Shown: piece after piece, positions 1 to 64,000 of the stretch
Position numbering within the stretch: position 1 is the first letter of the stretch
How the letters are laid out: each line of letters opens with the position of its first letter
From: Pseudomonas thermotolerans DSM 14292
GTDB lineage: Bacteria; Pseudomonadota; Gammaproteobacteria; Pseudomonadales; Pseudomonadaceae
Assembly (NCBI RefSeq): GCF_000364625.1
Contig: NZ_KB822611.1
Coordinates: 29,508-93,507 of the forward strand
Length of the DNA: 64,000 nucleotides
Direction of reading: 5' to 3'
Program-made: the position numbers and the translations under genes
Notes under the pieces: generated by a model
Database searches by the model: none
What the model was told of the DNA's origin: nothing
The model's input: only the letters and a program-made list of their open reading frames with translations

Positions 1-89
1 CCAAGAACTCCATGCTCCTGCAGTCCGGCATCTCCATGCTGAAGCAGGCCGGCCAGATGCCGAGCATGGTCATGTCCCTGCTGGGCTGA
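1..89 (+). CDS. lafA: Lateral flagellin, C-terminal end (partial)
   Basis: The first 89 bases keep an open frame (codons from base 3) ending in TGA. The peptide reads KNSMLLQSGISMLKQAGQMP followed by SMVMSLLG. This is the helical D0 C-terminus of flagellins (the Q-x-x-x-S-M-L-x-Q-A-x-Q-x-P pattern). The start lies left of the window. Its position beside a lafZ-like regulator and opposite the fliD-motB block matches lateral (Laf) flagellin loci. A rho-independent terminator follows at once, so the flagellin is probably its own transcription unit. The assignment to lateral rather than polar flagellin is from context. Confidence 0.8.
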   Translation, partial: KNSMLLQSGISMLKQAGQMPSMVMSLLG

Positions 90-110
90 TCCCTCCCCGC
101 ATCACGACAG

Positions 111-137
111 CGCCCCGCATTCGCGGGGCGTTTTCGT
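111..137 (+). terminator. Rho-independent terminator after the flagellin gene
   Basis: CGCCCCGC and GCGGGGCG (111-118 and 123-130) form an 8-bp GC stem with a 4-nt ATTC loop, followed by TTTTCGTTT. It starts 22 bp after the flagellin stop. Confidence 0.9.
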
Positions 138-199
138 TTCGGGCTGGCAGGCGGCCTTTGATCAGAACCTTCGAAAACGACTAATCCGAAAGTAAAAAT

Positions 200-1138
200 G
201 TGACTTGCTCCACCATTTTCTTGACGCCAAAATGCCAGCCCATCGAAGGACCTGAAGCCCATGATCAAGCGAACGACCGTCCAAGAATGAACACCTCAAC
301 CGCAGCCTTGGTGCCTACCTTCCCTGCTGCAGACAGTTCCGGCCTGGTCATCCAGACCGGCCACGACGAATGCCAGGCGATCTTCTATCCAGCGTTCTAC
401 CAGTTGGTGATGAAACGATCCGGCCAGGAGGAAAAGGTCGAACTGGGCTACTCCGGCAGCCGTCTGCTCGAGCGTCTGCTGCAGACGCCCGGCACCGTGG
501 TATCCCGTGAGGAGCTGATGGAATATGCCTGGGCGGACCGGGTCGTCGGCCAGGGCAGCCTGAACCAGCAGATCTACACCCTGCGCCAGGTGCTCGGCGA
601 CGAGAAGAAGCGCGAGATCATCCAGACCCTGCCGCGCCGGGGCTACATGTTCAACCCGCGCTTTCTGGTGCCGGTGGTGCTGGACGAGCCCGAGCCGGAA
701 CCGCAGCCGTCTGTCAGCCCCGCCGCGGAAATGTTGCCGGCGATGCCTGTGCCGGAGGTGGCCGTCCGCAGCTCACAGCCGCCGCTGCGAACCGTGCTGG
801 TCCTGCTCCCGCTGGTGGTGGTCCTGGTCGCCTCGCTGGTCTACCAAGGCCTGACCGTGGCCGGGGTGCGCAGCAACCAGGTACAGTCCGGGCTGGCGAG
901 CATCGCCTACATCGCCGGAGATGGCATCACTCTGCCGCAACTGATGAACGAAACCAAGGAGCTCTCCGAGCGCATCGCCGGTCTGGCGGAGCAGCCGGTG
1001 GAGCTGGTCCTCGGCAAGGCCGCGGACTTCTACCAGCTGCTCTGCGCCCGCCCCGACGGCAGCGCCCGCTGGCTGATGGTGCAGGAAACCCAGCTGGCCT
1101 CCCTCGACGAAGCGACCCTGCGCAGGTGCTTGCCATGA
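200..1138 (+). CDS. lafZ: ToxR-like membrane-bound winged-helix regulator (LafZ-like)
   Basis: This is a 312-aa protein with an OmpR/PhoB-type winged-helix domain at about residues 82-152 (SLNQQIYTLRQVLGD, then TLPRRGYMFNP). A Pro/Glu-rich linker follows, then one membrane segment at 197-216 and a periplasmic C-terminal domain of about 95 residues. This is the ToxR/CadC plan: DNA binding in the cytoplasm, sensing across the membrane, no receiver domain. LafZ, of the same plan, sits next to lafA in Flag-2/lateral loci, as here. The start is uncertain: GTG at 200 or ATG at 287, neither with a strong ribosome site. The gene overlaps the next one as ATGA, so the two are co-translated. Likely role: control of flagellin or lateral flagellar genes (inferred). 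Confidence 0.75.
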   Translation: MTCSTIFLTPKCQPIEGPEAHDQANDRPRMNTSTAALVPTFPAADSSGLVIQTGHDECQAIFYPAFYQLVMKRSGQEEKVELGYSGSRLLERLLQTPGTVVSREELMEYAWADRVVGQGSLNQQIYTLRQVLGDEKKREIIQTLPRRGYMFNPRFLVPVVLDEPEPEPQPSVSPAAEMLPAMPVPEVAVRSSQPPLRTVLVLLPLVVVLVASLVYQGLTVAGVRSNQVQSGLASIAYIAGDGITLPQLMNETKELSERIAGLAEQPVELVLGKAADFYQLLCARPDGSARWLMVQETQLASLDEATLRRCLP

Positions 1139-1584
1139 CCAGCCGCAAGCAGTTGATCCTCGCTCTGGGCGGCGGCGTCCTGCTCGCCGCCGGCGCCATC
1201 GTCACCTGGCTGACCCTGCCGCCGACCACGGTGGATCTGGATGGCCGCTACGGCTCCCAGGGACAGGTTCGCCTCGGCAGCGGCGAAGTGCTCGACGCCA
1301 GCTACAGCATCCTGTTCACCGAGGGACGCTACTACGCCATGAGCCGCCAGGGCGACGTCATCGTGGAAACCTCGGGCAAGGTGGAGACGGACTGGCGTGG
1401 CGGCTACCGACTGCTGGTCGAGAAAGGCGACGTCACCGAGCTGAACGCACAGCTCGACAACAGCCTGCTGTTCAACCTGCTGTACAGCCGCCATCCGGGA
1501 GCGGTGATCCATCTGAAGCCGCTGTATGCCGCCTGTCTTTACGCCCAAGAGACCCAGCAGGTGTATTGCGCAAACAACCCCTGA
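1135..1584 (+). CDS. Small membrane-anchored periplasmic protein, ToxS-like partner of the regulator
   Basis: This 149-aa protein uses ATG 1135, which overlaps the TGA of the upstream gene. One N-terminal membrane segment (about residues 5-27) is followed by a periplasmic domain with beta-type segments (LDGRYGSQGQVRL, YRLLVEKGDV). Size, topology and overlap with a ToxR-like gene match ToxS, the effector that stabilises ToxR. The segment ETSGKVETDWRGGYRLLVEK resembles the ToxS region around its GKW motif, but the similarity is weak and is judged by eye. Two cysteines near the C-terminus (YAACLYAQ, VYCANN) could form a disulfide. I infer that it modulates the LafZ-like sensor. Confidence 0.55.
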   Translation: MTSRKQLILALGGGVLLAAGAIVTWLTLPPTTVDLDGRYGSQGQVRLGSGEVLDASYSILFTEGRYYAMSRQGDVIVETSGKVETDWRGGYRLLVEKGDVTELNAQLDNSLLFNLLYSRHPGAVIHLKPLYAACLYAQETQQVYCANNP

Positions 1585-1622
1585 GCCTGCGCCCGCTTTC
1601 CCCACCGAAACGACTCGCGCCA

Positions 1623-1650
1623 CCGGGCTCTCGAGATGACGAGAGTCCGG
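1623..1650. terminator. Hairpin between convergent regulator operon and motB
   Basis: CCGGGCTCTCG (1623-1633) pairs with CGAGAGTCCGG (1640-1650), an 11-bp stem with one G-T pair and a 6-nt loop. It lies between two convergent genes. There is no strong U-tract, so it may act in both directions or only as an mRNA end. Confidence 0.55.
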
Positions 1651-1666
1651 CGACGCGATCGCGCGC

Positions 1667-2590
1667 TTACAGAGCGCTCTTCCGTACCGGAGCGACGAAC
1701 TCGGTGCCGTCGTTCGAATAACGGGCCTGGGCGCTGCCGTTACCGAACAGCTCGCGATACAGCTCTTCCGCGTGGGTGGTGAGGAGCAGTAGCTCGATGC
1801 GACGGTTGGCGCCGTTCTCCGGATCCTCCGGCAGCAGCGGCATGACGTCCGCCTGAGCCGCCACCTGAAGGATGCCGGCAGGCGGCAGGCCGGCATCGAC
1901 CAGCACGTTGCGCGCGCGCAAAGCGCGCTCGCCGGACAGGTTCCAGTTGTTGTAACCGGTCTTGCCGCGATAGGGCACCGCATCGGTGTGGCCGCTGATG
2001 ATCAGCTTGTTGTCCACCTTCGCCAGCACCTCGGCCAGAGACCTGAGCAGGGTACGGAAATGCGGGTCGAGATCGGCACTGCCACGCGGGAACATGAAGC
2101 GCTTCTGGTCATCCTTGATGAGGATGCGCAGGCCCTGGGGCACCACCTCGATCTCCACGTTGGCCATGGCGTCCACCTTGAGCGCCACCATCTCCATCAG
2201 CCTGGCCAGCTGCTGCATCTGCGCCGGCGTTTCGTAGTGCTGGCGTTCCGCCTCGGCCTCGCCATCCTGCTTCCGGATCTGCTCCGTCTTGCGCGGCGGC
2301 GCCGGCGGCAGCCCGTCCAGCTCCAGCGGAGTGTTGCTGGTGCCGTCGAAGACCCCGGCACCACCGTCCACCACTGGGTTGTTGTCCTGGTCGCTGTTCG
2401 AGGGGTTGTGCAGCTCCTGGCGCGGGTTGACGATCCAGAGCACCATGAACAGCGCCATCATCGCCATGGTGAAGTCGGCGAAGGCCACCTTCCAGGCACC
2501 GCCGTGCTCGTCGTCGTGGCCCTTCTTGGAGCGCCGCTTGACGATGATCTCCTCGCTGTCCTTGTTGCCGCCGCGCTTCTTCAGGCTCAT
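1667..2590 (-). CDS. motB: Flagellar stator protein MotB (LafU-like)
   Basis: This 307-aa protein has a short basic cytoplasmic N-terminus and one membrane helix (WKVAFADFTMAMMALFMVLWIV). Asp39 in AFADF corresponds to the ion-binding aspartate of MotB. The C-terminal OmpA-like peptidoglycan-binding domain (about residues 165-285) carries SGHTDAVPYRG, LSGERALRARNVL and GANRRIEL. With MotA it forms the stator that drives rotation. It overlaps motA by 4 bp. Having its own motAB at the end of the fli block is typical of lateral (lafTU) loci rather than polar ones. Coupling to protons rather than sodium is likely but not proven by this sequence. Confidence 0.92.
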   Translation of the reverse strand: MSLKKRGGNKDSEEIIVKRRSKKGHDDEHGGAWKVAFADFTMAMMALFMVLWIVNPRQELHNPSNSDQDNNPVVDGGAGVFDGTSNTPLELDGLPPAPPRKTEQIRKQDGEAEAERQHYETPAQMQQLARLMEMVALKVDAMANVEIEVVPQGLRILIKDDQKRFMFPRGSADLDPHFRTLLRSLAEVLAKVDNKLIISGHTDAVPYRGKTGYNNWNLSGERALRARNVLVDAGLPPAGILQVAAQADVMPLLPEDPENGANRRIELLLLTTHAEELYRELFGNGSAQARYSNDGTEFVAPVRKSAL

Positions 2591-3462
2591 GCCACAGCGT
2601 CCCTCTCATCCTCGAACTGGTTGACCCAGATCTCGAGCTGCTTGAAGGCCGGTTTGACGTCCTGCTCGATCAGCTTGCGTCCGGCGTCCACGGCCAGCAG
2701 GGTCGGCTTGCCGGCCACGTGGGCGACCAGGGTGGTGCGCACGCATTCCAGCGCCGAGAGCTCGGTCTTGACCCGCTGCGACATGGCGTTGGAGAGCGGC
2801 TCCATCAGGCAGTAGCAGCAGAAGATGCCGAGGAAGGTGCCCACCAGCGCCGCGGCTACGTGGGCCCCCACGTCGGCCACCGAACCACCGATGTTGCCCA
2901 TGGTGATGATGATGCCCATGATCGCCGCCAGGATGCCGAAGCCCGGCATGGCCTCGCCCACCTTGTGCAGCGACTTGGAGGGCAGCAGCAGCGCCTGCTC
3001 CATGGCATCCAGCTCCTGGTCGAGGAAGTTCTCCAGCTCGTGGGCGCTGATCTTGCCCATGGCCATCAGGCGGAAGTTGTCGGCGATGAAGGCCATCAGG
3101 TTCCTTTCCTGGAGGATCAGCGGGTACTTGGCGAACACCTCGCTCTGCTCCGGTTCCTCGATGTGCTCGTCGAGGACCTTGAGGCCGCCCACCTCGACCA
3201 TCTCCAGCAGCTCGTAGAGCAGCATCAGCAGCTGTCGCTGGAACTCCTCGCCCCGGTGCTTGTAGAAGAACACGCCCTTGATCTGCGAGCACATCTCCAA
3301 CAGCACTTCCTTGGGGTTGCCGACGATCAGGCTGCCGAGGCCGGCCCCCAGGATGATGACGGCCTCCGCAGGCTGCCACAGCACGGCCAGGTCGCCATGG
3401 GCGAGCAGATAGCCCCCCAGCACGCAGATGACGATGATCAGCGCTCCCAATACCTTCTGCAC
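2587..3462 (-). CDS. motA: Flagellar stator protein MotA (LafT-like)
   Basis: This 291-aa protein has the MotA layout: two N-terminal membrane helices (KVLGALIIVICVLGGYLLAHG, VIILGAGLGSLIVGN), a large cytoplasmic loop, then helices carrying the signature MPGFGILAAIMGIIITMG and VGTFLGIFCCYCLMEPL. The loop interacts with FliG and the membrane part forms the ion channel with MotB. The start is GTG, 3 bp after the fliA stop, and the stop overlaps motB, so the order fliA-motA-motB is translationally coupled. The length is normal for the family. Confidence 0.93.
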   Translation of the reverse strand: MQKVLGALIIVICVLGGYLLAHGDLAVLWQPAEAVIILGAGLGSLIVGNPKEVLLEMCSQIKGVFFYKHRGEEFQRQLLMLLYELLEMVEVGGLKVLDEHIEEPEQSEVFAKYPLILQERNLMAFIADNFRLMAMGKISAHELENFLDQELDAMEQALLLPSKSLHKVGEAMPGFGILAAIMGIIITMGNIGGSVADVGAHVAAALVGTFLGIFCCYCLMEPLSNAMSQRVKTELSALECVRTTLVAHVAGKPTLLAVDAGRKLIEQDVKPAFKQLEIWVNQFEDERDAVA

Positions 3463-3465
3463 GGT

Positions 3466-4194
3466 TCAGTTTCTCTCGGTCAGGTAACGGCAGGCCTTGT
3501 TGAGGGCCTGCTTGCTCAGTTGACATACCCGGGCGTCGCTCACTTCGAGCACCAGGGCGATTTCCTTGAGGCTCAGCTCGTACTGGTAGTAGAGCGTCAG
3601 CACCAGGCGCTCACGCTCGTCCAGCTGGCTCAGCGCCTGGGTCAGCAGGCGCTCCTTGATGACCCGCTCCTCGATCCCCGTCTCGTTGCTGGCGAACTGG
3701 TCGTGGCCGTCCTGCAGCAGCGCATCCAGGCTTTCGATGGCCTCCGACGACTCGGCCAGCAGGAACGCCTGGTAGCCCTGCTCGTCGAGACCTGTGTATT
3801 CGAGGATCTCCGCCTCGCTCGGCACCCGCCCCAGCTGGCGGGTCAGCTTGCGGATCTCGTCGCGGGTGCGGTGCACCTGCTGACGCACCTGCCGCGGCCG
3901 CCAGTCCAGACGACGCAGTTCGTCGAGGATGGCCCCGCGGATGCGCAGCGCCGCGAAGCTGGCGAAGTGCTCATCCGGGGTGCCATAGCGGCGCAGCCCT
4001 TCCAGCAGCCCCATCAGACCGATCTGCTCCATGTCCTCCCGATCGAGCACCTGGTTGGCCTGCAGGGAGAGCTGGCCGACGATGCGTTTGACCAGTGGCA
4101 GGTACTGCATCAGCCACTGCTGCTCGGCCCCCGGGGCGAACAGCAGGTGTTCTTCCTGGGCAACGGCATGCTCGAAGTCGATGGCTGCGTTCAT
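3466..4194 (-). CDS. fliA: Flagellar sigma-28 factor (LafS-like FliA)
   Basis: This 242-aa protein has sigma-70 family regions in order: region 2 (LVKRIVGQLSLQANQVLDRED, MGLLEGLRRYG), region 3 (RRLDWRPRQVRQQVHRTRDE) and region 4 (ALSQLDERERLVLTLYYQYEL followed by LSLKEIALVLEVSDARVCQL). This matches FliA/RpoF, which transcribes late flagellar genes once FlgM has been exported. Its place between fliL and motAB is the lafF-lafS-lafT order of lateral systems. A second FliA for a polar flagellum is expected elsewhere in the genome. The likely anti-sigma partner is flgM at 8603-8896. Confidence 0.92.
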   Translation of the reverse strand: MNAAIDFEHAVAQEEHLLFAPGAEQQWLMQYLPLVKRIVGQLSLQANQVLDREDMEQIGLMGLLEGLRRYGTPDEHFASFAALRIRGAILDELRRLDWRPRQVRQQVHRTRDEIRKLTRQLGRVPSEAEILEYTGLDEQGYQAFLLAESSEAIESLDALLQDGHDQFASNETGIEERVIKERLLTQALSQLDERERLVLTLYYQYELSLKEIALVLEVSDARVCQLSKQALNKACRYLTERN

Positions 4195-4202
4195 GGCCGG
4201 AC

Positions 4203-4718
4203 CTACTGGACGATCAGCTTGCTGACCAGCACGTGCTTGAAGGGCGTGGCCACCCGACGGCTGGCGAAGTCACTGAGCAGCGCCTTCTCGAGGCCGGCTT
4301 GCAGCTCGGGGATCGACTTGCCGCGCAGCTCCTCGAACTTCAGGGCCGACAGGTAAGCCACCGCTGAGTTGCGCACCATGGGGTCGATCAGGTCCAGCTT
4401 GCGGCGGTCGGTCTCCAGATCGGCCTGCAGCACCAGGTCAAGCACGAAGTAATGCTCACGATCCTCGCCGGGCAGGCTGACGATGACCTTGTTGATCGGG
4501 AAGAACAGGTATTCCGCAGGCTCGCCACCCTCCTCCGGCGCCTCGCCCGCGACAGAGGACTCGTCCTCGCCGGCGGCGACCGGAGCCTGGACGGCCTGGG
4601 CCGGTGCGCTCTTGCCCGAAACCAGCGGCTTGAGCAGCTGGTAGTTGAGCAGCACGCCGCCGGCGGCGATCGCCGTGTTGAGGAGCAGGATTAGCAACAG
4701 GATGCGCTGCATCGTCAT
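4203..4718 (-). CDS. fliL: Flagellar basal body-associated protein FliL (LafF-like)
   Basis: This 171-aa protein has an N-terminal membrane anchor (ILLLILLLNTAIAAGGVLL), an Ala/Glu-rich linker, and a periplasmic FliL domain (YLFFPINKVIVSLPGEDREHYFVLDLVLQ, then RKLDLIDPMVRNSAVAYLSAL). FliL surrounds the stator and supports torque or swarming. It ends 8 bp before fliA. The C-terminus GVATPFKHVLVSKLIVQ-like ending fits the family. Confidence 0.85.
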   Translation of the reverse strand: MTMQRILLLILLLNTAIAAGGVLLNYQLLKPLVSGKSAPAQAVQAPVAAGEDESSVAGEAPEEGGEPAEYLFFPINKVIVSLPGEDREHYFVLDLVLQADLETDRRKLDLIDPMVRNSAVAYLSALKFEELRGKSIPELQAGLEKALLSDFASRRVATPFKHVLVSKLIVQ

Positions 4719-4775
4719 GACGGGTTCTCGTTCCTGGATCTATCGAATGGGTTCCATGGCCGGGCAGTCGCCCGG

Positions 4776-5858
4776 CTAGACGGTGACCAGCACGTCGCTG
4801 GTCCGGGCGGCCGCCTTGCCGCCCTCCTCGACCACGCTGGCGGCCCGCACCGGTTCATCGGCCAGTTGCACCATCGCCTCACGGCGCGACTGCTGGCGAC
4901 CAGAGTGGCCATCCGCGGCGACCTGGACCTCCACCTGCACGAAGTGCTGGCCGGTCAGCTCCTGGCGCAGCCGCTCGCTGGTCTGCTGCACCAGGCGGGC
5001 AACCTCGCTCTGCCCCGCGGTGATCTGCACGTTGAGACGACCTGACTCGTGGCTGAGGAGGATCTCCAGGCTGCCCAGCTCCGGGGGGTCGAGGCGGATG
5101 CTGGCCTGCTGGACGTTGCTGCGCAGCTGCAGCTCGACGCTCTCGCGCAGAGCGTTGAGCATCTGCTCGCCCCACTTGGCCTCGGGGGCCTGCAGGACCA
5201 GGCGCTGCTCCAGCGGCGTCGCGGCGGCCTGGGTCGGCTGGGCCTGGCCGGCGAGCGGCGCTGCGGAAGGCTGGGTGAGCTGCAGGGCCGCAACCTCGGG
5301 CTGGCCGGACAACGGCGCGTCAGGCAGCTCGATGGCCAGCGGCTGAGCCACTGCCTGCAGCGGCACCGGTGCGATCGAGGCATCGGCCAGTGCCGGCTGA
5401 TGCTGCGGCAGCTGGACCGCCGGGCCCCGGCTCTGGTGCTCGCCAGAGATTCCTCGCTGCGGTTCGACCAGCGCGGCCTGCGCCTGCGGCAGCATTGGCA
5501 ACTGCGTCTCCTGGGGTGGAAGATCGCCGTCGACAGCCGCCTGCGGCTGCGCCTCGCGGGCCTGGATGTTCAGCGCCTGCTGGTCGAGCATGATCAGCAA
5601 CCATTGCCCGGCATCCGGCACCTCCACGCCGGCCAGCTCGGCAGGTTGTTCGAGCTCGGCCCGCGGCGGCGCCGGCAGTTCCGTGGTCGCCGACAGCTGC
5701 CACGGCCCAACTGGCAGGGTCTCTTCCGCGCTCAGCGCCAACTGCTCGCCAAAGTCCCCGCCCGGCACCGCGCCGTCGAGCAGGCCGGTCAGCTCGGCGC
5801 TGGCCTGAGGCGCGGCCTGTCCCTCGCCGGCCGCCCCGCTGCGGACAGCCTGCGTCAT
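4776..5858 (-). CDS. fliK: Flagellar hook-length control protein FliK (LafE-like)
   Basis: I use ATG 5858 (MTQAVRSG), 14 bp after the fliT stop, rather than an upstream in-frame ATG at 5969 inside fliT. The protein is about 360 aa. The N-terminal two thirds is low-complexity Ala/Gln/Pro/Leu-rich, typical of the FliK ruler part. The C-terminal Flg_hook domain is clear: LRSNVQQASIRLDPPELGSL, then EILLSHESGRLNVQITAGQSEVARLVQQT. This switches the export apparatus from hook to filament substrates once the hook is complete. Confidence 0.88.
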   Translation of the reverse strand: MTQAVRSGAAGEGQAAPQASAELTGLLDGAVPGGDFGEQLALSAEETLPVGPWQLSATTELPAPPRAELEQPAELAGVEVPDAGQWLLIMLDQQALNIQAREAQPQAAVDGDLPPQETQLPMLPQAQAALVEPQRGISGEHQSRGPAVQLPQHQPALADASIAPVPLQAVAQPLAIELPDAPLSGQPEVAALQLTQPSAAPLAGQAQPTQAAATPLEQRLVLQAPEAKWGEQMLNALRESVELQLRSNVQQASIRLDPPELGSLEILLSHESGRLNVQITAGQSEVARLVQQTSERLRQELTGQHFVQVEVQVAADGHSGRQQSRREAMVQLADEPVRAASVVEEGGKAAARTSDVLVTV

Positions 5859-5872
5859 CACCTGAACAACCA

Positions 5873-6184
5873 CTATCTTCCACCCTGCATCAGTTCGATC
5901 TGCGTATAGGCCGAACGACCCTCGGCGTATTCCAGATGCGTCAGCAGCAGGCGCCGCAGACGCTCGCACTCTTCGGCGCAGGCCGCCCGCGCCCGGCCGT
6001 GCAGCTCCTGCAGGCGACGCTTGGCCTGCAGCAGGTCGGCATCCGGCTCGCCGAGGCCGGACAGGCGCTGGAGGTGGGCGCGAATGGCCTGATCGACCTC
6101 GCCGAGTTGCCGCCAGTCACGCCTCTCCAGCACCTCGGCGAGGCGCTGGTAGAGCGCGCGGGACTCAGCGACGACGGGCCGCAT
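5873..6184 (-). CDS. fliT: Flagellar export chaperone FliT-like protein (LafD-like)
   Basis: This 103-aa, mostly helical, charged protein (RALYQRLAEVLERRDWRQLGEVDQAIRAHLQ; ERLRRLLLTHLEYAEGRSAY) lies directly after fliS, overlapping it by 20 bp. FliT proteins are short helical chaperones of the cap protein FliD and are poorly conserved, so the call rests on size, composition and position (the lafD slot). No membrane segment or signal peptide is seen. Confidence 0.65.
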   Translation of the reverse strand: MRPVVAESRALYQRLAEVLERRDWRQLGEVDQAIRAHLQRLSGLGEPDADLLQAKRRLQELHGRARAACAEECERLRRLLLTHLEYAEGRSAYTQIELMQGGR

Positions 6185-6566
6185 TGACGCCTTCCCAGCC
6201 TTCGCGGATCACCTTGACGAGTTCCACCACCTCGTCCAGCCCTTCCAGGGACAGGGTCACGCTGACGTCGGAGAGACGGTAGATGCAGTAGTCGTACAGA
6301 CGCGCCAGGCTCTGCACCACCTCGCCGCCCTCCTCGTAATCCAGCGCGCTGCTGAGGCCGCCGAGGATGTTCAGGCACTTCTCTAGGGACTGCCCCTTCT
6401 GCTGGTAGCGCTTGGCCTCGATGTGGCCGCGCGCCCGGGCCAGTTCGTCGAGCAGGCCGTCGAACAGCACCAGGACCAGCTCGTAGGGGGAAGCCGCGGC
6501 GGCGCGGGCTTCCAGATCGATGGTGCGATAGCTGTCGTAGCTCTCGTTCAGGCTGTAGTTGCTCAT
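6165..6566 (-). CDS. fliS: Flagellin chaperone FliS (LafC-like)
   Basis: This 133-aa protein carries the FliS core: SYRTIDLEARAAAASPYELVLVLFDGLLDELARARGHI and KCLNILGGLSSALDYEEGGEVVQSLARLYDYCIYRLS. FliS binds the flagellin C-terminus in the cytoplasm and stops early polymerisation. The start overlaps the fliD stop by 4 bp. Confidence 0.92.
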   Translation of the reverse strand: MSNYSLNESYDSYRTIDLEARAAAASPYELVLVLFDGLLDELARARGHIEAKRYQQKGQSLEKCLNILGGLSSALDYEEGGEVVQSLARLYDYCIYRLSDVSVTLSLEGLDEVVELVKVIREGWEGVNAARRR

Positions 6567-7858
6567 GTAAACATCCCGGCGGTCTGCTCCATGGTGGCCA
6601 TGGTCTGCATCAGGTTGGTGTACTGCTTCAGGTAGCGGCTGTAGTACATGTCGTACTGCTTCTGGATGGTGTCGAACTGCTCATCGATGCGTTTGAGCAT
6701 GCTGTTCAAGCTTTCCTTGCGGTTCTTCAGCACGCCGTTGGTGCTGTTGGTGTACACGGCAAGGTTCTTGTCCAGGGTCTCCAGCAGGTTGCCCTTGCCG
6801 GAAAACAGCTTGTCGAACCCTTCCGGATCGGCGGCGATGGCCTTCTCGAAGCGGGTGCTGTCGATGGTCAGCTTGCCGCTGCGATCGGCACTGATGCCGA
6901 AGTCGACCAGACTCTTGCCGCCGAACGAGGTGCGGATCAGTTGGTTGAGCATGCTCTCGATGGAGCGCACGCTGGAGTCGCCGGCCAGGGCACCGCGCCT
7001 GCTGTCCTCGCTGCCACTGGCGGTCAGCGTGTCGAAGGTGCTCATCAGGGTGTTGAAGGCGTTGATGAAGGTGTTGGCCTTGTCCTGGGTGGCCTTCTGG
7101 TCCTTGTCGATGCTCACGGTCAGCGGCGCCTCGCCGCTCTGGTGCACCTGGGTGAAGGTCAGGCTGACGCCGGTGATGATGTCCTCGAAGGTATTGCTGG
7201 AGTTGGTGAGCTTCATGCCGCCCTCGCCCCCCAGGTAGACCTCTGCATCGCGAGCCGGCGAGAGCGGCTGGCTGCCGTCCCAGGCGCTCTGCACGGCGGC
7301 ATTGGTACTCGACAGGCTGATCTCGTTGACCTTGCCGCTCTTCTCGCTGGCCAACACCAGGGAGACCTCACCATTGCTGCGCACCAGGGTGGCCTTCACG
7401 CCGGTATTGTCCTCGGCGGCATTGATCGCCTTGGCCAGGTCGGCCAGGCTGGTGATGCCGTCCATGTTCACGGTGAAGCTTTCACCGTTCTGGGTGAGGG
7501 TCAGCGAGCCGCTGCCGGTGAGATCGGAATCCTTCAGGCCGTTCAACGCCTGCTGGTGGGCGCTGGCCAGCTGCTTGACGAAGAACTGGTAGCTGCCGGA
7601 CAGGGCGGTGGGCGAGACGCTGGCGGTGGCCATGCCCTCCTTGCTGAAGGTGGCACTGTTGACCAGCAGGCTGCCATTGGACTTGAGACCGGAAGCCGCG
7701 CTCTTGAAGGTCTTCAGCGCGCTGTCCAGCTTGGTCACCGCGTCCAGCTGCGACTGGTAGGAAGTCTGGTTGCGCTGGGCCTTCGCCTGCGCCGCCTGCA
7801 CGTCGTAGCTGGCCAGCTGGGTGGCCATCTGCTGTACGTAATCCGAATCGATTGCCAT
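6563..7858 (-). CDS. fliD: Flagellar filament cap protein FliD (LafB-like)
   Basis: The start is ATG 7858 (MAIDSDYVQQMATQLASYD), 431 aa, preceded by AAGAGGA. An in-frame ATG at 7963 lies upstream of the sigma-54 promoter and is excluded. The N-terminal FliD domain holds QLDAVTKLDSALKTFKSAASGL and SATFSKEGMATASVSP. A flagellin-IN-type repeat region follows, then a C-terminal helical domain (ILKNR-like segment GVLKNRKESLNSMLKRIDEQ, YSRYLKQYTNLMQTMATMEQT). FliD caps the growing filament. It leads the fliD-S-T-K-L-A-motA-motB block. Confidence 0.92.
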   Translation of the reverse strand: MAIDSDYVQQMATQLASYDVQAAQAKAQRNQTSYQSQLDAVTKLDSALKTFKSAASGLKSNGSLLVNSATFSKEGMATASVSPTALSGSYQFFVKQLASAHQQALNGLKDSDLTGSGSLTLTQNGESFTVNMDGITSLADLAKAINAAEDNTGVKATLVRSNGEVSLVLASEKSGKVNEISLSSTNAAVQSAWDGSQPLSPARDAEVYLGGEGGMKLTNSSNTFEDIITGVSLTFTQVHQSGEAPLTVSIDKDQKATQDKANTFINAFNTLMSTFDTLTASGSEDSRRGALAGDSSVRSIESMLNQLIRTSFGGKSLVDFGISADRSGKLTIDSTRFEKAIAADPEGFDKLFSGKGNLLETLDKNLAVYTNSTNGVLKNRKESLNSMLKRIDEQFDTIQKQYDMYYSRYLKQYTNLMQTMATMEQTAGMFT

Positions 7859-7884
7859 GGAAATATCCTCTTTCGCCTGCTTGA

Positions 7885-7899
7885 GCAATAAGGGTGCCA
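7885..7899 (-). promoter_or_regulatory. Sigma-54 promoter of the fliD block
   Basis: Read on the minus strand the sequence is TGGCAC-CCTTA-TTGC, with T before it (TTGGCAC) and T after it (TTGCT). This is a full match to the -24/-12 sigma-54 consensus with correct GG-N10-GC spacing. The transcription start would fall near 7873, giving a leader of about 15 nt carrying the fliD ribosome site. Confidence 0.88.
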
Positions 7900-7945
7900 A
7901 CTGCTGAAAGCCGCATTCCAGAGCGGTTCTCCGCCAATCGCGGGT

Positions 7946-8013
7946 GAAAGGGAATTTCCGCATCGGGCTTTCCAGAGACCATGCGGAAACGCTCCTTCCG
8001 CCCGGACGGAAGG
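7946..8013 (-). promoter_or_regulatory. Putative upstream activator element of the fliD promoter
   Basis: Three parts lie 47-114 bp upstream of the -24 box. The minus strand at 7946-7964 reads GATGCGGAAATTCCCTTTC. GCGGAA-N7-TTCCGC sits at 7983-8001. CCTTCCG-N6-CGGAAGG sits at 7994-8013. The same parts recur upstream of the flgB sigma-54 promoter at 20052-20102. Distance and symmetry suit binding of a LafK/FleQ-type sigma-54 activator (inferred). The remaining fliD-flgN spacer (8014-8168) shows no gene that I can support. Confidence 0.55.
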
Positions 8014-8168
8014 CACGGTCGTGACTTCAGAAGGCGACGAACCGGACCCGCGGGTTAAGCGGAAGCGGCGACGAAACAGGAGGCCGAGACGGAAAACCCG
8101 GAAGGTCCGGGGAGCGGATGCGGATCAGCGGCGAACGCTCGGCTCGGGCGTCGCCGAGGCAAGTACCA

Positions 8169-8606
8169 CTAGTAGTGCTGCGGGCCGTACAGGTGCTTGT
8201 CGTGCTCGCCCAGCAGTTGGCCGAGGATGTCGTTGTGCATGGCCAGCAGCTTGCCGTTGCGCTCGTTGAGGCGCTTGCACTGGCCGACCAGTTGGCCGAG
8301 CTGCTGCCAGGTCTGCTCCATATGAGCTCGGCGCACCGGCGGGAACTGGGCGATCAGCTTGCGCATCGCCGCGCCATCGCTGCCGAGCTGGAAGGCGCCG
8401 AGGACCTTGCTGCGCCGGACGGCGCGCGCCCGCACCTGGTCGATGAGTTCGAGGATCTGCTGGTTGAGCAGGTCGATCTGCCGGCTGTCACGCCTGAGCA
8501 ACTGCTGATACAGCTCCTGCATCAAGCCGCGCAGACTGAGGTAGTCGGAGCAGTCCTGGCAGACGTCCTGCTCGACGACTTGCAACAATTGCTCCTTGCG
8601 GGTCAC
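8169..8606 (-). CDS. flgN: Flagellar export chaperone FlgN (LfgN-like)
   Basis: This 145-aa helical protein (LLQVVEQDVCQDCSDYLSLRGLMQELYQQLLRR; QQILELIDQVRARAVRRSKVLGAF) follows flgM with a 4-bp overlap. FlgN chaperones the hook-filament junction proteins FlgK and FlgL. The flgM-flgN pair is standard. The C-terminal part ending in YGPQHY is less conserved. Confidence 0.82.
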   Translation of the reverse strand: MTRKEQLLQVVEQDVCQDCSDYLSLRGLMQELYQQLLRRDSRQIDLLNQQILELIDQVRARAVRRSKVLGAFQLGSDGAAMRKLIAQFPPVRRAHMEQTWQQLGQLVGQCKRLNERNGKLLAMHNDILGQLLGEHDKHLYGPQHY

Positions 8607-8896
8607 GCCAGCTTGCCACCGTGATAGTCGAGCATGCTGGCAGCCAGACTGGCGCTGTCGGAGGCCAGCTCGCCACGCTGCAGGGCCTGTCGGAGGGCGG
8701 CTACCTTGTCGAGGTCCACGTCGGGCAGCGCACGCAAGGCTTCTTGCATGCGCTCCAGGGGGAGGGGCGCTTCGCTGCCGGCGGCGGCGCCAGTGTCGCC
8801 GGCGGCACGTGAAGTGGCCGCACGCTCGGCCTGCTGCAGCTTCGGCGCTTCGCTCTGCACGGCGTAGCCGACCTTGAGATGCCTGTTGATTTCCAT
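8603..8896 (-). CDS. flgM: Anti-sigma-28 factor FlgM (LfgM-like)
   Basis: This 97-aa protein has a disordered, Ala-rich N-terminal half and a helical C-terminal FlgM core (ALRALPDVDLDKVAALRQAL, then QRGELASDSASLAASMLDYH). It holds FliA inactive until the hook-basal body is finished, then is exported. The start codon is ATG in a context with no strong ribosome site. A candidate sigma-28 promoter lies upstream at 8929-8955, which would give feedback control by its own target. Confidence 0.9.
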   Translation of the reverse strand: MEINRHLKVGYAVQSEAPKLQQAERAATSRAAGDTGAAAGSEAPLPLERMQEALRALPDVDLDKVAALRQALQRGELASDSASLAASMLDYHGGKLA

Positions 8897-8928
8897 GTTC
8901 AGAATCCAGTTCGTGGGCTCACCACTCT

Positions 8929-8955
8929 ATAACGACCGCGATGTGCAGCGACTTA
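8929..8955 (-). promoter_or_regulatory. Candidate sigma-28 promoter of flgMN
   Basis: On the minus strand TAAG-N15-GTCGTTAT resembles the FliA consensus TAAA-N15-GCCGATAA: 8 of 12 positions match and the spacing is exact. It lies 33 bp upstream of flgM. The match is partial, so confidence is moderate. Confidence 0.4.
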
Positions 8956-8986
8956 AATCAGGCCCGGAAAAATTTTTGCCGGCCTC

Positions 8987-9307
8987 TCATTCCATCGGCA
9001 GCTTCGGCTCGAACAGAGGGGCGGGCAGGCAGTCCGCCAGCCCTTCCAGCTCGGCGCGCGCCACCGCCCGCTGATCCAGCTTGATCCGCGCTGCCTCCGG
9101 CAGGTCGGTGAAGCTGATGATGCCGCGCTCCACGAGAATATGCACCACGTCTTCCAGAACCCGGATGATATCCAGATCGGACTGACGGAGCAGCTCGAGA
9201 CGCTTCCTGGCCTCGTCCTGATAGACGGATGCATCCTGCCCGCCGTTGAAAGGTTTGCTTTCCACCCTCAGCAACCCACCTTGCCCATAGCGCTCTACAT
9301 GAACCAT
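8987..9307 (-). CDS. Small conserved protein of unknown function in the lateral flagellar cluster
   Basis: This 106-aa soluble protein has no signal peptide. The core is LLRQSDLDIIRVLEDVVHILVERGIISFTDLPEAARIKL. From memory this pattern (SDLxxIRVLEDL..L...GVI..TDLPEAAQxKL) matches a short pseudomonad protein often mislabelled 'tryptophan synthase subunit beta'. It has no tryptophan synthase features: it is about a quarter of TrpB length and has no PLP-binding motif. Here it sits between the lafW-like gene and flgM, so it may have a flagellar or regulatory job. Function unknown. Confidence 0.7.
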   Translation of the reverse strand: MVHVERYGQGGLLRVESKPFNGGQDASVYQDEARKRLELLRQSDLDIIRVLEDVVHILVERGIISFTDLPEAARIKLDQRAVARAELEGLADCLPAPLFEPKLPME

Positions 9308-9383
9308 TCAACTTCACCCGCCCGATACCGAACCGGGACGGCACCCCGGCGAGGCCGCCGCCTCGGGGCGTCACACGCTGGGG

Positions 9384-10427
9384 TCAGGACAGCAGACTGA
9401 CTACGGTAAAGCGGCTGATATTGGCCTGGGCCACCACCACCTGGGTGACCGAGGCGTAGCTGGAACCGCTCTGGCGAAGTAAGTTGAACACCGAAGTGGC
9501 GTACTCCATCGCCCATTGCCGCTCGTCCTCCACCGCCTGGCGGGACAGGAACTCGCGAATCTCATCCTGGCGATGGCCGAGCTGCTCGCGCAATACGGCG
9601 ATCCTGTCGAGGGCATGCAGCACCTCGTCGAGTATCCGGCGCAGTTCGCGCTGGCTGTCCAGCGCACGCTCGCCGGACAGATCGAGGAGCTGCTCCTCGC
9701 GGATCTTCACACGCGTCGCGCGCTCCTTGGGAAAGAGCCCGCCCTCGCCCTGCACGGCGAGATACTCCTTGAGCTGCCGCCATTCGCTTTCCGGGGCCGA
9801 GAACTTCAGCTCGCCGCCCTGCCCCAGCTCGGCACGGATGCCGGCCTGCCCCAGGCTGGCATTGAAGCGCCGGAGGATCTGCTGCTCGCTGAGCCCCTCA
9901 TCGAGCACCACCGCCAGCGGCTCGATCAGCTTGCGCCCGGCGCTGAACAGCAGGGTTTCCTTGCCGGCGCTGCGGACGTTGGCGATCGACTCCAGGCCCT
10001 CCATGCTGAAGCGGCTGCGCACCGGCTCGTACAGGCGCAGCTGGAGGTTGGCATCCAGCGAATTGCCGGAACGCTCGGCGCGCTGGCTGAGCAGCTCGGC
10101 GGTTTCCTCGATCTGCCGGGCCAGGCCCTTGCGATCGCCGCCCTGGGCGTTGCTCAGCTCACGGGCCAGGCTCAGCTTGAGCTGACCGAGGCGCGCGCTC
10201 AGCTCGCCCAGGTAGCTCTCCGCCGACTGCATGGCGCTCAGCTGCTGGTTGAGCTGGACGCTGAAGCTGGCGTTCTTGCCCTTGCTCGCCGCCTGCTGCC
10301 AGACCTTGGCAGCAGGCGGACCAGAATACTCCCGGGGGCGCGCCACCTGGGTGTCGTTACGGGTCTGCCGGCGCTCCTGGGAGTCGATGGCAGCGACTGT
10401 CGGGAAACGATTATTCTCGACCTTCAT
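9384..10427 (-). CDS. lafW: LafW-like putative hook-associated protein
   Basis: This 347-aa protein lies 12 bp after flgL. A long helical N-terminal stretch (FSVQLNQQLSAMQSAESYLG and on to about residue 130) and a C-terminal helix (DERQWAMEYATSVFNLLRQSG) flank a central alpha/beta part (AGIRAELGQGGELKFSAPESEW) that resembles the small beta domains of FliD and FlgK. It has no signal peptide. In Flag-2 loci a gene of this position and kind is called lafW and is described as a putative hook-associated protein. The call rests on position and shape, not on a recognised domain. Confidence 0.55.
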   Translation of the reverse strand: MKVENNRFPTVAAIDSQERRQTRNDTQVARPREYSGPPAAKVWQQAASKGKNASFSVQLNQQLSAMQSAESYLGELSARLGQLKLSLARELSNAQGGDRKGLARQIEETAELLSQRAERSGNSLDANLQLRLYEPVRSRFSMEGLESIANVRSAGKETLLFSAGRKLIEPLAVVLDEGLSEQQILRRFNASLGQAGIRAELGQGGELKFSAPESEWRQLKEYLAVQGEGGLFPKERATRVKIREEQLLDLSGERALDSQRELRRILDEVLHALDRIAVLREQLGHRQDEIREFLSRQAVEDERQWAMEYATSVFNLLRQSGSSYASVTQVVVAQANISRFTVVSLLS

Positions 10428-10439
10428 CCAGGGAGTTCC

Positions 10440-11354
10440 TTACAGCAGGCTGAACAGCGACAGCTCGTTGATGGCCAGATAGGTCTTCTGAGTCGCCTGC
10501 AGGGACAGCTTGTAGTTGTTCAGATCGATGCTCGCCCCCGCATAGTCCAGCCTGGACAGCTCGCCCTCGATCTTCTGGTTGACCAGCGACACCTCGTCGT
10601 TGCTGTCGGTCAAGAGAGTCAGGGCATTCTGCCGACCGCCCAGCTCGGTGATGGCGCCAAGCACCTTGCCGTGAGTGTCATCCAGGCTGTTCAGGGCATC
10701 GACGATCTGCTGGCGGACGGCCGGGTCGCTGGAGTCCAGCGCCGGATCCCTGAGGGTCTGCACCAGGGCGTGCAGCCGGTTGAGCATGTCCGCGTTGGCG
10801 CCGAGTACCTCCAGCGCGGTGACGTTCTCGTCCACCAGCACGCCGTTGGCCACCGCCGCCTGGCGGTGCTTGCCGTTGCCGGTAATCTGGTAGGTGGCGG
10901 TGCCGGCGTCGAAGGTCAGCGCCGGGATGTCGCTCAAGGTGCCGGAGAACAGGTAGCGGCCCTCCTCGTCGCGCACGTTGACGAAGCTGGCGATGGTGTT
11001 CTCGATGATCTCCAGCTCGCCGGCCATGGCCGCCAGGTCCTCGCTGGCGTTCGAGCCGTTGGCCGCCCACACCAGCAGGTCGCGGACGTTGAGCATGGCG
11101 TCCGATATCGACTGCAGGTTGGCCTCCTGGGTGGACAGGTTGCCGGAGACGTTGGTGATGTTGGTGCGATACTGAGCCAGGCTGGCTTCCTCGCGCTGCA
11201 CGCGCAGCACCCGCACGCTGGCGATGGGGTCGTCGGAAGGCAGGCGCATGCGCTCGCCGCTCGACATCCGTTCCATCAGCTTGCTCAACTCCACCGAGTT
11301 GCGGTTCATGGAGTTGTGCATGGTAGCGGTGATCTGCGAGTTGGTGATGCGCAT
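10440..11354 (-). CDS. flgL: Hook-filament junction protein FlgL (LfgL-like)
   Basis: This 304-aa protein starts MRITNSQITATMHNSMNRNS, the flagellin/FlgL D0 helix, followed by MSSGERMRLPSDDPIASVRV. It ends with the paired helix AGASIDLNNYKLSLQATQKTYLAINELSLFSLL. It joins FlgK to the filament. It lies 43 bp after flgK and is followed by the lafW-like gene. Confidence 0.92.
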   Translation of the reverse strand: MRITNSQITATMHNSMNRNSVELSKLMERMSSGERMRLPSDDPIASVRVLRVQREEASLAQYRTNITNVSGNLSTQEANLQSISDAMLNVRDLLVWAANGSNASEDLAAMAGELEIIENTIASFVNVRDEEGRYLFSGTLSDIPALTFDAGTATYQITGNGKHRQAAVANGVLVDENVTALEVLGANADMLNRLHALVQTLRDPALDSSDPAVRQQIVDALNSLDDTHGKVLGAITELGGRQNALTLLTDSNDEVSLVNQKIEGELSRLDYAGASIDLNNYKLSLQATQKTYLAINELSLFSLL

Positions 11355-11397
11355 GGCGTTGGTACCGTTATTCCGCTGATTGTCCCTGCCGCTCCGC

Positions 11398-12765
11398 TCA
11401 GAAGGCGGAGAGCATTTCTTCGAATATCTTGTTGGCCGTGCTGATGACCTTCATGTTGGCCTGGTAGGCCTGCTGGTAGGTCATCAGGTTGACCGCCTCC
11501 TCGTCCAGACTCACCGCGCTGACGCTGTCGCGCTGCGCCTGGGCCTGCTCGGTGACCGCCGTGGAGGTATCCAGATCGGCCTGGTTCTGCCGGCTGGCGC
11601 TGGCCACGCGGCCGAGCAGGCCGGCATAGGCGTCATTCAGGGTGACCGCGCTGCCGCTGACGGTGATGGTCCGGTTCTTCAGCTCCAGCAGGGCCAGCAG
11701 CACTTCGTTGTTGCCCGACTCGCCAGCCGCCGAGGAGAAGGCCAACTCCTCCGCGCCGAGACCGGTGACGGTGAGCATCGCCGTGGTGCTGGATGGGTCG
11801 AAGGCGAACAGCGGCTGGCCGGCGTTGCCGTTGAGGTCGAAACCGGTGGCCAGGGTGTCGTTGACCATCTTGGCCAGCTGCCCGGCCATTTCGCGCAGGG
11901 CGTCCTGGGCCGGTCGCAGGGAGCCCTGCTCGCTGACGTAGAGACCGCCCAGGGCACCGCCGAAGCCGTCCTGGCGGAGCGGGAAACTGGTCCCGGCGAA
12001 GCGCACCGAGAGGATCTGCTCGCCGCTGCCGTCCTCGGTCACCTCCATCTGGCCAGCGGTCGGCCCGGCAACCAGCGGCTGGCCGTTGGCCAGGGCCACG
12101 GTGACCGAGCCGTCCGCCGTCTCGTTGATGCGCAGCGAGGCATACTGGCTGATCGCCTGCAGCAGGCTGTCGCGCTGGTCGCGCAGCGCACTGCTGTCGC
12201 CCTGCACGGACTCGGTCTCGGTGATCCGCCGGTTCAGCTCGGCGATGTTGGCGGACAGGCCGTTGATCTCGGTGACCATGGCGACGCGCTGCTCGTGCAG
12301 GGCGTCGATCTGCGCCTGGATGTTCTGGTTGAGGCCGTTGAAGCGCTGGCTGAGGTTGCTCGCCTCGCTGATGATCTGCTGGCGCAGCGCGGCCGAGCCC
12401 GGGGTGGCGCTGGCCTCGCTGAGCGCCGCGAAGAACCGGTCCAGGCCCACGCTAATGCTGGAACCATCGCCGGCCATCAGCCCCTCGAGCGCGGTGAGGT
12501 ACTGCTGTGCACTGGAGTAGTAGTTCTGCTCGGTGGTGGCGCGCCACAGCTGCTGGTTCTGGAAGTCGTTGGACAGCCTGCGGATGCTGCTCACCTGTAC
12601 GCCACCACCGGCGCTCAGCGCGCTGGTGCCGCTCATGGAGACGCTGATGGTCTGCAGGCGGCTGAAGCCGGGAGTATTGACGTTGGCGATGTTCTGCCCG
12701 GTGGTCGACAGCGACACCTGGGCAGCCCGTACGCCGCTGAAGCCGATCTGGCTGAGGGTACTCAC
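11398..12765 (-). CDS. flgK: Hook-filament junction protein FlgK (LfgK-like)
   Basis: This 455-aa protein starts MSTLSQIGFSGVRAAQVSLS followed by TTGQNIANVNTPGFSR, the FlgK/rod-hook N-terminal motif. The C-terminus has DLDTSTAVTEQAQAQRDSVS and SLDEEAVNLMTYQQAYQANM, the D0 pair. It is the first junction protein, placed between hook and FlgL. It overlaps flgJ by 4 bp. Confidence 0.94.
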   Translation of the reverse strand: MSTLSQIGFSGVRAAQVSLSTTGQNIANVNTPGFSRLQTISVSMSGTSALSAGGGVQVSSIRRLSNDFQNQQLWRATTEQNYYSSAQQYLTALEGLMAGDGSSISVGLDRFFAALSEASATPGSAALRQQIISEASNLSQRFNGLNQNIQAQIDALHEQRVAMVTEINGLSANIAELNRRITETESVQGDSSALRDQRDSLLQAISQYASLRINETADGSVTVALANGQPLVAGPTAGQMEVTEDGSGEQILSVRFAGTSFPLRQDGFGGALGGLYVSEQGSLRPAQDALREMAGQLAKMVNDTLATGFDLNGNAGQPLFAFDPSSTTAMLTVTGLGAEELAFSSAAGESGNNEVLLALLELKNRTITVSGSAVTLNDAYAGLLGRVASASRQNQADLDTSTAVTEQAQAQRDSVSAVSLDEEAVNLMTYQQAYQANMKVISTANKIFEEMLSAF

Positions 12766-13787
12766 GAATCTAGCTCCTTGCGCTCAATCCGGATCGGCTG
12801 GGCGAAGGCCGCCGACAGGGATTGATGGAGACCGCCCGGGGCGGTCGTGGGAATTCTTTCCTGCAAGGCGACCGGCTGGTCGCCAGACTTAAATTCCGTG
12901 TCCGTCTTCTCATTTCGGGCCGAAGCGTCTGCGCCGCCGCTTTCCGGCAGATCACCGAGGATCCGCCAGGTGTAGTCGCGGGTCTCCCGGAAGGGAATCC
13001 GCTCGATCCAGTCGGCCACGCCGATCTCCCCGGTACGCGGGTCGCCGTTGCTCTGCAGCCACTCGTCGACCCGTGCCGGGCCGGCGTTGTAGGCGGCCAG
13101 GGCCAGCGCCGGGTGCTGGTTGTAACGCTCCAGCATCTTGCTCAGGTAGGCGCTGCCGAGGCGCTTGTTGTAGGCGGCATCGCGGGTCAGGCGCGACTCG
13201 TCGTAGTCCAGGCCCAGTTCCGCGGCCATTTCCCGGGCGGTATCCGGCATCAGCTGCATCAGCCCACGGGCGCCCTTGGCGGACACCGCTCCCACCTGAC
13301 CGCTGGATTCCTGCTGAATGACCCGCTCGACCAGAGCCTGGAACTGCTCGGTACCGGCCCGCCAGGCCTGGCTGAGGCGCTCGACGCCACGCTGCCAGGC
13401 ACTGGCCAGAGGATTGCTGGCGCTCATCGATGGACGCTGCGGCAGCTCGGCAGCGCGCGCCGTAGCCCCGGCCGCCTCGAGGTCCGCCGCCGAGGTGCCA
13501 CCGCTCAGTTGGCTGACCAGCATATCGGCGATGCCAGTCTGCCGGCGGCTGGCCAGGGATTCCGCCAACACCTCGTCGTAGAACTCGCGCATGGTCTCCG
13601 ACTCGCGGCTGCGCAGTGGACTGCCAGCCCCCAGCACGTCGCTGGCCTTGCGCATCTGCTTGAGGATCTGCTGCAGGAACAGCGCCTCGAACTGCTCGGC
13701 GGCCATCTCCAGGTCCCGCTGCCGGGCGATGCCGGCATCCGCTTCGCGACGGGCGTTCAGATAGTGGTTGAAGGATACGATGCTCAT
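12762..13787 (-). CDS. flgJ: FlgJ with C-terminal lytic transglycosylase (SLT) domain
   Basis: This 341-aa protein has an N-terminal rod-binding FlgJ domain at about residues 25-90 (EQFEALFLQQILKQMRKAS; MREFYDEVLAESLA). After a linker there is an SLT transglycosylase domain at about 148-255: catalytic Glu160 in VIQQESSG, GARGLMQLMPDTA (173-184), ALAAYNAGPARV (229-240). It builds the rod cap and cuts peptidoglycan for rod passage. In classical gamma-proteobacterial FlgJ the enzyme half is a GH73 glucosaminidase, so this fusion uses a different wall-cutting chemistry. A tail of about 65 residues follows the SLT domain. It overlaps flgK and lies 1 bp from flgI. Confidence 0.9.
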   Translation of the reverse strand: MSIVSFNHYLNARREADAGIARQRDLEMAAEQFEALFLQQILKQMRKASDVLGAGSPLRSRESETMREFYDEVLAESLASRRQTGIADMLVSQLSGGTSAADLEAAGATARAAELPQRPSMSASNPLASAWQRGVERLSQAWRAGTEQFQALVERVIQQESSGQVGAVSAKGARGLMQLMPDTAREMAAELGLDYDESRLTRDAAYNKRLGSAYLSKMLERYNQHPALALAAYNAGPARVDEWLQSNGDPRTGEIGVADWIERIPFRETRDYTWRILGDLPESGGADASARNEKTDTEFKSGDQPVALQERIPTTAPGGLHQSLSAAFAQPIRIERKELDS

Positions 13788-13788
13788 G

Positions 13789-14904
13789 TCAGATCACGAT
13801 CAGTTCGGCATTCAGGGCGCCGGCGCGCTCCAGTGCCTGGAGGATGCTCATCACGTCGTCCGGGGTGGCCCCCAGGCTGTTCACGGTGCTGATGATGCTG
13901 TCCAGGCTGGTGCCTTCCGGCCAGCGGAACATCGGCTTGCGCTCCTGAGTGATATCCACGTCGGATTCCGGCGTGACCACCGTCTGGCCGCGGCCGAAAG
14001 CGTTCGGCTGACTGACCTGTGGGTTCTCGCCGATGGTTACGGTGAGAGTGCCGTGGGCCACCGCGGCAGCCTTGACCCGCACGCCCTGGCCGATCACCAC
14101 GGTGCCGGTGCGGCTGTTGAATACCACCTTGGGCCGGGTGCGCCCCTCCTCCACCTCCACCGCCTCGAGCATGGCCATGAAGCTCATCCGCTGGGTACTG
14201 GTCAGTGGCGCGCGCAGCGATACCTTGGTGGCGTTGAGGGCGGTGGCGGTGCCCGAACCGAAGCGCGCGTCGACCGCTTCGACGATCCGGCTGACGGTCT
14301 GGAAACTCGGCTGGCGGACGTTGAGGACCACCTCCTGGCGTGACGCGAAGTCGCTGGGAATCTCCCGCTCGATGGTCGCGCCGTTGGCGATCAGGCCGGT
14401 GTTGGCGCTGTTGATCGCCACGCTGGAGCCGCTCTGGCCCTGGGCGTTGACACCGCCGACCACCAGGTTGCCCTGGGCGATGGCGTAGATCTCGCCATCC
14501 ACGCCCTGCAGCGGGGTCATCAGCAGCAGGCCGCCGCGCAGACTCTTGGCGTCGCCGAGGGAGGACACGGTGACGTCCACCGTCTGTCCCGGGCCGTAGT
14601 TCGGCGGCACGGTGGCGGTGACGCTCACCGCGGCGACGTTCTTCAGCTTGGGATCGATGTTCGCCGGCAGGTTGACGCCGAACTGCTTGACCATGTTGGC
14701 CACCGACTGGCTGGTGAATTTCACCTGGTTCTTGTCGCCGGTACCGTCGAGGCCGACCACCAGACCGTAGCCAATCAGCTGGTTGCCGCGCACGCCCTCG
14801 ATGTCCACCAGATCCATCAGCGGCACGGCACGGGACAGCAGCGGCCAGCACAGGCCGCCGAGCAGCAGGATGAATTTCAGACTCGCGCGCATGGCCGGAC
14901 TCAC
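13789..14904 (-). CDS. flgI: Flagellar P-ring protein FlgI
   Basis: This 371-aa protein has a Sec signal ([20 protein letters not shown]) followed by [20 protein letters not shown], the conserved FlgI start of the mature chain. Later blocks [21 protein letters not shown] and [20 protein letters not shown], and the end [20 protein letters not shown], are typical. It forms the periplasmic bushing in the peptidoglycan layer. It overlaps flgH by 4 bp. Confidence 0.95.
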
Positions 14905-15563
14905 AGCGGGAAGAACGGGGAAGTGAAGAAGCGCGTCAGCCAGCCGGCCGAGTTGCTGTCGTTGAGCACGCCGCGCCCGGCGTAGGAGATCCGCGCGTTG
15001 GCGACGTTCTGCGAGGACACCTGATTGTTGCGGTTGATGTCCTCCACGCGCACCAGGCCGGTCAGGCGGATGAACTCGTCGCCCTGGTTGAGGCGCAGCG
15101 ACTTCTCGCCCTTGACCAGCAGGGTGCCGTTGGGCAGCACCCGGTGTACGGTCACCGCGATGGAGCCGCGCAGGGTGTTCTGCTGCGAGCTCTTGGCCGA
15201 ACCCGCGAAGTCTCGCTCGGCCTCGGCGGAGCTTTGCAGACGGTCGTAGCGCTTGTCCAACACGGTGGGGATGCCGATCGCCGCGCTGCTGCTCTTGCCG
15301 AAGCTAGTGCCGGCGCTCTTGCTCGACTGGGTGGACTCCTGGAGAACGATGGTGAGGATGTCGCCGACCCGCACCGCGCGCTTGTCCTGGATCAGCGAGC
15401 CGCCGTAGCCGGGACGGAACAGCCCGCCGGCGGTGGTCGGCGGCAGGCTGTAGTCCAGCTCCAGCGGCTGATACTGACTGGAGTCCTCGTCCGGCAACAT
15501 CTCGTCGAAGCTGGCGCAGCCGCCGAGCAGCAGCAGGCCGGCGCAGAGGGCGAGTGCTTTCAT
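14901..15563 (-). CDS. flgH: Flagellar L-ring lipoprotein FlgH
   Basis: This 220-aa protein has a lipoprotein signal with the lipobox LLGGC (Cys16). The mature part contains [20 protein letters not shown] and [20 protein letters not shown], then [20 protein letters not shown], all FlgH hallmarks. It forms the outer-membrane ring around the rod. It sits 5 bp after flgG and overlaps flgI. Confidence 0.95.
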
Positions 15564-15568
15564 GGCCG

Positions 15569-16354
15569 TCAGACGGTCTGGTTGAGGAACTGCTGCATGC
15601 CGGAGGCGGCGTCCAGCACCTTGGCATTCGCCTCGTAGGCACGCTGGATGGCGATCATGTTGACCATTGCCTCCACCACCTGGACGTTGGAGCCTTCCAG
15701 CACGCCCTGCTTGAGGGTGCCCAGACCTTCCTCGCCCGGCACGCCTTCCAGCGGCTCGCCACTGGCCACGGTCTCGCGGTACAGGTTGCCGCCCAGCGCT
15801 TCCAGGCCAGCCGGGTTGGCGAAGTTCACCAGGGTGATCTGGCCCAGCTCGGTAGGCACGGTCTCGCCGGCCTGAATCACGGTGACGGTGCCGTCGGAGC
15901 CCACGGTGAAGCTGCTGCTGCCTTCCGGCACCTGGATGTTGGGGATCAGTGGCAGACCCTGGGCATTGACCACCATGCCCTCGGCGTTGAGCTGGAACTG
16001 GCCGTTCTCGGTGTAGAAGATCTGCCCGTCCGGCGATTCCACCTGGAAAAAGCCGCTGCCAATGATTGCCAGATCCATGGGCTGGCCGGTGGTCTGCATG
16101 CTGCCCTCGGTGAACACCTTCTGGGTGCCCACCACGCGTACGCCGCTGCCCAGCTGGATACCGGAGGGCACGGTGTTGACCTGATCGGCCTGGGCGCCAG
16201 GCTGCAGTTCGATGGAATAGAACAGGTCCTCGAACACCACGCGGTCGCTCTTGAAGCCGGTGGTGTTGACGTTGGCCAGGTTGTTGGCCACCGCGGTCAT
16301 CGCGGCGTCCTGGGCGGCCAGACCAGTCTTGCTGACCCAGAGTGCGGAACTCAT
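15569..16354 (-). CDS. flgG: Distal rod protein FlgG
   Basis: This 261-aa protein starts MSSALWVSKTGLAAQDAAMT then VANNLANVNTTGFKSDRVVF, and ends VVEAMVNMIAIQRAYEANAK. Both are rod-protein terminal motifs. The length is standard for FlgG. A 118-bp spacer separates it from flgF, with a small GC hairpin (CCGG/CCGG around 16374-16389) but no clear promoter. Confidence 0.94.
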   Translation of the reverse strand: MSSALWVSKTGLAAQDAAMTAVANNLANVNTTGFKSDRVVFEDLFYSIELQPGAQADQVNTVPSGIQLGSGVRVVGTQKVFTEGSMQTTGQPMDLAIIGSGFFQVESPDGQIFYTENGQFQLNAEGMVVNAQGLPLIPNIQVPEGSSSFTVGSDGTVTVIQAGETVPTELGQITLVNFANPAGLEALGGNLYRETVASGEPLEGVPGEEGLGTLKQGVLEGSNVQVVEAMVNMIAIQRAYEANAKVLDAASGMQQFLNQTV

Positions 16355-16472
16355 GAAAAATCCCCTCTTCCGTCCGGCTCGCGGGCCGGATTGCTTGCTG
16401 TCATGTGCTGGCGAAAGCTGAAAGTCGTGTCTCGCCCGACCTCGCCTGGTGGAGCCCCGAACGAGCCGTGGA

Positions 16473-17198
16473 TCAGCCGCGGATCATGCGGTTGCCGGCA
16501 TCGGACAGGTCCTCGGCGGCCTTCATCATCTTCACCTGGGTCTCGAACAGGCGGTTCAGGCTCATGGTCGTTACCAGTTGGTCGATGGCCGAAACGTTGC
16601 TCGACTCCAGGTAGCCGGAGACCAGGCGGATGTCCTCGTTGGGCTCGGCCGGCTGGCCGTCGCGGGTGGCCAGCAGGCCATCGTCCTGCTTGACCAGCTC
16701 GGCGGCCGGCAGGTCGACCAGCTTGATACGGCCGACCTCAGCGGTCAGGTAGTCGCCGCGAGGGATCACCGAGACGGTGCCGTCGGCACCGATGGTCAGG
16801 CTGTCGTACTCGGGCAGCACGATGGGACCGTTCTCGCCGAGCACAGGGCGGCCGTTGATGGTCAACCGCAGGTCGGCGCTGACCTGCAGGCTGCCGTGTC
16901 GGGTGTAGCGCTCGCCGGCCGGGGTCTCCACGGCGATCAGACCGGGGCCCTGGATGGCGAAGTCGAGGTCGCGGCCGGTGGCCATCAACTGGCCGGGAGC
17001 CATGCTGATACCGTTGTCCACCACCCGGGTGGCGTGGCGGGTGTCGTAGCCGTAGCCCGCCACCTGCACCGCCTCGGCCTGCTCGAGATCGGCGCGGAAA
17101 CCGGGGGTGTTGACGTTGGCCAGGTTGTTGGCGCGCACCGTGAGCGAGGTCATGGTGCGGCTAGCAGCGGTCATGGCGATGTATCCGAGACGGTCCAT
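16473..17198 (-). CDS. flgF: Proximal rod protein FlgF
   Basis: This 241-aa protein starts MDRLGYIAMTAASRTMTSLT followed by VRANNLANVNTPGFRADLEQ, and carries GRDLDFAIQGPGLIAVETPA and the terminal VSAIDQLVTTMSLNRLFETQ. It is part of the proximal rod. It starts 9 bp after flgE. Confidence 0.93.
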   Translation of the reverse strand: MDRLGYIAMTAASRTMTSLTVRANNLANVNTPGFRADLEQAEAVQVAGYGYDTRHATRVVDNGISMAPGQLMATGRDLDFAIQGPGLIAVETPAGERYTRHGSLQVSADLRLTINGRPVLGENGPIVLPEYDSLTIGADGTVSVIPRGDYLTAEVGRIKLVDLPAAELVKQDDGLLATRDGQPAEPNEDIRLVSGYLESSNVSAIDQLVTTMSLNRLFETQVKMMKAAEDLSDAGNRMIRG

Positions 17199-17207
17199 GC
17201 TTCAACC

Positions 17208-18410
17208 TCAGATGGCGCTGAACAGCACTTGAGTGAGTTCCTTCTCGGTGGACAGCACCTTGGTGTTGGCCTGGTAGTTGCGCTGTCCTTCCATCAGGCC
17301 GACCAGTTGTTCGGTCAGGTCGACGTTGGAGTTCTCCAAGGCGCCAGCGGTCAGCTCGCCGAAGGAGCCGACGCCGGGCACGCCGATCAGCGCCTGGCCG
17401 GATTCGGCGGTCTCGGTCCAGGCGGTGCCGCTGACGTTGTTCAGGCCGCCGGCATTGACGAAGCTGGCGAGGACCACCTGGCCCTGCAGCATGCGCTGGC
17501 CGTTGCTGTAGTTGGCGTAGATGCGACCGTCCTTCTCCACCGACAGGCCGGTCTGCTCGCCGGCCGAGTAGCCGGTCGGGAGGTTGGTGGTGACCACGAA
17601 GTCCGAGCCGTACTGGCTGGTGCCGCTGTAGTTGACGGCGACGTTCATCGGATCCACGCCGGGCAGCGTGAAGCTGAGGTCCACCGTGCCGATCGGCGCG
17701 GCCAGGGAGCCGTTGGGGTTGAAGGTCAGCGCCTGGGTCACCGGGTTGCCGGCGCCGTCGAGAACGGCGCTGCCGTCCACGTAGTAGTGGGCATCCCAGA
17801 CGTTGTCGGCGGTCTTCACGAAGTACTGGGTCAGGGTGTGTTCCTTGCCCTGGGAGTCGTAGATCTTGGTGGTGTAGGTGGAGTTGAAACTGTCCACGTT
17901 GGCCGGGGTGAAGGCGACCGTCGGCACCCCCTGGTTGGCGTCCAGGTTGGCGATGAACTGCAGGCTGTCGGTGGCCTTGGCCGGCAGGTTGGACGAGTTC
18001 AGCTTGAGGTCGCTGACGGTACCGACCACCAGGTTGCCAGCGGCATCCACCGGGTAGCCCTGCAGGCGCTGGCCGGCGGCGTTGACGATGTAGTTGCTGC
18101 GGTCGCTGCCGAACACCCCGGCGCGGGTGTACTGGGTTTCGCCGGAGGTGCTGCGGGTGATGAAGAAGCCGCCACCGGAGATCGCCAGGTCCAGGCTGCG
18201 CCCGGTGCTCACCAGGGTACCGCCCTGGCTGATGCTCTGGGTGGTGGCCAGCACTTCCACACCCATCGCCTGGCTGTCGGCATAGACGCTGCCGAACTCG
18301 GTGCGCGAGGACTTGAAGCCGGTGGTACCGGCGTTGGCGATGTTGTGGCTGATGGTGTTGAGCTGGTCGTTGACGGCGGTCAGGCCGGTCAGGGCGATGT
18401 TGAAGCTCAT
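17208..18410 (-). CDS. flgE: Flagellar hook protein FlgE
   Basis: This 400-aa protein has the N-terminal MSFNIALTGLTAVNDQLNTI, SHNIANAGTTGFKSSRTEFG, the central SLDLAISGGGFFITR, and the end LTEQLVGLMEGQRNYQANTK with VLSTEKELTQVLFSAI. It forms the hook. The length of about 400 aa is like FlgE of lateral and peritrichous systems and shorter than many polar FlgE. Confidence 0.94.
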   Translation of the reverse strand: MSFNIALTGLTAVNDQLNTISHNIANAGTTGFKSSRTEFGSVYADSQAMGVEVLATTQSISQGGTLVSTGRSLDLAISGGGFFITRSTSGETQYTRAGVFGSDRSNYIVNAAGQRLQGYPVDAAGNLVVGTVSDLKLNSSNLPAKATDSLQFIANLDANQGVPTVAFTPANVDSFNSTYTTKIYDSQGKEHTLTQYFVKTADNVWDAHYYVDGSAVLDGAGNPVTQALTFNPNGSLAAPIGTVDLSFTLPGVDPMNVAVNYSGTSQYGSDFVVTTNLPTGYSAGEQTGLSVEKDGRIYANYSNGQRMLQGQVVLASFVNAGGLNNVSGTAWTETAESGQALIGVPGVGSFGELTAGALENSNVDLTEQLVGLMEGQRNYQANTKVLSTEKELTQVLFSAI

Positions 18411-18435
18411 GCGGGAATCCTCGTGATGGCTGTGC

Positions 18436-19104
18436 TCAGAGCTGGCTCTGGCCGAATTCGGTGATGTTGTAGAAAGGCACGGAACCGATGCCCGCCACGT
18501 CCAGCACCGGTCCTTCGCTGCTGACCCGGACGTTGCTCACCCGGCCGGCGAGCTCCACGCTCGGGTACTCGCCGCTGTCGGTGACGACCTCGATGCGGTA
18601 ACTGCCCGGCGCCAGGCCGAGCTTCTCGGCATCCAGCTCGAAGGGCACCGCGCCGGCGGCCTGACTGCCCAGCTCGATGTCGATAGTCACGCCGCGGGAG
18701 TCGGTCAGGCTGAGCACCGTCTTGCCGGCGGCGAACTCCAGGTTGATCTGCCCCTTCACCGGCGCATCGCCCAGCTGCACCTGGTCGGCGGTCACCTTCA
18801 CCTCCTGGCCCACCAGACCGGCGGCGGTCAGGGTCTGCAGGTTGTCCAGCAGCACCAGGTTGCTCTTGGTCAGGGTGGACATGTTCTCCAGGCTCTTGAC
18901 CTGGGACAGGGTGGCGTACTGGTTGAGGAACTCGGTGCTGTCCACCGGGTTGGTCGGGTCCTGGTTCTGGATCTGCGCGACCATCAGGGCGATGAAGTTG
19001 TTCTCCAGCTGGGTGGCCTCGCTGACGTCGACCGCCGCGCTGACCCGCTCCTCGATGCTGTAGCTGCCGCCCAAGGCGCTGCCGGCGGCGTTGATCTGGC
19101 TCAT
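18436..19104 (-). CDS. flgD: Hook-capping protein FlgD
   Basis: This 222-aa protein contains the FlgD core FIALMVAQIQNQDPTNPVDS and TEFLNQYATLSQVKSLENMS. A FlgD Ig-like/tudor part follows (FAAGKTVLSLTDSRG; ELDAEKLGLAPGSYRIEVV). It caps the growing hook. Its ATG overlaps the flgC stop by one base. Confidence 0.93.
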   Translation of the reverse strand: MSQINAAGSALGGSYSIEERVSAAVDVSEATQLENNFIALMVAQIQNQDPTNPVDSTEFLNQYATLSQVKSLENMSTLTKSNLVLLDNLQTLTAAGLVGQEVKVTADQVQLGDAPVKGQINLEFAAGKTVLSLTDSRGVTIDIELGSQAAGAVPFELDAEKLGLAPGSYRIEVVTDSGEYPSVELAGRVSNVRVSSEGPVLDVAGIGSVPFYNITEFGQSQL

Positions 19105-19532
19105 CAGACTTCTCCCAGCTTGAGCAGCGCCTGCTGCATGCTCTTGACGCGGTTGAGCACGTCCACGCCGGTCTCGAAGCTGCGGCTGGCGGACATCATG
19201 TCGGTCATTTCCTCGATCTGATTGATGTCGGCGTAGAACACGTAGCCATCGCGGTCGGCCAGCGGGTTGTCCGGCTCGTAGCGCCGCTTCGGCTCACGGC
19301 CGGCGGTGACCACGTCGAGCACCTGCACGTGGGCGCCGCCCATGCCGACGCCACGGGTCAGCTCGCCGTTCTCGTAGACGGCGGCGAACACCGGCTTGCG
19401 CGCCTGGTAGACGTCCTCCGGGCGCGCGGCAGCAGACTCGGCGTTGGCCAGGTTGCTGGCCACGGTATTCAGACGCACCGTCTGTGCGTTCATCGAGGAA
19501 CCGGCGATGCGATAGATGGAATCGAACGACAT
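19104..19532 (-). CDS. flgC: Proximal rod protein FlgC
   Basis: This 142-aa protein starts MSFDSIYRIAGSSMNAQTVR with LNTVASNLANAESAAARPED, and ends DMMSASRSFETGVDVLNRVK followed by SMQQALLKLG. These are the FlgC terminal motifs at standard length. It lies 5 bp after flgB. Confidence 0.94.
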   Translation of the reverse strand: MSFDSIYRIAGSSMNAQTVRLNTVASNLANAESAAARPEDVYQARKPVFAAVYENGELTRGVGMGGAHVQVLDVVTAGREPKRRYEPDNPLADRDGYVFYADINQIEEMTDMMSASRSFETGVDVLNRVKSMQQALLKLGEV

Positions 19533-19537
19533 ACGGT

Positions 19538-19900
19538 CTAGCGCCCCTCAATCGCTTGTTTCAGACCACGGAATTTCATGCTCAGGAAGGTCAGACTGGT
19601 CTGGAAATCCATCGCGTTCTTGGCGAAGGCCGCCTGCTCGACGCTCAACTCCACGGTGTTGCCATCCTGGGACGGCTGGGTCGGCACGCGGTACTTCAGC
19701 TGCGCCGCCCCGCCCGAATCGCCGGCGGCGGCGAATGCATCGTCGAGCCGCCGCATTTCCCCCGCGAAGTCGATGTCCCGCGCCTGAAAGCCCGGGGTGT
19801 CTTCGTTGGCCAGGTTGGCGGCAAGGATCTCGCTGCGCAGGGTGCGCAGCTCGAGGGCGCGCACATGGACGCCCAAATCCTCGTCAATCCGTATACTCAT
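19538..19900 (-). CDS. flgB: Proximal rod protein FlgB
   Basis: This 120-aa protein carries LELRTLRSEILAANLANEDT and PGFQARDIDFAGEMRRL, and the C-terminal FAKNAMDFQTSLTFLSMKFRG. It is the first rod protein and the first gene of the long flgB-L run. The sigma-54 promoter at 19962-19978 lies 62 bp upstream. Confidence 0.94.
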   Translation of the reverse strand: MSIRIDEDLGVHVRALELRTLRSEILAANLANEDTPGFQARDIDFAGEMRRLDDAFAAAGDSGGAAQLKYRVPTQPSQDGNTVELSVEQAAFAKNAMDFQTSLTFLSMKFRGLKQAIEGR

Positions 19901-19961
19901 TGCCCGTTTCCATGAATCAGGGGGTCCGGCACAGGCGCCGGACGTTGCTCCGGCAACCCTG

Positions 19962-19978
19962 AGCAGGAATCGTGCCCA
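19962..19978 (-). promoter_or_regulatory. Sigma-54 promoter of the flgB operon
   Basis: The minus strand reads TGGGCACGATTCCTGCT, against the consensus TTGGCACGNNNNTTGCW. The essential GG and GC and their 10-bp gap are intact, and two other positions differ. It is oriented toward flgB. The best-known rival is a divergent flgA promoter, which I could not find. Confidence 0.7.
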
Positions 19979-20817
19979 ACTTCACAAGTGCACCTATAAC
20001 CTTGATTTTATTGAGCTTTTTCAAGAGAAGGACGGCCCCGAGCGCTGCCTGCCTTCCGCCTTTACCCAAGACGGAAGGCCGATGCGGAAGTTTCCTTTCC
20101 GCCTCGCGTCACCTCCTCGCCGTCGCCCTGCTTCCGCTTGCCGCCGGCGTGCAGGCCGAATCCCGGGTCGACCGGCAGATCGACCAGGCCGTGGAGCGCT
20201 ACCTGGCGGCACAGTTCAAGCAGGAAGCCCGTCGCCAGGGCTGGCAGGACATGCGCTTCACCCAGGCCAGCACGCCCCTCAACGACACCTCGCGCCTGAC
20301 GCCCTGCGCACAGCCGCCGGTCGTGGAGACTGCCGGCGACAACCCCAGCCTGCTCGGCCGCCTGCGCCTGCGGGCGAGCTGCGGCGACACGCCGGGCTGG
20401 TCGGTGCTGCTCAGCACCCAGGTCAACGTGTTCATCCCTGCGCTGTTCGCCGCGCAGACCATCGAGCGCGGGCAGACCATCGAGGCCGCCCACCTGCAGG
20501 TGCAGGAGCTGAACGTCAGCAAGGCGTCGCGCGGCTACTACCAGCGCGAGGAGGAGGTGGTCGGCATGGGCGCCAAGCGCCGCATCCGCGCCGGTCAGGC
20601 GCTGAGCCCGGGGCTGTTGGCCAGCCCGATGCTGGTTCGGCGCGGCCAGCAGGTGAAGATCATCGCCAGCCGCGACGGCATCGTCGCCACCACCCTTGGC
20701 GAGGCCCTGCAGAACGGTCAGCGGGATGAGGTGATCCGGGTGCGCAACCTGAGCAGCGACAAGATCATCGAAGCCAAGGTGCTGGAAGACGGGACGGTGA
20801 CGAGCACCTTCGAATGA
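19972..20817 (+). CDS. flgA: Flagellar P-ring chaperone FlgA (start uncertain)
   Basis: The mature protein is clear: an SAF-like domain with VFIPALFAAQTIERGQTIEA and AHLQVQELNVSKASRGYYQ, then IRAGQALSPGLLASPMLV and VRRGQQVKIIASRDGIVATT, ending NLSSDKIIEAKVLEDGTV. FlgA helps FlgI assemble the P ring in the periplasm. A signal core HLLAVALLPLAAGVQA ends near 20155. In frame, the only start codons upstream are GTG 19972 (inside the flgB promoter), TTG 20002 and TTG 20011, all giving an unusually long pre-signal part. ATG 20082 fits better but is in another frame. So the true start, or a one-base indel, is unresolved. Confidence 0.85.
   Translation: MPNFTSAPITLILLSFFKRRTAPSAACLPPLPKTEGRCGSFLSASRHLLAVALLPLAAGVQAESRVDRQIDQAVERYLAAQFKQEARRQGWQDMRFTQASTPLNDTSRLTPCAQPPVVETAGDNPSLLGRLRLRASCGDTPGWSVLLSTQVNVFIPALFAAQTIERGQTIEAAHLQVQELNVSKASRGYYQREEEVVGMGAKRRIRAGQALSPGLLASPMLVRRGQQVKIIASRDGIVATTLGEALQNGQRDEVIRVRNLSSDKIIEAKVLEDGTVTSTFE
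20052..20102 (-). promoter_or_regulatory. Putative upstream activator element of the flgB promoter
   Basis: CCTTCCG-N13-CGGAAGG (20052-20078) is followed by GATGCGGAAGTTTCCTTTC (20081-20099), which also forms GCGGAA-N7-TTCCGC (20084-20102). The 19-mer matches 17 of 19 bases with the element upstream of the fliD sigma-54 promoter. It lies 74-124 bp upstream of the flgB promoter, partly within the 5' end of flgA. Confidence 0.55.
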
Positions 20818-20825
20818 GGACGGCA

Positions 20826-20844
20826 GGCGGGGGCTCGCCCCGCC
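20826..20844. terminator. Hairpin between convergent flgA and pcaC
   Basis: GGCGGGG and CCCCGCC form a 7-bp GC stem with a 5-nt loop, 9 bp after the flgA stop. There is no long U-tract on either side. It marks the junction between the flagellar cluster and the aromatic catabolic cluster. Confidence 0.55.
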
Positions 20845-20887
20845 CTACCCGCTCCACCGGGCGGCAGAGCGGGCGCAACGGAGGCCG

Positions 20888-21289
20888 TCAGGCCTGCTGC
20901 TGCAGCGACTCTACGCCCAGCTCGTCCCACACCGACTCGGCGAGGTGGAAGGTGGCGTTGGCCGCCGGGATGCCGCAGTAAATGGCGCTCTGCATGATCA
21001 CTTCCTTGATCTCGTCGCGGGTCACACCGTTGTTTCTGGCGGCACGCAGGTGCAGCTTCAGCTCGCCTTCGCGGTTCATGCCGATCAGCATGGCGATGGT
21101 AATCAGGCTACGGGTGTGGCGCGGCAGGCCCGGGCGGGTCCAGATGTCACCCCAGGCATGGCGGGTGATCATTTCCTGGAATTCTTCGTTGAATGGCGTC
21201 AGGTTGGCCAGGCTGCGGTCGACGTGGGCATCGCCGAGCACCGCGCGGCGCACCTGCATGCCGGCTTCGTAGCGTTCTTTCTCGTCCAT
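20888..21289 (-). CDS. pcaC: 4-carboxymuconolactone decarboxylase
   Basis: This 133-aa protein starts at ATG 21289 (MDEKERYEAGMQVRRAVLG), preceded by GGAG. It carries the CMD fold motifs FNEEFQEMITRHAWGDIWTR, PGLPRHTRSLITIAMLIG and HLRAARNNGVTRDEIKEVIM. It converts 4-carboxymuconolactone to beta-ketoadipate enol-lactone in the protocatechuate branch. It is the last gene of the pca run and is separate from pcaD (no PcaL-type fusion). Confidence 0.93.
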   Translation of the reverse strand: MDEKERYEAGMQVRRAVLGDAHVDRSLANLTPFNEEFQEMITRHAWGDIWTRPGLPRHTRSLITIAMLIGMNREGELKLHLRAARNNGVTRDEIKEVIMQSAIYCGIPAANATFHLAESVWDELGVESLQQQA

Positions 21290-21356
21290 CTTAGGCTCCA
21301 AGGGCATTCGGGACGCCGGCCCGCATACACGTGCGCAGGCCGGCTCGGGGGCTGGC

Positions 21357-22145
21357 TCAGCCGCGCAGGAAGTCCAGCACGCGCAGCGTGAAGGCGTCGC
21401 CGGCCTCCACGTTGGACAGGTGCGCCGCGTGGAATTCCACCAGCTCGGCGCCACTGATGCGCTCCTGCATGAAGCGGCCGTGTTCGGTGGTGGTCACCGG
21501 GTCGGCAGAACCGCAGACGATCAGGGTCGGCGCCCGGATAGCACCCAGCTGCTCACGGAAGTCGGCATCGCGCACCGCCGCGCAGTTGGCCGCGTAACCC
21601 TGCGGCGAGGTCTGGGCGAGCATCTCGACGATCGGCTCGACCTTCTCCGGCTGGGTGGCGGCGAACTCGGCGGTGAACCAGCGGGAGATGGAGGCGTCAC
21701 GCAGGTCGCGCATGGCCTGGGCGCCACCGGCCAGCACGCTGTCGATGCGCGGGTTCCAGACCTCGGGACTGCCGATCTTCGCCGCGGTGTTGCAGAGCAC
21801 CAGGCGACCGATGCGCTCGGCGGCGTTGATGCCCAGCCACTGGCCGGTCAGGCCGCCCATGGACAGGCCGCAGAAGTGCGCCTTGTCGATGTTCAGGGCA
21901 TCCAGCAGGGCCAGCACGTCACGGCCGAGCTGCTCGATGCTGTAAGGCCCGGGAGTGACCAGGGAAGCGCCGTGTCCGCGGGTGTCGTAGCGCAGCACCC
22001 GGAAGTGCTCGGCGAAGCCGGGGATCTGCGCGTCCCACATGTGCAGGTCGGTACCCAGGGAGTTGGAGAGCACCAGGACAGGCGCGTCGTCGCGGCCGTC
22101 GATGCGGTAGTTCAGTTCGCCATCGGCGAGTTTTACGACAGGCAT
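21357..22145 (-). CDS. pcaD: 3-oxoadipate enol-lactonase
   Basis: This 262-aa alpha/beta hydrolase has DTRGHGAS, the nucleophile elbow FCGLSMGGLTGQWLG (Ser in GLSMGG) and the late catalytic His in AAHLSNVEAGDAFT. It hydrolyses beta-ketoadipate enol-lactone to beta-ketoadipate, the point where the catechol and protocatechuate branches join. It lies 9 bp after pcaB. Confidence 0.93.
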   Translation of the reverse strand: MPVVKLADGELNYRIDGRDDAPVLVLSNSLGTDLHMWDAQIPGFAEHFRVLRYDTRGHGASLVTPGPYSIEQLGRDVLALLDALNIDKAHFCGLSMGGLTGQWLGINAAERIGRLVLCNTAAKIGSPEVWNPRIDSVLAGGAQAMRDLRDASISRWFTAEFAATQPEKVEPIVEMLAQTSPQGYAANCAAVRDADFREQLGAIRAPTLIVCGSADPVTTTEHGRFMQERISGAELVEFHAAHLSNVEAGDAFTLRVLDFLRG

Positions 22146-22154
22146 GCAAATCTC

Positions 22155-23516
22155 CTAACGCGAAAGCGCGTGATGTTCGGCCAGGGCACGGGCTACCCAG
22201 CGGCGCGCCTGGCCGAGGTAATGGGCCGGGTCGAGCAGTTGGTCCAGCTCGGCGGCGGACAGGCGGGCAGTGACTTCGGCATTGGCGCCGAGCACGGCAC
22301 GCAGGTGGGCGCCCTCCTTCACCGCCTGCTTGCAGCACTGCTCCAGCAGATGATGGGCGGCATCGCGGCCGATGCGCTGGGCCAGGGCGATGCTCACCGC
22401 CTCGGCGAGCACCAGACCGCGGGTCAGATCAAGGTTGGCGCGCATCCGCGCGGCGTCCACCTCCAGGCCGGGGACCAGTTGCAGGGCCTGCTGCAGGGCC
22501 CCGGAGACCAGGCAGCAAAGCTCCGGCAGGGTTTCCCACTCGGCGTGCCAGAGGCCCAGGCTGCGCTCGTGCTCCTGGGGCATGGCGGCGAGCATGGTGG
22601 CCACCAGGCCGGGGGCGCGGGTGGCGGCGCCGATCAGCACCGCGGCGCCCACCGGGTTGCGCTTGTGGGGCATGGTGGAGGAGCAGCCCTTGCCCGGCGC
22701 GGCCGGCTCGAAGACCTCGCCGGCCTCGGTCTGCATCAGCAGGCTGAGGTCGCGGCCCAGCTTGCCCAGGCTGCCGGCGAGCATGCCGAGCAGCGCGGCG
22801 AATTCCACCAGACGGTCACGCTGGGTGTGCCAGGGCTGCTCCGGCAGGCTCAGGCCGAGCTCGTCGGCCAGGGCCTCGGCCACCGGCCAGGCGTATTCGC
22901 CCAGGGCGGCGAGGCTGCCGGAGGCGCCGCCGAACTGCAGGCTCAGCAGGCGCGGCTTGAGTTCGGCAAGGCGCTGACGATGGCGCGTGATGGCGCCCAG
23001 CCAGCCGGCGATCTTCATGCCCAGGGTCACCGGGGTGGCGTGCTGCAGCCAGGTGCGCCCGGCCAGGGGCACCTCGGCATGGCGCTCGGCCTGTTCGGCC
23101 AGCCGCGCGGCCAGGCTGGCCAGGTCGGCCTCCAACAGCTCGATGGCGGCGCGCAGCTGCAGCACCAGGCCGGTGTCCATGGCGTCCTGACTGGTGGCGC
23201 CAAGATGCACGTAGCGCTCGGCCTCGGTGCTGCGCGCGGCGACCTGCTTGCCCAGGGCCTTGACTAGGGGAATCGCCGAGTTGCCGGCCGTGGCGATGGC
23301 CACGGAGAGCGCGGCGAAGTCGTACAGCTCGGCCTGGCAGGCGGCCTCGATGGGCGCCACCGCACTGGCGGGGATCAGCCCTGCGCGGGCCTCGGCGCGG
23401 GCCAGGGCCGCCTCGAAGTCGAGCATGCCCTGCACGCGACCGCTGTCGGAGAAGATCGCACGCATGGCCGGCTGGGTGAAATAGGTGTCGAAGAGTTGGT
23501 TGCTCGGGCTGTTCAA
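22155..23516 (-). CDS. pcaB: 3-carboxy-cis,cis-muconate cycloisomerase (TTG start)
   Basis: This protein of about 453 aa belongs to the fumarase/aspartase superfamily. Motifs are the signature GCSSTMPHKRNPVGAAVL and LHLGATSQDAMDTG-like HLGATSQDAMDTGLVLQL. I place the start at TTG 23516 (LNSPSNQLFDTYFTQPAMR), because GGAG sits 9 bases upstream and known PcaB proteins begin at this point. The next upstream ATG adds 27 unrelated residues. It cyclises 3-carboxymuconate to 4-carboxymuconolactone. A TTG start may lower expression relative to pcaF. Confidence 0.92.
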   Translation of the reverse strand: MNSPSNQLFDTYFTQPAMRAIFSDSGRVQGMLDFEAALARAEARAGLIPASAVAPIEAACQAELYDFAALSVAIATAGNSAIPLVKALGKQVAARSTEAERYVHLGATSQDAMDTGLVLQLRAAIELLEADLASLAARLAEQAERHAEVPLAGRTWLQHATPVTLGMKIAGWLGAITRHRQRLAELKPRLLSLQFGGASGSLAALGEYAWPVAEALADELGLSLPEQPWHTQRDRLVEFAALLGMLAGSLGKLGRDLSLLMQTEAGEVFEPAAPGKGCSSTMPHKRNPVGAAVLIGAATRAPGLVATMLAAMPQEHERSLGLWHAEWETLPELCCLVSGALQQALQLVPGLEVDAARMRANLDLTRGLVLAEAVSIALAQRIGRDAAHHLLEQCCKQAVKEGAHLRAVLGANAEVTARLSAAELDQLLDPAHYLGQARRWVARALAEHHALSR

Positions 23517-23561
23517 GCCAGTGCTCCGGAATGCGGGATGGTGTTTCCTTGTATAGCAGCC

Positions 23562-23623
23562 GGCCCCGCGGGGCCAGCCCCCATTGACGATGCGCACGGC
23601 CGCGCGGCGGGGCGACCGTGCGC
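23562..23623 (-). other. Two hairpins in the pcaF-pcaB spacer
   Basis: The 117-bp spacer holds the GC palindrome GGCCCCGCGGGGCC (23562-23575) and a second inverted repeat GCGCACGG/CCGTGCGC (23592-23599 and 23616-23623, 16-nt loop). They may cause partial termination or mRNA processing between pcaIJF and pcaBDC. No promoter is obvious. Confidence 0.35.
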
Positions 23624-23633
23624 GAGTGCGGCC

Positions 23634-24835
<1,202 letters not shown>

Positions 24836-24839
<4 letters not shown>

Positions 24840-25618
24840 TCCTCACCTCCCTTCTGCCCGTGGGCGATGGCTGTGCGTTCTTCCAGCTCGCGCAGGGCGG
24901 TCAGCTCGACCTCGTTCGGCGCCTCGGTCACCGCCACCTGCTCGGCGAAGCGGATCGGCCAGCCGGTGTTCTCGATCACCTGCTCGCGAGTCACGCCCGG
25001 GTGCAGCGAGGTGACGATGAATTCGTTGGTGCCGGCTTCCGGCTCCATGATGCACAGGTCGGTGATGATCGCCACCGGGCCCTTGCCGGGCAGGCCGAGA
25101 CGCTTGCGGTGGTCACCGCCCTCGCCGTGGCCCACCGAGGTGATGAAGGCCAGCTTGTCGACGAAGGTGCGCGGCGACTGCTTGAGGATGATCAGCACTT
25201 CCTTGGCGGAACCGGCGATTTCCGGAGCGCCGCCAGCGCCGGGCAGACGCACCTTGGGCTTGTGGTAGTCGCCGATCACGGTGGTGTTGATGTTGCCGAA
25301 CTTATCCACCTGGGCGGCGCCCAGGAAGCCGACGTCGATGCGCCCGCCCTGCAGCCAGTAGCGGAAGATCTCCGAGGTGGGTACCACGGTGTCGGCGGTC
25401 TCGGCCAGCTCGCCGTCGCCGATGGACAGTGGCAGCACACTGGGCTTGGCGCCGATGGGGCCGGATTCGTAGATCAGCACCACGTCCGGGGACGAGGTGA
25501 GACGGGCCAGGTTGGCCGCCTTGGAGGGCAGGCCGATGCCCACGAAGCACACTGCGTTGTTCTTCAGGCGGCGGGCGGCGGCCACGGTCATCATTTCATT
25601 GGTGGTGTAGGCGCTCAT
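24836..25618 (-). CDS. pcaJ: 3-oxoacid CoA-transferase subunit B (PcaJ)
   Basis: This 260-aa protein starts at ATG 25618 ([20 protein letters not shown]), which overlaps the pcaI stop by one base. [13 protein letters not shown] holds the conserved ESG Glu of CoA-transferase beta subunits, and [16 protein letters not shown] is also typical. With PcaI it transfers CoA from succinyl-CoA to beta-ketoadipate. Confidence 0.94.
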
Positions 25619-26466
25619 CACTTGGCCTCCGCGATTTTCTTCTGGTACTCGGCAAAGTCTTTGGTGCCGCGGATGTAGGTATCGATCCACGCGGTGAAGG
25701 CTTCACGGTCGCGGGCAATCGGATCCCAGGCCTGGTAGAAGCGGTTGTCGCGCTCGTAGTAGCCATGGGCGTAGGACGGGTGTGCGCCGCCGGGGACATG
25801 GCAGACGGCGGTCAGCGCCCAGCTGGGCAGCACGCAGGCATTCATCGGCGCGTTCAGGTCGTCGACGATCTCTTCGACGGTGACGATGCAGCGCTTGGCG
25901 GCCAGGGCGGCCTCCTTCTGCACGCCGAGGATGCCCCAGAGCAGCACGTTGCCCTTGCGGTCGGCCTTCTGGGCGTGGATCACGGTGACGTCCGGGCGCA
26001 CCGAGGGCACCGCGGCCAGACGCTCGCCGGTGAACGGACAGTCGATGAACTTGATCACCGGGTTGACCTTCGGCAGGTCGGAACCGGCGTAGGCGCGCAG
26101 CACCGCGAAGGGCAGACCGGATGCGCCAGCCACGTAGGCGTTGGCCAGGTCGGCGTGGCTGTGCTCCTCGATCTCCAGGGCGTGGGGCCAGTCCTTCTCG
26201 ACGGCGTCACGCAGACGGTGCAGGGAACCCACACCAGGGTTGCCGCCCCAGGAGAAGATCAGCTTCTTGGCGCAGCCGGCACCGATCAGCAGGTCATAGA
26301 CCAGGTCGGGGGTCATGCGCACCAGGGTCAGGTCTTTCTTGCCCTGGCGGATGATCTCGTGGGACGCGGCAGTGGGGATCAGATGGGTGAAACCCTCGAG
26401 GGCGACGGTGTCGCCGTCGTTGATATAGCGTTCGACGGCTTCGCGGAGAGTCAGGAGTTCAGCCAT
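25618..26466 (-). CDS. pcaI: 3-oxoacid CoA-transferase subunit A (PcaI)
   Basis: This 282-aa protein has the CoA-transferase alpha-subunit pattern: DGDTVALEGFTHLIPTAASH, LIGAGCAKKLIFSWGGNPGV. It is the first gene of the pcaIJFBDC run and is preceded by the PcaR-type operator at 26546-26578, so it should respond to beta-ketoadipate through PcaR. pcaR itself is not in the window. Confidence 0.94.
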   Translation of the reverse strand: MAELLTLREAVERYINDGDTVALEGFTHLIPTAASHEIIRQGKKDLTLVRMTPDLVYDLLIGAGCAKKLIFSWGGNPGVGSLHRLRDAVEKDWPHALEIEEHSHADLANAYVAGASGLPFAVLRAYAGSDLPKVNPVIKFIDCPFTGERLAAVPSVRPDVTVIHAQKADRKGNVLLWGILGVQKEAALAAKRCIVTVEEIVDDLNAPMNACVLPSWALTAVCHVPGGAHPSYAHGYYERDNRFYQAWDPIARDREAFTAWIDTYIRGTKDFAEYQKKIAEAK

Positions 26467-26545
26467 GGTGGTTCTCGTATCGTTGTCCAGGGCGCCTGGG
26501 CGGCGCCGTTGGACAAACCTTAATCAGCGTAACCCCTGCAAACAA

Positions 26546-26578
26546 TCCGATAATCGACTATCCGTGCGATTATCGAAC
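26546..26578 (-). promoter_or_regulatory. PcaR operator of pcaI
   Basis: The minus strand carries GTTCGATAATCGCAC (26564-26578), the PcaR-binding sequence as I recall it from P. putida pcaIJ. A second CGATAATCG-type palindrome (26546-26559) follows it. It lies about 80-110 bp upstream of pcaI. The remainder of the 327-bp spacer 26467-26793 shows no gene; its right half is AT-rich and probably holds the promoter of the + strand DUF2790 gene. Confidence 0.82.
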
Positions 26579-26793
26579 CAAAAAGCAAGCCAGCTATCGA
26601 AGCTGTCCGATGTGTCGGTTGTGGGTCTTTACTGAAGGCAGGAGCGGGGGACGGCAGGCCGGGATGGGCGTGTCGAGGAGTCGATGACTATTGCAGCTAT
26701 TGTAACGATCAATAACTCAAATGCCTCTTTATTGCCGATCATAGGTGCATAGACTTTTCACCCAATTCACCTCCCCCAAAAGAGGAACGGGAA

Positions 26794-27057
26794 ATGCTCA
26801 AGCAAGCCACCTTTCTGACCCTGAGCCTGCTCGCCACGTCGGCCATGGCCGACGGCAGCGATGGCCGCGACGACAGCGACCAGCTGCCACAACACCCCTA
26901 CCAGTACGGCATGCAACTGGACGTCCAGAAGGTCATCTCGGTGACCCCGCGCCCGCAGAGCTGCGACGTGGCGCCGGCCACCATGATCTACGTGGACAGC
27001 CACGGTGACACCCAGCGCCTGGATTACCTGGTGATGGGCGACTGCCTGGGTAGCTAA
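26794..27057 (+). CDS. DUF2790-type small secreted protein
   Basis: This 87-aa protein has a Sec signal (MLKQATFLTLSLLATSAMA), so the mature chain is about 68 residues and periplasmic or secreted. Motifs HPYQYGMQLDVQKVISV and QRLDYLVMGDCLG match the DUF2790 family common in Pseudomonas (recalled). Two Cys residues (SCDV, DCLG) may form a disulfide. AAGAGG precedes the ATG. Function unknown; it lies alone between pcaI and catA and need not belong to the pathway. Confidence 0.75.
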   Translation: MLKQATFLTLSLLATSAMADGSDGRDDSDQLPQHPYQYGMQLDVQKVISVTPRPQSCDVAPATMIYVDSHGDTQRLDYLVMGDCLGS

Positions 27058-27130
27058 GCCACCCTCACTCTGCGACCAGACGCATCCCCCAGGGACTCAC
27101 CGGCGGCACGTCCTGAACGACATTCACCGG

Positions 27131-27157
27131 GTCTGCCAAGCGCGGCGACTGGCAGAC
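27131..27157. other. Inverted repeat downstream of the DUF2790 gene
   Basis: GTCTGCCA (27131-27138) pairs with TGGCAGAC (27150-27157) across an 11-nt loop, 73 bp after the stop. It may end the DUF2790 transcript. No U-tract follows. I see no gene in 27058-27332. Confidence 0.35.
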
Positions 27158-27286
27158 CGCCTGCGCTCCAACCTATTGCTCCCCCCCTCGGCAGGCAGCC
27201 CCCGCCGTGCCCTTCACCGGGCCGGCGGGCGCCCTGCCCTTTTTGGCTTCCTCATGACATTCGCCGAAATCACATTCGCCGAAAAC

Positions 27287-27315
27287 GAAAGAGCCCCGGA
27301 AACCGGGGCTCTTTC
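27287..27315 (-). terminator. Rho-independent terminator of catBCA
   Basis: GAAAGAGCCCCGG and CCGGGGCTCTTTC form a 13-bp perfect stem with a 3-nt loop. On the minus strand it is followed by a T-rich stretch (TTTCGTTTT). It lies 18 bp beyond the catA stop. Confidence 0.92.
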
Positions 27316-27332
27316 GCGGCTTTCAGCTGGGC

Positions 27333-28277
27333 TCAGGCGCCCACGACCTGCAGTGCACGGGGACGGCGGCTGCGCTGCTCGTCTTCGGCGCTGCTGGCCT
27401 TCTGCAGCTGGAAGTTGAACTCCAGCTCGGCGAAGCGGCCCTTCACGCCACGCTTGGCGGCGGCTTCGGCATCCTCGATGAAGCGGATGTCGCCCACCAG
27501 GCCGTCGCGGGTGGCGTAGGCGAAGTCGTCCCACAGGTAACGGTCGCCGGCCAGGTTGATCTGGGTGGTCAGGTGCCGGTAGCCAGGCGCGGAGATGAAG
27601 AAGTGGATGTGCGCCGGGCGCTGGCCATGCCGGCCGAGCAGGTCCAGGCACTCCTGGGTCGGGCCCTGCGGGTCGCAGCCGTAGCCGGACGGCACGATGC
27701 TGCGGGCGCGGTAGCGACCTTCGGCATCGGTGATGATGCGGCGACGCAGGTTGTACTCGCTCTGGCTCTTGTCGAAGTAGGAGTAGTTGCCCTTGGTGTT
27801 GGCGTGCCACAGATCCACGGTGGCGCCGGCGATCGGCTTGCCGTCCAGATCCAGCACGCGGCCTTCCAGGAACATCACGGTGGCGACGTCCTCTTCGCTG
27901 CCGTCGTCCATGCGGGCCTCGCCTTCGGCGATGGGCGCGCCGGCCACGTACAGCGGACCTTCGATGGTGCGCGGGGTACCACCGGTACGACCCAGCTGCT
28001 CGTCCTTGGCGTCCTGCAGCAGGTCGAGGAAGTGCTCCAGGCCCAGGCCGGCGACCAGCAGGCCGGCTTCGCCGCGGGCGCCGAGACGGTTGATGTAGTC
28101 CACGGCGAACCAGAACTCGTCCTGGGTGATTTCCAGGTCCTCGATCAGCTTGGCGGTGTCCTGCAGGATGCGCAGCATGATGCGCTTCAGGCGCGGGCTG
28201 CCGTTGTCGTTGCCGAAACCGGCGGCTTCCTCGAAGAACTTCTGGATTTCAGCAGTGTGAGTGATTTTCACGGTCAT
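27333..28277 (-). CDS. catA: Catechol 1,2-dioxygenase
   Basis: This 314-aa intradiol dioxygenase has an N-terminal helical dimerisation domain and a catalytic domain with the iron ligands Tyr in GNYSYFDKSQ, Tyr in VPSGYGCDP, and two His in RPAHIHFFISAPGYRHL. LEGRVLDLDGKPIAGATVDLWHAN is the family signature. It opens catechol to cis,cis-muconate. It is last in catBCA. An AAGAACAA Crc-Hfq-type motif sits 16-24 bases before its ATG. Confidence 0.96.
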   Translation of the reverse strand: MTVKITHTAEIQKFFEEAAGFGNDNGSPRLKRIMLRILQDTAKLIEDLEITQDEFWFAVDYINRLGARGEAGLLVAGLGLEHFLDLLQDAKDEQLGRTGGTPRTIEGPLYVAGAPIAEGEARMDDGSEEDVATVMFLEGRVLDLDGKPIAGATVDLWHANTKGNYSYFDKSQSEYNLRRRIITDAEGRYRARSIVPSGYGCDPQGPTQECLDLLGRHGQRPAHIHFFISAPGYRHLTTQINLAGDRYLWDDFAYATRDGLVGDIRFIEDAEAAAKRGVKGRFAELEFNFQLQKASSAEDEQRSRRPRALQVVGA

Positions 28278-28293
28278 TGCGGGTTACCTCATC

Positions 28294-28301
28294 TTGTTCT
28301 T
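28294..28301 (-). promoter_or_regulatory. Crc-Hfq (CA) motif before catA
   Basis: The minus strand AAGAACAA matches AANAANAA, the Hfq/Crc target of Pseudomonas catabolite repression. It lies just upstream of the ATGAGGT ribosome site. Confidence 0.65.
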
Positions 28302-28332
28302 GTACAAGGGGTCTTGCGGGTTGCTTGCTTGA

Positions 28333-28623
28333 TCAGCGGTCATCGGCATGGATCGACGAGGGGTGGCGGCAGAGCCCGTCGATCTCGATGTCCATGTAGG
28401 GAAACAGCGGCAGCTGCATCAGGGTCTCGTGCAGCTCCTCGACGCTTGCCACGTCGAAAATGCTGTAGTTGGCGTACTGGCCGGCGATGCGCCACAGGTG
28501 GCGCCACTTGCCCTCGCGCTGCAGGCGCTGGGAGTACTCTTTCTCCTCGGCCTTGATCCTGTCGGCCAGCTGCGGGTCCATGTCGGCCGGCAGCTTCACG
28601 GTCATCTTCACGTGAAACAGCAT
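28333..28623 (-). CDS. catC: Muconolactone delta-isomerase
   Basis: This 96-aa protein has the CatC pattern: MLFHVKMTVKLPADMDPQLA and QREGKWRHLWRIAGQYANYS, ending LPLFPYMDIEIDGLCRHPSS. It isomerises muconolactone to beta-ketoadipate enol-lactone, the substrate of PcaD. It lies 12 bp after catB and 55 bp before catA. Confidence 0.95.
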   Translation of the reverse strand: MLFHVKMTVKLPADMDPQLADRIKAEEKEYSQRLQREGKWRHLWRIAGQYANYSIFDVASVEELHETLMQLPLFPYMDIEIDGLCRHPSSIHADDR

Positions 28624-28635
28624 GATTTCTTCCTC

Positions 28636-29757
28636 TTAACGGCGGGCGAAGCGCGCCAGGCGCTCCTCGTCCAAAGTCAGGCCGAGGCCGGGGGTGCGCG
28701 GCACGTGCAGCTGGAAGTCACGGTACTGCAGCGGCTCGGTAACGATTTCCTCGGTGAGCAGCAGCGGGCCGAACAGCTCGGTGGCCCAGGTCAGCTGCTT
28801 CAGGGTGATGAAGGCATGGGCGGAGGCCAGGGTGCCGACGCTGCCCTCCAGCATGGTGCCGCCGTACAGGGCGATGCCCGCCGCCTCGGCGATCTGCGCG
28901 GTGCGCAGCACGGCACGCGGGCCGCCGTTCTTGGCGATTTTCAGGGCGAACACGCTGGCGGCGCCGTCGGCGGCCAGGCTGAAGGCGTCCTCGACGCTCT
29001 CGATGGATTCGTCGGCCATGATCGGTGCCGGACTGCGCAGGTTCAGGCGGATCTGTCCGGCGCGGTTGATGCGCGAAATGGGCTGCTCGATCAGATCGAT
29101 GCCGTTCTCGCCGAGCACCTGGCAGCCACGGATGGCCTGGGATTCGTCCCAGTACTGGTTGACGTCGACCCGTACGCTGGCGCGGTCGCCCAGGGCCTTC
29201 TTGATCGCCACCACGTGGCGCAGATCCTGCTCCAGGGGGTTGGCGCCGATCTTCAGCTTGAAGATCCGGTGCCGGCGCGCTTCGAGCATCTGCTCGGCTT
29301 CGGCTATGTCCCGCGCGGTGTCGCCGCTGGCCAGGGTCCAGGCCACTTCCAGGCTGTCGCGCACGCGGCCGCCGAGCAGCTCGCTGACCGGCAGGCCGAG
29401 GCGCTTGCCCTGGGCGTCGAGCAGCGCGCTTTCCACCCCGGAGCGGGCGAAGGTGTTGCCCTTGATGGCCTTGTCCAGGCGGATCATCAGGGCGTTGATG
29501 TTGCTGGCATCCTGGCCGACCAGCAGGGGCGCGAAGTGAGCGTCCAGGTTGGCCTTGATGCTTTCCGGGCTCTCGTTGCCGTAGGCCAGGCCACCGATGG
29601 TGGTGGCTTCGCCGATGCCTTCGATGCCGTCGGAGCAGCGGATGCGCACGATCACCAGGGTCTGCTTCTGCATGGTGTGCATCGCCAGCTTGTGCGGGCG
29701 AATAGTCGGCAGGTCGACGATGATCGCTTCCAGGCGTTCGATCAGAGCTTGGCTCAT
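28636..29757 (-). CDS. catB: Muconate cycloisomerase
   Basis: This 373-aa enolase-superfamily enzyme starts at ATG 29757 (MSQALIERLEAIIVDLPTIR). Motifs are the lysine pair region RIFKLKIGAN, metal ligands RVDVNQYWDE, LIEQPI and MADESIESVEDA, and the C-terminal YGGTMLEGSVGTLASAHAF. It converts cis,cis-muconate to muconolactone. It is transcribed divergently from catR and heads catBCA. Confidence 0.96.
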   Translation of the reverse strand: MSQALIERLEAIIVDLPTIRPHKLAMHTMQKQTLVIVRIRCSDGIEGIGEATTIGGLAYGNESPESIKANLDAHFAPLLVGQDASNINALMIRLDKAIKGNTFARSGVESALLDAQGKRLGLPVSELLGGRVRDSLEVAWTLASGDTARDIAEAEQMLEARRHRIFKLKIGANPLEQDLRHVVAIKKALGDRASVRVDVNQYWDESQAIRGCQVLGENGIDLIEQPISRINRAGQIRLNLRSPAPIMADESIESVEDAFSLAADGAASVFALKIAKNGGPRAVLRTAQIAEAAGIALYGGTMLEGSVGTLASAHAFITLKQLTWATELFGPLLLTEEIVTEPLQYRDFQLHVPRTPGLGLTLDEERLARFARR

Positions 29758-29900
29758 TTCAGGTTCCGTTATCACGCAAGGGCTGTTGTGGCAGTGTTCG
29801 TTCCGCTGGCAGCGAACCGATACCTGCCAGGTCTTGTTTGTGCGTGAAAAGGATTGCCTTTCCGAGCTGCTGCAGTCCAATATCGATGAACTCTCATTCC

Positions 29901-29915
29901 ATACCCTGGAGGTAT
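29901..29915. promoter_or_regulatory. CatR binding site overlapping the catR ribosome site
   Basis: ATACCCTGGAGGTAT is a T-N11-A LysR-type dyad (ATACC/GGTAT arms) and matches the CatR site GACCTCCAGGGTAT as I recall it from P. putida. It sits 1-16 bp before the catR ATG and contains the catR Shine-Dalgarno GGAGG. Binding here should repress catR while serving as the upstream activating site of catBCA, about 145-160 bp from the catB start. Confidence 0.8.
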
Positions 29916-29916
29916 C

Positions 29917-30789
29917 ATGGAGCTCAGGCACCTGCGCTACTTCAAGGTGGTCGCGGAAACCCTCAACTTCACCCGCGCCGCGGAGCGCCTGCACATCGCC
30001 CAGCCGCCCCTGAGCCGGCAGATCCAACAGCTCGAGGAGCTTCTCGGAGTGCCCCTGCTGGAACGCGGCCGGCCACTGCGCCTGACCGAGGCCGGGCGCT
30101 TCTTCTACGAGCAGAGCGGCACCCTGCTGGAGCAGCTGAAGAACATCTGCGAGAACACCAGGCGCATCGGCCTCGGCCAGCGCCAGTGGCTGGGCATCGG
30201 CTTCGCTCCTTCGACCCTCTACGACGTGCTGCCCGAGCTGATCCGCCAGCTGCGCCGGGACAACGAGCTGGAACTGGGGCTGCAGGAGATGACCACCCTG
30301 CAGCAGGTGGAAGCGCTGAAAAGCGGGCGCATCGACATCGGCTTCGGGCGCATCCGCATCGAGGACCCGGCGATCCATCAGCAGGTGCTCAGCGAGGACC
30401 CGCTGGTGGCCGCCCTGCCCGCCGGCCATCCGCTGCTCGGCCAGCCGGTGGAGCTGGAGCGGCTGTCCGCCGAGCCCTTCGTGCTCTACCCGGCCAACCC
30501 GCGGCCCAGCTACGCCGATCACGTGCTGGCGCTGTTCGCCAACCGTGGTCTGAGCATCCGTGTGGCGCAGTGGGCCAACGAGCTGCAGACCGCCATCGGC
30601 CTGGTCGCCGCCGGCCTCGGCGTGGCCCTGGTGCCGGCCTCGGTGCAGCAGCAGCACCGCTCGGACATCGGCTACACGCGGGTGGTCGAAGCCGAGGCGG
30701 TATCGCCGATCATCCTCAGCCGCCGCCGCGGCGACGTCAGCGCCCTGGTGCAGCGCTGCCTGGAACTGATCGACCAGGCGCGGCGCTAG
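29917..30789 (+). CDS. catR: LysR-type activator of the cat operon
   Basis: This 290-aa LTTR has the N-terminal winged helix MELRHLRYFKVVAETLNFTR, AAERLHIAQPPLSRQIQQLE, and a C-terminal effector domain with LGIGFAPSTLYDVLPELIR and GLGVALVPASVQQ. CatR proteins activate catBCA with cis,cis-muconate. It is divergent from catB with the dyad above in between. BenM-type regulators are close relatives, but the position favours CatR. Confidence 0.92.
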   Translation: MELRHLRYFKVVAETLNFTRAAERLHIAQPPLSRQIQQLEELLGVPLLERGRPLRLTEAGRFFYEQSGTLLEQLKNICENTRRIGLGQRQWLGIGFAPSTLYDVLPELIRQLRRDNELELGLQEMTTLQQVEALKSGRIDIGFGRIRIEDPAIHQQVLSEDPLVAALPAGHPLLGQPVELERLSAEPFVLYPANPRPSYADHVLALFANRGLSIRVAQWANELQTAIGLVAAGLGVALVPASVQQQHRSDIGYTRVVEAEAVSPIILSRRRGDVSALVQRCLELIDQARR

Positions 30790-30810
30790 CCAGGGGCTCA
30801 GCGCCACAAC

Positions 30811-30851
30811 TTCCGCCGCACTGCCGGGCAGCGCCAGACAGTGCGGCGGAA
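30811..30851. terminator. Bidirectional terminator between catR and the porin gene
   Basis: TTCCGCCGCACTG (30811-30823) and CAGTGCGGCGGAA (30839-30851) form a 13-bp perfect inverted repeat with a 15-nt loop between two convergent genes. Confidence 0.75.
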
Positions 30852-30874
30852 ACGCCCCGCGACGGCCGTCCATC

Positions 30875-32134
30875 TCAGAACAGACTCCAGGTGTAGCTGA
30901 GGATCAGGCGGTTCTCGTCGATGTCGCTGCGGTAGTTGGAACGCGCGGCGACGTTGCGCAGGCGGATGCCCAGACCGCGCAGGGCGCCGCTCTGCACCAC
31001 GTAGGCGATGTCCAGGTCACGCTCGCGGTCCCTGCCCTCGTAGCCCAGACCGGTATCCACGTTGTCGCCGCGGATGTAGCGCAGCGTGCTGCTCAGTCCG
31101 GGCAGCCCCAGAGCGGCGAAGTCGTAGTCGTAGCGGACCTGCCAGGAGCGCTCGTCGGCCGAGGCGAATTCGAAGGTGGGCACCTCGTTGCCCAGCGGGG
31201 TGATGTTGGCGAACACCCGCGGGAAGGCCTGGTCGCCGTAGATGCCCTGGTAGCCCAGATGGAAGGCGTGCCCACCGCGGCGGGCCGAGAGCAGCGTGAA
31301 GAAGGCCCGGTTATCGATCTCGCCGAGACGCTCCTGGCCATCCTCCCTAGCGCTGTAGTAGCCCAGGTTGGCACCGAGCAGCCAGTCGCCCAGAGCCTGA
31401 CTGTGCTTGAGGCCGACGAAGCCCTGGGCGTAGATATCCTCCAGCTGGCCGTACCAGAGGCTCAGAGAGCTGCGCCCGGCGTTGAACTGGTAATCGCCGC
31501 CGACGTAGTTGAAGGCGTCGCTGCTGGCCTGACGTTGCGGCAGGTGGCCGAGCATGGCCAGCATGCGGTCGTCGCCTGCCTCGTTGCGCAGGCTGGTGGA
31601 AGTGAGATGCCCGGCCTGCAGGCTCAGGCCGTCAATTTCCCCGGAAGTGATGCCCAGGCCCTGGTAGCTGGGCGGCAGCAGGCGGATGTCGCTGAAGGTC
31701 AGTACCGGCAGGTTGGGCTGCAGCTCCCCCACTCTCAGCTCGGTCTTCGACAGGCGGGCCTTCAGGGTCAGCCCCAGGCGGCTGTATTCGTCGGCGGCGC
31801 GGCCATCGTCCTGCACCGGCAACAGGCCACTGTTGCCCCGTTCCGGGCTGCTGTCCAGCTTGATGCCCAGCAGGCCCAGGGCATCCACGCCGAAGCCCAG
31901 GGGGCCTGGCGTATAGCCGGACTTGAAGTTGAGGATGAACCCCTGGGCCCACTCCTCGGCCTTGGACTGCTGGCCGGCGCCGACGATGTCCGAATAGTCG
32001 CGGCTGAAGTAGTAGGTACGGGCCTGCAGGGTGGCGCTGGCGCCCTCGATTAGGCCTTCCCTGGCGAGGGCCGGAAACTGGGCTAGACCGGCGGTCAGCC
32101 CGACGGGAAGCAACACACAAGGTTTCTTTTTCAT
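30875..32134 (-). CDS. benF: OprD-family outer-membrane porin, probably for benzoate (BenF-like)
   Basis: This 419-aa protein starts at ATG 32134 with a Sec signal ([24 protein letters not shown]). The mature part has the OprD opening [16 protein letters not shown] and [20 protein letters not shown], followed by [14 protein letters not shown]. It ends with a beta strand and C-terminal Phe ([11 protein letters not shown]). OprD porins take up aromatic acids or basic amino acids. The place beside benE and benK suggests benzoate, so the symbol is by context. AACAACAA precedes the start. Confidence 0.88.
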
Positions 32135-32144
32135 CACATCGCTC

Positions 32145-32152
32145 TTGTTGTT
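32145..32152 (-). promoter_or_regulatory. Crc-Hfq (CA) motif before the porin gene
   Basis: The minus strand AACAACAA matches AANAANAA, 11-18 bases before the porin ATG, next to the AAGAGCG ribosome site. Confidence 0.65.
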
Positions 32153-32246
32153 ATCGGGATAAAAAAGCCCCCGACGGCGCACCTCGGTGGCGCCGCGATA
32201 CCCGTCGGGAGTGGAAGCTCTCCGCTTGCGCAGAGAGGAGGCTCGG

Positions 32247-33464
32247 CTACTTGCTGGGATCTTCCTTGGCCGCCGCCCATCCCTGCGCGGCCGGCCGAGG
32301 CAGGCGCGCATGCAGCAGGGCATGGACAGCGAGCCCGAACACCAGCCCCCAGAAGGCCGCGGAGAGCCCCAGGAAGGACACCCCGGAGGCGGTGACCAGG
32401 AAGGTGAAGAGTCCGGCATCGCGCTCGCCCGGCTGGGCCACGCTGCGGCTCAGCGCCTCGCTGATGGCGCCGAACAGCGCCAGGCCGGCGAGCACGGCGA
32501 CCAGCTCGCCGGGGAAGGCGGCGAACAGCGACACCAGGGTGGCGCCGGCGATGCCGAAGATCAGATACAGCAGGCTTCCGGAAAGCGCCGCCACATAGCG
32601 GCGCTGCGGGTCCTCGTGGGCTTCGCGGCTGGTGCACAGGCTGGCGGTGACCGCCGCCAGGTTCAGGCCGTGGCAGCCGAAGGGGGCCAGCAGCGCGCTA
32701 CCCAAGGCGCTGGCGCTGACGATGGGGCTGGCCGGGGTCTGGTAGCCGGCGCTGCGCAGCACCGCCATGCCCGGCATGAACTGCCCGGTGAGCGCCACCA
32801 GAACCAGCGGCAGAGCCAGGTTGAGGCTGGCTGCCAGGCTGAACTCGGGAGTGATCCACTGCGGGCTGGCCAGCTCGAAGACCAGCGCCTCGCTGCGGAA
32901 TCCTCCGCTCCCCAGGGTCACCGCCAGGCCCGCCAGCAGCACCGCCATCACCGCATAGCGCGGCAGCAGCCGGCGCATGGCGACGTAGACAACGAACATC
33001 GCCAGCACCATCAGCGGCTGGGCCGGCAGCGACTGGAACACCCGGACGCCGAAACTGAACAGGATGCCGGCCTGCATACCCGCCGCGATGGATCCAGGCA
33101 GACGCGCGATGAGGCGGTCGAAGGCGCCGCTCAGGCCGATCGCCAGGAGGACCAGGCTGGCCACCAGGTAGGCGCCCACCGCCTGGTTCAGCCCCACTTC
33201 GGGGAGCAGGGAGACCAGCAGCGCCGAGCCGGGTATCGACCAGGCGATTACCACCGGCACCCGATAGCGCAGGCTGAGCAGCATGCCCAGCAGGGCGCTG
33301 CCGATGGAAATGGCCCAGACCCAGGAGGACAGCAGCTCGTGGGACAGGCCGGCGCTGTCCGCCGCTTGGAAGACGATCACCAGCGGACCGGCATAGGAAA
33401 TCAGCGTAGCGACCATTCCGGCGATCAGAGCAGAAAGGGAGCTATCGCGGAGCAAGGCTTTCAT
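32247..33464 (-). CDS. benE: Benzoate/H+ symporter BenE
   Basis: This protein of about 405 aa has 11-12 membrane segments and no large soluble domain. The start is ATG 33464 ([20 protein letters not shown]), which has GGGAG 6 bases upstream. Typical BenE blocks are [40 protein letters not shown] and [20 protein letters not shown]. It imports benzoate across the inner membrane and works in parallel with BenK. It lies between the porin gene and benK. Confidence 0.93.
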
Positions 33465-33558
33465 GGAATCTCCCGGGGCGCTGCCGGCCGGCAGCAGCCG
33501 GCGCACCTTTGCTGTTTATTCTTGGGGCGCCTGAAAAATCCGGCGCCTCCCCGCCCGC

Positions 33559-34899
33559 TCAGACCTGGGCAGTGGCCAGGCTGGCGGTCGCCGGGGCGCT
33601 GCGCTTGCTGCTGATGACGAACAGCAGCATGGCCAGGGCGGCGATCAGCCCGGGCAACGCGAAGGCCAGGAAGTTGAGTTGCAGCGGCAGCTCGATGCCC
33701 ATCAGCGCACCACCCAGCAGCGGGCCAACGATGGCGCCATTGCGGCCGATGCCCGAGGCCCAGCCGAGACCGGTGGAGCGGATCGATAGGCCGTACAGCT
33801 GAGCGGCGCCGGCGTAGAGCAGGATCTGGGTGCCGATGGTGGTGGCGCCGGCGACGAAGATCAGCAGGTAGAGCAGCGGCGCCGGGCTGTTGAAGCCGAG
33901 CAGACCGATCGAGATGGCGGCGGCGGCGAAGAAGGCCACTTTCACCCTGGTCAGGCCGAAGCGGTCGCCCAGCCAGCCGCCGAAGATGGCGCCGAACATC
34001 CCGCCGAAGTTCAGGGCGAGCAGGAAGGACAGGCTGGACCCCAGGCTGTAGCCGGCGTTGGCCATCAGCTTCGGCAGCCAGGAGCTCAGCGCATAGACCA
34101 TCAGCAGGCAGCAGAAGAAGGCCACCCAGAGGGCCAGGGTGCGCACCGCCAGTCCGCCGCGGAACAGCTCCAGCACCGAAACGCCGTGGCCCTGGGCGTC
34201 GGCGGCTTCCAATCGGTCGTCAGCGCCGATCGCCAGCTGCGGCGCGACCCGCTGCAGCAGTCCGCGGGCCTGGGCAATGCGGCCTTGACGCACCAAGAAG
34301 CCCACGGACTCCGGCAGGAAGCAGAGGATCACCGGCAACAGCAGCAGCGGCACGGCGGCGGCGAAGAACATCGCTTCCCAGCCGAAGCGCGGCAGCATAT
34401 AGATGCCTACCCCGGCGGACAGCATGCCGCCCAGGGAGTAGCCGCTGAACATCACCGCCACCAGGGTGCTGCGCAGGCGCTTGGGCGCATACTCGTTCAT
34501 CAGCGCCACCGCGTTGGGCATCAGCCCGCCGCAGCCGAGACCGGCGAGGAAGCGGCAGATGCCGAACTCGGTAGGGTTGCTGGTGAAACCGTTGACTATG
34601 GTCGCCCCGCTGAACAGTAGGAAGCACAGGGCGATGCCCTTCTTGCGGCCGATACGGTCGGCCAGGCTGCCGAACACCAGGGCACCGAACATCATGCCGA
34701 ACAGGGCATAGCTGCCCAGGGCGCCAGCCTCCAGCGGGCTCATGTTCCACTCCTTCATGATCACCGGGAGGACCACGCCGTAGATGAACAGGTCGTAGCC
34801 GTCGAAGACGAGCAGCAGTGCGCACAGGAGCATCACTATCCAGTGAAAGCCGCTGAAGCGCGCGTTGTCGATGACTTCATGTACGTCGATTTGTCGCAT
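33559..34899 (-). CDS. benK: Benzoate MFS transporter BenK
   Basis: This 446-aa protein starts at ATG 34899 (MRQIDVHEVIDNARFSGFHW). It is an aromatic acid:H+ symporter (AAHS) of 12 membrane segments, with the signature DGYDLFIYGVVLPVIMKEW and the loop GSLADRIGRKKGI. Its opening closely fits BenK/PcaK. A cytoplasmic loop lies near residues 200-230. AACAACAACAA precedes its ribosome site. Two hairpins (34930-34945 and 34972-35006) separate it from benD. Confidence 0.92.
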   Translation of the reverse strand: MRQIDVHEVIDNARFSGFHWIVMLLCALLLVFDGYDLFIYGVVLPVIMKEWNMSPLEAGALGSYALFGMMFGALVFGSLADRIGRKKGIALCFLLFSGATIVNGFTSNPTEFGICRFLAGLGCGGLMPNAVALMNEYAPKRLRSTLVAVMFSGYSLGGMLSAGVGIYMLPRFGWEAMFFAAAVPLLLLPVILCFLPESVGFLVRQGRIAQARGLLQRVAPQLAIGADDRLEAADAQGHGVSVLELFRGGLAVRTLALWVAFFCCLLMVYALSSWLPKLMANAGYSLGSSLSFLLALNFGGMFGAIFGGWLGDRFGLTRVKVAFFAAAAISIGLLGFNSPAPLLYLLIFVAGATTIGTQILLYAGAAQLYGLSIRSTGLGWASGIGRNGAIVGPLLGGALMGIELPLQLNFLAFALPGLIAALAMLLFVISSKRSAPATASLATAQV

Positions 34900-34911
34900 G
34901 GCAAGCACCTC

Positions 34912-34924
34912 TTGTTGTTGTTGT
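34912..34924 (-). promoter_or_regulatory. Crc-Hfq (CA) motif before benK
   Basis: The minus strand has four ACA-type repeats (AACAACAACAA), giving overlapping AANAANAA matches 13-25 bases before the ATG and adjoining AAGAGGTG. Confidence 0.72.
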
Positions 34925-34971
34925 ACGGGTCCCGCTGGCGCGGGATGCCTGGAGTTCGCAGACTTGGGGAG

Positions 34972-35006
34972 CCCGCCCGAGAGACGACGCACAGGGCTCG
35001 GGCGGG
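34972..35006 (-). other. Inverted repeat in the benD-benK spacer
   Basis: CCCGCCCGAG (34972-34981) pairs with CTCGGGCGGG (34997-35006), a 10-bp stem with a 15-nt loop. A second hairpin TCCCGC-TGGC-GCGGGA follows at 34930-34945. Neither has a U-tract, so they may slow or protect the mRNA end rather than fully terminate. Confidence 0.45.
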
Positions 35007-35024
35007 GTGAAGGCAGTCAGAGGA

Positions 35025-35801
35025 TCAGCCCAGGTCACCGCCCCCCACCGGCAGGGTCACGCCGGTGATGTAGGAGGCCTCGTCGGAAGCCAGGAAGAGA
35101 ATGGCGCCGACCTGTTCGTCGATGGTGCCGTAGCGCTTCATCAGGCTGCTGTCGACGGTCTGGTCGACGATCTGCTGGTACCAGACCTTCTCCTGTTCGC
35201 TCTGCTCATTGGGGTTGCGCGGAATGCGCCGCGGCGGCGCCTCGGTACCGCCCGGCGCGGTGGCGTTGACGCGGATGCCGCGCTGGGCGTTCTCGAAGGC
35301 CAGGCAGGCAGTGAGCGCATTGACGCCGCCCTTGGCCGCGCCATAGGGCACCCGGTTGATGCCGCGGGTGGCGACGGAGGAAACGTTGACGATGGCCCCG
35401 CCGCCTTGCTCCAGCATGTATGGCAGCGCGGCATGGCAGCACCACAGGGTGGGGAACAGCGAGCGACGCACCTCGGCCTCGATTTCCGGCTCGCGGTAGT
35501 GCTCGTAGGGCTTGGCCCAGATGGTCCCGCCGACGTTGTTGATCAGCACGTCTAGGCGGCCGAAGTGTTCCACGGCTCGGGCCATGGCCCGCTGGCAGTC
35601 GGCGTACTGCTCCAGGTCGGCGGTCAGGGCCAGCAGCGCGCCCTCCCTGCCCAGCTCGTCCTGCAGCTCGAAGACCAACTCGGAGCGGTCCACCGCCACC
35701 ACCTTGGCGCCCTCTTCCACCAGGCGTTCGGCGACCCGGCGGCCGATGCCCTGGGCTGCGCCGGTGACCAGCGCGACTTTATCGGCAAATCTCATCTTCA
35801 T
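35025..35801 (-). CDS. benD: Benzoate cis-diol dehydrogenase
   Basis: This 258-aa short-chain dehydrogenase starts at ATG 35801 (MKMRFADKVALVTGAAQGIG), with GAGG 6 bases upstream. The TGAAQGIG cofactor motif, NNVGG, and the catalytic Ser..Tyr-x-x-x-Lys (NVSSVATRGINRVPYGAAKG) are present. It oxidises the benzoate cis-diol to catechol with loss of CO2. A terminator-like hairpin lies in the 71-bp gap behind benC. Confidence 0.94.
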   Translation of the reverse strand: MKMRFADKVALVTGAAQGIGRRVAERLVEEGAKVVAVDRSELVFELQDELGREGALLALTADLEQYADCQRAMARAVEHFGRLDVLINNVGGTIWAKPYEHYREPEIEAEVRRSLFPTLWCCHAALPYMLEQGGGAIVNVSSVATRGINRVPYGAAKGGVNALTACLAFENAQRGIRVNATAPGGTEAPPRRIPRNPNEQSEQEKVWYQQIVDQTVDSSLMKRYGTIDEQVGAILFLASDEASYITGVTLPVGGGDLG

Positions 35802-35810
35802 CTCGACCTC

Positions 35811-35838
35811 AAAAAAGGAGGGCCGCCCGGGGCGGCCC
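35811..35838 (-). terminator. Terminator-like attenuator between benC and benD
   Basis: On the minus strand GGGCCGCC and GGCGGCCC (35831-35838 and 35820-35827) form an 8-bp GC stem with a 3-nt loop, followed by TCCTTTTTT. That is a full rho-independent terminator form inside the ben operon. The benD ribosome site GAGG directly follows the T-run. Confidence 0.7.
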
Positions 35839-35872
35839 GAGTTGAGGGAACATTCGAGTGGAACTCGAGGCC

Positions 35873-36886
35873 TCAGGCCGCGCTGGCGGCGAACTTCTCG
35901 TAGTAGAAGTTCGCCGGCTGGATGCCCTGTTCGCGGATGTACTGGCTGACCGCCTCGACCATGGGCGGCGGGCCGCACAGATAGACGTCCACGTCACCCT
36001 CGTTGAGATGCTTGGGCTCAATGTGCTGGGTGACGTAGCCCTTGCGCGGGTAGCTGCTTTCCGGGTTGGCCACGCAGGCGCTGAAGGTGAAGTTGGGAAT
36101 GCGCCGGGTGAACTCCTCCAGGCGATCCAGCCCCACCAGATCGAGGTCGTTGGTCACCCCGTAGATCAGGTGCAACGGGTAGGCACTGCCCTCCTCGGCG
36201 ATCTTCTCAAGCATCGCGGTGAAGGGAGCCAGACCGGTGCCGCCGGCCAGCAGCAGCAGCGGGCGCTTGATCTCGCGCAGGTAGAAGCTGCCCAGGGGAC
36301 CGCTCAGGGTCATGCTGTCGCCGGCCTTGGCCAGGCTGGTCAGGAAGGTACTCATCAGACCACCCGGCACGTTGCGGATCAGGAAGCTGACCTCGCCGTC
36401 GCGCGGCAGGGAGCTGAACGAATAGGCGCGAGTCTGGTCGCTGCCCGGCACCCGGAGGTTGACGTACTGCCCGGGCAGGAAGGCCAGGCGAGACAGCGAC
36501 TCGCCCTTGATGGACAGGGCGATGGTGCTGTCGGAGAGCTTGTGCACTCCGCTGATGGTGGCCTCATAGACGCCCTGCTGGGTCTTGCAGACTTCCGAGG
36601 AGGCCGGTACGCGGATCACGCAGTCGCTCTCCACACGCATCTGGCAGGTGAGCACGTAGCCCTGCTGCGCCTCGTCCTCGCTCAGGGCGTCCTCGATATA
36701 GTTGTCGCCAAGGTCGTAGCGCCCCGCCTCGGCGAAGCACTTGCAGGCGCCGCAGGCGCCGTCGCGGCAGTCCAGCGGAATGTTCACGCCCTGGCGATAG
36801 GCGGCGTCGGCGACGGTCTCGCCGGCATTGATGTCGATGAAGCGGGTGACCCCGTCTTCGAAATTCAGTGCAATCTTGTGCGACAT
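35873..36886 (-). CDS. benC: Benzoate 1,2-dioxygenase reductase
   Basis: This 337-aa protein has an N-terminal plant-type [2Fe-2S] ferredoxin domain (LDCRDGACGACKCFAE, and the later Cys in VLTCQMR), then an FNR-type FAD/NADH domain (PGQYVNLRVPGSDQTRAYSF; LLLAGGTGLAPFTAML; CGPPPMVEAVSQ). It passes electrons from NADH to BenAB. It lies 99 bp after benB. Confidence 0.95.
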   Translation of the reverse strand: MSHKIALNFEDGVTRFIDINAGETVADAAYRQGVNIPLDCRDGACGACKCFAEAGRYDLGDNYIEDALSEDEAQQGYVLTCQMRVESDCVIRVPASSEVCKTQQGVYEATISGVHKLSDSTIALSIKGESLSRLAFLPGQYVNLRVPGSDQTRAYSFSSLPRDGEVSFLIRNVPGGLMSTFLTSLAKAGDSMTLSGPLGSFYLREIKRPLLLLAGGTGLAPFTAMLEKIAEEGSAYPLHLIYGVTNDLDLVGLDRLEEFTRRIPNFTFSACVANPESSYPRKGYVTQHIEPKHLNEGDVDVYLCGPPPMVEAVSQYIREQGIQPANFYYEKFAASAA

Positions 36887-36985
36887 GGCGCACCTCGCTC
36901 TAGCAACGGCCGGGGCGCGATGGCGCAGCCGAACCCATGGCGGCTCCCCCGCCGCAGGTCCGGGCCAGCGCCCCGGGACCTGGGT

Positions 36986-37474
36986 TCAGACGTGGTAGAC
37001 GTCGATCATCTGACGGACGTAGTCGTTCTTCAGCACCACCTTCTTGTACTTGATCAGCGGATTCGCCCCCCGGGTATCCAGGGTGTAGAAGCTGGTGCCG
37101 TAGAAATGGTCGACGGTCTTGTAGCGATAGCTCATGGTGTGCCAGTTGAAGCGCACCTTGCAGTAGTCATCGCCCTGCTCGACGATCTCGATGTTGTTGA
37201 TGTTGTGCGACGTCCGGGTATCCGGAATGGTCGCGCTGGAGCGCTCGGTGCGGATGCGGAACACCCGGTCCTCGAGACCGCTGCGGCTGCCGTACCAGAT
37301 CAGCGAGATGTCGGTCTGGGGGTTCTCCACCAGCTTGTCGTCGTCATCCCAGGAGGGCATCCAGAAGGTGGCGTCGGGGGCGTACATCTCCAGCCACTCG
37401 TCCCACTGCTTGTCGTCCAGGTAGCGTGCCTCGCGATACAGGAAGTCACGCACGGCGTCGTAGCTCAGGCTCAT
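36986..37474 (-). CDS. benB: Benzoate 1,2-dioxygenase small (beta) subunit
   Basis: This 162-aa protein of the ring-hydroxylating dioxygenase beta family (cystatin-like fold) carries REARYLDDKQWDEWLEMYAP and RTERSSATIPDTRTSHNINN. I choose ATG 37474 (MSLSYDAV), which gives the length known for BenB and lies 9 bases from GGAGG. A GTG at 37483 overlaps benA and is the alternative. It forms the alpha3-beta3 oxygenase with BenA. Confidence 0.94.
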   Translation of the reverse strand: MSLSYDAVRDFLYREARYLDDKQWDEWLEMYAPDATFWMPSWDDDDKLVENPQTDISLIWYGSRSGLEDRVFRIRTERSSATIPDTRTSHNINNIEIVEQGDDYCKVRFNWHTMSYRYKTVDHFYGTSFYTLDTRGANPLIKYKKVVLKNDYVRQMIDVYHV

Positions 37475-37475
37475 C

Positions 37476-38837
37476 TCAGGCACCCTCCACTTGGATCATC
37501 CGCTCCTGTTCCTTGCGGAACGCCTTGATCATTTCCTGCTGCCAGTAGCGGTGCTGGAGCACGAACAGGCCCTCGTCCTCGGTGCGCACGCCGGAGAGCA
37601 GCGGCTTGAGGTCGATCTCCTTGGCCGCCTCGTCAGGGCCTTCGACCCAGTGCTTGGCGCCACGGGACATGTCGTTCCATTCCATGGCGCGGCCCTGGAA
37701 GCCCATCTGGCAGGCGCGGAACTCTTCCAGGTCGTCCGGGGTTGCCATGCCGGAGACGTTGAAGAAGTCCTCGTACTGGCGGATGCGCCGGGCACGGGCC
37801 TCGGGGCTCTCGCCCTTGGGCGCGATGCAGTAGATGGTTACCTCGGTGCGGTCCACGGACAGCGGGCGGGCGATGCGCAGCTGGGAGCCGAACTGGTCCA
37901 TCAGGTACAGGTTCGGGTACAGGCAGAGGTTGCGCGAGTGGCCGATCATCCAGTCGGCGCGGGCCTGACCGAACTCGGCGACCAGCTCGTCGCGACGTGC
38001 GTACAGCGGGCGGTCCTCCGGGTTGTCCCAGCGGGTCCAGAGCAGCAGATGGCCGTTCTCGAAGGAATAGAAGCCACCGCCTTTCTTGCCCCAGCCGCCG
38101 GCGCTCATGGCGCGGATGTCATCACCGGCGTCCTTGAGCTTGCGCTGCTGCTGGGTAGCGGCGTAGTTCCAGTGCACGGCGGTGACGTGGTAGCCATCGG
38201 CACCGTTCTCGGCCTGCAGCTTCCAGTTGCCCTCGTAGACATAGGTGCTGGAGCCGCGCAGGACCTCCAGGCCTTCCGGCGACTGGTCGCAGATCATGTC
38301 GATGATCTTCTTCGACTCGCCGAGGAACTCCTCCAGCGGAGCGACGTCCGGGTTCAGGCTGCCGAACAGGAAGCCACGGTAGGACTCGAAGCGCGGCACC
38401 TTCTTCAGGTCATGGGAGCCGTTGCAGTTGAAGCTGTCCGGATAGCCGGCATCCACCGGATCCTTGACCTTCAACAGCTTGCCGTTGTTGTTGAAGGTCC
38501 AGCCATGGAACGAACAGGTATAGGTGGCCTTGTTGCCGCGCTTGAAGCGGCAGAGCATGGCGCCACGATGACTGCAGGCGTTGATGAAAGCGTTCAGCTC
38601 ACCATCCTTGTTGCGCGCGATGAAGATCGGCTGGCGCCCCATGGTGGTGGTGTAGTAGTCATTCTTGTTGGGAATCTGGCTCTCGTGGGCAAGGTAGATC
38701 CAGTTGCCCTCGAAGATGTATTTCATTTCCAGTTCGAACAAGCGAGGGTCGGTGAACATCTCCCGTTTGCAGCGGTAGATACCCTTCTCCTTGTCCTCTT
38801 CAAGCAGCGAGTTCAGGTAATCGAATCCCAGGGACAT
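37476..38837 (-). CDS. benA: Benzoate 1,2-dioxygenase large (alpha) subunit
   Basis: This 453-aa protein has the Rieske centre ligands Cys88-x-His90 and Cys108-xx-His111 ([18 protein letters not shown]). The mononuclear iron site contains Asp214, His217 and His222 in [16 protein letters not shown], plus a later acidic ligand. It dihydroxylates benzoate to the 1,2-cis-diol. It is the first gene of benABC(D). A double XylS/BenR-type operator and an AACAATAA motif precede it. Confidence 0.96.
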
Positions 38838-38851
38838 GGCCGGGGCCTCCG

Positions 38852-38862
38852 TTGTTATTGTT
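38852..38862 (-). promoter_or_regulatory. Crc-Hfq (CA) motif before benA
   Basis: The minus strand AACAATAACAA gives two overlapping AANAANAA matches 15-25 bases upstream of the ATG and abuts the GGAGG ribosome site, so binding would block initiation. Confidence 0.72.
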
Positions 38863-38900
38863 CAGGCCGGCACAGACTAGAGAGAGGGGAAAAGGGCCAA

Positions 38901-38936
38901 TATCCGCTTTTTGCAGAGCGCTATCCGTTTTTTGCA
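38901..38936 (-). promoter_or_regulatory. BenR/XylS-type double operator of benABCD
   Basis: The minus strand carries two direct repeats, TGCAAAAAACGGATA (38922-38936) and TGCAAAAAGCGGATA (38901-38915). Both match TGCA-N6-GGNTA exactly, with a 21-bp period, the arrangement of the XylS sites at Pm. A plausible -10 (TAGTCT) lies at 38874-38879. The activator gene benR is not in the window. Confidence 0.88.
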
Positions 38937-39033
38937 AAGGCTGTCCAGCGGCCGCCAAAAACGGCAGGCACAGGCCGGCCGGCAGCCCCGGGCCGCCAGC
39001 CACAGAAGGGAATCCGGATTCTAGGCGCGGGGA

Positions 39034-39351
39034 TCAGCGCGCCAGACGGCGGGTGATCAGCCCCTGGCGGGCCACGCGGGTCAGTTGGCGGACCAGCTCG
39101 GGCAACTGCTCGGCGGACGGCGCCTGGACCACCGCCAGGTCAAAGCTGTCGTCGGCGAAGCGCTCCAGCGACTCGCCGTCCTGAACGAACTGGATGCGCA
39201 GGGTATGGGGGCGGCGCCAGCGCTTCGGCCAGCCTTCCAGGTAACGCAGCAGGGTCGGCTGGTGGGAGCCGGCAAGCAGCACGCGTGGATTGCGCAGCGG
39301 CAGGCCGCTCGTGATCGGCGCCAGGCGAACCAGAGGTTGGGGATGAGACAT
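39034..39351 (-). CDS. Small hypothetical protein upstream of benA
   Basis: This 105-aa protein reads MSHPQPLVRLAPITSGLPLR and contains NPRVLLAGSHQPTLLRYLEG and DSFDLAVVQAPSAEQLPELV, ending RQLTRVARQGLITRRLAR. It is Arg-rich, with alternating hydrophobic strands and an FDLAVV-type segment reminiscent of the acidic loop of SAM methyltransferases, but it is far too short for a whole one. No signal or membrane segment. It runs toward benA but a 196-bp regulated promoter lies between, so it is probably unrelated to benzoate. Function unknown. Confidence 0.5.
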   Translation of the reverse strand: MSHPQPLVRLAPITSGLPLRNPRVLLAGSHQPTLLRYLEGWPKRWRRPHTLRIQFVQDGESLERFADDSFDLAVVQAPSAEQLPELVRQLTRVARQGLITRRLAR

Positions 39352-39533
39352 GATTGGAATCTCCGCCTCGTGGGTCCCGCTGGAGTGCGGTGAGAGGCGA
39401 CACCGGACCAGCGCTTTAGCAGTATTTGGAAGGCCTAGAAGACCACGCGCCCCGCAAGTAGCTGTTTAAATCGGCGCGAAGGCGGCATTCTGAGAACCTC
39501 CGCCGACCCTGTCAAGACGACCGAAATCCCCGA

Positions 39534-40055
39534 ATGAGCACATCGGAACCGCTACGCCTGTTCTTCGCCCTGCCCTGTCCCGCGCCCGTCGCCCACGCCG
39601 TGGCTGCCTGGCGCGACCGCCTGCAGCTGCCCGGCAAGGCGGTCGCGGCGGAGAACCTGCACCTCACCCTGGTTTTCCTCGGCGCCCAGCCACGCAGCCG
39701 CCTGGACGAACTAAAGGCCATCGCCGCCAGCATCCGCGGCCAGGCCTTCGAGCTGCACCTGGATCGCCTCGGTCACTGGAGCGCCGGCCTGCTGCACCTG
39801 TTCCCCAGCCGGCCACCCGAGGCCCTGCTGGATTTGGAATGCAGCCTGCGCGAACGCCTGCTACAGGCCGGCTACGAGCTGGAGAGCCGGACCTTCCGCC
39901 CGCACCTGACCCTGGCCCGACACAGTTCCCCACCATCCGGCACCGTCCGGCCGGACTTCCGCTGGCAGGCAGAGCGCTTCGCCCTGTACCTCTCCGAGAG
40001 TGACCGGGAAGGCACCCGCTACCGCAGTCTCGCCCACTGGCCGCTGTGCCCCTGA
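39534..40055 (+). CDS. thpR: RNA 2',3'-cyclic phosphodiesterase (LigT family)
   Basis: This 173-aa 2H phosphoesterase has two H-x-T/S-x motifs, HLTLVFLG (about residue 43) and HLTLARHS (about residue 124), which form the active site, and the family start LRLFFALPCP. ThpR/LigT enzymes act on RNA 2',3'-cyclic ends or the 2'-5' tRNA ligase reaction; the in vivo role is unclear. It is a single gene ended by the strong hairpin at 40075. Confidence 0.9.
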   Translation: MSTSEPLRLFFALPCPAPVAHAVAAWRDRLQLPGKAVAAENLHLTLVFLGAQPRSRLDELKAIAASIRGQAFELHLDRLGHWSAGLLHLFPSRPPEALLDLECSLRERLLQAGYELESRTFRPHLTLARHSSPPSGTVRPDFRWQAERFALYLSESDREGTRYRSLAHWPLCP

Positions 40056-40074
40056 GCGCCTGTGCCAGGCACGA

Positions 40075-40100
40075 CGAAAGCCCGCCGAAGCGGGCTTTCG
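40075..40100. terminator. Bidirectional terminator between thpR and the DoxX gene
   Basis: CGAAAGCCCGC and GCGGGCTTTCG form an 11-bp perfect stem with a CGAA tetraloop between convergent genes, with short T and A flanks in the stem ends. Confidence 0.85.
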
Positions 40101-40115
40101 CATTCCTCGCTCGGA

Positions 40116-40550
40116 TCAGCCGGCGAAGCGCCGATCCAGGGACAGCCGGCCAGCCCCCTCGATCAGCAGCACCAGGCTGATCAGGGCCAGGATCATGGCG
40201 TACTCGAAGCCGTTGGCGGTGATGAAGAAACCGTTGGTCCAGTGCACGCTGAACACCGCCACCAGCATGGCGATCGCCAGAGCAAACGCCGCCGGCCGCA
40301 CCAGCAGGCCGATCAACAGGGCCAGGCCACCGAAGAACTCGGCGCTGCCGGCCAGCAAGGCCATCAGGTAGCCCGGGGCGAGGCCGACGCTTTCCATCCA
40401 CTGGCCGGTACCGGCCAGACCGTAGCCGCCGAACCAACCGAACAGCTTCTGAGCGCCGTGGGAGGCGAAGGTCAGCCCGGTGACCACGCGCAGCAGGGTG
40501 ATGCCGTAGCCGGCGCGGGTGGTGAACAGGGCCTTGAGAGTGTCGTTCAT
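40116..40550 (-). CDS. DoxX-family membrane protein
   Basis: This 144-aa protein has four membrane helices and starts at ATG 40550 (MNDTLKALFTTRAGYGITLL), with AAGGAG upstream. The DoxX core is LRVVTGLTFASHGAQKLFGW, FGGYG, EFFGGLALLIGLLVRPAAFA and VHWTNGFFITANGFEYAMIL. Such proteins are linked to thiol and redox stress in some bacteria, but no function is set here. The AT-rich inverted repeat at 40603-40658 lies just upstream. Confidence 0.88.
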   Translation of the reverse strand: MNDTLKALFTTRAGYGITLLRVVTGLTFASHGAQKLFGWFGGYGLAGTGQWMESVGLAPGYLMALLAGSAEFFGGLALLIGLLVRPAAFALAIAMLVAVFSVHWTNGFFITANGFEYAMILALISLVLLIEGAGRLSLDRRFAG

Positions 40551-40602
40551 GATGCCTGGCTCCTTTTGGGGTAAGGGTGGTGACGGAGACCAGAATATCC
40601 AT

Positions 40603-40658
40603 ATATTTCGATATTTAAAGCGGAAAACCCCACAAATAATATCTAAATATTGAATATT
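40603..40658 (-). promoter_or_regulatory. AT-rich inverted repeats upstream of the DoxX gene
   Basis: Two similar 17-bp arms face each other: ATATTTCGATATTTAAA (40603-40619) and TCTAAATATTGAATATT (40642-40658). The first read in reverse, TTTAAATATCGAAATAT, resembles the second. The stretch is strikingly AT-rich for this genome and suits a promoter with a repressor operator. The regulator is unknown. Confidence 0.5.
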
Positions 40659-42081
40659 AGCGCTGACTGACTGCGCCCTTGCCACGCGGCTCCAGCCAGT
40701 CCCTTTCTCGATCGTAGGCCAGGTAGTACTTGTTCACCGCCCCGACGTAGCTGACCACCCCCATGCCCAGCTGCTCCATGGCCACCCGCTCCACCTGGAA
40801 GAACCACTGATTGCCGTTCAGGCCGCGCCGTCGCGCTTCGGCGCGCAGGGCCTGGACCCGCTCCGGGCCGAGGTTGTAGGCAGCCAGGGTGAAGGCCATG
40901 CGCTCGCGGTCGTTGATCTGCGGGCTGCTGAAGTAGGTGCGGCGGATCTTCGCCAGGTAGCGACTGCCGGCCAGCACGTTGTTGTCCAGCAGTTGCACGT
41001 TGCCCACCCCGACGCTGCGTGCCGCCGCCGGGGTGATCTGCATCAGCCCGGTGGCGCCGCCGGCCCCGCGCGCCGCGGGATTCAGGGTGGATTCCTTGAA
41101 GGCCAGGGCGGCCAGCATCAGCCAGTCCAGGCCGGTCTGCTCGGCGTGCTTCTGCAGCACCGGACGGACCTTCTCCAGGCGCTGCAGATCCTGGCGACCG
41201 AGCGGGCTGTGCACCCGGTAGAGGCGCCGGTAGACGCGCTGGAAGTCGGCATCGAGGTTCTCCGGGTCGTGGTAGGTCCTGGCGAAGCGATCGACGCTGG
41301 CGTGCAACATGGGCGCGTCGCGGCGCACGAACCAGCTAATGTCACCGTCGCTGGAGAGCACCAGGTGGCGGTCGATGCGCAGCTTGGGCATCACCTTGGC
41401 CCAGCGCTCGGCGATCGGCTGCTCCACCGCGGTACGTGGGAAGATCCCCGCCTGGACCATCTCCAGCACGTCCTCCACCGCCAGGCTGGAATCCACCCAC
41501 TCGATGGCCAGCGGCTCCAGGTTGCGTTCAGCAAGCCGGCGATTGACCGCCTTCAGGGCACCACTCACTGCGCTGCCGGCAGGCAGCAACAGGCTGCGCC
41601 CGGCCAGTTGCTCGAGGTTCCGGTAGCGGCGGTTGCCCTGGCGGCTGACCACCACCAGAGGCACCTGGCTGCGAAAGGGTTCGGTGGCCACTACAGGCTG
41701 CCCTTGGCGCACCTCCAACATCTCCCCGGGCGCCACCAGGTCGCCCTCGCCGCGCAGCAGGGCGCCGAGCAATTGGTCCTTGGGCCTGGGGATGAGCTTG
41801 AGTTCAATGTTGCGCCCGCTACGGGCATTGCGGTTGAGGTATTGGAGGAAGGCCTGCAGGCGATGATGCTCGACGCCTATGCTCTGCCCCTTCACCTCGC
41901 CGGAGCTGTTGCGGCTCTGGTTGATCAGCACGCGCAGCTGGCCGCTGCTGCGGATCTGCGCCAGGTCGCGGCCGCCACCCGGCAACTGCCAGCTCTCCGG
42001 CGGCCCCATCAGCCTGGCGCTCGCCTGCGGCGGCAGCCAGGCCAGCAGGCAGACGAGCAGGATCAATGGCAGTCGCGTCAT
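40657..42081 (-). CDS. MltF-like membrane-bound lytic transglycosylase
   Basis: This 474-aa protein starts at ATG 42081 (MTRLPLILLVCLLAWLPPQA) with GGAG 6 bases upstream. It has a signal peptide, a periplasmic binding-protein-like domain (LRVLINQSRNSSGEVKGQSI; EGDLVAPGEMLEVRQG; about residues 35-280), then an SLT domain with catalytic Glu in AALAFKESTLNPAARGAGGA, TGLMQITPAAARSVGV and AFTLAAYNLGPERVQAL. The same two-domain plan is found in MltF, which has a glycan-regulated transglycosylase. It may be the true MltF or a paralogue. Confidence 0.85.
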   Translation of the reverse strand: MTRLPLILLVCLLAWLPPQASARLMGPPESWQLPGGGRDLAQIRSSGQLRVLINQSRNSSGEVKGQSIGVEHHRLQAFLQYLNRNARSGRNIELKLIPRPKDQLLGALLRGEGDLVAPGEMLEVRQGQPVVATEPFRSQVPLVVVSRQGNRRYRNLEQLAGRSLLLPAGSAVSGALKAVNRRLAERNLEPLAIEWVDSSLAVEDVLEMVQAGIFPRTAVEQPIAERWAKVMPKLRIDRHLVLSSDGDISWFVRRDAPMLHASVDRFARTYHDPENLDADFQRVYRRLYRVHSPLGRQDLQRLEKVRPVLQKHAEQTGLDWLMLAALAFKESTLNPAARGAGGATGLMQITPAAARSVGVGNVQLLDNNVLAGSRYLAKIRRTYFSSPQINDRERMAFTLAAYNLGPERVQALRAEARRRGLNGNQWFFQVERVAMEQLGMGVVSYVGAVNKYYLAYDRERDWLEPRGKGAVSQR

Positions 42082-42295
42082 CGAGTCTCCACAGGTGGAT
42101 CGGCCAGGCGACTGAGAGTAGCGCGCCTCGTAATGGTTCCCGTACTGGGTCGCGGAGATTCGCACAGCTGGCCGCCGGATGCCACCCAGATCCGATAATC
42201 GACTTCAAAAGATAAATACAACTTCATGATTTTTATTAGGTTTATTCAGGAAGATATCCTTCTGCTATGCTGCCCGCCCCGCAGCGAGGATCACC

Positions 42296-43120
42296 ATGCA
42301 ACTCATCGATATCGGCGTCAATCTGACCCATGACAGCTTCGCCAGCCAGCTCGAGGCGGTGCTCGAGCGCGCCTACCGGGCCGGCGTCTGCCAGCTGGTG
42401 CTGACCGGCACCAGCCTGGCGGTGAGCGCCGAGAGCCTGGCCCTGTGCCGGCGCCTGGACGACAGTGGCCGCCGGCTGTTCTGCACCGCTGGCGTACATC
42501 CCCACGAGGCCAGTGGCTGGACCAGCGCCAGCGCCGCCGAGCTGCGCGACCTGCTGGGCGAACCGGAAGTCCGCGCGGTCGGCGAATGCGGCCTGGACTT
42601 CAACCGCGACTTCTCGCCTCGCCCTGCCCAAGAGAAGGCCCTGGAGGCCCAGCTGACCCTGGCCGCCGAGCTGCAACTGCCGGTGTTCCTCCACGAGCGC
42701 GAGGCCGACCAGCGCCTACGCGAGATACTCCGCGACTTCCGCGACCACCTGCCGGCCGCCGTGGTGCACTGCTTCACCGCCGACCGCCGTGCGCTCTATG
42801 GTTACCTGGACATGGACCTGCACATCGGTATCACCGGCTGGATCTGCGACGAGCGCCGTGGCACCCACCTGCATCCACTGATGCGCGACATCCCCAAGGG
42901 CCGGCTGATGCTGGAAAGCGACGCGCCCTACCTGCTGCCGCGCACTCTGCGGCCGCGGCCGCGGCACAACGAGCCGGCCTTCCTCACCGAGGTGCTCGCC
43001 GAGGTCGCCCGCCACCGCGGCGAAACCCTGGAGCAACTGGCTGCGCACACCACCGCCTGCGCACGGGCCTTCTTCGGCCTGCCGGCAATCGAGGAAAGCG
43101 CGGAGGAACGGGAGCACTAG
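42296..43120 (+). CDS. tatD: TatD-family 3'-5' DNase
   Basis: This 274-aa TIM-barrel metal-dependent hydrolase starts [15 protein letters not shown] and carries [57 protein letters not shown]. The GVNLT opening matches E. coli TatD rather than the YcfH/YjjV type. It removes 3' ends of DNA (and RNA) and is linked to oxidative damage repair. It ends 17 bp from the convergent rlmL. Confidence 0.93.
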
Positions 43121-43137
43121 GCGCTCCCGGGTCCTGT

Positions 43138-45327
43138 TCAGGCCTTGGCGGTGATACGCCAGGCGCGGTGGATCTTCGGATTGCGGGCGAAATCCGGGTC
43201 TAGGGTCTGAGCGCTGATCTCCTCCACCTGGTAGCGCGCCGCCAGTCCCTCGTCGAGCTGGAACTTGCGGAAGTTGTTGGAGAAGTACAGCACCCCGCCT
43301 TTAGCCAAGCGCGCCATAGCCATGTCGATCAGCCTCACCTGGTCGCGCTGCACGTCGAACACCCCCTCCATGCGCTTGGAGTTGGAGAAGGTCGGCGGGT
43401 CGATGAAGATCAGGTCGTACTCGCCGCGGTCGGCCTCCAGCCAGTCCATCACGTCACCCTGCTCCAGACGCTGCTTGTCGGAGAAGCCATTCAACGCCAG
43501 GTTGCGCCGCGCCCACTCCAGGTAGGTCTTCGACAGGTCGACGCTGGTGGTGCTGCGCGCCCCACCCTTGGCGGCGTGCACGGTGGCCGTGGCGGTGTAG
43601 CAGAACAGGTTGAGGAAGCGCTTGCCGGCCGCCTCACGCTGGATGCGCAGGCGCATCGGCCGGTGGTCGAGGAACAGCCCGGTGTCCAGGTAGTCGGTGA
43701 GGTTGACCAGCAGCTTGACCCCACCCTCGGTGACCTCCATGAAGCGCCCTTCGCTGCCCTGGCGCTGATACTGGCGGGTGCCGGTCTGCCGCTCGCGGCG
43801 CTTGATCACCACTCTGGCCGGGTCCACGCCGAGCGCCTGGGGAATCGCCGCCAGGGCATCCAGCAGGCGCGCCTGGGCCTTCTCCGGATCCACCGAACGT
43901 GGTGGCGCGTATTCCTGGACGTGCACCCAGTCGCGGTACAGGTCCACAGCCAAGGCGTACTCCGGCATGTCGGCGTCGTACAGGCGGTAGCACTCCACCC
44001 CCTCGCGGCGCGCCCATTTGCCGAGACTCCTGAGGTTCTTCTGCAGGCGGTTGGCGAACATCTGCCCGCCTTCGGAGAGGCGCGCCGGTTCCATCGCTCG
44101 CGGCCGCTCGTGCTGGCCGTTCTGCGCCTCCGCCACGCGCCGCTCGCCGGTGACGAACTGCTGGGGCTGGACCTTGAATAGCAGCAGCTTGCAGGGCAGC
44201 GCGCCGTTCCAGAAGGCGTACTGCTTGTGGCTGCGGATGCCCATGCGCTTGCCCAGCTCGGGAGCCCCGGTGAATACCCCGGCCTCCCAGTTCAGGCAGG
44301 CCTGGCGCAGGCGCTCGCCGAGGTGCTGGTAGAGGTACAGCAGACTGGCCTCGTCGCCGAGACGCTCGCCGTAGGGCGGGTTGCAGATCACCAGGCCGGT
44401 CTGGCCCCTATCCGGACGCGGCTCGAAGGTGGCCAGCTCGCCCTGGTAGACACGGATCCACTGGCCGAGCCCGGCCCGTTCGATGTTGTTGCGTGCCGGC
44501 TGGATCAGTCGCGGATCGGCCTCGTAGCCACGGATCCACAGCGGCGGTCTGGCCAGACCGGCGGCGGCGCGCTCCTCGGCCTCGGCGTGCAGGCGCTTCC
44601 ACACCGCCGGGACGTGCCCCAGCCAGTTGCTGAAGCCCCAGTGCTCACGGCGCAGGTTGGGAGCGACGTCAGCGGCCATCAGCCCGGCCTCGACCAGGAA
44701 GGTGCCCACGCCGCACATGGGGTCGGCCAGAGCCCCGCCCTCGGCGGCGATGCGCGGCCAGCCGGCGCGGATCAGGATGGCCGCGGCGAGGTTCTCCTTG
44801 AGCGGCGCGGCGCCCTGCTGCAGGCGGTAGCCGCGCTGGTGCAGGCTGTGCCCGGAGAGATCCAGGGACAGCACCGCCTCGCCACGATCCAGGCGCAGGT
44901 GGATGCGCAGGTCCGGGTTGACCTTGTCGATCGACGGACGCTGGCCGCTTTCGCGGCGCAGGCGGTCGACGATGGCGTCCTTTACCTTGAGGGCGCCGAA
45001 GTGGCTGTTATCGATACCCGAACCACGACCGCTGAACTCCACCGCCAGACTGCCGCCCGGGGCCAGGTGCTCGCTCCAGTCCAGCGCCAGCACTTCCTGG
45101 TAGAGCTCCTCGGCATTGCTCATGGTGAAACGCTTGAGCACCAGCAGCACCCGGTTCGCCAGCCGCGACCACAGGCACAGTCGGTAGGCTGTCTCCAGAT
45201 CGGCACTGCCGCGGATCGCCGCGACCTGGCTGCTGGCCTCCTTCAGGCCGAGCCCAGCGGCCTCCTCGGCGAGCAGGGCCTCGAGGCCCTTCGGGCAGGT
45301 GAGAAAAACTTCGTAGTGGTCCGACAT
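43138..45327 (-). CDS. rlmL: Bifunctional 23S rRNA methyltransferase RlmKL
   Basis: This 729-aa protein starts at ATG 45327 (MSDHYEVFLTCPKGLEALLA). It has an N-terminal THUMP domain, an RlmL Rossmann methyltransferase (DPMCGVGTFLVEAGLM; LVICNPPYGERLGDEASL) and a C-terminal RlmK methyltransferase (NLFCYTATATVHAAKGGA; LIFIDPPTFSNSKRM). It makes m2G2445 and m7G2069 of 23S rRNA. An upstream in-frame ATG at 45453 adds unrelated residues and is rejected. Confidence 0.95.
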   Translation of the reverse strand: MSDHYEVFLTCPKGLEALLAEEAAGLGLKEASSQVAAIRGSADLETAYRLCLWSRLANRVLLVLKRFTMSNAEELYQEVLALDWSEHLAPGGSLAVEFSGRGSGIDNSHFGALKVKDAIVDRLRRESGQRPSIDKVNPDLRIHLRLDRGEAVLSLDLSGHSLHQRGYRLQQGAAPLKENLAAAILIRAGWPRIAAEGGALADPMCGVGTFLVEAGLMAADVAPNLRREHWGFSNWLGHVPAVWKRLHAEAEERAAAGLARPPLWIRGYEADPRLIQPARNNIERAGLGQWIRVYQGELATFEPRPDRGQTGLVICNPPYGERLGDEASLLYLYQHLGERLRQACLNWEAGVFTGAPELGKRMGIRSHKQYAFWNGALPCKLLLFKVQPQQFVTGERRVAEAQNGQHERPRAMEPARLSEGGQMFANRLQKNLRSLGKWARREGVECYRLYDADMPEYALAVDLYRDWVHVQEYAPPRSVDPEKAQARLLDALAAIPQALGVDPARVVIKRRERQTGTRQYQRQGSEGRFMEVTEGGVKLLVNLTDYLDTGLFLDHRPMRLRIQREAAGKRFLNLFCYTATATVHAAKGGARSTTSVDLSKTYLEWARRNLALNGFSDKQRLEQGDVMDWLEADRGEYDLIFIDPPTFSNSKRMEGVFDVQRDQVRLIDMAMARLAKGGVLYFSNNFRKFQLDEGLAARYQVEEISAQTLDPDFARNPKIHRAWRITAKA

Positions 45328-45857
45328 GCAAGGCCTCGCGGGCATCCGTGGCCCCTTCTCAGGAGCCTTAGGGTTGAACGGCCACGGTCCCTCCGTGGCC
45401 GCGCGGCGCGACAGCGCCACTCGCCCGGCGCAGCGGGCGTGGACCGGCGACATCGGCAGACGCCGCCAGCCGTCCGTCCCGGCCTAGTCGCCGGGTCCGC
45501 ACACATCCGGTGACAAAAGGTCGCAGGGCAACCCTTCATCGAAATACCTGGGTACCAGCCGCCGCGCTTGGCACGGTCGGAAGAGCCCTACCCCCGGTAT
45601 AGCCGACTCCCGAGGTGCAGGTGGGGCCGTGGCGGACTTCCGCCTTATCGCCCCCACCACGAACCGATTACCGGCTTATGACAAAACGATCATTCCCACC
45701 CGGGGTGGCTTTGGTTAGAAATCAGGTCAGTTCATCCCTGCAACGGGGATGAATGGGTCGCCACGCCGGCAGCGACCCACTGGTAGAGCCATTGCTACCA
45801 GGCCTCACCCTGAGGCGAAGAGAGGACATAACAGTCAACAGCAGAGGGCAACACCCT
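45328..45857 (+). other. Long divergent spacer and structured leader upstream of rmf
   Basis: No gene is seen in these 530 bp. The part 45621-45657 can fold as an extended hairpin: outer GTGGGG/CCCCAC and inner GGCGG/CCGCC with an ACTT loop. Downstream, GACAAAACG near 45680 and GGTTAGAAAT near 45713 could be parts of the rmf promoter. If transcription starts upstream of 45720, rmf has a leader of more than 130 nt. Confidence 0.4.
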
Positions 45858-46076
45858 ATGAGAAGACTCAAGCGTGATCCTTTGGAAAGAGCCTTTGTCC
45901 GCGGTTATCAGTTCGGCCTGCATGGCAAGTCCCGTGATCTCTGTCCGTTTACTCTCCCGTCCGTACGCCAGGCTTGGCTCAATGGTTGGCGTGAAGGTCG
46001 TGGCGACCACTGGGACGGCCTGAAGAAAGGCACGGCAGCAATTCATCGCCTCAATCAAATCAACGCGGTCGGCTAA
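45858..46076 (+). CDS. rmf: Ribosome modulation factor
   Basis: This 72-aa basic protein starts at ATG 45858, behind GAGGG, and reads MRRLKRDPLERAFVRGYQFG then LHGKSRDLCPFTLPSVRQAW, LNGWREGRGDHWDG. It is a clear RMF, which pairs 70S ribosomes into inactive 100S dimers in stationary phase. The length is slightly longer than E. coli RMF. The long upstream region suggests transcriptional or leader control. Confidence 0.96.
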   Translation: MRRLKRDPLERAFVRGYQFGLHGKSRDLCPFTLPSVRQAWLNGWREGRGDHWDGLKKGTAAIHRLNQINAVG

Positions 46077-46171
46077 GAGGATCCCGACGTCAGACTCCCC
46101 AAGCACGCCCCACTCGGGCGGCGGGCGAGAGCCCAGGGCTCCTTCGGGAGCCCTTCCTAATCGGCCGGTAT

Positions 46172-47194
46172 TCAGCGCTGCAGCGCTCCGATGGCATCCA
46201 CCGCCTCGCGGATCAGCGCCGGCCCCTTGTAGATGAACCCCGAATAGATCTGCACCAGGCTGGCGCCCGCGGCGATCTTCTCCGCCGCGTGACGGCCCTC
46301 GGTGATGCCGCCCACGGCGATGATCGGCAGCCGTCCGCCCAGCTCGCCGGCTAGCACCTTGACGACGTGGGTGCTCTTGTCGCGCACCGGCGCACCGGAC
46401 AGGCCGCCGCCCTCATTGCCATGGGGCAGTTCCTCGACGCCGTCGCGGCTCAGGGTGGTGTTGGTGGCGATCACCGCATCCATCCCCGCCTCCACCAGCG
46501 CCGCCGCCACCTGAGCGATTTCCTCGTCGGTCATGTCCGGGGCGATCTTGATCGCCAGGGGCACGCGCCGGCCGTGCTCCACGGCCAGGTCTTCCTGACG
46601 CTGGCGCAGGGCCTCGAGCAGCTGTTTGAGCGAGTCGCCGTACTGCAGGCTGCGCAGTCCCGGGGTGTTCGGCGAGCTGACGTTGACGGTGACGTAGCTG
46701 GCGTGCGGATAGACCTTGTCCAGGCCGATCAGGTAATCGTCCACCGCATGCTCGACCGGAGTGTCGAAGTTCTTGCCGATGTTGATGCCCAGCACGCCCT
46801 TGTAGCTGGCCGCCTTGACCCGCGCCAGCAGATGGTCGACGCCCAGGTTGTTGAAGCCCATGCGATTGATGATCGCCTCCGCTTCAGGCAGGCGGAACAG
46901 CCGCGGTTTGGGATTGCCGGGCTGCGGTCGCGGGGTTACGGTGCCGATCTCGATGAAACCGAAGCCCAGCTGGGCGAAGCCGTCGATGGCGTCGCCGTTC
47001 TTGTCCAGCCCCGCGGCGAGACCCACCGGATTGGGAAACTCCAGGCCCATGACGTTCACCGGCAGGGCACGCGGTGCCTTGCACAGCAGGCGGTTGAGGC
47101 CGAGACGGCCACCGGCGCCGATCAGATCGATGGACAGCTCGTGGGAGATTTCCGGGGAAAGCTGGAACAGCAGCTTGCGGGCCAGGTCATACAT
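46172..47194 (-). CDS. pyrD: Dihydroorotate dehydrogenase (quinone), class 2
   Basis: This 340-aa protein starts at ATG 47194 ([20 protein letters not shown]), which forms the membrane-attached N-terminal helices of class 2 enzymes. FMN and substrate motifs are [44 protein letters not shown] and [14 protein letters not shown]. The catalytic Ser is in NVSSPNTPG. It carries out the fourth step of UMP synthesis at the inner membrane. Confidence 0.96.
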
Positions 47195-47270
47195 GGGCGG
47201 GCTTCGCTCGGTAGGCAGACGATGGCCGGCGATTATAGCCGCGCAGGGGCGGGCCAGGCGAGGCGCATGG

Positions 47271-47492
47271 TCAGTCGCGGCGGCGCAGGCTGAGCAGTTT
47301 GCCCTCGGCGGTGAACTCCAGGAAGAAGCGGCCATAGACCCCGGCCTGGCCGACGAAGGGCCGCAGGTAGTGGGCCGGCAGACTGACCCGCCGGCCGTCG
47401 CGGCTGGTCACCAGCACGCGGTTGGCCTGGCCACGGTAGACGGTCTGCAGGCGATCGGCAGGCAGGGCGATGTCCAGTTCCAGCCAGGGCAT
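47271..47492 (-). CDS. DUF2835 family small protein
   Basis: This 73-aa protein reads [20 protein letters not shown] with [20 protein letters not shown] and [19 protein letters not shown]. It fits the DUF2835 family (recalled), which in many gamma-proteobacteria has the pattern LPAxxLRPFV..GI.GxF. It is soluble, beta-rich and of unknown function. It lies 76 bp upstream of pyrD on the same strand. Confidence 0.8.
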
Positions 47493-47587
47493 GGGCAGGC
47501 TTCCTCTCGCAAGGCATCACATGGTGCCATAATCGTGCAGCGCCAGCCCGTCTCTGCCAAACTGGCCGCACGTTTCCGGAGTACCCC

Positions 47588-48472
47588 ATGACGCTACCCG
47601 ACCCCCCAGTTAACCTGACAAGCCGCCTCGGCGACTTCGCCCGGCGCTTGGGCCTGGGCAACCGGGGGCTGCGCCAGCTGCAGGAGCGCGCCGCTGCCCT
47701 GCGCCTGCCGTTTCCCGGACCGCCGCTGGTGCAGGAAAGCATCTGGTGGCGCAGCGGCCCACAGCTACAGCGTCTGGTAGATCTGCCCCGCGGCGCGCTG
47801 TCCGGTCCGGTGCAGGACGACAAGGCCGAGGCCCATGCCCACCTGGTACGGGTGGTGGAAGTGGAACGCCGCGAGCTGCCCAACCTGGAAGTGCGGTGCA
47901 TCGACGGCCTGGCCGGCGAGCCGGGCGAGCCCTTCGAGCATCTGGAGGACTTCGCCGCCACCGCCGCCTGCCGCAGCCTACGGCTGATCAGCTACAAGGA
48001 CTTCCTGCGTACTCTCGGCCTCGCCCTCCCCCACTTCCTGGCCGGCGAACCCATTCAGCTGCTGCAGGCCGCCTGGCTCGGCGAGCGGCTGTTCTGGGCC
48101 GGCGAGCACCACCAGGCAGCCTTCGCCAGCGCCATCGTCTATGCCCGCCTGCGCGGCCTACAGGACAGTCTGCCGGCCCAACTGCTGCACTATCGCCTGA
48201 GCGCCAGAGGAGTGACCGAGCTGCGCAAGCACTACCACGTGCTGACGGTGCCCGGCCAGGCCTGGAGCGACCCCGGCTTCATGGGACTGCTGCTCGACAA
48301 CGCCCTGCCCTACGCACGGCTGCCGCTGCAGGACGAGAGCCCCCCGGAAATCCTTCTCCTGCCCCGCCGGCATGCCCTGGCCAACGCCTTCGGCGAGGGA
48401 CTGTGCCGGGCGGGCGCCAGCGACTTCGCCGCCTACTTGCAGATCCTGCTGGACGCTCAACCCGCCGACTGA
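47588..48472 (+). CDS. Conserved protein of unknown function (possibly DUF6685)
   Basis: This 294-aa soluble protein has no signal or membrane segment. Recognisable stretches are SLRLISYKDFLRTLGLALPH, LLQAAWLGERLFWAGEHHQA, AFASAIVYARLRGL and ARGVTELRKHYHVLTVPGQA. I recall similar pseudomonad proteins named DUF6685, without confirmation. There is no visible catalytic motif. It is divergent from the DUF2835 gene (95 bp apart) and convergent with pelG, so it is not part of the pel operon. Confidence 0.6.
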   Translation: MTLPDPPVNLTSRLGDFARRLGLGNRGLRQLQERAAALRLPFPGPPLVQESIWWRSGPQLQRLVDLPRGALSGPVQDDKAEAHAHLVRVVEVERRELPNLEVRCIDGLAGEPGEPFEHLEDFAATAACRSLRLISYKDFLRTLGLALPHFLAGEPIQLLQAAWLGERLFWAGEHHQAAFASAIVYARLRGLQDSLPAQLLHYRLSARGVTELRKHYHVLTVPGQAWSDPGFMGLLLDNALPYARLPLQDESPPEILLLPRRHALANAFGEGLCRAGASDFAAYLQILLDAQPAD

Positions 48473-48481
48473 ACCGCCTGC

Positions 48482-49855
48482 TCAGCGGCTCAGCATGAAG
48501 GTCTCGTATTCCAGGTCGTCCAGCGAGGCGGTCAGCCGGTACAGGCCGAGCAGCACGCAGAGCAGCAGCGACAGGCTGAAGCCGTAGCCGAAGAAGCTCG
48601 GTCCGAGCAGCTGACTGATCAGGGTCAGCATGCCGTTGCTGAGCACGAACAGCACGCACAGTTCGAGGACGATGCGGCGCTTGTCCAAGTAGAAGAACAC
48701 GTTGAGCAGCGCCATGAACACCACCTGGATACTCACCCCGATCACGTCCACGTAGAACAGCGGCAGGTAGTAGTGGGAGATGCCCAACCAGTTGAGCAAC
48801 TGTGGCGCCATCAGGAGCAGCAGCACCAGGGTCAGGCCCTGGACCTTGCAGATCTCCAGCAGCCCCTGACGGATGGAGAGGATCATCTGCTCCTTGAGCC
48901 AGCCGATGTGCTGCAGGGTTTCGCCGCCGCGGATCGCATCGTAGACCCGCTCGTACCACTCGGCGAAGTCCGCCTCGATGCGCACCAGGAACACCGCCAT
49001 CCCCGGGATGATCGCCAGGTAGGCGAGGAAGATCGGCAGGTCGTAGAGCATGGAGGCGCGCAGCGGACCGATCACCGCCTCAGAGGTGGACGGGTTGAAC
49101 CAGAAGATGAACTTGTCGATCCAGATCCCCAGGCTGTAGCACAGTCCGGTGAGCAGCAGGCTGACGAATACCTGGCGGCGGTCGAGGAAGTCGAAGGCCA
49201 CCAGACGCTCGGCCGGGTATTCGCGGAGGATGTCGAAGAGGAAGATGAACAGCAGGCTGGAGTGGCCGATCAGCAGCCCCAGCAGCAGCCCCTCCAGCTT
49301 CAGGGCGCGGAGCAGGAAGGCCGAGGCCACCATCAGTGCGTAGCCGAGGAACATCACCGCGAGGATGCGCTTGTAGGCCTTCATCCCGGACAGGAAGATG
49401 ATCACCAGCCAGAGGTTGCAGAGCACCACGAAGTTCGCCATCACCAGGAGCCGGTAGGCGAAGGACTCCGCTTCGAAGAGCAATGCCACCAGCAGGAAGG
49501 AGATCAGCCCCGAGGCCACCGTCACCAGCAGCATGATGCCCACCAGGTTGGGCAGGATCAGACTGTGCTTGCGCTCGAACAGGCGGTCGGAGATGAAACG
49601 GGTGAAGAACAGCTGCAGACCTCCGGTGAAGATCAGCGACAGGGCCATCAGGTAGGTCACGCTGATCAGGAACTGGCGGATCAGCACCTCCGGGACCACG
49701 CTACCGATGCTCAGCACGCCGATCAGCATCACGCTGATGATCGACAGCACCCAGGGGCCGGAGCTGATCAGTCCGGCATACAGGTAGGCGCGCAGGGTCG
49801 CCGTGTAGGAGTCCTGGGACAGCAGCTTGCGCAGTTCGAAACCTATGCCAGCCAT
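48482..49855 (-). CDS. pelG: Pel exopolysaccharide flippase-like membrane protein PelG
   Basis: This 457-aa protein of the polysaccharide-transporter type has about 12 membrane helices and begins MAGIGFELRKLLSQDSYTAT, as PelG does. It moves Pel across the inner membrane together with PelD, PelE and PelF. Its start directly abuts the pelF stop. It is the last gene of the operon. Confidence 0.94.
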   Translation of the reverse strand: MAGIGFELRKLLSQDSYTATLRAYLYAGLISSGPWVLSIISVMLIGVLSIGSVVPEVLIRQFLISVTYLMALSLIFTGGLQLFFTRFISDRLFERKHSLILPNLVGIMLLVTVASGLISFLLVALLFEAESFAYRLLVMANFVVLCNLWLVIIFLSGMKAYKRILAVMFLGYALMVASAFLLRALKLEGLLLGLLIGHSSLLFIFLFDILREYPAERLVAFDFLDRRQVFVSLLLTGLCYSLGIWIDKFIFWFNPSTSEAVIGPLRASMLYDLPIFLAYLAIIPGMAVFLVRIEADFAEWYERVYDAIRGGETLQHIGWLKEQMILSIRQGLLEICKVQGLTLVLLLLMAPQLLNWLGISHYYLPLFYVDVIGVSIQVVFMALLNVFFYLDKRRIVLELCVLFVLSNGMLTLISQLLGPSFFGYGFSLSLLLCVLLGLYRLTASLDDLEYETFMLSR

Positions 49856-51382
49856 CTAGGCGCTCTCCATGCCTTCACGGTACAGCCCGCGGTAGCGCGC
49901 GAGCATGAGTTCTTCGGTGTAGTAGCGGTGCACGCGCTGCAGGCCCACGGCCTGGGCCTGGCGCCAGCGCTGCGGATCGCGCAGAAGACCGAGGATCGCC
50001 CGGGCGGTGGCCTGGGGGTCGGCGATGGCCACCACCTCTCCGGCCAGGCCCAGGTCACGGTCCTCGGGCCCCGAGCCCTCCACCAGCTCGCGGCAGGAAC
50101 CCACGTCGCTGGTCACTACAGGGGTGCCAGCGGCCCAAGCCTCCAGTACCACCAGGGGCTGGGCCTCGCTGATCGAGGTAAGCACCATCACTCCCAGCTG
50201 CGGTAGTACCTCGCGCACCTGGCGGAAGCCGAGGAAGCGCACCTTGTCCTGCAGGCCCAGGCTGGCCACCAGGCTGCGGCATTCGGCGGCGTAGTCCGGG
50301 TCTTCCTCCTCCGGACCGACGATCCAGCCCTCGGCCTCGGGCATGGCGCTGACCACCCCGCGCATGGCGCGGATGAAGGTCTTCACGTCCTTGATCGGTA
50401 CCACCCGTCCGACCAGGCCGGCCACCGGCGGAATCCCCTCGGGCCGGCTGAGCAGTGCCTCGTTCCAGGTGTCCAGCGCGATACCGTTGGGAATCACCCG
50501 GGTCCGCGCCGGGTCGGCGCCATCCTGGATCTGCCGCTGACGGTTGCCCTCGTAGAGGGAGATGATGGTGTGCGCCGAGCGGTAGGTGACCAGACCGATG
50601 CGCTCGAAGAAGCGGATCCACAGCCGCCGGATGTAGCCCACCTCGGCGTCCAGACCGGTCTTCAGGCGCTCGTCGGGGTTCTCGGCGATCCAGGCCGCCT
50701 GGGCCAGGTCGATTTTGCGCTCCTTGGTGTAGATGCCGTGCTCGCTGAGCAGGTAGTGGCAGCCCCAACGGCGCTGCAGCACGCTGCCCAGAAACCCGGC
50801 GTAGCCGGTGGAGATGGAGTGCAGCATGCGCGCGCGCGGCAGGCGTCGCGAGGCCTCGGCGAGCATGAACAGCGGCGCTTGCATGGAACGCAGGGTCCAG
50901 AAGTAGTTGACGAACGAGGGGTCGGCACAGTGCTTGCGGTAGCCGCTGGTGATCGCTTCCCAGCTGGCCCGGCTGTGCAGGAAATCGTCGCGGCCGATAC
51001 GTCCCTCGGCCAGGGTGTCGAGGAAGGCTTCTCCCTGCTCCAGGCTCGGCTCCTCCGGATAGTGGAGGAAGCGATGCACGTCCAGCAGCAGCTCGCCGAG
51101 GTTCCTCGGCGGCTCGGTGGACTGCGCCCCGTGGCTGGTCCAGGCATCCGCCAAGAAGTGCTCCTCGATGTGCACCACGTTGTCGGGGACGGCGTAGTGG
51201 CGGGCGCCGTAGGCTTCCCGCTGGCCACCGATGAAGAACACCGAGAAGGTCAGCTCCGGCAGGCCGAGGATCAGTTGGTTGATCCAGCTTGACACTCCGC
51301 CGCGCACGTAGGGCCATGTGCCTTCCAGCAGCAGGCAGACATCGACGCCGGGGGTATCGTTGGCAACAGGATTGGCTGTCAT
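49856..51382 (-). CDS. pelF: Pel cytoplasmic glycosyltransferase PelF
   Basis: This 508-aa GT4 family enzyme has the PelF opening DVCLLLEGTWPYVRGGVSSW and INQLI. The C-terminal nucleotide-sugar domain has GRVVPIKDVKTFIRAM and the E-x7-E motif in SEAQPLVVLEAWAAGTPVVT. It polymerises the aminosugar backbone of Pel (UDP-GalNAc/GlcNAc donors in P. aeruginosa). It overlaps pelE by 4 bp. Confidence 0.95.
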   Translation of the reverse strand: MTANPVANDTPGVDVCLLLEGTWPYVRGGVSSWINQLILGLPELTFSVFFIGGQREAYGARHYAVPDNVVHIEEHFLADAWTSHGAQSTEPPRNLGELLLDVHRFLHYPEEPSLEQGEAFLDTLAEGRIGRDDFLHSRASWEAITSGYRKHCADPSFVNYFWTLRSMQAPLFMLAEASRRLPRARMLHSISTGYAGFLGSVLQRRWGCHYLLSEHGIYTKERKIDLAQAAWIAENPDERLKTGLDAEVGYIRRLWIRFFERIGLVTYRSAHTIISLYEGNRQRQIQDGADPARTRVIPNGIALDTWNEALLSRPEGIPPVAGLVGRVVPIKDVKTFIRAMRGVVSAMPEAEGWIVGPEEEDPDYAAECRSLVASLGLQDKVRFLGFRQVREVLPQLGVMVLTSISEAQPLVVLEAWAAGTPVVTSDVGSCRELVEGSGPEDRDLGLAGEVVAIADPQATARAILGLLRDPQRWRQAQAVGLQRVHRYYTEELMLARYRGLYREGMESA

Positions 51383-52368
51383 AACCAGTATCTCGCCAGC
51401 GCCGCCAGCGGCGGACGCTGCAACAGGTCGGAGGGAATCTCGCCGAGCAGCCGGGGAATGGCCCGGTACTCGCGACGCAAGAAGGCGATCTCGGCGCGAT
51501 ACGGGGCCAGTTGGGCCGCTGCGGCGCCGGCCGCCTCGGCATCGTCCAGGTGCGCCGCGGCCGACTCGAGATCGCCCTGCTCCAGGGCGATGCGCCCCGC
51601 GAGCAGGTGCAGCTCGGCGCTGGGGGCGCCCTGCAGGGCCTGATTCACATGCTGGCGAGCCTGGTCGAGGACGTGCTCGAGCACGCTACCCTGGGCCAGC
51701 CCCACGTAGGCCAGCTCCCAGTTCCAGCGCGCCAGCATGCCGTGGATGGCGTAGCGCCGCCCCGGCTTGGCCTTGGCCAGTTGCTCCAGCGCATGTTCGA
51801 TCCGCTGGTTGATGCGGCTCTCGCGCTGGTCGAGCATCGAGTAGGCCAGCAGACGCACGTCGTCGGAGGCGTCGCGCAGAGCCAGCTTGAGAATCGGGAT
51901 CGCCTCGCGACTACGCATCCGCCGGGTGGCGAATATCGCGGTGAGACGCTGATCCGGATCCGAAGCGTGGAGCAGCACGTCCTGCAGGCCGCCATCGCCG
52001 AACATCAGATCGTGCTTCTTCTCTTGGGGGCGGAACGGCAACTCGGGTACCCCCACCGCCTGCCAGGGCTGCTCACGACGCTTGCGCGGCAGGTACAGAG
52101 CCGGAAACAGCGAGAGCGACACGCCGACCATGCCGATCAGCGGGATGAAGAAAGACAGGCAGAAGATGAACAGCGGACTCCACGGCAGCGGAAAGCGGTA
52201 GCGCCGCGGCAGCAGCATCCAGATGCCAATGGTCAGCAACAGGCTGCCGAGCCCGTGCGCCAGCGTGTAGAGCAGCGCAGCCTCAAGAACCGGCAGGTTG
52301 CTGGCCGCGCTGATCCAACTGCCCAGCTCGAAGAGGAAGGCGCCGCTAAATAGCCACTTGCTGATCAT
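51379..52368 (-). CDS. pelE: Pel inner-membrane TPR protein PelE
   Basis: This 329-aa protein has two or three N-terminal membrane segments (FLFELGSWISAASNLPVLEA; LLYTLAHGLGSLLLTIGIWM; FIFCLSFFIPLIGMVGVSL), then a helical cytoplasmic domain of TPR-like repeats (RIALEQGDLESAAAHLDDAE). PelE bridges PelD, PelF and PelG. It overlaps pelD by 23 bp. Confidence 0.92.
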   Translation of the reverse strand: MISKWLFSGAFLFELGSWISAASNLPVLEAALLYTLAHGLGSLLLTIGIWMLLPRRYRFPLPWSPLFIFCLSFFIPLIGMVGVSLSLFPALYLPRKRREQPWQAVGVPELPFRPQEKKHDLMFGDGGLQDVLLHASDPDQRLTAIFATRRMRSREAIPILKLALRDASDDVRLLAYSMLDQRESRINQRIEHALEQLAKAKPGRRYAIHGMLARWNWELAYVGLAQGSVLEHVLDQARQHVNQALQGAPSAELHLLAGRIALEQGDLESAAAHLDDAEAAGAAAAQLAPYRAEIAFLRREYRAIPRLLGEIPSDLLQRPPLAALARYWL

Positions 52369-53728
52369 TCAGAGCACACTCGTTGAAGAGGAAATGGCGC
52401 AGTGCCTCGCGCTCATCGCCGCCTTCCAAATGGAAACGGTGGATGCGCATGCCCAGCATCTCCGGCGCCAGATCCTGGCCGAACCGCTCGGTGAACAGCT
52501 CACGCAGGCGGCGCAGGTAGCCCTGGGCACCGTCCGCCGAGGTGAGCGGCAGCAGCACCAGCAACAGACGATTGCCGTGGCCGTTGCGCACCTTCAGTTG
52601 CACGTCCAGGCCGCGTTGGCTGTCTTCCAGTAGGCGCTGCAGCTCCTCGGCATGCTGAGGGTCGCTCAGCTCGAGGCCGAACAGACTGGCCGGCAGGCCG
52701 TGGTCGCGGGCATCCAGCAGGGAACGCCTGAGCAACTGGGAATAGCGCTGGGCATCGGCGTCGGCCAGCTGCAGGGCCTGGGGATCGCTCATCAGCAAAT
52801 CGGCTACGTGCCCGGCGAGCAGTGCCAGCAGGCTGAAGGTGCGCTCGTGGAACATGAAGAAGGGCATCTGCTGGATAGCCAGAATCGCTAGGATGCGCCC
52901 CTCCGTGTCCACCAGCGGCACGCAGGCCTGCAGGCTGGAATGCTGGGCGCCATCACCGCGATCGAGCAGCTCCGCGCGCACGCTGACCAGCTCGCCGCGC
53001 TCCAGGCAGAGACGCACCAGCAGGTCTTCGTCATCCAGCTCCGGCATCTCGCCGAGCACCGCCAAGGGCCGGGTGTCGACCCGCTGCCCATCGATCACTC
53101 GGTACAGGCCGGCGATGCGCAGCGAGGCGTGGGAGGCCAGCAGCGTCAGGATGGTGTCTGCCAGGCAAACCAGGGCATCGCCTTCCTCCCTGGCCAGCCC
53201 GCGCAGCCGTTCGCGCAGGTCGAGCAGCGAGCTGCGCAGGCTCTGGTCGCTGCCGGCCACGCGCTGCTCCAGACGGTCGTGGGAGATGCGCAGCAGGTGG
53301 TGGGCGCGGGTGAACTCGTCGAGGCGCAGCTGGCGATAGTCGTTGGCCAGGCTCAGGCGCTCCAGGCGCCGGCCCCATATATCGCGGAACTCGCCGACCA
53401 GCAGGGTGCACAACAGCAGCCCGACCAGGAAGGCCACCGGCACCACCTGGTACGCCGGCAGCCCCGCGAAGCGGAAGGCGAACAGCGCGGCGATCAACAG
53501 CACGGCGCTGCACAGGCCCTGGAGGAAGCCGTAGCGCACGCCGAGCAGCAGCGGTGCGAGGATCATCCAGGGGAACTCGGCCGCAGCCAGTAACGGGTCC
53601 TGCGGAACGAACCACCAGCCGAGACCGAGTGCCAGCAGGGTGAGCAGCAGGGTCTCCAGCCATGAAACCCGGGTGCTGGCCTGAGGCGCCAGGATGTAGT
53701 CCTTCTGGGCGAACTGCATGGCCGTCAC
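52346..53728 (-). CDS. pelD: Pel c-di-GMP receptor PelD
   Basis: This 460-aa protein has four membrane segments (about residues 22-112), a coiled stretch (130-180), a GAF domain (about 185-310) and a degenerate GGDEF domain (about 330-440) without the GGDEF active site. RGLD at 372-375 is an RxxD inhibitory-site motif, the c-di-GMP binding site of PelD. So polymer synthesis here should depend on c-di-GMP. The start is GTG 53728, overlapping pelC, or ATG 53719. Confidence 0.93.
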   Translation of the reverse strand: MTAMQFAQKDYILAPQASTRVSWLETLLLTLLALGLGWWFVPQDPLLAAAEFPWMILAPLLLGVRYGFLQGLCSAVLLIAALFAFRFAGLPAYQVVPVAFLVGLLLCTLLVGEFRDIWGRRLERLSLANDYRQLRLDEFTRAHHLLRISHDRLEQRVAGSDQSLRSSLLDLRERLRGLAREEGDALVCLADTILTLLASHASLRIAGLYRVIDGQRVDTRPLAVLGEMPELDDEDLLVRLCLERGELVSVRAELLDRGDGAQHSSLQACVPLVDTEGRILAILAIQQMPFFMFHERTFSLLALLAGHVADLLMSDPQALQLADADAQRYSQLLRRSLLDARDHGLPASLFGLELSDPQHAEELQRLLEDSQRGLDVQLKVRNGHGNRLLLVLLPLTSADGAQGYLRRLRELFTERFGQDLAPEMLGMRIHRFHLEGGDEREALRHFLFNECALNDQQVAI

Positions 53729-54243
53729 TCGAGGTCGAGATCGTCGACCAGCTCACGGAGCACTTTCTGCGCCGATCCGGCCAGGCTTTCCCGCGACCAG
53801 CCGGCCCGCGCCCCGCTAGTGCTCCACAGCACCCGGCCGGTATCCGGTTCGATCACCTGCAGGCTGATGCCCACAGCCGGCTCGCCGTCCAGGCCGTTCT
53901 TGTACTGCCACTCCTCGACGCTACCAGTGATCACGTAGGCCAGCTTCTGCTGTCGGGCCCAGGCCAGGGCCTGAGTCTGCCGCTCGCGGTCGTCGGCGAG
54001 TAGCTGGTCCTGCTGCGCCGAGACTGGATACAGACGCGGGCGCACGCCTTCCTCGGCCAGCACGCTGAGCAGGATCCGCTCGGCGCGCTCGCCGGCCTGC
54101 GGCGCCTGCGAATAGTTGACCAGCGGCGCCAGCCCCCAGGCCGCATCGCGCGGCAGGGCCGAGCCGCTTTCACTGGTGAAGCTGGAACAGCCCGCCACGA
54201 GCAGGGCGGCGACCGCAAGGGTCAGGCAGCGGATGGTTTGCAT
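53725..54243 (-). CDS. pelC: Pel outer-membrane lipoprotein PelC
   Basis: This 172-aa protein starts at ATG 54243 (MQTIRCLTLAVAALLVAGCS) with lipobox VAGC (Cys19). The mature part has WGLAPLVNYSQAPQAGERAE and QALAWARQQKLAYVITGSVE, followed by EWQYKNGLDGEPAV. PelC forms a periplasmic ring that guides Pel to PelB. It lies 53 bp after pelB. Confidence 0.93.
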   Translation of the reverse strand: MQTIRCLTLAVAALLVAGCSSFTSESGSALPRDAAWGLAPLVNYSQAPQAGERAERILLSVLAEEGVRPRLYPVSAQQDQLLADDRERQTQALAWARQQKLAYVITGSVEEWQYKNGLDGEPAVGISLQVIEPDTGRVLWSTSGARAGWSRESLAGSAQKVLRELVDDLDLE

Positions 54244-54296
54244 CTTGGTTCCTCCTGTTGAATATCCGGGGGCCGGCAGAAACGCCGGTGCCCCAC

Positions 54297-57200
54297 TCAG
54301 CGCCCGAAGCGGGTGCTGTAGGTGATCCCGAGCGTGCCTCCGGCGTCTCCTTCCCCGCCACGCGGCGCGGACTGGTAGCCGACGGTGAACGCCAGTTCGT
54401 CGTCGCCCAGCAGCTCCATGCCGAGGCCGACGTTGATCCCGTAGTTGAACTCCCGCTCGGTCCACTGCCAGCCGACCAAGGTGTCGACCATCCAGGTGTA
54501 CTGCGGGCGGGTGCGGTTCAGCGCGCCCGGGAAGCCTCGGCGCCAGGTGCTGCCGACATAGAGCTGGCCATAGCGGTCCTGCAGCAGGTCCTCTCCCGGG
54601 GCGATCGCCGCAGGGTCGTTGTCGAAGGGCCGGAAGGCCCCACCGTTGACGGACAGCAGCTCATCCGGCACCCGGCTTTCCACCCGGTTGTGCTGGTAGT
54701 CGAGGCCGCTACGCAGCAGCCAGGTCGGCCCCTCGAAGAACAGTGCGTGGCTCCATTCCAGGGACAGCGACTCGCCGTTGCCGAGCGCGTCGCCCTGGCG
54801 TGAGGCATAACGGTTGTGGGCCAGCGACCAGGACAACAGGTCGCGGGCGGAGAGGCCGTGCTGGCCGCGCAGGCCGAGGCCGTCGCGCATGCCCAAGGCA
54901 CGCAGCAGGCCGGTTTCTTCGGTCTCGCGGTGCCAGTCCAGGGACAGCGCCAGTTCGTCGCGGGCGCTCAGCCTCCAGGTGCGCTCCAGGCCAAGGCCAT
55001 GGCGATCCTCGTCGTCGCGCCAGCTGGAATCGAGGAGCAGGCCGAGGTCGCCGTCGGCCAGGTCGCGGCGCAGCAGCAAGCGGGCATTGCGCTCGTTGCC
55101 GAGCACGGAGCTGTCGAGGTTGTCACTGTTGTAGCGGCCCCGGCTCAAGCGCAGGTCGGCATACCAGTCATCCCCCAGGTTGCGGGCGATCTCCAGGCTC
55201 GGCCCCTGGATTTCCAGGTCGCCGAAGTCCTGCCTCCGCCAGCCCAGCTGCAGGCCCTGGGGCGCGCGCTCGAGCTGAGCGGTGGTCTGCTGCAGCAGCT
55301 GCTCGCGGATACCCGTGGGCTGGCCCTCGCCGAGGGCGCTCAGCCCGGTGCCCAGCGCCTCGCCGGCATGGCCCAGGCGACTCAGCACCTCCACCTGACT
55401 GGCAGCATCCAGACCGCCGCGCTCCAGCAGGCGCTGCAACAGCGCGCGGTTGTCCTGACGCAGGGCCTGCTGGAGAAGCTCATAGTCGCTCAGCTTCAAG
55501 CCACGGGCACGGCCCCAGGCCAGCCAGTCGTCCTTGAGGGCGGCATGGTTGTCGGCTTCAAGCTGCTCGAGAAAGTGCTCGAACCACACCTGCAACATGG
55601 CCGGCTCGCTGCCAGCCCGTCGCGCTTCGCGCTGGACCAGCAACGGCTGGCTGGCGGCGAGCAGGCGCAGGTAGGTGGCGAAGCCTTCCGGAGTGGCCCG
55701 GACCTTCTCGCGATCCAGACCGGTTAGCAGCTGGCGGCGTACCCGCAGCGCCTGATCCTGGTAGCCGGCGGCCTCCAGGGCATCGGCGTAGCCGGCCCTG
55801 GCCAAGAAGTCCGCTGGATTGGCCTTCAGGTACAGGCGGAACCAGGCCAGGGACTCAGTGGTACGGTTCAGACTCAGGTAGCCACTGGCAAAGGGCAGCC
55901 AAAGGCGGCTGTCCTTGTACGCCCGGGCCCGCCAGCGGTGCAGCAGGGGCTCCAGCTGCTCGCGTCGGCCGTTCTCTATGTAGAACCAGAGCAGCCCCTC
56001 GCGAACCAGGCTCTCCTCCGGATAGCGCGCCAACGCCTCGCGATAGAAATGCTCGGCCTCCTCGCGGCGGTCCCGGTGGGCCGCCAGCGCTGCTTTGGCT
56101 ACCCAGTACTGCGGACTGGCAGTGCCGCCCGGCACCTGTTCGGCATCCTCCAGCAGCGCCTCCAGGGTCTCCCAGTCGTTGAGGTTCTCGGCCAGTTGCA
56201 GGGCGATGACCAGGCGCAGCGGGTTGCGGGTACGCTGCCAGCTGTCGGTGAGCAGCTGCAAAACACGGCGCGGCTCGCGGTCCCAGTAGAGGGCGATCAG
56301 ACGGTCCTCGTCGTCGCGCAGAAGCGGTACATCCAGTTCCTGCAGGCGCTGGTAGGCGCTACGGGTATCCGCGTCACGCTCCAGATCCCAGGCCAGACTG
56401 GCGCGCAGCTGCCAGTACTCGGTATCCGTCACCTGCTTGGCATCGAGGTCGGTGAGCACGTTCCAGGCCTCCTGCAGCTGGAACAGGTTCCAGTGCGCCT
56501 TGGCCCAGCGGATGCGCTCCTCCAGGGTTAGCGGGAAGCGCCTGGCCATCTCGCCCCAGAGCGCGGTTTCCTTCTCCAGCTGCTGAGTGTTCTCCAGCAG
56601 CATGCGCAGGCGTTGCCAGGCGTAGTGATGCTGCGGGTACTTGCGCAGGTAGCCACGCAACCAAAGCTCGGCCTCTTCCGGGGTACCGCGGGTCTCGTGG
56701 CTGTAGACCAGTGCATCGAGCTCCTCGTTGGACATCTGCCGCTGCCCATCCAGAACGGCCAGGGTGCTTACCACACGGTCGAAATCGAACAACTGCAGGG
56801 CCAGGCGCCAGGCGTGCTCGCGCAGCTGCGGATCCTCGGCGCCCTTGAGCAGTTCGATCCAGTAGTCCAGCGCCTGCTGCGGGTGCCCGGCCCACTCACC
56901 GAGGCGCGCCATTTCGGCCAACAGCTCGCGGTCGCCGGGGCTACGCGCCAGCAGTTCGGAACCGAGCTGCCAGGCCCTCTCCAGATCGCCGGAAGCCTGG
57001 CTCAGGCGGAAGTCGGCGGCCAGCAGGCGTGGGTCGTCAGCCTGCAGGGTACGCCATTGGGCGATGAACAGTTCAGCCAGGCCGTAGCGCTGACTGCCCT
57101 GGGCCGTGTCGACACCGGCAGCCAGCCAATCCAGGGAGTTCTGGTCGCTGTCCAGCAGGTCGAGGTTCGCCGCCAGCAGTTCGGCGGCCCGTTCGCCCTG

Positions 57201-57893
57201 GTTGGCGGCGCGCAGGCTGTCGAATGCCTTGCGCAGATAGTCGATGCGCTCGCTCCTGTCCTTGGCTTCGGCAGCCAACTGCAGGTAGAGCTGCGCCGCC
57301 TGGTTCAGGTCACCGGCGGCCAGGCTCCAGCGCGCCGCCTCGCTCATCCAGTGCGTGTGCAGCTCCGGGTCGCGCTTGGCCAGCTCCATGTAGGCCCGGG
57401 TGGCCAGCTCTGGAGCATTGAGCTGCAGGGCATGGCGCGCCAGACGCTCGAGCATGGGTTTTTCCAGCTGGCCTGGATCCAGGAGACGCAGCCTCTCGAC
57501 CAGCTCCAGCCGCTCGGCTTCGTCGATGCCTTCGGGGGCGGCCTGGGCAACGAGGATGTCAAGGACCGTGCCATAGAATTGCGCGAACAGTTGTCCGCGG
57601 TCCTTCAGCCCGGCCAAATACTGGCGGGCCCGGTCGAAATTGCCGGCCTGGATCAATTGGTCGATCAGACGGAGGCGCAGGCGGTCATCCCCGGGGTGAG
57701 CCTTGAGCAGCAGCTCGGTATAGCCGATGGCCACCGCATCCGGCTCCGCCTCCTCGCCGGGCAGGAACACATCTTCGCTCTTGTAGGACAGCGCCAGCAG
57801 AAGGAGGACGATCAGCGCGACCAGCAGGATCGTCCAGGAATTGAGCAGACGCGTGTTCTTGCGGCGGTTCTCAATTGCAGACAAGCTGGCCAT
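54297..57893 (-). CDS. pelB: Pel outer-membrane export protein PelB
   Basis: This protein of about 1198 aa has an N-terminal membrane anchor (WTILLVALIVLLLLALSYKS), a long run of TPR helices (about residues 60-870) and a C-terminal beta-barrel ending in TLGITYSTRFGR with a terminal aromatic-basic signal. It exports Pel and its TPRs bind PelA. I use ATG 57893; a GTG lies one codon earlier. It overlaps the end of pelA by 23 bp. Confidence 0.95.
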   Translation of the reverse strand: MASLSAIENRRKNTRLLNSWTILLVALIVLLLLALSYKSEDVFLPGEEAEPDAVAIGYTELLLKAHPGDDRLRLRLIDQLIQAGNFDRARQYLAGLKDRGQLFAQFYGTVLDILVAQAAPEGIDEAERLELVERLRLLDPGQLEKPMLERLARHALQLNAPELATRAYMELAKRDPELHTHWMSEAARWSLAAGDLNQAAQLYLQLAAEAKDRSERIDYLRKAFDSLRAANQGERAAELLAANLDLLDSDQNSLDWLAAGVDTAQGSQRYGLAELFIAQWRTLQADDPRLLAADFRLSQASGDLERAWQLGSELLARSPGDRELLAEMARLGEWAGHPQQALDYWIELLKGAEDPQLREHAWRLALQLFDFDRVVSTLAVLDGQRQMSNEELDALVYSHETRGTPEEAELWLRGYLRKYPQHHYAWQRLRMLLENTQQLEKETALWGEMARRFPLTLEERIRWAKAHWNLFQLQEAWNVLTDLDAKQVTDTEYWQLRASLAWDLERDADTRSAYQRLQELDVPLLRDDEDRLIALYWDREPRRVLQLLTDSWQRTRNPLRLVIALQLAENLNDWETLEALLEDAEQVPGGTASPQYWVAKAALAAHRDRREEAEHFYREALARYPEESLVREGLLWFYIENGRREQLEPLLHRWRARAYKDSRLWLPFASGYLSLNRTTESLAWFRLYLKANPADFLARAGYADALEAAGYQDQALRVRRQLLTGLDREKVRATPEGFATYLRLLAASQPLLVQREARRAGSEPAMLQVWFEHFLEQLEADNHAALKDDWLAWGRARGLKLSDYELLQQALRQDNRALLQRLLERGGLDAASQVEVLSRLGHAGEALGTGLSALGEGQPTGIREQLLQQTTAQLERAPQGLQLGWRRQDFGDLEIQGPSLEIARNLGDDWYADLRLSRGRYNSDNLDSSVLGNERNARLLLRRDLADGDLGLLLDSSWRDDEDRHGLGLERTWRLSARDELALSLDWHRETEETGLLRALGMRDGLGLRGQHGLSARDLLSWSLAHNRYASRQGDALGNGESLSLEWSHALFFEGPTWLLRSGLDYQHNRVESRVPDELLSVNGGAFRPFDNDPAAIAPGEDLLQDRYGQLYVGSTWRRGFPGALNRTRPQYTWMVDTLVGWQWTEREFNYGINVGLGMELLGDDELAFTVGYQSAPRGGEGDAGGTLGITYSTRFGR

Positions 57894-60654
57894 CACGCAC
57901 CTGTTTCATTGGCAATTGGAAACGCCACAATCCATCGTGCTCCTTGCCCTGGAAGCTTTGTCCGGCGACCGTCACACGACAGGGACCAGCGGCTCGTACG
58001 CTGAACTGCAGCGGCAGCTCCCCAGCGAAGGAGAAGCTCACCTGGCTGGCGCTGCGGTACTCCCAGGCGGTCAGCGGGAGATTGGCCTCCTCCAGGGCCG
58101 GGCGGGGGTCCCGGCTGCTACGCAGGGCCAGCAGCGCATCCGCCCGACTGAGGTGCACGTAGCGGCCCTGGGGCAGATCGCGCACCCCGGCCACGCCCTT
58201 CGAGCGGGCCAGGTCCGGCCAACCCAGGGCCGGATCCAGGCGCAGGGTACGCAGCCCGGCCAGCCCGCGCAGTTGCCAGCGACCGTCGGCGCGCCGGGCC
58301 AGGCTGGCGCAATGCAGCCCTTCCAGGCGTCTGACGTAATCGCTCATCCACAGGGAAAGAGGCTGCTGCCTGAGCATTTCCGCGTAGATCTGGTGCATGG
58401 CGCGAATCGACGCCTGCTTGGTGCCGGAATAGAAGTGGTAATACAGATGCAGTCCGCGTAGGCGGCGCGGCTGGTCGGTCAGCGCGAAGGTGTCCAGCAC
58501 GTCGCGGAAGCCGTAGTACGGCCCGGTCCACAGGTTGGTGTAGACGTTTTCGTTGATGATCGGTGCGTAGTACTGGACGCCGCCGCTGGTGGGGCGGATC
58601 AGCGGGTAGAGCCCGGTGAGCGACGGATAGGCCTTGGTCAGCATCGTGTTTCCACCATTCACGTTGGGAAGGCCACTGTCGTAGGCAAGCTTGATGGTTT
58701 CCGCATCCGGCAGGGCGTCGCCGGACCAGAAGATCATCTTCACCGGCTTTTCCGGGGTGGTCAGGCGCTGATTGATGTAGTCGCGGGTACCGACCACCTC
58801 TCGGCGCATGTCCAGCACCTCGTAACCGGGAATCTTCATCATCAGGCTGTACTGGGGATCGAAATCGTCACTTTGCGCGGCCTTCTCCGGCTGCCAGAAG
58901 AACGGATGACTGAAGGTGTGACTGGCCACCTCCACCTTGGGATCGGCGAAGATCCTCCGGGCAATGGGCTCCAATTCCTTGGACAAGTGCGGGTACATGC
59001 CCTTGGGCCCGACCTCCCCTTCCACCACTGATACCGAGGTGAGCAGCGGATAAGGACGGATGAAGGCCTCCAGCACCTGCTGGCCGGCATATGGGCTGCC
59101 CGGCACTTCCGCGCGAGACACGAAGCCGTCGCCGTCGATGTGCACGGTGGCGACGCGCCGGCCGTTCTCGGTGGTGACGTCGGGACTGGGCAGCGGCGGC
59201 AGAGCGAAGGCACGCTGGATGAAGGCGAACGGATCGATGATCCAGCGCCGATGATCCAGAGCCTCCTCCACCAGGTAGGGTGCCAGCGCTATGCCGCCCC
59301 AGGTGCCGGTGGCCACCGGCACGTAGCGACGCCCCCCGTGCTCCAGGACCAGCGCGGCCTGGGTGAGCTGCGGGTCGGTGACGGTCAGCGCCTGCAGGTC
59401 GCGGGTACGCAGGCGCAGTGGCGCCTCGAAGGCCCCCAGCAGGCTCTGATCATGGAACTCGAGCTGCGGCTCGCCACGCAGCGGCTGAGACAGCCTGCGC
59501 ATGCCCAGGCGTTGCAGCAGGCCATCGTTGTCTACCGGCAGGCCGGCCAGGAAGGCGATCGGCACCTGTTCGTCGATGCGCGCATTCAGCCAGGCGTGAA
59601 AGGAATCGCTGGCGCTCGGCGGGCCGCTGGTCATCCAAATCACCACTCCGGCGTACAAGCCCTTCAGTGGACGTTGCGGCAGCGCCTCGCCGGCCGGCCA
59701 ATAGTCGACCCGATACCCCAGATACTCCAGCAGACCGCCCAGCATGATGTGGCCGGGATTGCTCTCCAGCTCGCCCTCGCGGGGGTCGTAGACCAGTGCG
59801 ATGCGCCGCGGCTGCACCTCCAAGCTGCCGACGCCCAGGGTGTCCAGTGCCGGGGTGGTGACGTAGGGGATGAAGCCCTCTTTGACGAGGCGTGCGGCCA
59901 GCTCACGGGCTTCTTCGCGCCGCTCCGGAGGCAGGTATTCGATGGCCACTAGCGGCACCCCCTGGGCACGCAACGCCTCTAGGTGCGGCTGCAGCCAGTC
60001 GCGATCCTCCTGGGAGACTTTTCGGTAACGGGAGCTGGCAGCCTCCCAGCCAGCGTGAATGGACTCCACGGCCACCGCTGAGGCCACGCCGGGCAGCTCG
60101 GGCAGCACCTCGAAACCGCGATTGAAGAACAACGAGAGCTGCGGCTCGCGACGGTGCAGCTCGGCCAGCAGACTGACCAACGCCTGACGCTGGGGCTCGT
60201 GGCGCTCCTCCGACTGCAGCTGGAAGCTGTCCAGAGTATCGAGGAACAGACCGGCATAGCCCTGGCGGCGCAGTTCGGCGGCACGGGAGAAGAGATGCTC
60301 GCGCCAGACGGACGAGCTCAGATCCATCACCTGACTGTGCCAGGCATCGTTGCGCACCGCGCTGGCACCCTCCTCCAGCCCGGCGCCGGCAAGCTCGGCG
60401 GTATCACCGTCGAACTCGCCGACAGAAAGATAGGCAAAAGGCGTGCTGCCCTGGGCTTTCAGATAGGCAATGTCGGCAGCGCCGGCATGCCCCGGCTCCA
60501 GCACCACCCAGTCGAATTGGGAGAGCTCGGCCAGTGGCGGCTGTTCGGCATACCAGAAGGCTACGCTGGAAGGCTTGGCGAAAACGCTAGCTGTAAACAA
60601 CGAAACGGCCAGACCGAGGATCCTGGCCATCCCCCATGAATAAGTCAGTCGCAT
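57871..60654 (-). CDS. pelA: Pel hydrolase/deacetylase PelA
   Basis: This protein of about 927 aa starts at ATG 60654 (MRLTYSWGMARILGLAVSLF), with AAAGGGA upstream and a Sec signal. The N-terminal glycoside-hydrolase TIM-barrel (about 35-300) has DWVVLEPGHAGAADIAYLKA and YAGLFLDTLDSFQL. A middle Rossmann-like part follows. The polysaccharide deacetylase domain (about 500-790) has TVHIDGDGFVSRAEVPGSPY and HTFSHPFFWQPEK. PelA partly deacetylates Pel and can cut it. It is first in the operon. A terminal beta-rich domain follows the deacetylase. Confidence 0.95.
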   Translation of the reverse strand: MRLTYSWGMARILGLAVSLFTASVFAKPSSVAFWYAEQPPLAELSQFDWVVLEPGHAGAADIAYLKAQGSTPFAYLSVGEFDGDTAELAGAGLEEGASAVRNDAWHSQVMDLSSSVWREHLFSRAAELRRQGYAGLFLDTLDSFQLQSEERHEPQRQALVSLLAELHRREPQLSLFFNRGFEVLPELPGVASAVAVESIHAGWEAASSRYRKVSQEDRDWLQPHLEALRAQGVPLVAIEYLPPERREEARELAARLVKEGFIPYVTTPALDTLGVGSLEVQPRRIALVYDPREGELESNPGHIMLGGLLEYLGYRVDYWPAGEALPQRPLKGLYAGVVIWMTSGPPSASDSFHAWLNARIDEQVPIAFLAGLPVDNDGLLQRLGMRRLSQPLRGEPQLEFHDQSLLGAFEAPLRLRTRDLQALTVTDPQLTQAALVLEHGGRRYVPVATGTWGGIALAPYLVEEALDHRRWIIDPFAFIQRAFALPPLPSPDVTTENGRRVATVHIDGDGFVSRAEVPGSPYAGQQVLEAFIRPYPLLTSVSVVEGEVGPKGMYPHLSKELEPIARRIFADPKVEVASHTFSHPFFWQPEKAAQSDDFDPQYSLMMKIPGYEVLDMRREVVGTRDYINQRLTTPEKPVKMIFWSGDALPDAETIKLAYDSGLPNVNGGNTMLTKAYPSLTGLYPLIRPTSGGVQYYAPIINENVYTNLWTGPYYGFRDVLDTFALTDQPRRLRGLHLYYHFYSGTKQASIRAMHQIYAEMLRQQPLSLWMSDYVRRLEGLHCASLARRADGRWQLRGLAGLRTLRLDPALGWPDLARSKGVAGVRDLPQGRYVHLSRADALLALRSSRDPRPALEEANLPLTAWEYRSASQVSFSFAGELPLQFSVRAAGPCRVTVAGQSFQGKEHDGLWRFQLPMKQVRDGQLVCN

Positions 60655-61171
60655 GATTCCCTTTTGATGCGGTGCCTGATGCACCGGCTTCCCTTTTCAT
60701 TTCACGGACCGGGTGAAGCCGTGACATGCACGGGCTCACGCCGTTCCTCAACTGCCTTACTGCGGAACACAACCAGTCCGGAATTGATACCTCACTGGTG
60801 GCCGAGCATTGGACATCCCACCCAAAGAATTGTCAATTTTATGTCTTATCGATTTATTCGATAGATAATCGTCGACTTTTTGTCACAATGCGCGACGAAT
60901 TCATGACTGAAGGCTCATTACTACCATCCGAGGTTCTGTTTTGAGCAGGATGCGACTTCCTGCACAGGCGGCGAATAGGCCCGATCTGATGCCGGGAAAA
61001 TGAGCCATGCGGAGGCGATTTCGAGGTTGGAAGAGAGAGGCTGCCCAGGTTGTCGTGAAGCACCCCGTTGCTGCGAAGCACGCCTCATGCGAGAGAACGG
61101 GCGCCTGCACCGACATACCGGGAACGAAAACGACGAGGCCCGACATCGTCGGGCCTCGGATGATGGGGAAC
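60655..61171 (-). promoter_or_regulatory. pel upstream region with FleQ-box-like site
   Basis: No gene is seen in these 517 bp. GTCAATTTTATGTC (60832-60845) has one perfect and one weak arm of the FleQ box GTCAATNNATTGAC. On the minus strand the same bases give TTGACA (60831-60836) with a weak -10 (TCCAAT) 17 bp on, so FleQ could sit on the -35. TATCGA-N5-TCGATA (60847-60863) is a further palindrome upstream. The rest up to the caspase-gene terminator is featureless to me. Confidence 0.45.
61134..61158 (-). terminator. Rho-independent terminator after the caspase-like gene
   Basis: CGAGGCCCGAC and GTCGGGCCTCG form an 11-bp perfect stem with a 3-nt loop, 13 bp beyond the stop. On the minus strand TCGTTTTCGTT follows. 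It separates this unit from pel. Confidence 0.88.
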
Positions 61172-62548
61172 TTAGTGCGACACTTCGCTGATCGACAGCA
61201 CCGCACTGGCGCCGTACAGCCCCGACGAGCCGGAGGAGCCGATACCGGTCGCCTCGACCCGCAGGTTGCGCTGCAGCCGGCTATCCAGCGGGGCCGAGCG
61301 GAACGGACCTTCCTGGTGATTCAGGGCCAGGAAGTCGCGAGGCTGGTCGGAGACGATCGCCATCAGCTGCGATGCCCCCACCGGCCCGGCGGCCCGCACC
61401 CGCCAGTGAGCGCGTGGGAGGCTCAACACCTGTCCGGCATGGAGGAAGTTCTCGCCGTCCAGCTGGTTGGGGAACAGCAGGTTGAAGGTCTTGCCATCGG
61501 AGCCGACGTGCAGCAGGTACAGGTAGCCGTCGCGGTTGGAACGCACCTGGATGTCCAGCGGGTCCTGTCCGACCACCAGGCGCTGCTGGGCCTGCAGCTC
61601 GACGCGGATGGCCGGCGAGGCCGCCTGGCGGATGTCCTCCAGGGTGGCGGCACTGCGCTGGGCCGGCTCGCTGACTCCGGCCTGAGGCTGCTCGGGCAGG
61701 GCCGCGAAGGACAAGGGCAGGCGCTCGTTGCCCTCGACGGTGATGCTCTGGTCGAAGCCCCAGTCATTCAGGAACTGCTGGGCGCAGCGCTGCAGCTCCT
61801 TGGCATCCAGGGCACCGCTGCCGTTGCTGTCAGCCGCGGGCTCGCTCAGGCAGCGCTCCCAGGCGCGGGTGGCGGCACTGCCACTGGTGGTGGCAAAGGC
61901 CACCTGATCCTCGCGGGCGGCGGCGATGTAAATCACGTTGCTGCCCTTCTGCCCGGCCTCATCGGCCAAGCCGCGCAGCGCCCGGCGCATGTTCACCGCC
62001 TGACCGCAGGTATAACCTGACCCACCGTCACTCTTGTAGAACTTGGGAACCGCCTGCTCCAGTCCCCGAGTCGAGCGGGTACTGGCCGCCCCGCCGGAGA
62101 AGCAGGAATCGTTGAACATCACCAACTGGCTGGCCTTGCGCCCCAGGCGCTGCAAGGCCGGCTCCAGCTCATGGTCCGGATACAGGCGCATGTCGTGCAG
62201 GAACATGCCCTCGACGCACTTCTGCGTGCCGCTGCCTCGCACCTGGGAACCGTGCCCCGAATAGTAGAGGAAGACCCGGTCGCCGGGCGCAATGCCAGCT
62301 TCCAGACGGCCCAGGGCTGCGGCCAGGCCGGCGACGGTGACCTGATCGTCCAGCAGCCGGTGAATGTTCGCCGCGGGCACGCCGATGCTCCGGGCGATGT
62401 TCTCGGCAAGCTGCACGTCACGGTCGATGCCAGGCAGGTTGGCGCTCGGCCGCTGGTAGTTGCCAATCCCCATGATCAGGGCATGATCGGCTGCTTGAGC
62501 AGTCCCCCAGCACAGCGTTGCCAGGGCCATGATCAAAAAGGCTCGCAT
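61172..62548 (-). CDS. Secreted caspase-like (C14) protein with EF-hand loop and DUF4384-type tail
   Basis: This 458-aa protein has a Sec signal (MRAFLIMALATLCWGTAQAA). The caspase-like domain (about 21-215) has DHALIMGIGNYQRPSANLPG, the catalytic His99 in FLYYSGHGSQ and Cys149 in VMFNDSCFSGG. Residues 240-251 (DSNGSGALDAKE) form a canonical EF-hand calcium loop. The C-terminal part (about 300-458) fits DUF4384 (PLDIQVRSNRDGYLYLLHVG; FNLLFPNQLDGENFLHAGQV). With both catalytic residues it may be an active cysteine peptidase in the periplasm or outside the cell, possibly calcium-controlled. Substrate unknown. It lies 24 bp after the CHAT gene. Confidence 0.85.
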   Translation of the reverse strand: MRAFLIMALATLCWGTAQAADHALIMGIGNYQRPSANLPGIDRDVQLAENIARSIGVPAANIHRLLDDQVTVAGLAAALGRLEAGIAPGDRVFLYYSGHGSQVRGSGTQKCVEGMFLHDMRLYPDHELEPALQRLGRKASQLVMFNDSCFSGGAASTRSTRGLEQAVPKFYKSDGGSGYTCGQAVNMRRALRGLADEAGQKGSNVIYIAAAREDQVAFATTSGSAATRAWERCLSEPAADSNGSGALDAKELQRCAQQFLNDWGFDQSITVEGNERLPLSFAALPEQPQAGVSEPAQRSAATLEDIRQAASPAIRVELQAQQRLVVGQDPLDIQVRSNRDGYLYLLHVGSDGKTFNLLFPNQLDGENFLHAGQVLSLPRAHWRVRAAGPVGASQLMAIVSDQPRDFLALNHQEGPFRSAPLDSRLQRNLRVEATGIGSSGSSGLYGASAVLSISEVSH

Positions 62549-62572
62549 CCTAGGTACTCCTCATCGTCGGGG

Positions 62573-64000
62573 TCACAGGGGGCCGGCCTGGCCGGCACTC
62601 AGGAAGGCCGCCCAGTAGTAGGGCGAGGCCGTGCGGGAGTCGCGCAGCAAGGCAAGCTGGGCATTGCGCAGCGCCTCGGCACGCGCGGAGCCCTTGGCCA
62701 GCTGCTGGTAGTAGCCGATCATCAGGTCGCGGGTAGCCTGGTCATCCACCTGCCAGAGGCTCATCACCACGGTCTGCGCGCCGGCCTGGAGCATCGCCCG
62801 GCGCAGGCCGAAGACGCCCTCGCCCTGGCGCACCTGCCCTACCCCCGTATCGCAGGCCGAGAGCACCACCAACTGGGTGCCGAGCAGATCCAGGGTGGAG
62901 GCCTCCAGGGCGGTGAGCACCCCGTCGTCCTGCCCGGAACGCAACTGGCTGACCCCGGCAAATACCAGTCCCGAGCGCAGCATGGGATTCTCCCCGGCCT
63001 CCTGCGGGTTGCCCAGGAAGAAGCCGTGGGTGGCGATGTGCAGAATGCGCGGACCAGCCACGGCCTTGATGCGGCTCTCGGTGGCCTCGGCGCCGCTGAT
63101 CTGCAAGGCGTCGGGCAGCAGTCCGGCCAGCGCCCGGGCCTCTTCCGCCGTGCCCGGCAGCTGGGAGAATTCAACGCGGGAAAAGTCCAGCGAGCGCAGT
63201 CCCGCCACCGGAGTCCCGCCCTGCAGGGAGAACTGCGGGTCGGCGACGATCAGCGCCGGGCCGCGCGGGGCGCTCTGCACGGAGTCGAGCAGGTCGCGGC
63301 CGCTGGTCAGATAGTTGAAGGTGTAGCGCTCCAGCTGATAGTGACCCTGTTCGTCGATCAGCGCGGCGAAGGGCAGCAGGTTCAGCACGCCATCCGGGGC
63401 TAGGTAGAGCTGGCGGACATTGTCGGCCTGGGCACGGACCGGCTGCAGCAGCTGCCTGTCCAGTTGCCGTGCCAGGAACCGCTGCGCGGGCAGGTCCGCG
63501 TCCAGTGCCTGGCGATAGCGGACGACCAGGTCATCCAGTTCCGCCGCGGGGCCCAGATCGACCAACCGGGGCGTGCGCCTGGCGCCTAGCACGTAGGCGG
63601 CATAGCGCTCCGCGCCCCACTGCCGGCCCTCAGCCTCGAGCGGTGCGAACGGCCGATAGCGAACCATCTCCACCAACAGCGCATCGCCGGGAACACGGCT
63701 GCGTACCCGCTCCACCAGATCCTTGCGCCAGCGCAGGTATTCCGCGGATATCTGCGTTTGCCCGGCAGCAGAGTAGGCGCGCGCGTCCTGTCTGCTGAGC
63801 ACCTGGATCGCCGCCTGCAGCTCGCGGATCTCCCAGTCCAGGTCGGCCAGCCCCTGCTCGCGGGCGGCCCGCTGCGCGGGATCGCTCGGCTGGCTGGTGG
63901 ACAGCTCCGCACGCTGGCGGTTGAAGGCTTCCAGCCGGGCCAGGAGATTCTGGCCGGCCTGGCCGGCGCCGGGCTGCGTGGCTCCGCTGCCGGACCGCAC
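62573..64000 (-). CDS. CHAT-domain protein, C-terminal part (cut by window edge)
   Basis: The last 475 residues are present; the N-terminus lies beyond 64000. A helical, coiled-coil-like start (about 20-110) is followed by a CHAT (caspase-HetF-associated-with-TPR) domain. His325 in ILHIATHGFF and Cys383 in VVLSACDTGVG are the expected catalytic pair, and GLRRAMLQAGAQTVVMSLWQ with VDDQATRDLMIGYYQ is a strong CHAT signature. Such proteins often carry TPR repeats ahead of CHAT, so TPRs are expected outside the window. It is co-transcribed with the caspase-like gene by spacing. Substrate unknown. Confidence 0.9.
   Translation of the reverse strand: MRSGSGATQPGAGQAGQNLLARLEAFNRQRAELSTSQPSDPAQRAAREQGLADLDWEIRELQAAIQVLSRQDARAYSAAGQTQISAEYLRWRKDLVERVRSRVPGDALLVEMVRYRPFAPLEAEGRQWGAERYAAYVLGARRTPRLVDLGPAAELDDLVVRYRQALDADLPAQRFLARQLDRQLLQPVRAQADNVRQLYLAPDGVLNLLPFAALIDEQGHYQLERYTFNYLTSGRDLLDSVQSAPRGPALIVADPQFSLQGGTPVAGLRSLDFSRVEFSQLPGTAEEARALAGLLPDALQISGAEATESRIKAVAGPRILHIATHGFFLGNPQEAGENPMLRSGLVFAGVSQLRSGQDDGVLTALEASTLDLLGTQLVVLSACDTGVGQVRQGEGVFGLRRAMLQAGAQTVVMSLWQVDDQATRDLMIGYYQQLAKGSARAEALRNAQLALLRDSRTASPYYWAAFLSAGQAGPL

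Follow-up and report, generated by a model that had tools for sequence, protein, structure and literature searches.

Two caspase-clan proteases encoded with an OmpA-family protein in Pseudomonas thermotolerans: a candidate self-processing envelope module

Organization of the locus

The window, that is, the whole stretch of 64,000 nucleotides of Pseudomonas thermotolerans DNA that was analysed, ends with two genes of the caspase clan (Table 1). An earlier note on this DNA had proposed such a pair, with intact His/Cys dyads in both products, and Pfam and the reading frames confirm it: the frame from 62573 on the minus strand matches CHAT at 2.1e-83, while the product of the downstream gene, P0008, matches Peptidase_C14 at 3.1e-15 and DUF4384 at 1.1e-18. 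The two genes are separated by 24 bp. The TPR-CHAT gene, encoding P0001, extends beyond the window to position 64783 (L002:9291), and upstream of it, just outside the window, lies the gene for the OmpA-family protein P0002 (L002:9351-9887). Together, the OmpA-family, TPR-CHAT and C14-DUF4384 genes probably form a three-gene operon, of which the two window genes are the downstream part. All three products look exported, as judged from export signals read by eye; in P0001, a lipobox was recognised by eye in the start MKVLGWLLLVSSLLVGC, which lies outside the window.

Table 1. Positions in the window of the two protease genes and of features within and behind them
Feature	Position	Strand	Basis
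C14-DUF4384 protease gene, 458 aa (P0008)	61172..62548	(-)	Pfam; signal peptide by eye
DUF4384 domain, residues 329-403	61340..61564	(-)	Pfam
EF-hand-like loop DSNGSGALDAKE, residues 240-251, between Cys233 and Cys255	61796..61831	(-)	loop in 15/18 C14-DUF4384 proteins
Putative processing site 2, RRALRG, residues 188-193	61970..61987	(-)	degenerate here
Putative processing site 1, TRSTRGL, residues 157-163	62060..62080	(-)	low-confidence loop after catalytic Cys
Catalytic Cys149 codon (DSC)	62102..62104	(-)	Cys in 18/18 aligned homologues
Catalytic His99 codon (YSGHG)	62252..62254	(-)	His in 18/18 aligned homologues
TPR-CHAT lipoprotein gene (P0001), 3' part in window	62573..64000	(-)	736 aa in full
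CHAT Cys644 codon (Cys383 of the earlier note)	62852..62854	(-)	Cys in 25/25
CHAT His586 codon	63026..63028	(-)	His in 25/25
Terminator-like stem-loop after C14 gene, 11 pairs and short T-rich tail	61134..61158	(-)	stem scan

The pair had also been said to end at a strong shared terminator. A stem does follow the C14 gene; however, terminator-like sites number 5 in 6 kb, compared with 2.7 (sd 1.7) in shuffled sequence, and a strong shared terminator is therefore plausible but not proven.

The genes scanned to the right of the CHAT gene encode the OmpA-family protein, a CcmF-like protein and the quinohemoprotein amine dehydrogenase (qhp) operon. FhaC/ShlB or hemagglutinin genes, which had been expected beyond 64000, are not among them, the next gene being that of the OmpA-family protein. 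A ShlB search of the whole genome gave no match, and neither did its controls. The adjoining biofilm genes are presumably pel genes, as judged from the usual pel gene order and the earlier note; a pel-specific NCBIfam match was absent from a neighbourhood check, which is a weak one, and the last ORF of the contig had no Pfam match. The G+C content over the module, in 1-kb windows, is 0.59-0.72, similar to that of the neighbours, and a search of phage records with P0008 came back empty. The module was therefore not taken to be of mobile or phage origin. Viral contigs searched with P0008 yielded five distant, caspase-domain matches.

A search of 398 genomes of the genus found the C14-DUF4384 gene at E 1e-20 in this genome alone. 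The idea that the pair is common within the genus was therefore rejected, and the gene can have no conserved role there. In two other members of the genus, a smaller, laxer search returned weak matches that were confined to the C14 part.

The C14-DUF4384 protein

Conservation of the dyad across the family, on which a joint protease system was thought to depend, is complete, since both His and Cys are present in all 18 aligned homologues. D44, S97 and D147 are likewise invariant (18/18). Metacaspases and GSU0716, a C14 protein from a bacterium, are the best structural matches of P0008: the model aligns with metacaspase 4 at Z 25.8 (6w8r_B, 234 residues aligned, rmsd 3.0), and a profile comparison gave E 2e-26. 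P0008 has the caspase fold and H/C dyad in common with the metacaspases (C14B; Arabidopsis metacaspase 4, yeast Yca1, TbMCA2). In TbMCA2, Cys92, Asp95, Ser156 and Asp211 form a potential S1 pocket (PMC4357240). When matched by spacing to the dyad, D44, S97 and D147 of P0008 correspond to Asp95, Ser156 and Asp211, whereas the place of Cys92 is taken by Ile.

Unlike the metacaspases, P0008 possesses a signal peptide, a DUF4384 tail and an EF-hand-like loop between two cysteines, and is encoded in an operon with OmpA and CHAT. The loop is found in 15 of 18 C14-DUF4384 proteins, and in 9 of 10 from fresh genomes, but in only 1 of 16 other C14 proteins; its Pfam EF-hand scores are below cut-off. 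Both putative processing sites sit where the confidence of the predicted model falls below 50 (residues 153-161 and 182-190). Site 2 is of the TR type in most close homologues of P0008. The EF-hand-like loop and the TR[SG]-hydrophobic motif of C14-DUF4384 proteins are additions of the present analysis.

The TPR-CHAT protein

The TPR repeats predicted to lie to the right of the window are present in the full-length CHAT protein, and the conservation of its His/Cys pair bears out the earlier expectation (Table 1). The suggested likeness to the TPR-CHAT protein of type III-E CRISPR, Csx29 of Craspase, holds for the TPR and CHAT fold and for the dyad (Z 27.4 to 7y9x_B, 418 residues aligned, rmsd 5.6). 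However, it does not extend to location: with its lipobox, P0001 looks like an exported lipoprotein and not like a cytoplasmic protein. Neither Cas7-11/gRAMP nor Csx30 of Craspase is encoded among the neighbours scanned to the right of P0001. DdvA is also among the fold matches of the CHAT model, and nothing relevant was found in the literature on DdvA.

Co-occurrence in other genomes

A second caspase-clan gene lies within 10 kb of the C14-DUF4384 gene in 11 of 13 genomes and in 7 of 8 genera, whereas 0.115 genomes would be expected by chance and at most 4 were reached in 200,000 simulations. The 13 comprise this genome and 12 of 16 search matches, leaving aside three with kinase-DUF4384 only and one with a distant C14-DUF4384; one genome with the gene on an 8.3-kb contig (G994) and one with the gene split over two contig ends (G1024) were counted as misses. 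The neighbourhood is thus conserved, as the earlier note had supposed, in that a caspase-clan partner recurs near close C14-DUF4384 genes. Yet CHAT itself is near in 5 of the 13, only a C14 protein being the partner in 6 others, and CHAT as a fixed partner was rejected. In Ferrigenium, the gene order is CHAT-CHAT-C14-DUF4384. Ten of the 14 close loci also have an OmpA gene in the vicinity. Serpin genes adjoin such genes in three loci.

The reported occurrence of CHAT genes beside FhaC/hemagglutinin genes elsewhere is real, as seen in Caballeronia. Caballeronia sp. M1242 (NZ_CP071131.1) possesses a CHAT-ShlB-hemagglutinin-T6SS-kinase(DUF4384) locus which, like the present one, combines a TPR-CHAT and a DUF4384 protein. 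However, that locus has a Ser/Thr kinase as its DUF4384 protein instead of a C14 protease, and it contains T6SS and two-partner secretion genes, which were not seen in the locus here.

A motif common to the Cys loop and partner proteins

The strict motif TR[SG][LIVMF] occurs 17 times in the 1350 aa that follow the catalytic Cys in the C14-DUF4384 set, and not once in 7822 aa elsewhere, counted in rows trimmed to begin about 20 residues ahead of the C14 domain. Shuffled Cys-loop windows contained 0.35 strict motifs on average, with a maximum of 3 in 2000. The motif is missing from the Cys loop in 6 of 18 proteins. It is also present in the linker of 10 of 14 OmpA partners, having been noticed there first and then counted on the same proteins, compared with 1 of 74 other OmpA-domain proteins from nine genomes (2 of 74 for the looser TR[SG]). 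Four of the partners come from loci that are more distant (two from L023, and one from each of L021 and L102), and the OmpA protein of L135 (G798) was counted as a partner and not as a control; the 74 controls are what remains of 85 rows after removal of 7 partners, 2 rows not fetched and 2 that the local profile missed. Furthermore, some partner proteases (WD40-C14, some TPR-CHAT) carry the motif ahead of the catalytic domain. It is absent from P0001, and TRGF occurs in the CHAT core too, apparently as a structural element. TR[SG]-hydrophobic is a putative cleavage motif, common in sequence to the C14-DUF4384 loop, the OmpA linker and some partner proteases. In P0008, the candidate cleavage positions are Arg158/Arg161 and Arg188/Arg189; in P0002, the candidate is Arg52, with a cut at GTR|GL.

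Alternatively, the motif might dock onto DUF4384 or the protease fold, the module being an envelope assembly scaffold. Conservation of the OmpA partners reaches past the TR site on both sides, taking in a hydrophobic pattern before it and RN after it, and docking would therefore fit as well. At kinase-DUF4384/T6SS loci with no C14-DUF4384 gene in view, moreover, the OmpA protein has KTRNF (L024) or VRGAG (L101), and the motif may thus serve something else. However, L024, in which the OmpA protein beside the kinase-DUF4384 gene keeps the TR-type motif, also encodes a C14 exoprotein as a possible protease, and the placement of the motif, which follows the catalytic Cys and in several partners precedes protease domains, fits processing sites. 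Docking is considered unlikely.

Predictions fixed before the search were then applied to a set of 40 new genomes, 35 of which supplied 40 stretches. These yielded nine loci, among which L249 and L253 are from one genome, L250 is from the same genus, and L251 and L258 are from one genus. A catalytic Cys was recognisable in 9 of 10 C14-DUF4384 proteins; the His pattern was unmatched in most, and His conservation was counted on the 18 aligned. A second caspase-clan gene lay within 10 kb in 7 of 9 loci (4 of 6 genera). The strict motif, predicted for at least half of the Cys loops, was present in 5 of 9 (3 of 6 genera), with none in 4833 aa elsewhere. For the OmpA linkers, TR[SG] had likewise been predicted in at least half; the fresh loci supplied only two such partners, with one TR[SG] linker (TRGG) and no strict form. 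In four fresh WD40-C14 partners, a post hoc count found 9 matches in 4128 aa, versus 18 in the 155,060 aa of 334 other ORFs. In a further fresh locus (L247), which lies outside the definition and encodes C14 and DUF4384 in separate ORFs, the OmpA linker contains KTRGV.

A proposed mechanism

In the preferred reading, for which we estimate a probability of about 0.5, P0008 is a metacaspase that is exported, specific for Arg and probably controlled by Ca2+, and its targets at the TR[SG]-hydrophobic motif are P0008 itself and partners in the envelope. The site of action of all three products would be the periplasm or the outer membrane. The C14-DUF4384 protein would be a metacaspase-like zymogen, probably activated with Ca2+ at the EF-hand-like loop, and would cut after Arg in T-R-[SG]-hydrophobic. 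The first cut would fall within the loop that follows its catalytic Cys and the next in the OmpA partner's linker, such that the peptidoglycan-binding domain of OmpA is freed or re-anchored. In other lineages, the partner protease (WD40-C14, some TPR-CHAT) may be cut before its catalytic domain, and activation may therefore pass from protease to protease. The CHAT protein here, which lacks the site, could be a sensor, an upstream activator or a parallel protease. The protease cascade raised in the earlier note is supported, indirectly, by the common putative cleavage motif. Gene order, domains, dyads, co-occurrence, the motif and the EF-hand-like loop are direct observations; cleavage and its direction, Ca2+ control and any physiological role we infer. 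Craspase cleavage sites vary between orthologues and are not conserved (PMC11106740), whereas the motif here recurs across loci.

The two proteases could instead be co-located yet independent, for example in envelope stress or turnover, with a common motif that is functionally meaningless. The lack of the motif in the CHAT protein here would agree with this, as would the variety of partners among loci (CHAT, WD40-C14, TPS-C14, other C14). However, the strong co-location and the enrichment of the motif over controls render independence improbable. That the genes serve abortive infection or cell suicide, as a module of the CHAT/caspase type, is very unlikely: caspase-clan proteins do act in defence systems and residues 21-196 of P0008 align with the PADLOC 'caspase' model (model positions 3-130 of 453), but this generic model was the only match among anti-phage models, none covering both proteases and none in PADLOC matching P0001, while the exported appearance of all three proteins, the qhp and presumed pel neighbours, and the absence of phage-record matches beside five distant viral-contig ones argue against it.

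Beyond processing by P0008 itself, such loci might represent a recurrent, unrecognised Gram-negative envelope cascade, a tentative proposal with the odds somewhat against it. A Ca2+-gated, Arg-specific caspase relative would activate itself between TR and [SG], and would then cut a peptidoglycan-binding OmpA protein and also, in certain lineages, partner caspase-clan proteases with sensor-like domains (WD40, TPR), within their pro-regions, with serpins as the matching inhibitors.

Caspase relatives are abundant in bacteria, and to our knowledge a natural substrate is known for few of them. Here, gene order and the common motif single out a candidate protease, its putative processing sites and a candidate substrate from the same operon, and substrate, specificity and Ca2+ control are therefore directly testable. 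Searches of open-licence PMC papers found DUF4384 in five of them, but no bacterial CHAT-domain caspase joined with OmpA, no CHAT domain linked to two-partner secretion, and no operon of a caspase family protein with an OmpA family protein.

A C-terminal DUF4384 behind a p20 domain has a parallel in the alphaproteobacterial trypsin-p20(QC)-DUF4384 pseudo-orthocaspases; the paper describing these also places DUF4384 with kinase domains, and a term search of it gave no mention of OmpA (PMC6426788). P0008 differs from these proteins in that its HC dyad is intact and a trypsin domain is lacking. One fresh locus (L244) contains a protein of the make-up given for the pseudo-orthocaspases (PMC6426788), and this locus resembles a Rhizobium locus from the earlier set.

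Genes of the locus and their neighbours

Gene reading and domain matches bear out the earlier note's description of a C14-DUF4384 gene next to a CHAT frame, and a terminator-like stem lies downstream of the pair. These are the single C14 match and the single CHAT match of the 3.75-Mb genome, in which the window is G000:C13:29508-93507. The contig extends 10 kb past the window, and the full-length CHAT protein (736 aa; CHAT 6.3e-83) carries TPR repeats, which the note proposed to look for there (TPR_2 6.9e-08); FhaC/ShlB or hemagglutinin genes, named in the same proposal, were absent from the genes scanned right of the window. An OmpA-family gene lies 59 bp upstream of the CHAT gene on the same strand, and its product has 178 aa (OmpA 7.1e-21). 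The export signals of the CHAT, C14-DUF4384 and OmpA-family proteins were read visually from the sequence: the CHAT N-terminus is a signal sequence with the lipobox LVGC at its end, and the OmpA-family protein has a signal peptide.

Beyond the OmpA gene are encoded a CcmF-like protein, QhpE, the QHNDH beta subunit, a radical SAM maturase and the alpha subunit, which is a quinohemoprotein amine dehydrogenase operon. The CcmF/NrfE-like protein after the dehydrogenase genes (712 aa) scores far under the NCBIfam cut-offs and may be a dedicated heme lyase.

Coordinates of the gene pair (window positions) and of other loci (locus:positions)
Feature	Location	Strand	Basis
C14-DUF4384 gene	61172-62548	-	gene reading and domain matches
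CHAT frame	from 62573	-	gene reading and domain matches
Quinohemoprotein amine dehydrogenase operon (QhpE, beta, radical SAM maturase, alpha), right of the window	L002:10073-17668		
Ferrigenium straubiae gene row	L033:5196-17337		
Cyanobacterial CHAT relatives	L025:5755-9375; L026:3433-4632		
TPS-type exoproteins with C14 domain	L024:2-6268; L095:12677-18847; L101:13050-18914		
Loci with serpin genes	L023:6699-15697; L107:3162-13012; L244:3532-13372		
WD40-C14 genes	L250:3930-6635; L251:10019-13186; L253:190-3504; L258:10481-13675		

Distribution and co-location

At E 1e-20 the C14-DUF4384 gene occurs in one of 398 genomes of the genus, the present one; at 1e-8, 10 of 369 genomes of the class have a match, again including this one. 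Among 300 genomes from a different order of the class, a two-row profile matched 16, of which 12 possess the close-type C14 plus DUF4384 protein (in one, G1024, the gene is split across two contig ends).

When every CHAT and C14 match above the Pfam cut-off was counted in 13 genomes, 11 of them, representing 7 of 8 genera, proved to have a second caspase-clan gene no more than 10 kb from their C14-DUF4384 gene, against a chance expectation of 0.115 and a highest value of 4 in 200,000 simulations. The proposed co-occurrence of the two genes is conserved as that of a caspase-clan pair, and in 8 of the 11 genomes the neighbour is the sole other caspase-clan gene. The partner is CHAT in five (one also with two C14 genes) and another C14 protein in the rest; in G1003 it is a TPS exoprotein whose C-terminal domain is C14. 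An OmpA gene is near the C14-DUF4384 gene in 10 of 14 close loci (the present one, L088, L089, L092, L093/L094, L095, L096, L097, L098 and L099), and is absent nearby in L033, L087, L090 and L091.

Catalytic residues and fold

Conservation of the Cys/His positions, on which the idea of a joint protease system depended, holds in both families: all 18 aligned C14-DUF4384 proteins keep His99 and Cys149, and all 25 CHAT proteins His586 and Cys644. Asp44, Ser97 and Asp147 are likewise invariant among the former. PMC4357240 reports Asp95, Ser156 and Asp211 as residues of the potential S1 pocket of TbMCA2; we matched the two sets by their spacing to the catalytic dyad. The C14 model (mean pLDDT 81.5) best matches metacaspases and GSU0716, and the CHAT model (74.6) TPR-CHAT of Craspase and then separase, matches that reflect a shared fold and do not prove a shared function.

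The EF-hand-like loop pattern D.[DN].[SNDG][GS].[LIV]...E matches 15 of the 18 aligned C14-DUF4384 proteins and 9 of the 10 fresh ones, compared with 1 of 16 other C14 proteins and a background of 0.10 per 1000 aa (ORFs of at least 300 aa, real and spurious pooled). In the 14 close proteins the loop lies between two cysteines. No Pfam EF-hand model scored above its cut-off (EF-hand_5, 0.0066 in P0008, the C14-DUF4384 protein of this locus). P0008, its counterpart in L033, most close homologues and the kinase-DUF4384 protein of L024 have similar C-terminal motifs: (Y/F)GA, then hydrophobic residues, then E(V/I).

An arginine motif in the protease and its partners

Within 75 residues after the catalytic cysteine, the 18 C14-DUF4384 proteins contain 17 matches to TR[SG][LIVMF] (12 of 18 positive; shuffled control, mean 0.35, maximum 3), while the remaining 7822 aa of the same proteins contain none. 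Two copies some 35 residues apart occur in several close homologues; in the protein of this locus STRSTRGL is followed by a degenerate second site. The T-R-[SG]-L core recurs in the OmpA partner's linker (GTRGLRNL here, KTRSLGRN in G1018, KTRSLRNL in G1037, ATRGLRNL in genus g305). In a post hoc comparison, 10 of 14 partners, from 6 of 10 genera, have TR[SG] in the 120 aa preceding the OmpA domain, versus 2 of 74 OmpA-domain proteins that are not partners (Fisher 1.3e-8, or 1.3e-5 by genus); the strict motif is in the same 10 versus 1 of 74. TR[SA] plus a hydrophobic residue precedes the CHAT domain in 6 of 25 CHAT proteins, and SRSL or QRSL in two more.

Predictions set down beforehand were compared with nine C14-DUF4384 loci with a recognisable cysteine from new genomes of the phylum. 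Seven have a second caspase-clan gene within 10 kb, and five carry the motif in the Cys loop, the rest of these proteins having none in 4833 aa. Only two had OmpA neighbours, of which one has TR[SG] (TRGG) and neither the strict form. Adjacent WD40-C14 proteins (L250, L251, L253 and L258), which had not been predicted, contain 9 motifs in 4128 aa, versus 18 in 155,060 aa of 334 other ORFs; they have up to three TRGF/TRGL motifs each, at most 250 residues before the C14 domain in L251, L253 and L258, the single site of L250 lying far upstream.

Together, the export signals on all three proteins, the cysteine pattern, which suits an oxidising compartment, the arginine-type S1 pocket and the shared arginine motif point to the C14-DUF4384 protein as a metacaspase-like envelope protease that would process itself and its partners, cleavage at the motif being inferred from the motif itself. 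The main weaknesses of this reading are the CHAT protein of this locus, which has neither a TR-type motif nor the SRSL/QRSL variant, and the post hoc basis on which the OmpA partner is a putative substrate, together with the split result from the two OmpA neighbours in the new genomes.

Related loci

In Candidatus Ferrigenium straubiae, six consecutive genes encode C14-FGE, DUF4384, CHAT, CHAT, C14-DUF4384 and C14-PDZ-S41 proteins, five with caspase-clan domains and two with DUF4384. One scan ranked cyanobacterial proteins highest among the CHAT relatives of this locus's CHAT protein, with 43-44% identity across the C-terminal half. In Caballeronia, a CHAT gene stands beside ShlB and hemagglutinin genes within a T6SS locus that has a kinase-DUF4384 gene. 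In three loci, OmpA and DUF4384 proteins have as neighbours TPS-type exoproteins of some 2000 aa that end in a C14 caspase domain with His and Cys present. Among more distant loci, L022 has a subtilase gene, and L023, a Rhizobium beringeri plasmid and L244 bear serpin genes. The serpin genes of these three bacterial loci adjoin C14-DUF4384 genes, and their products are possibly inhibitors of the same proteases.
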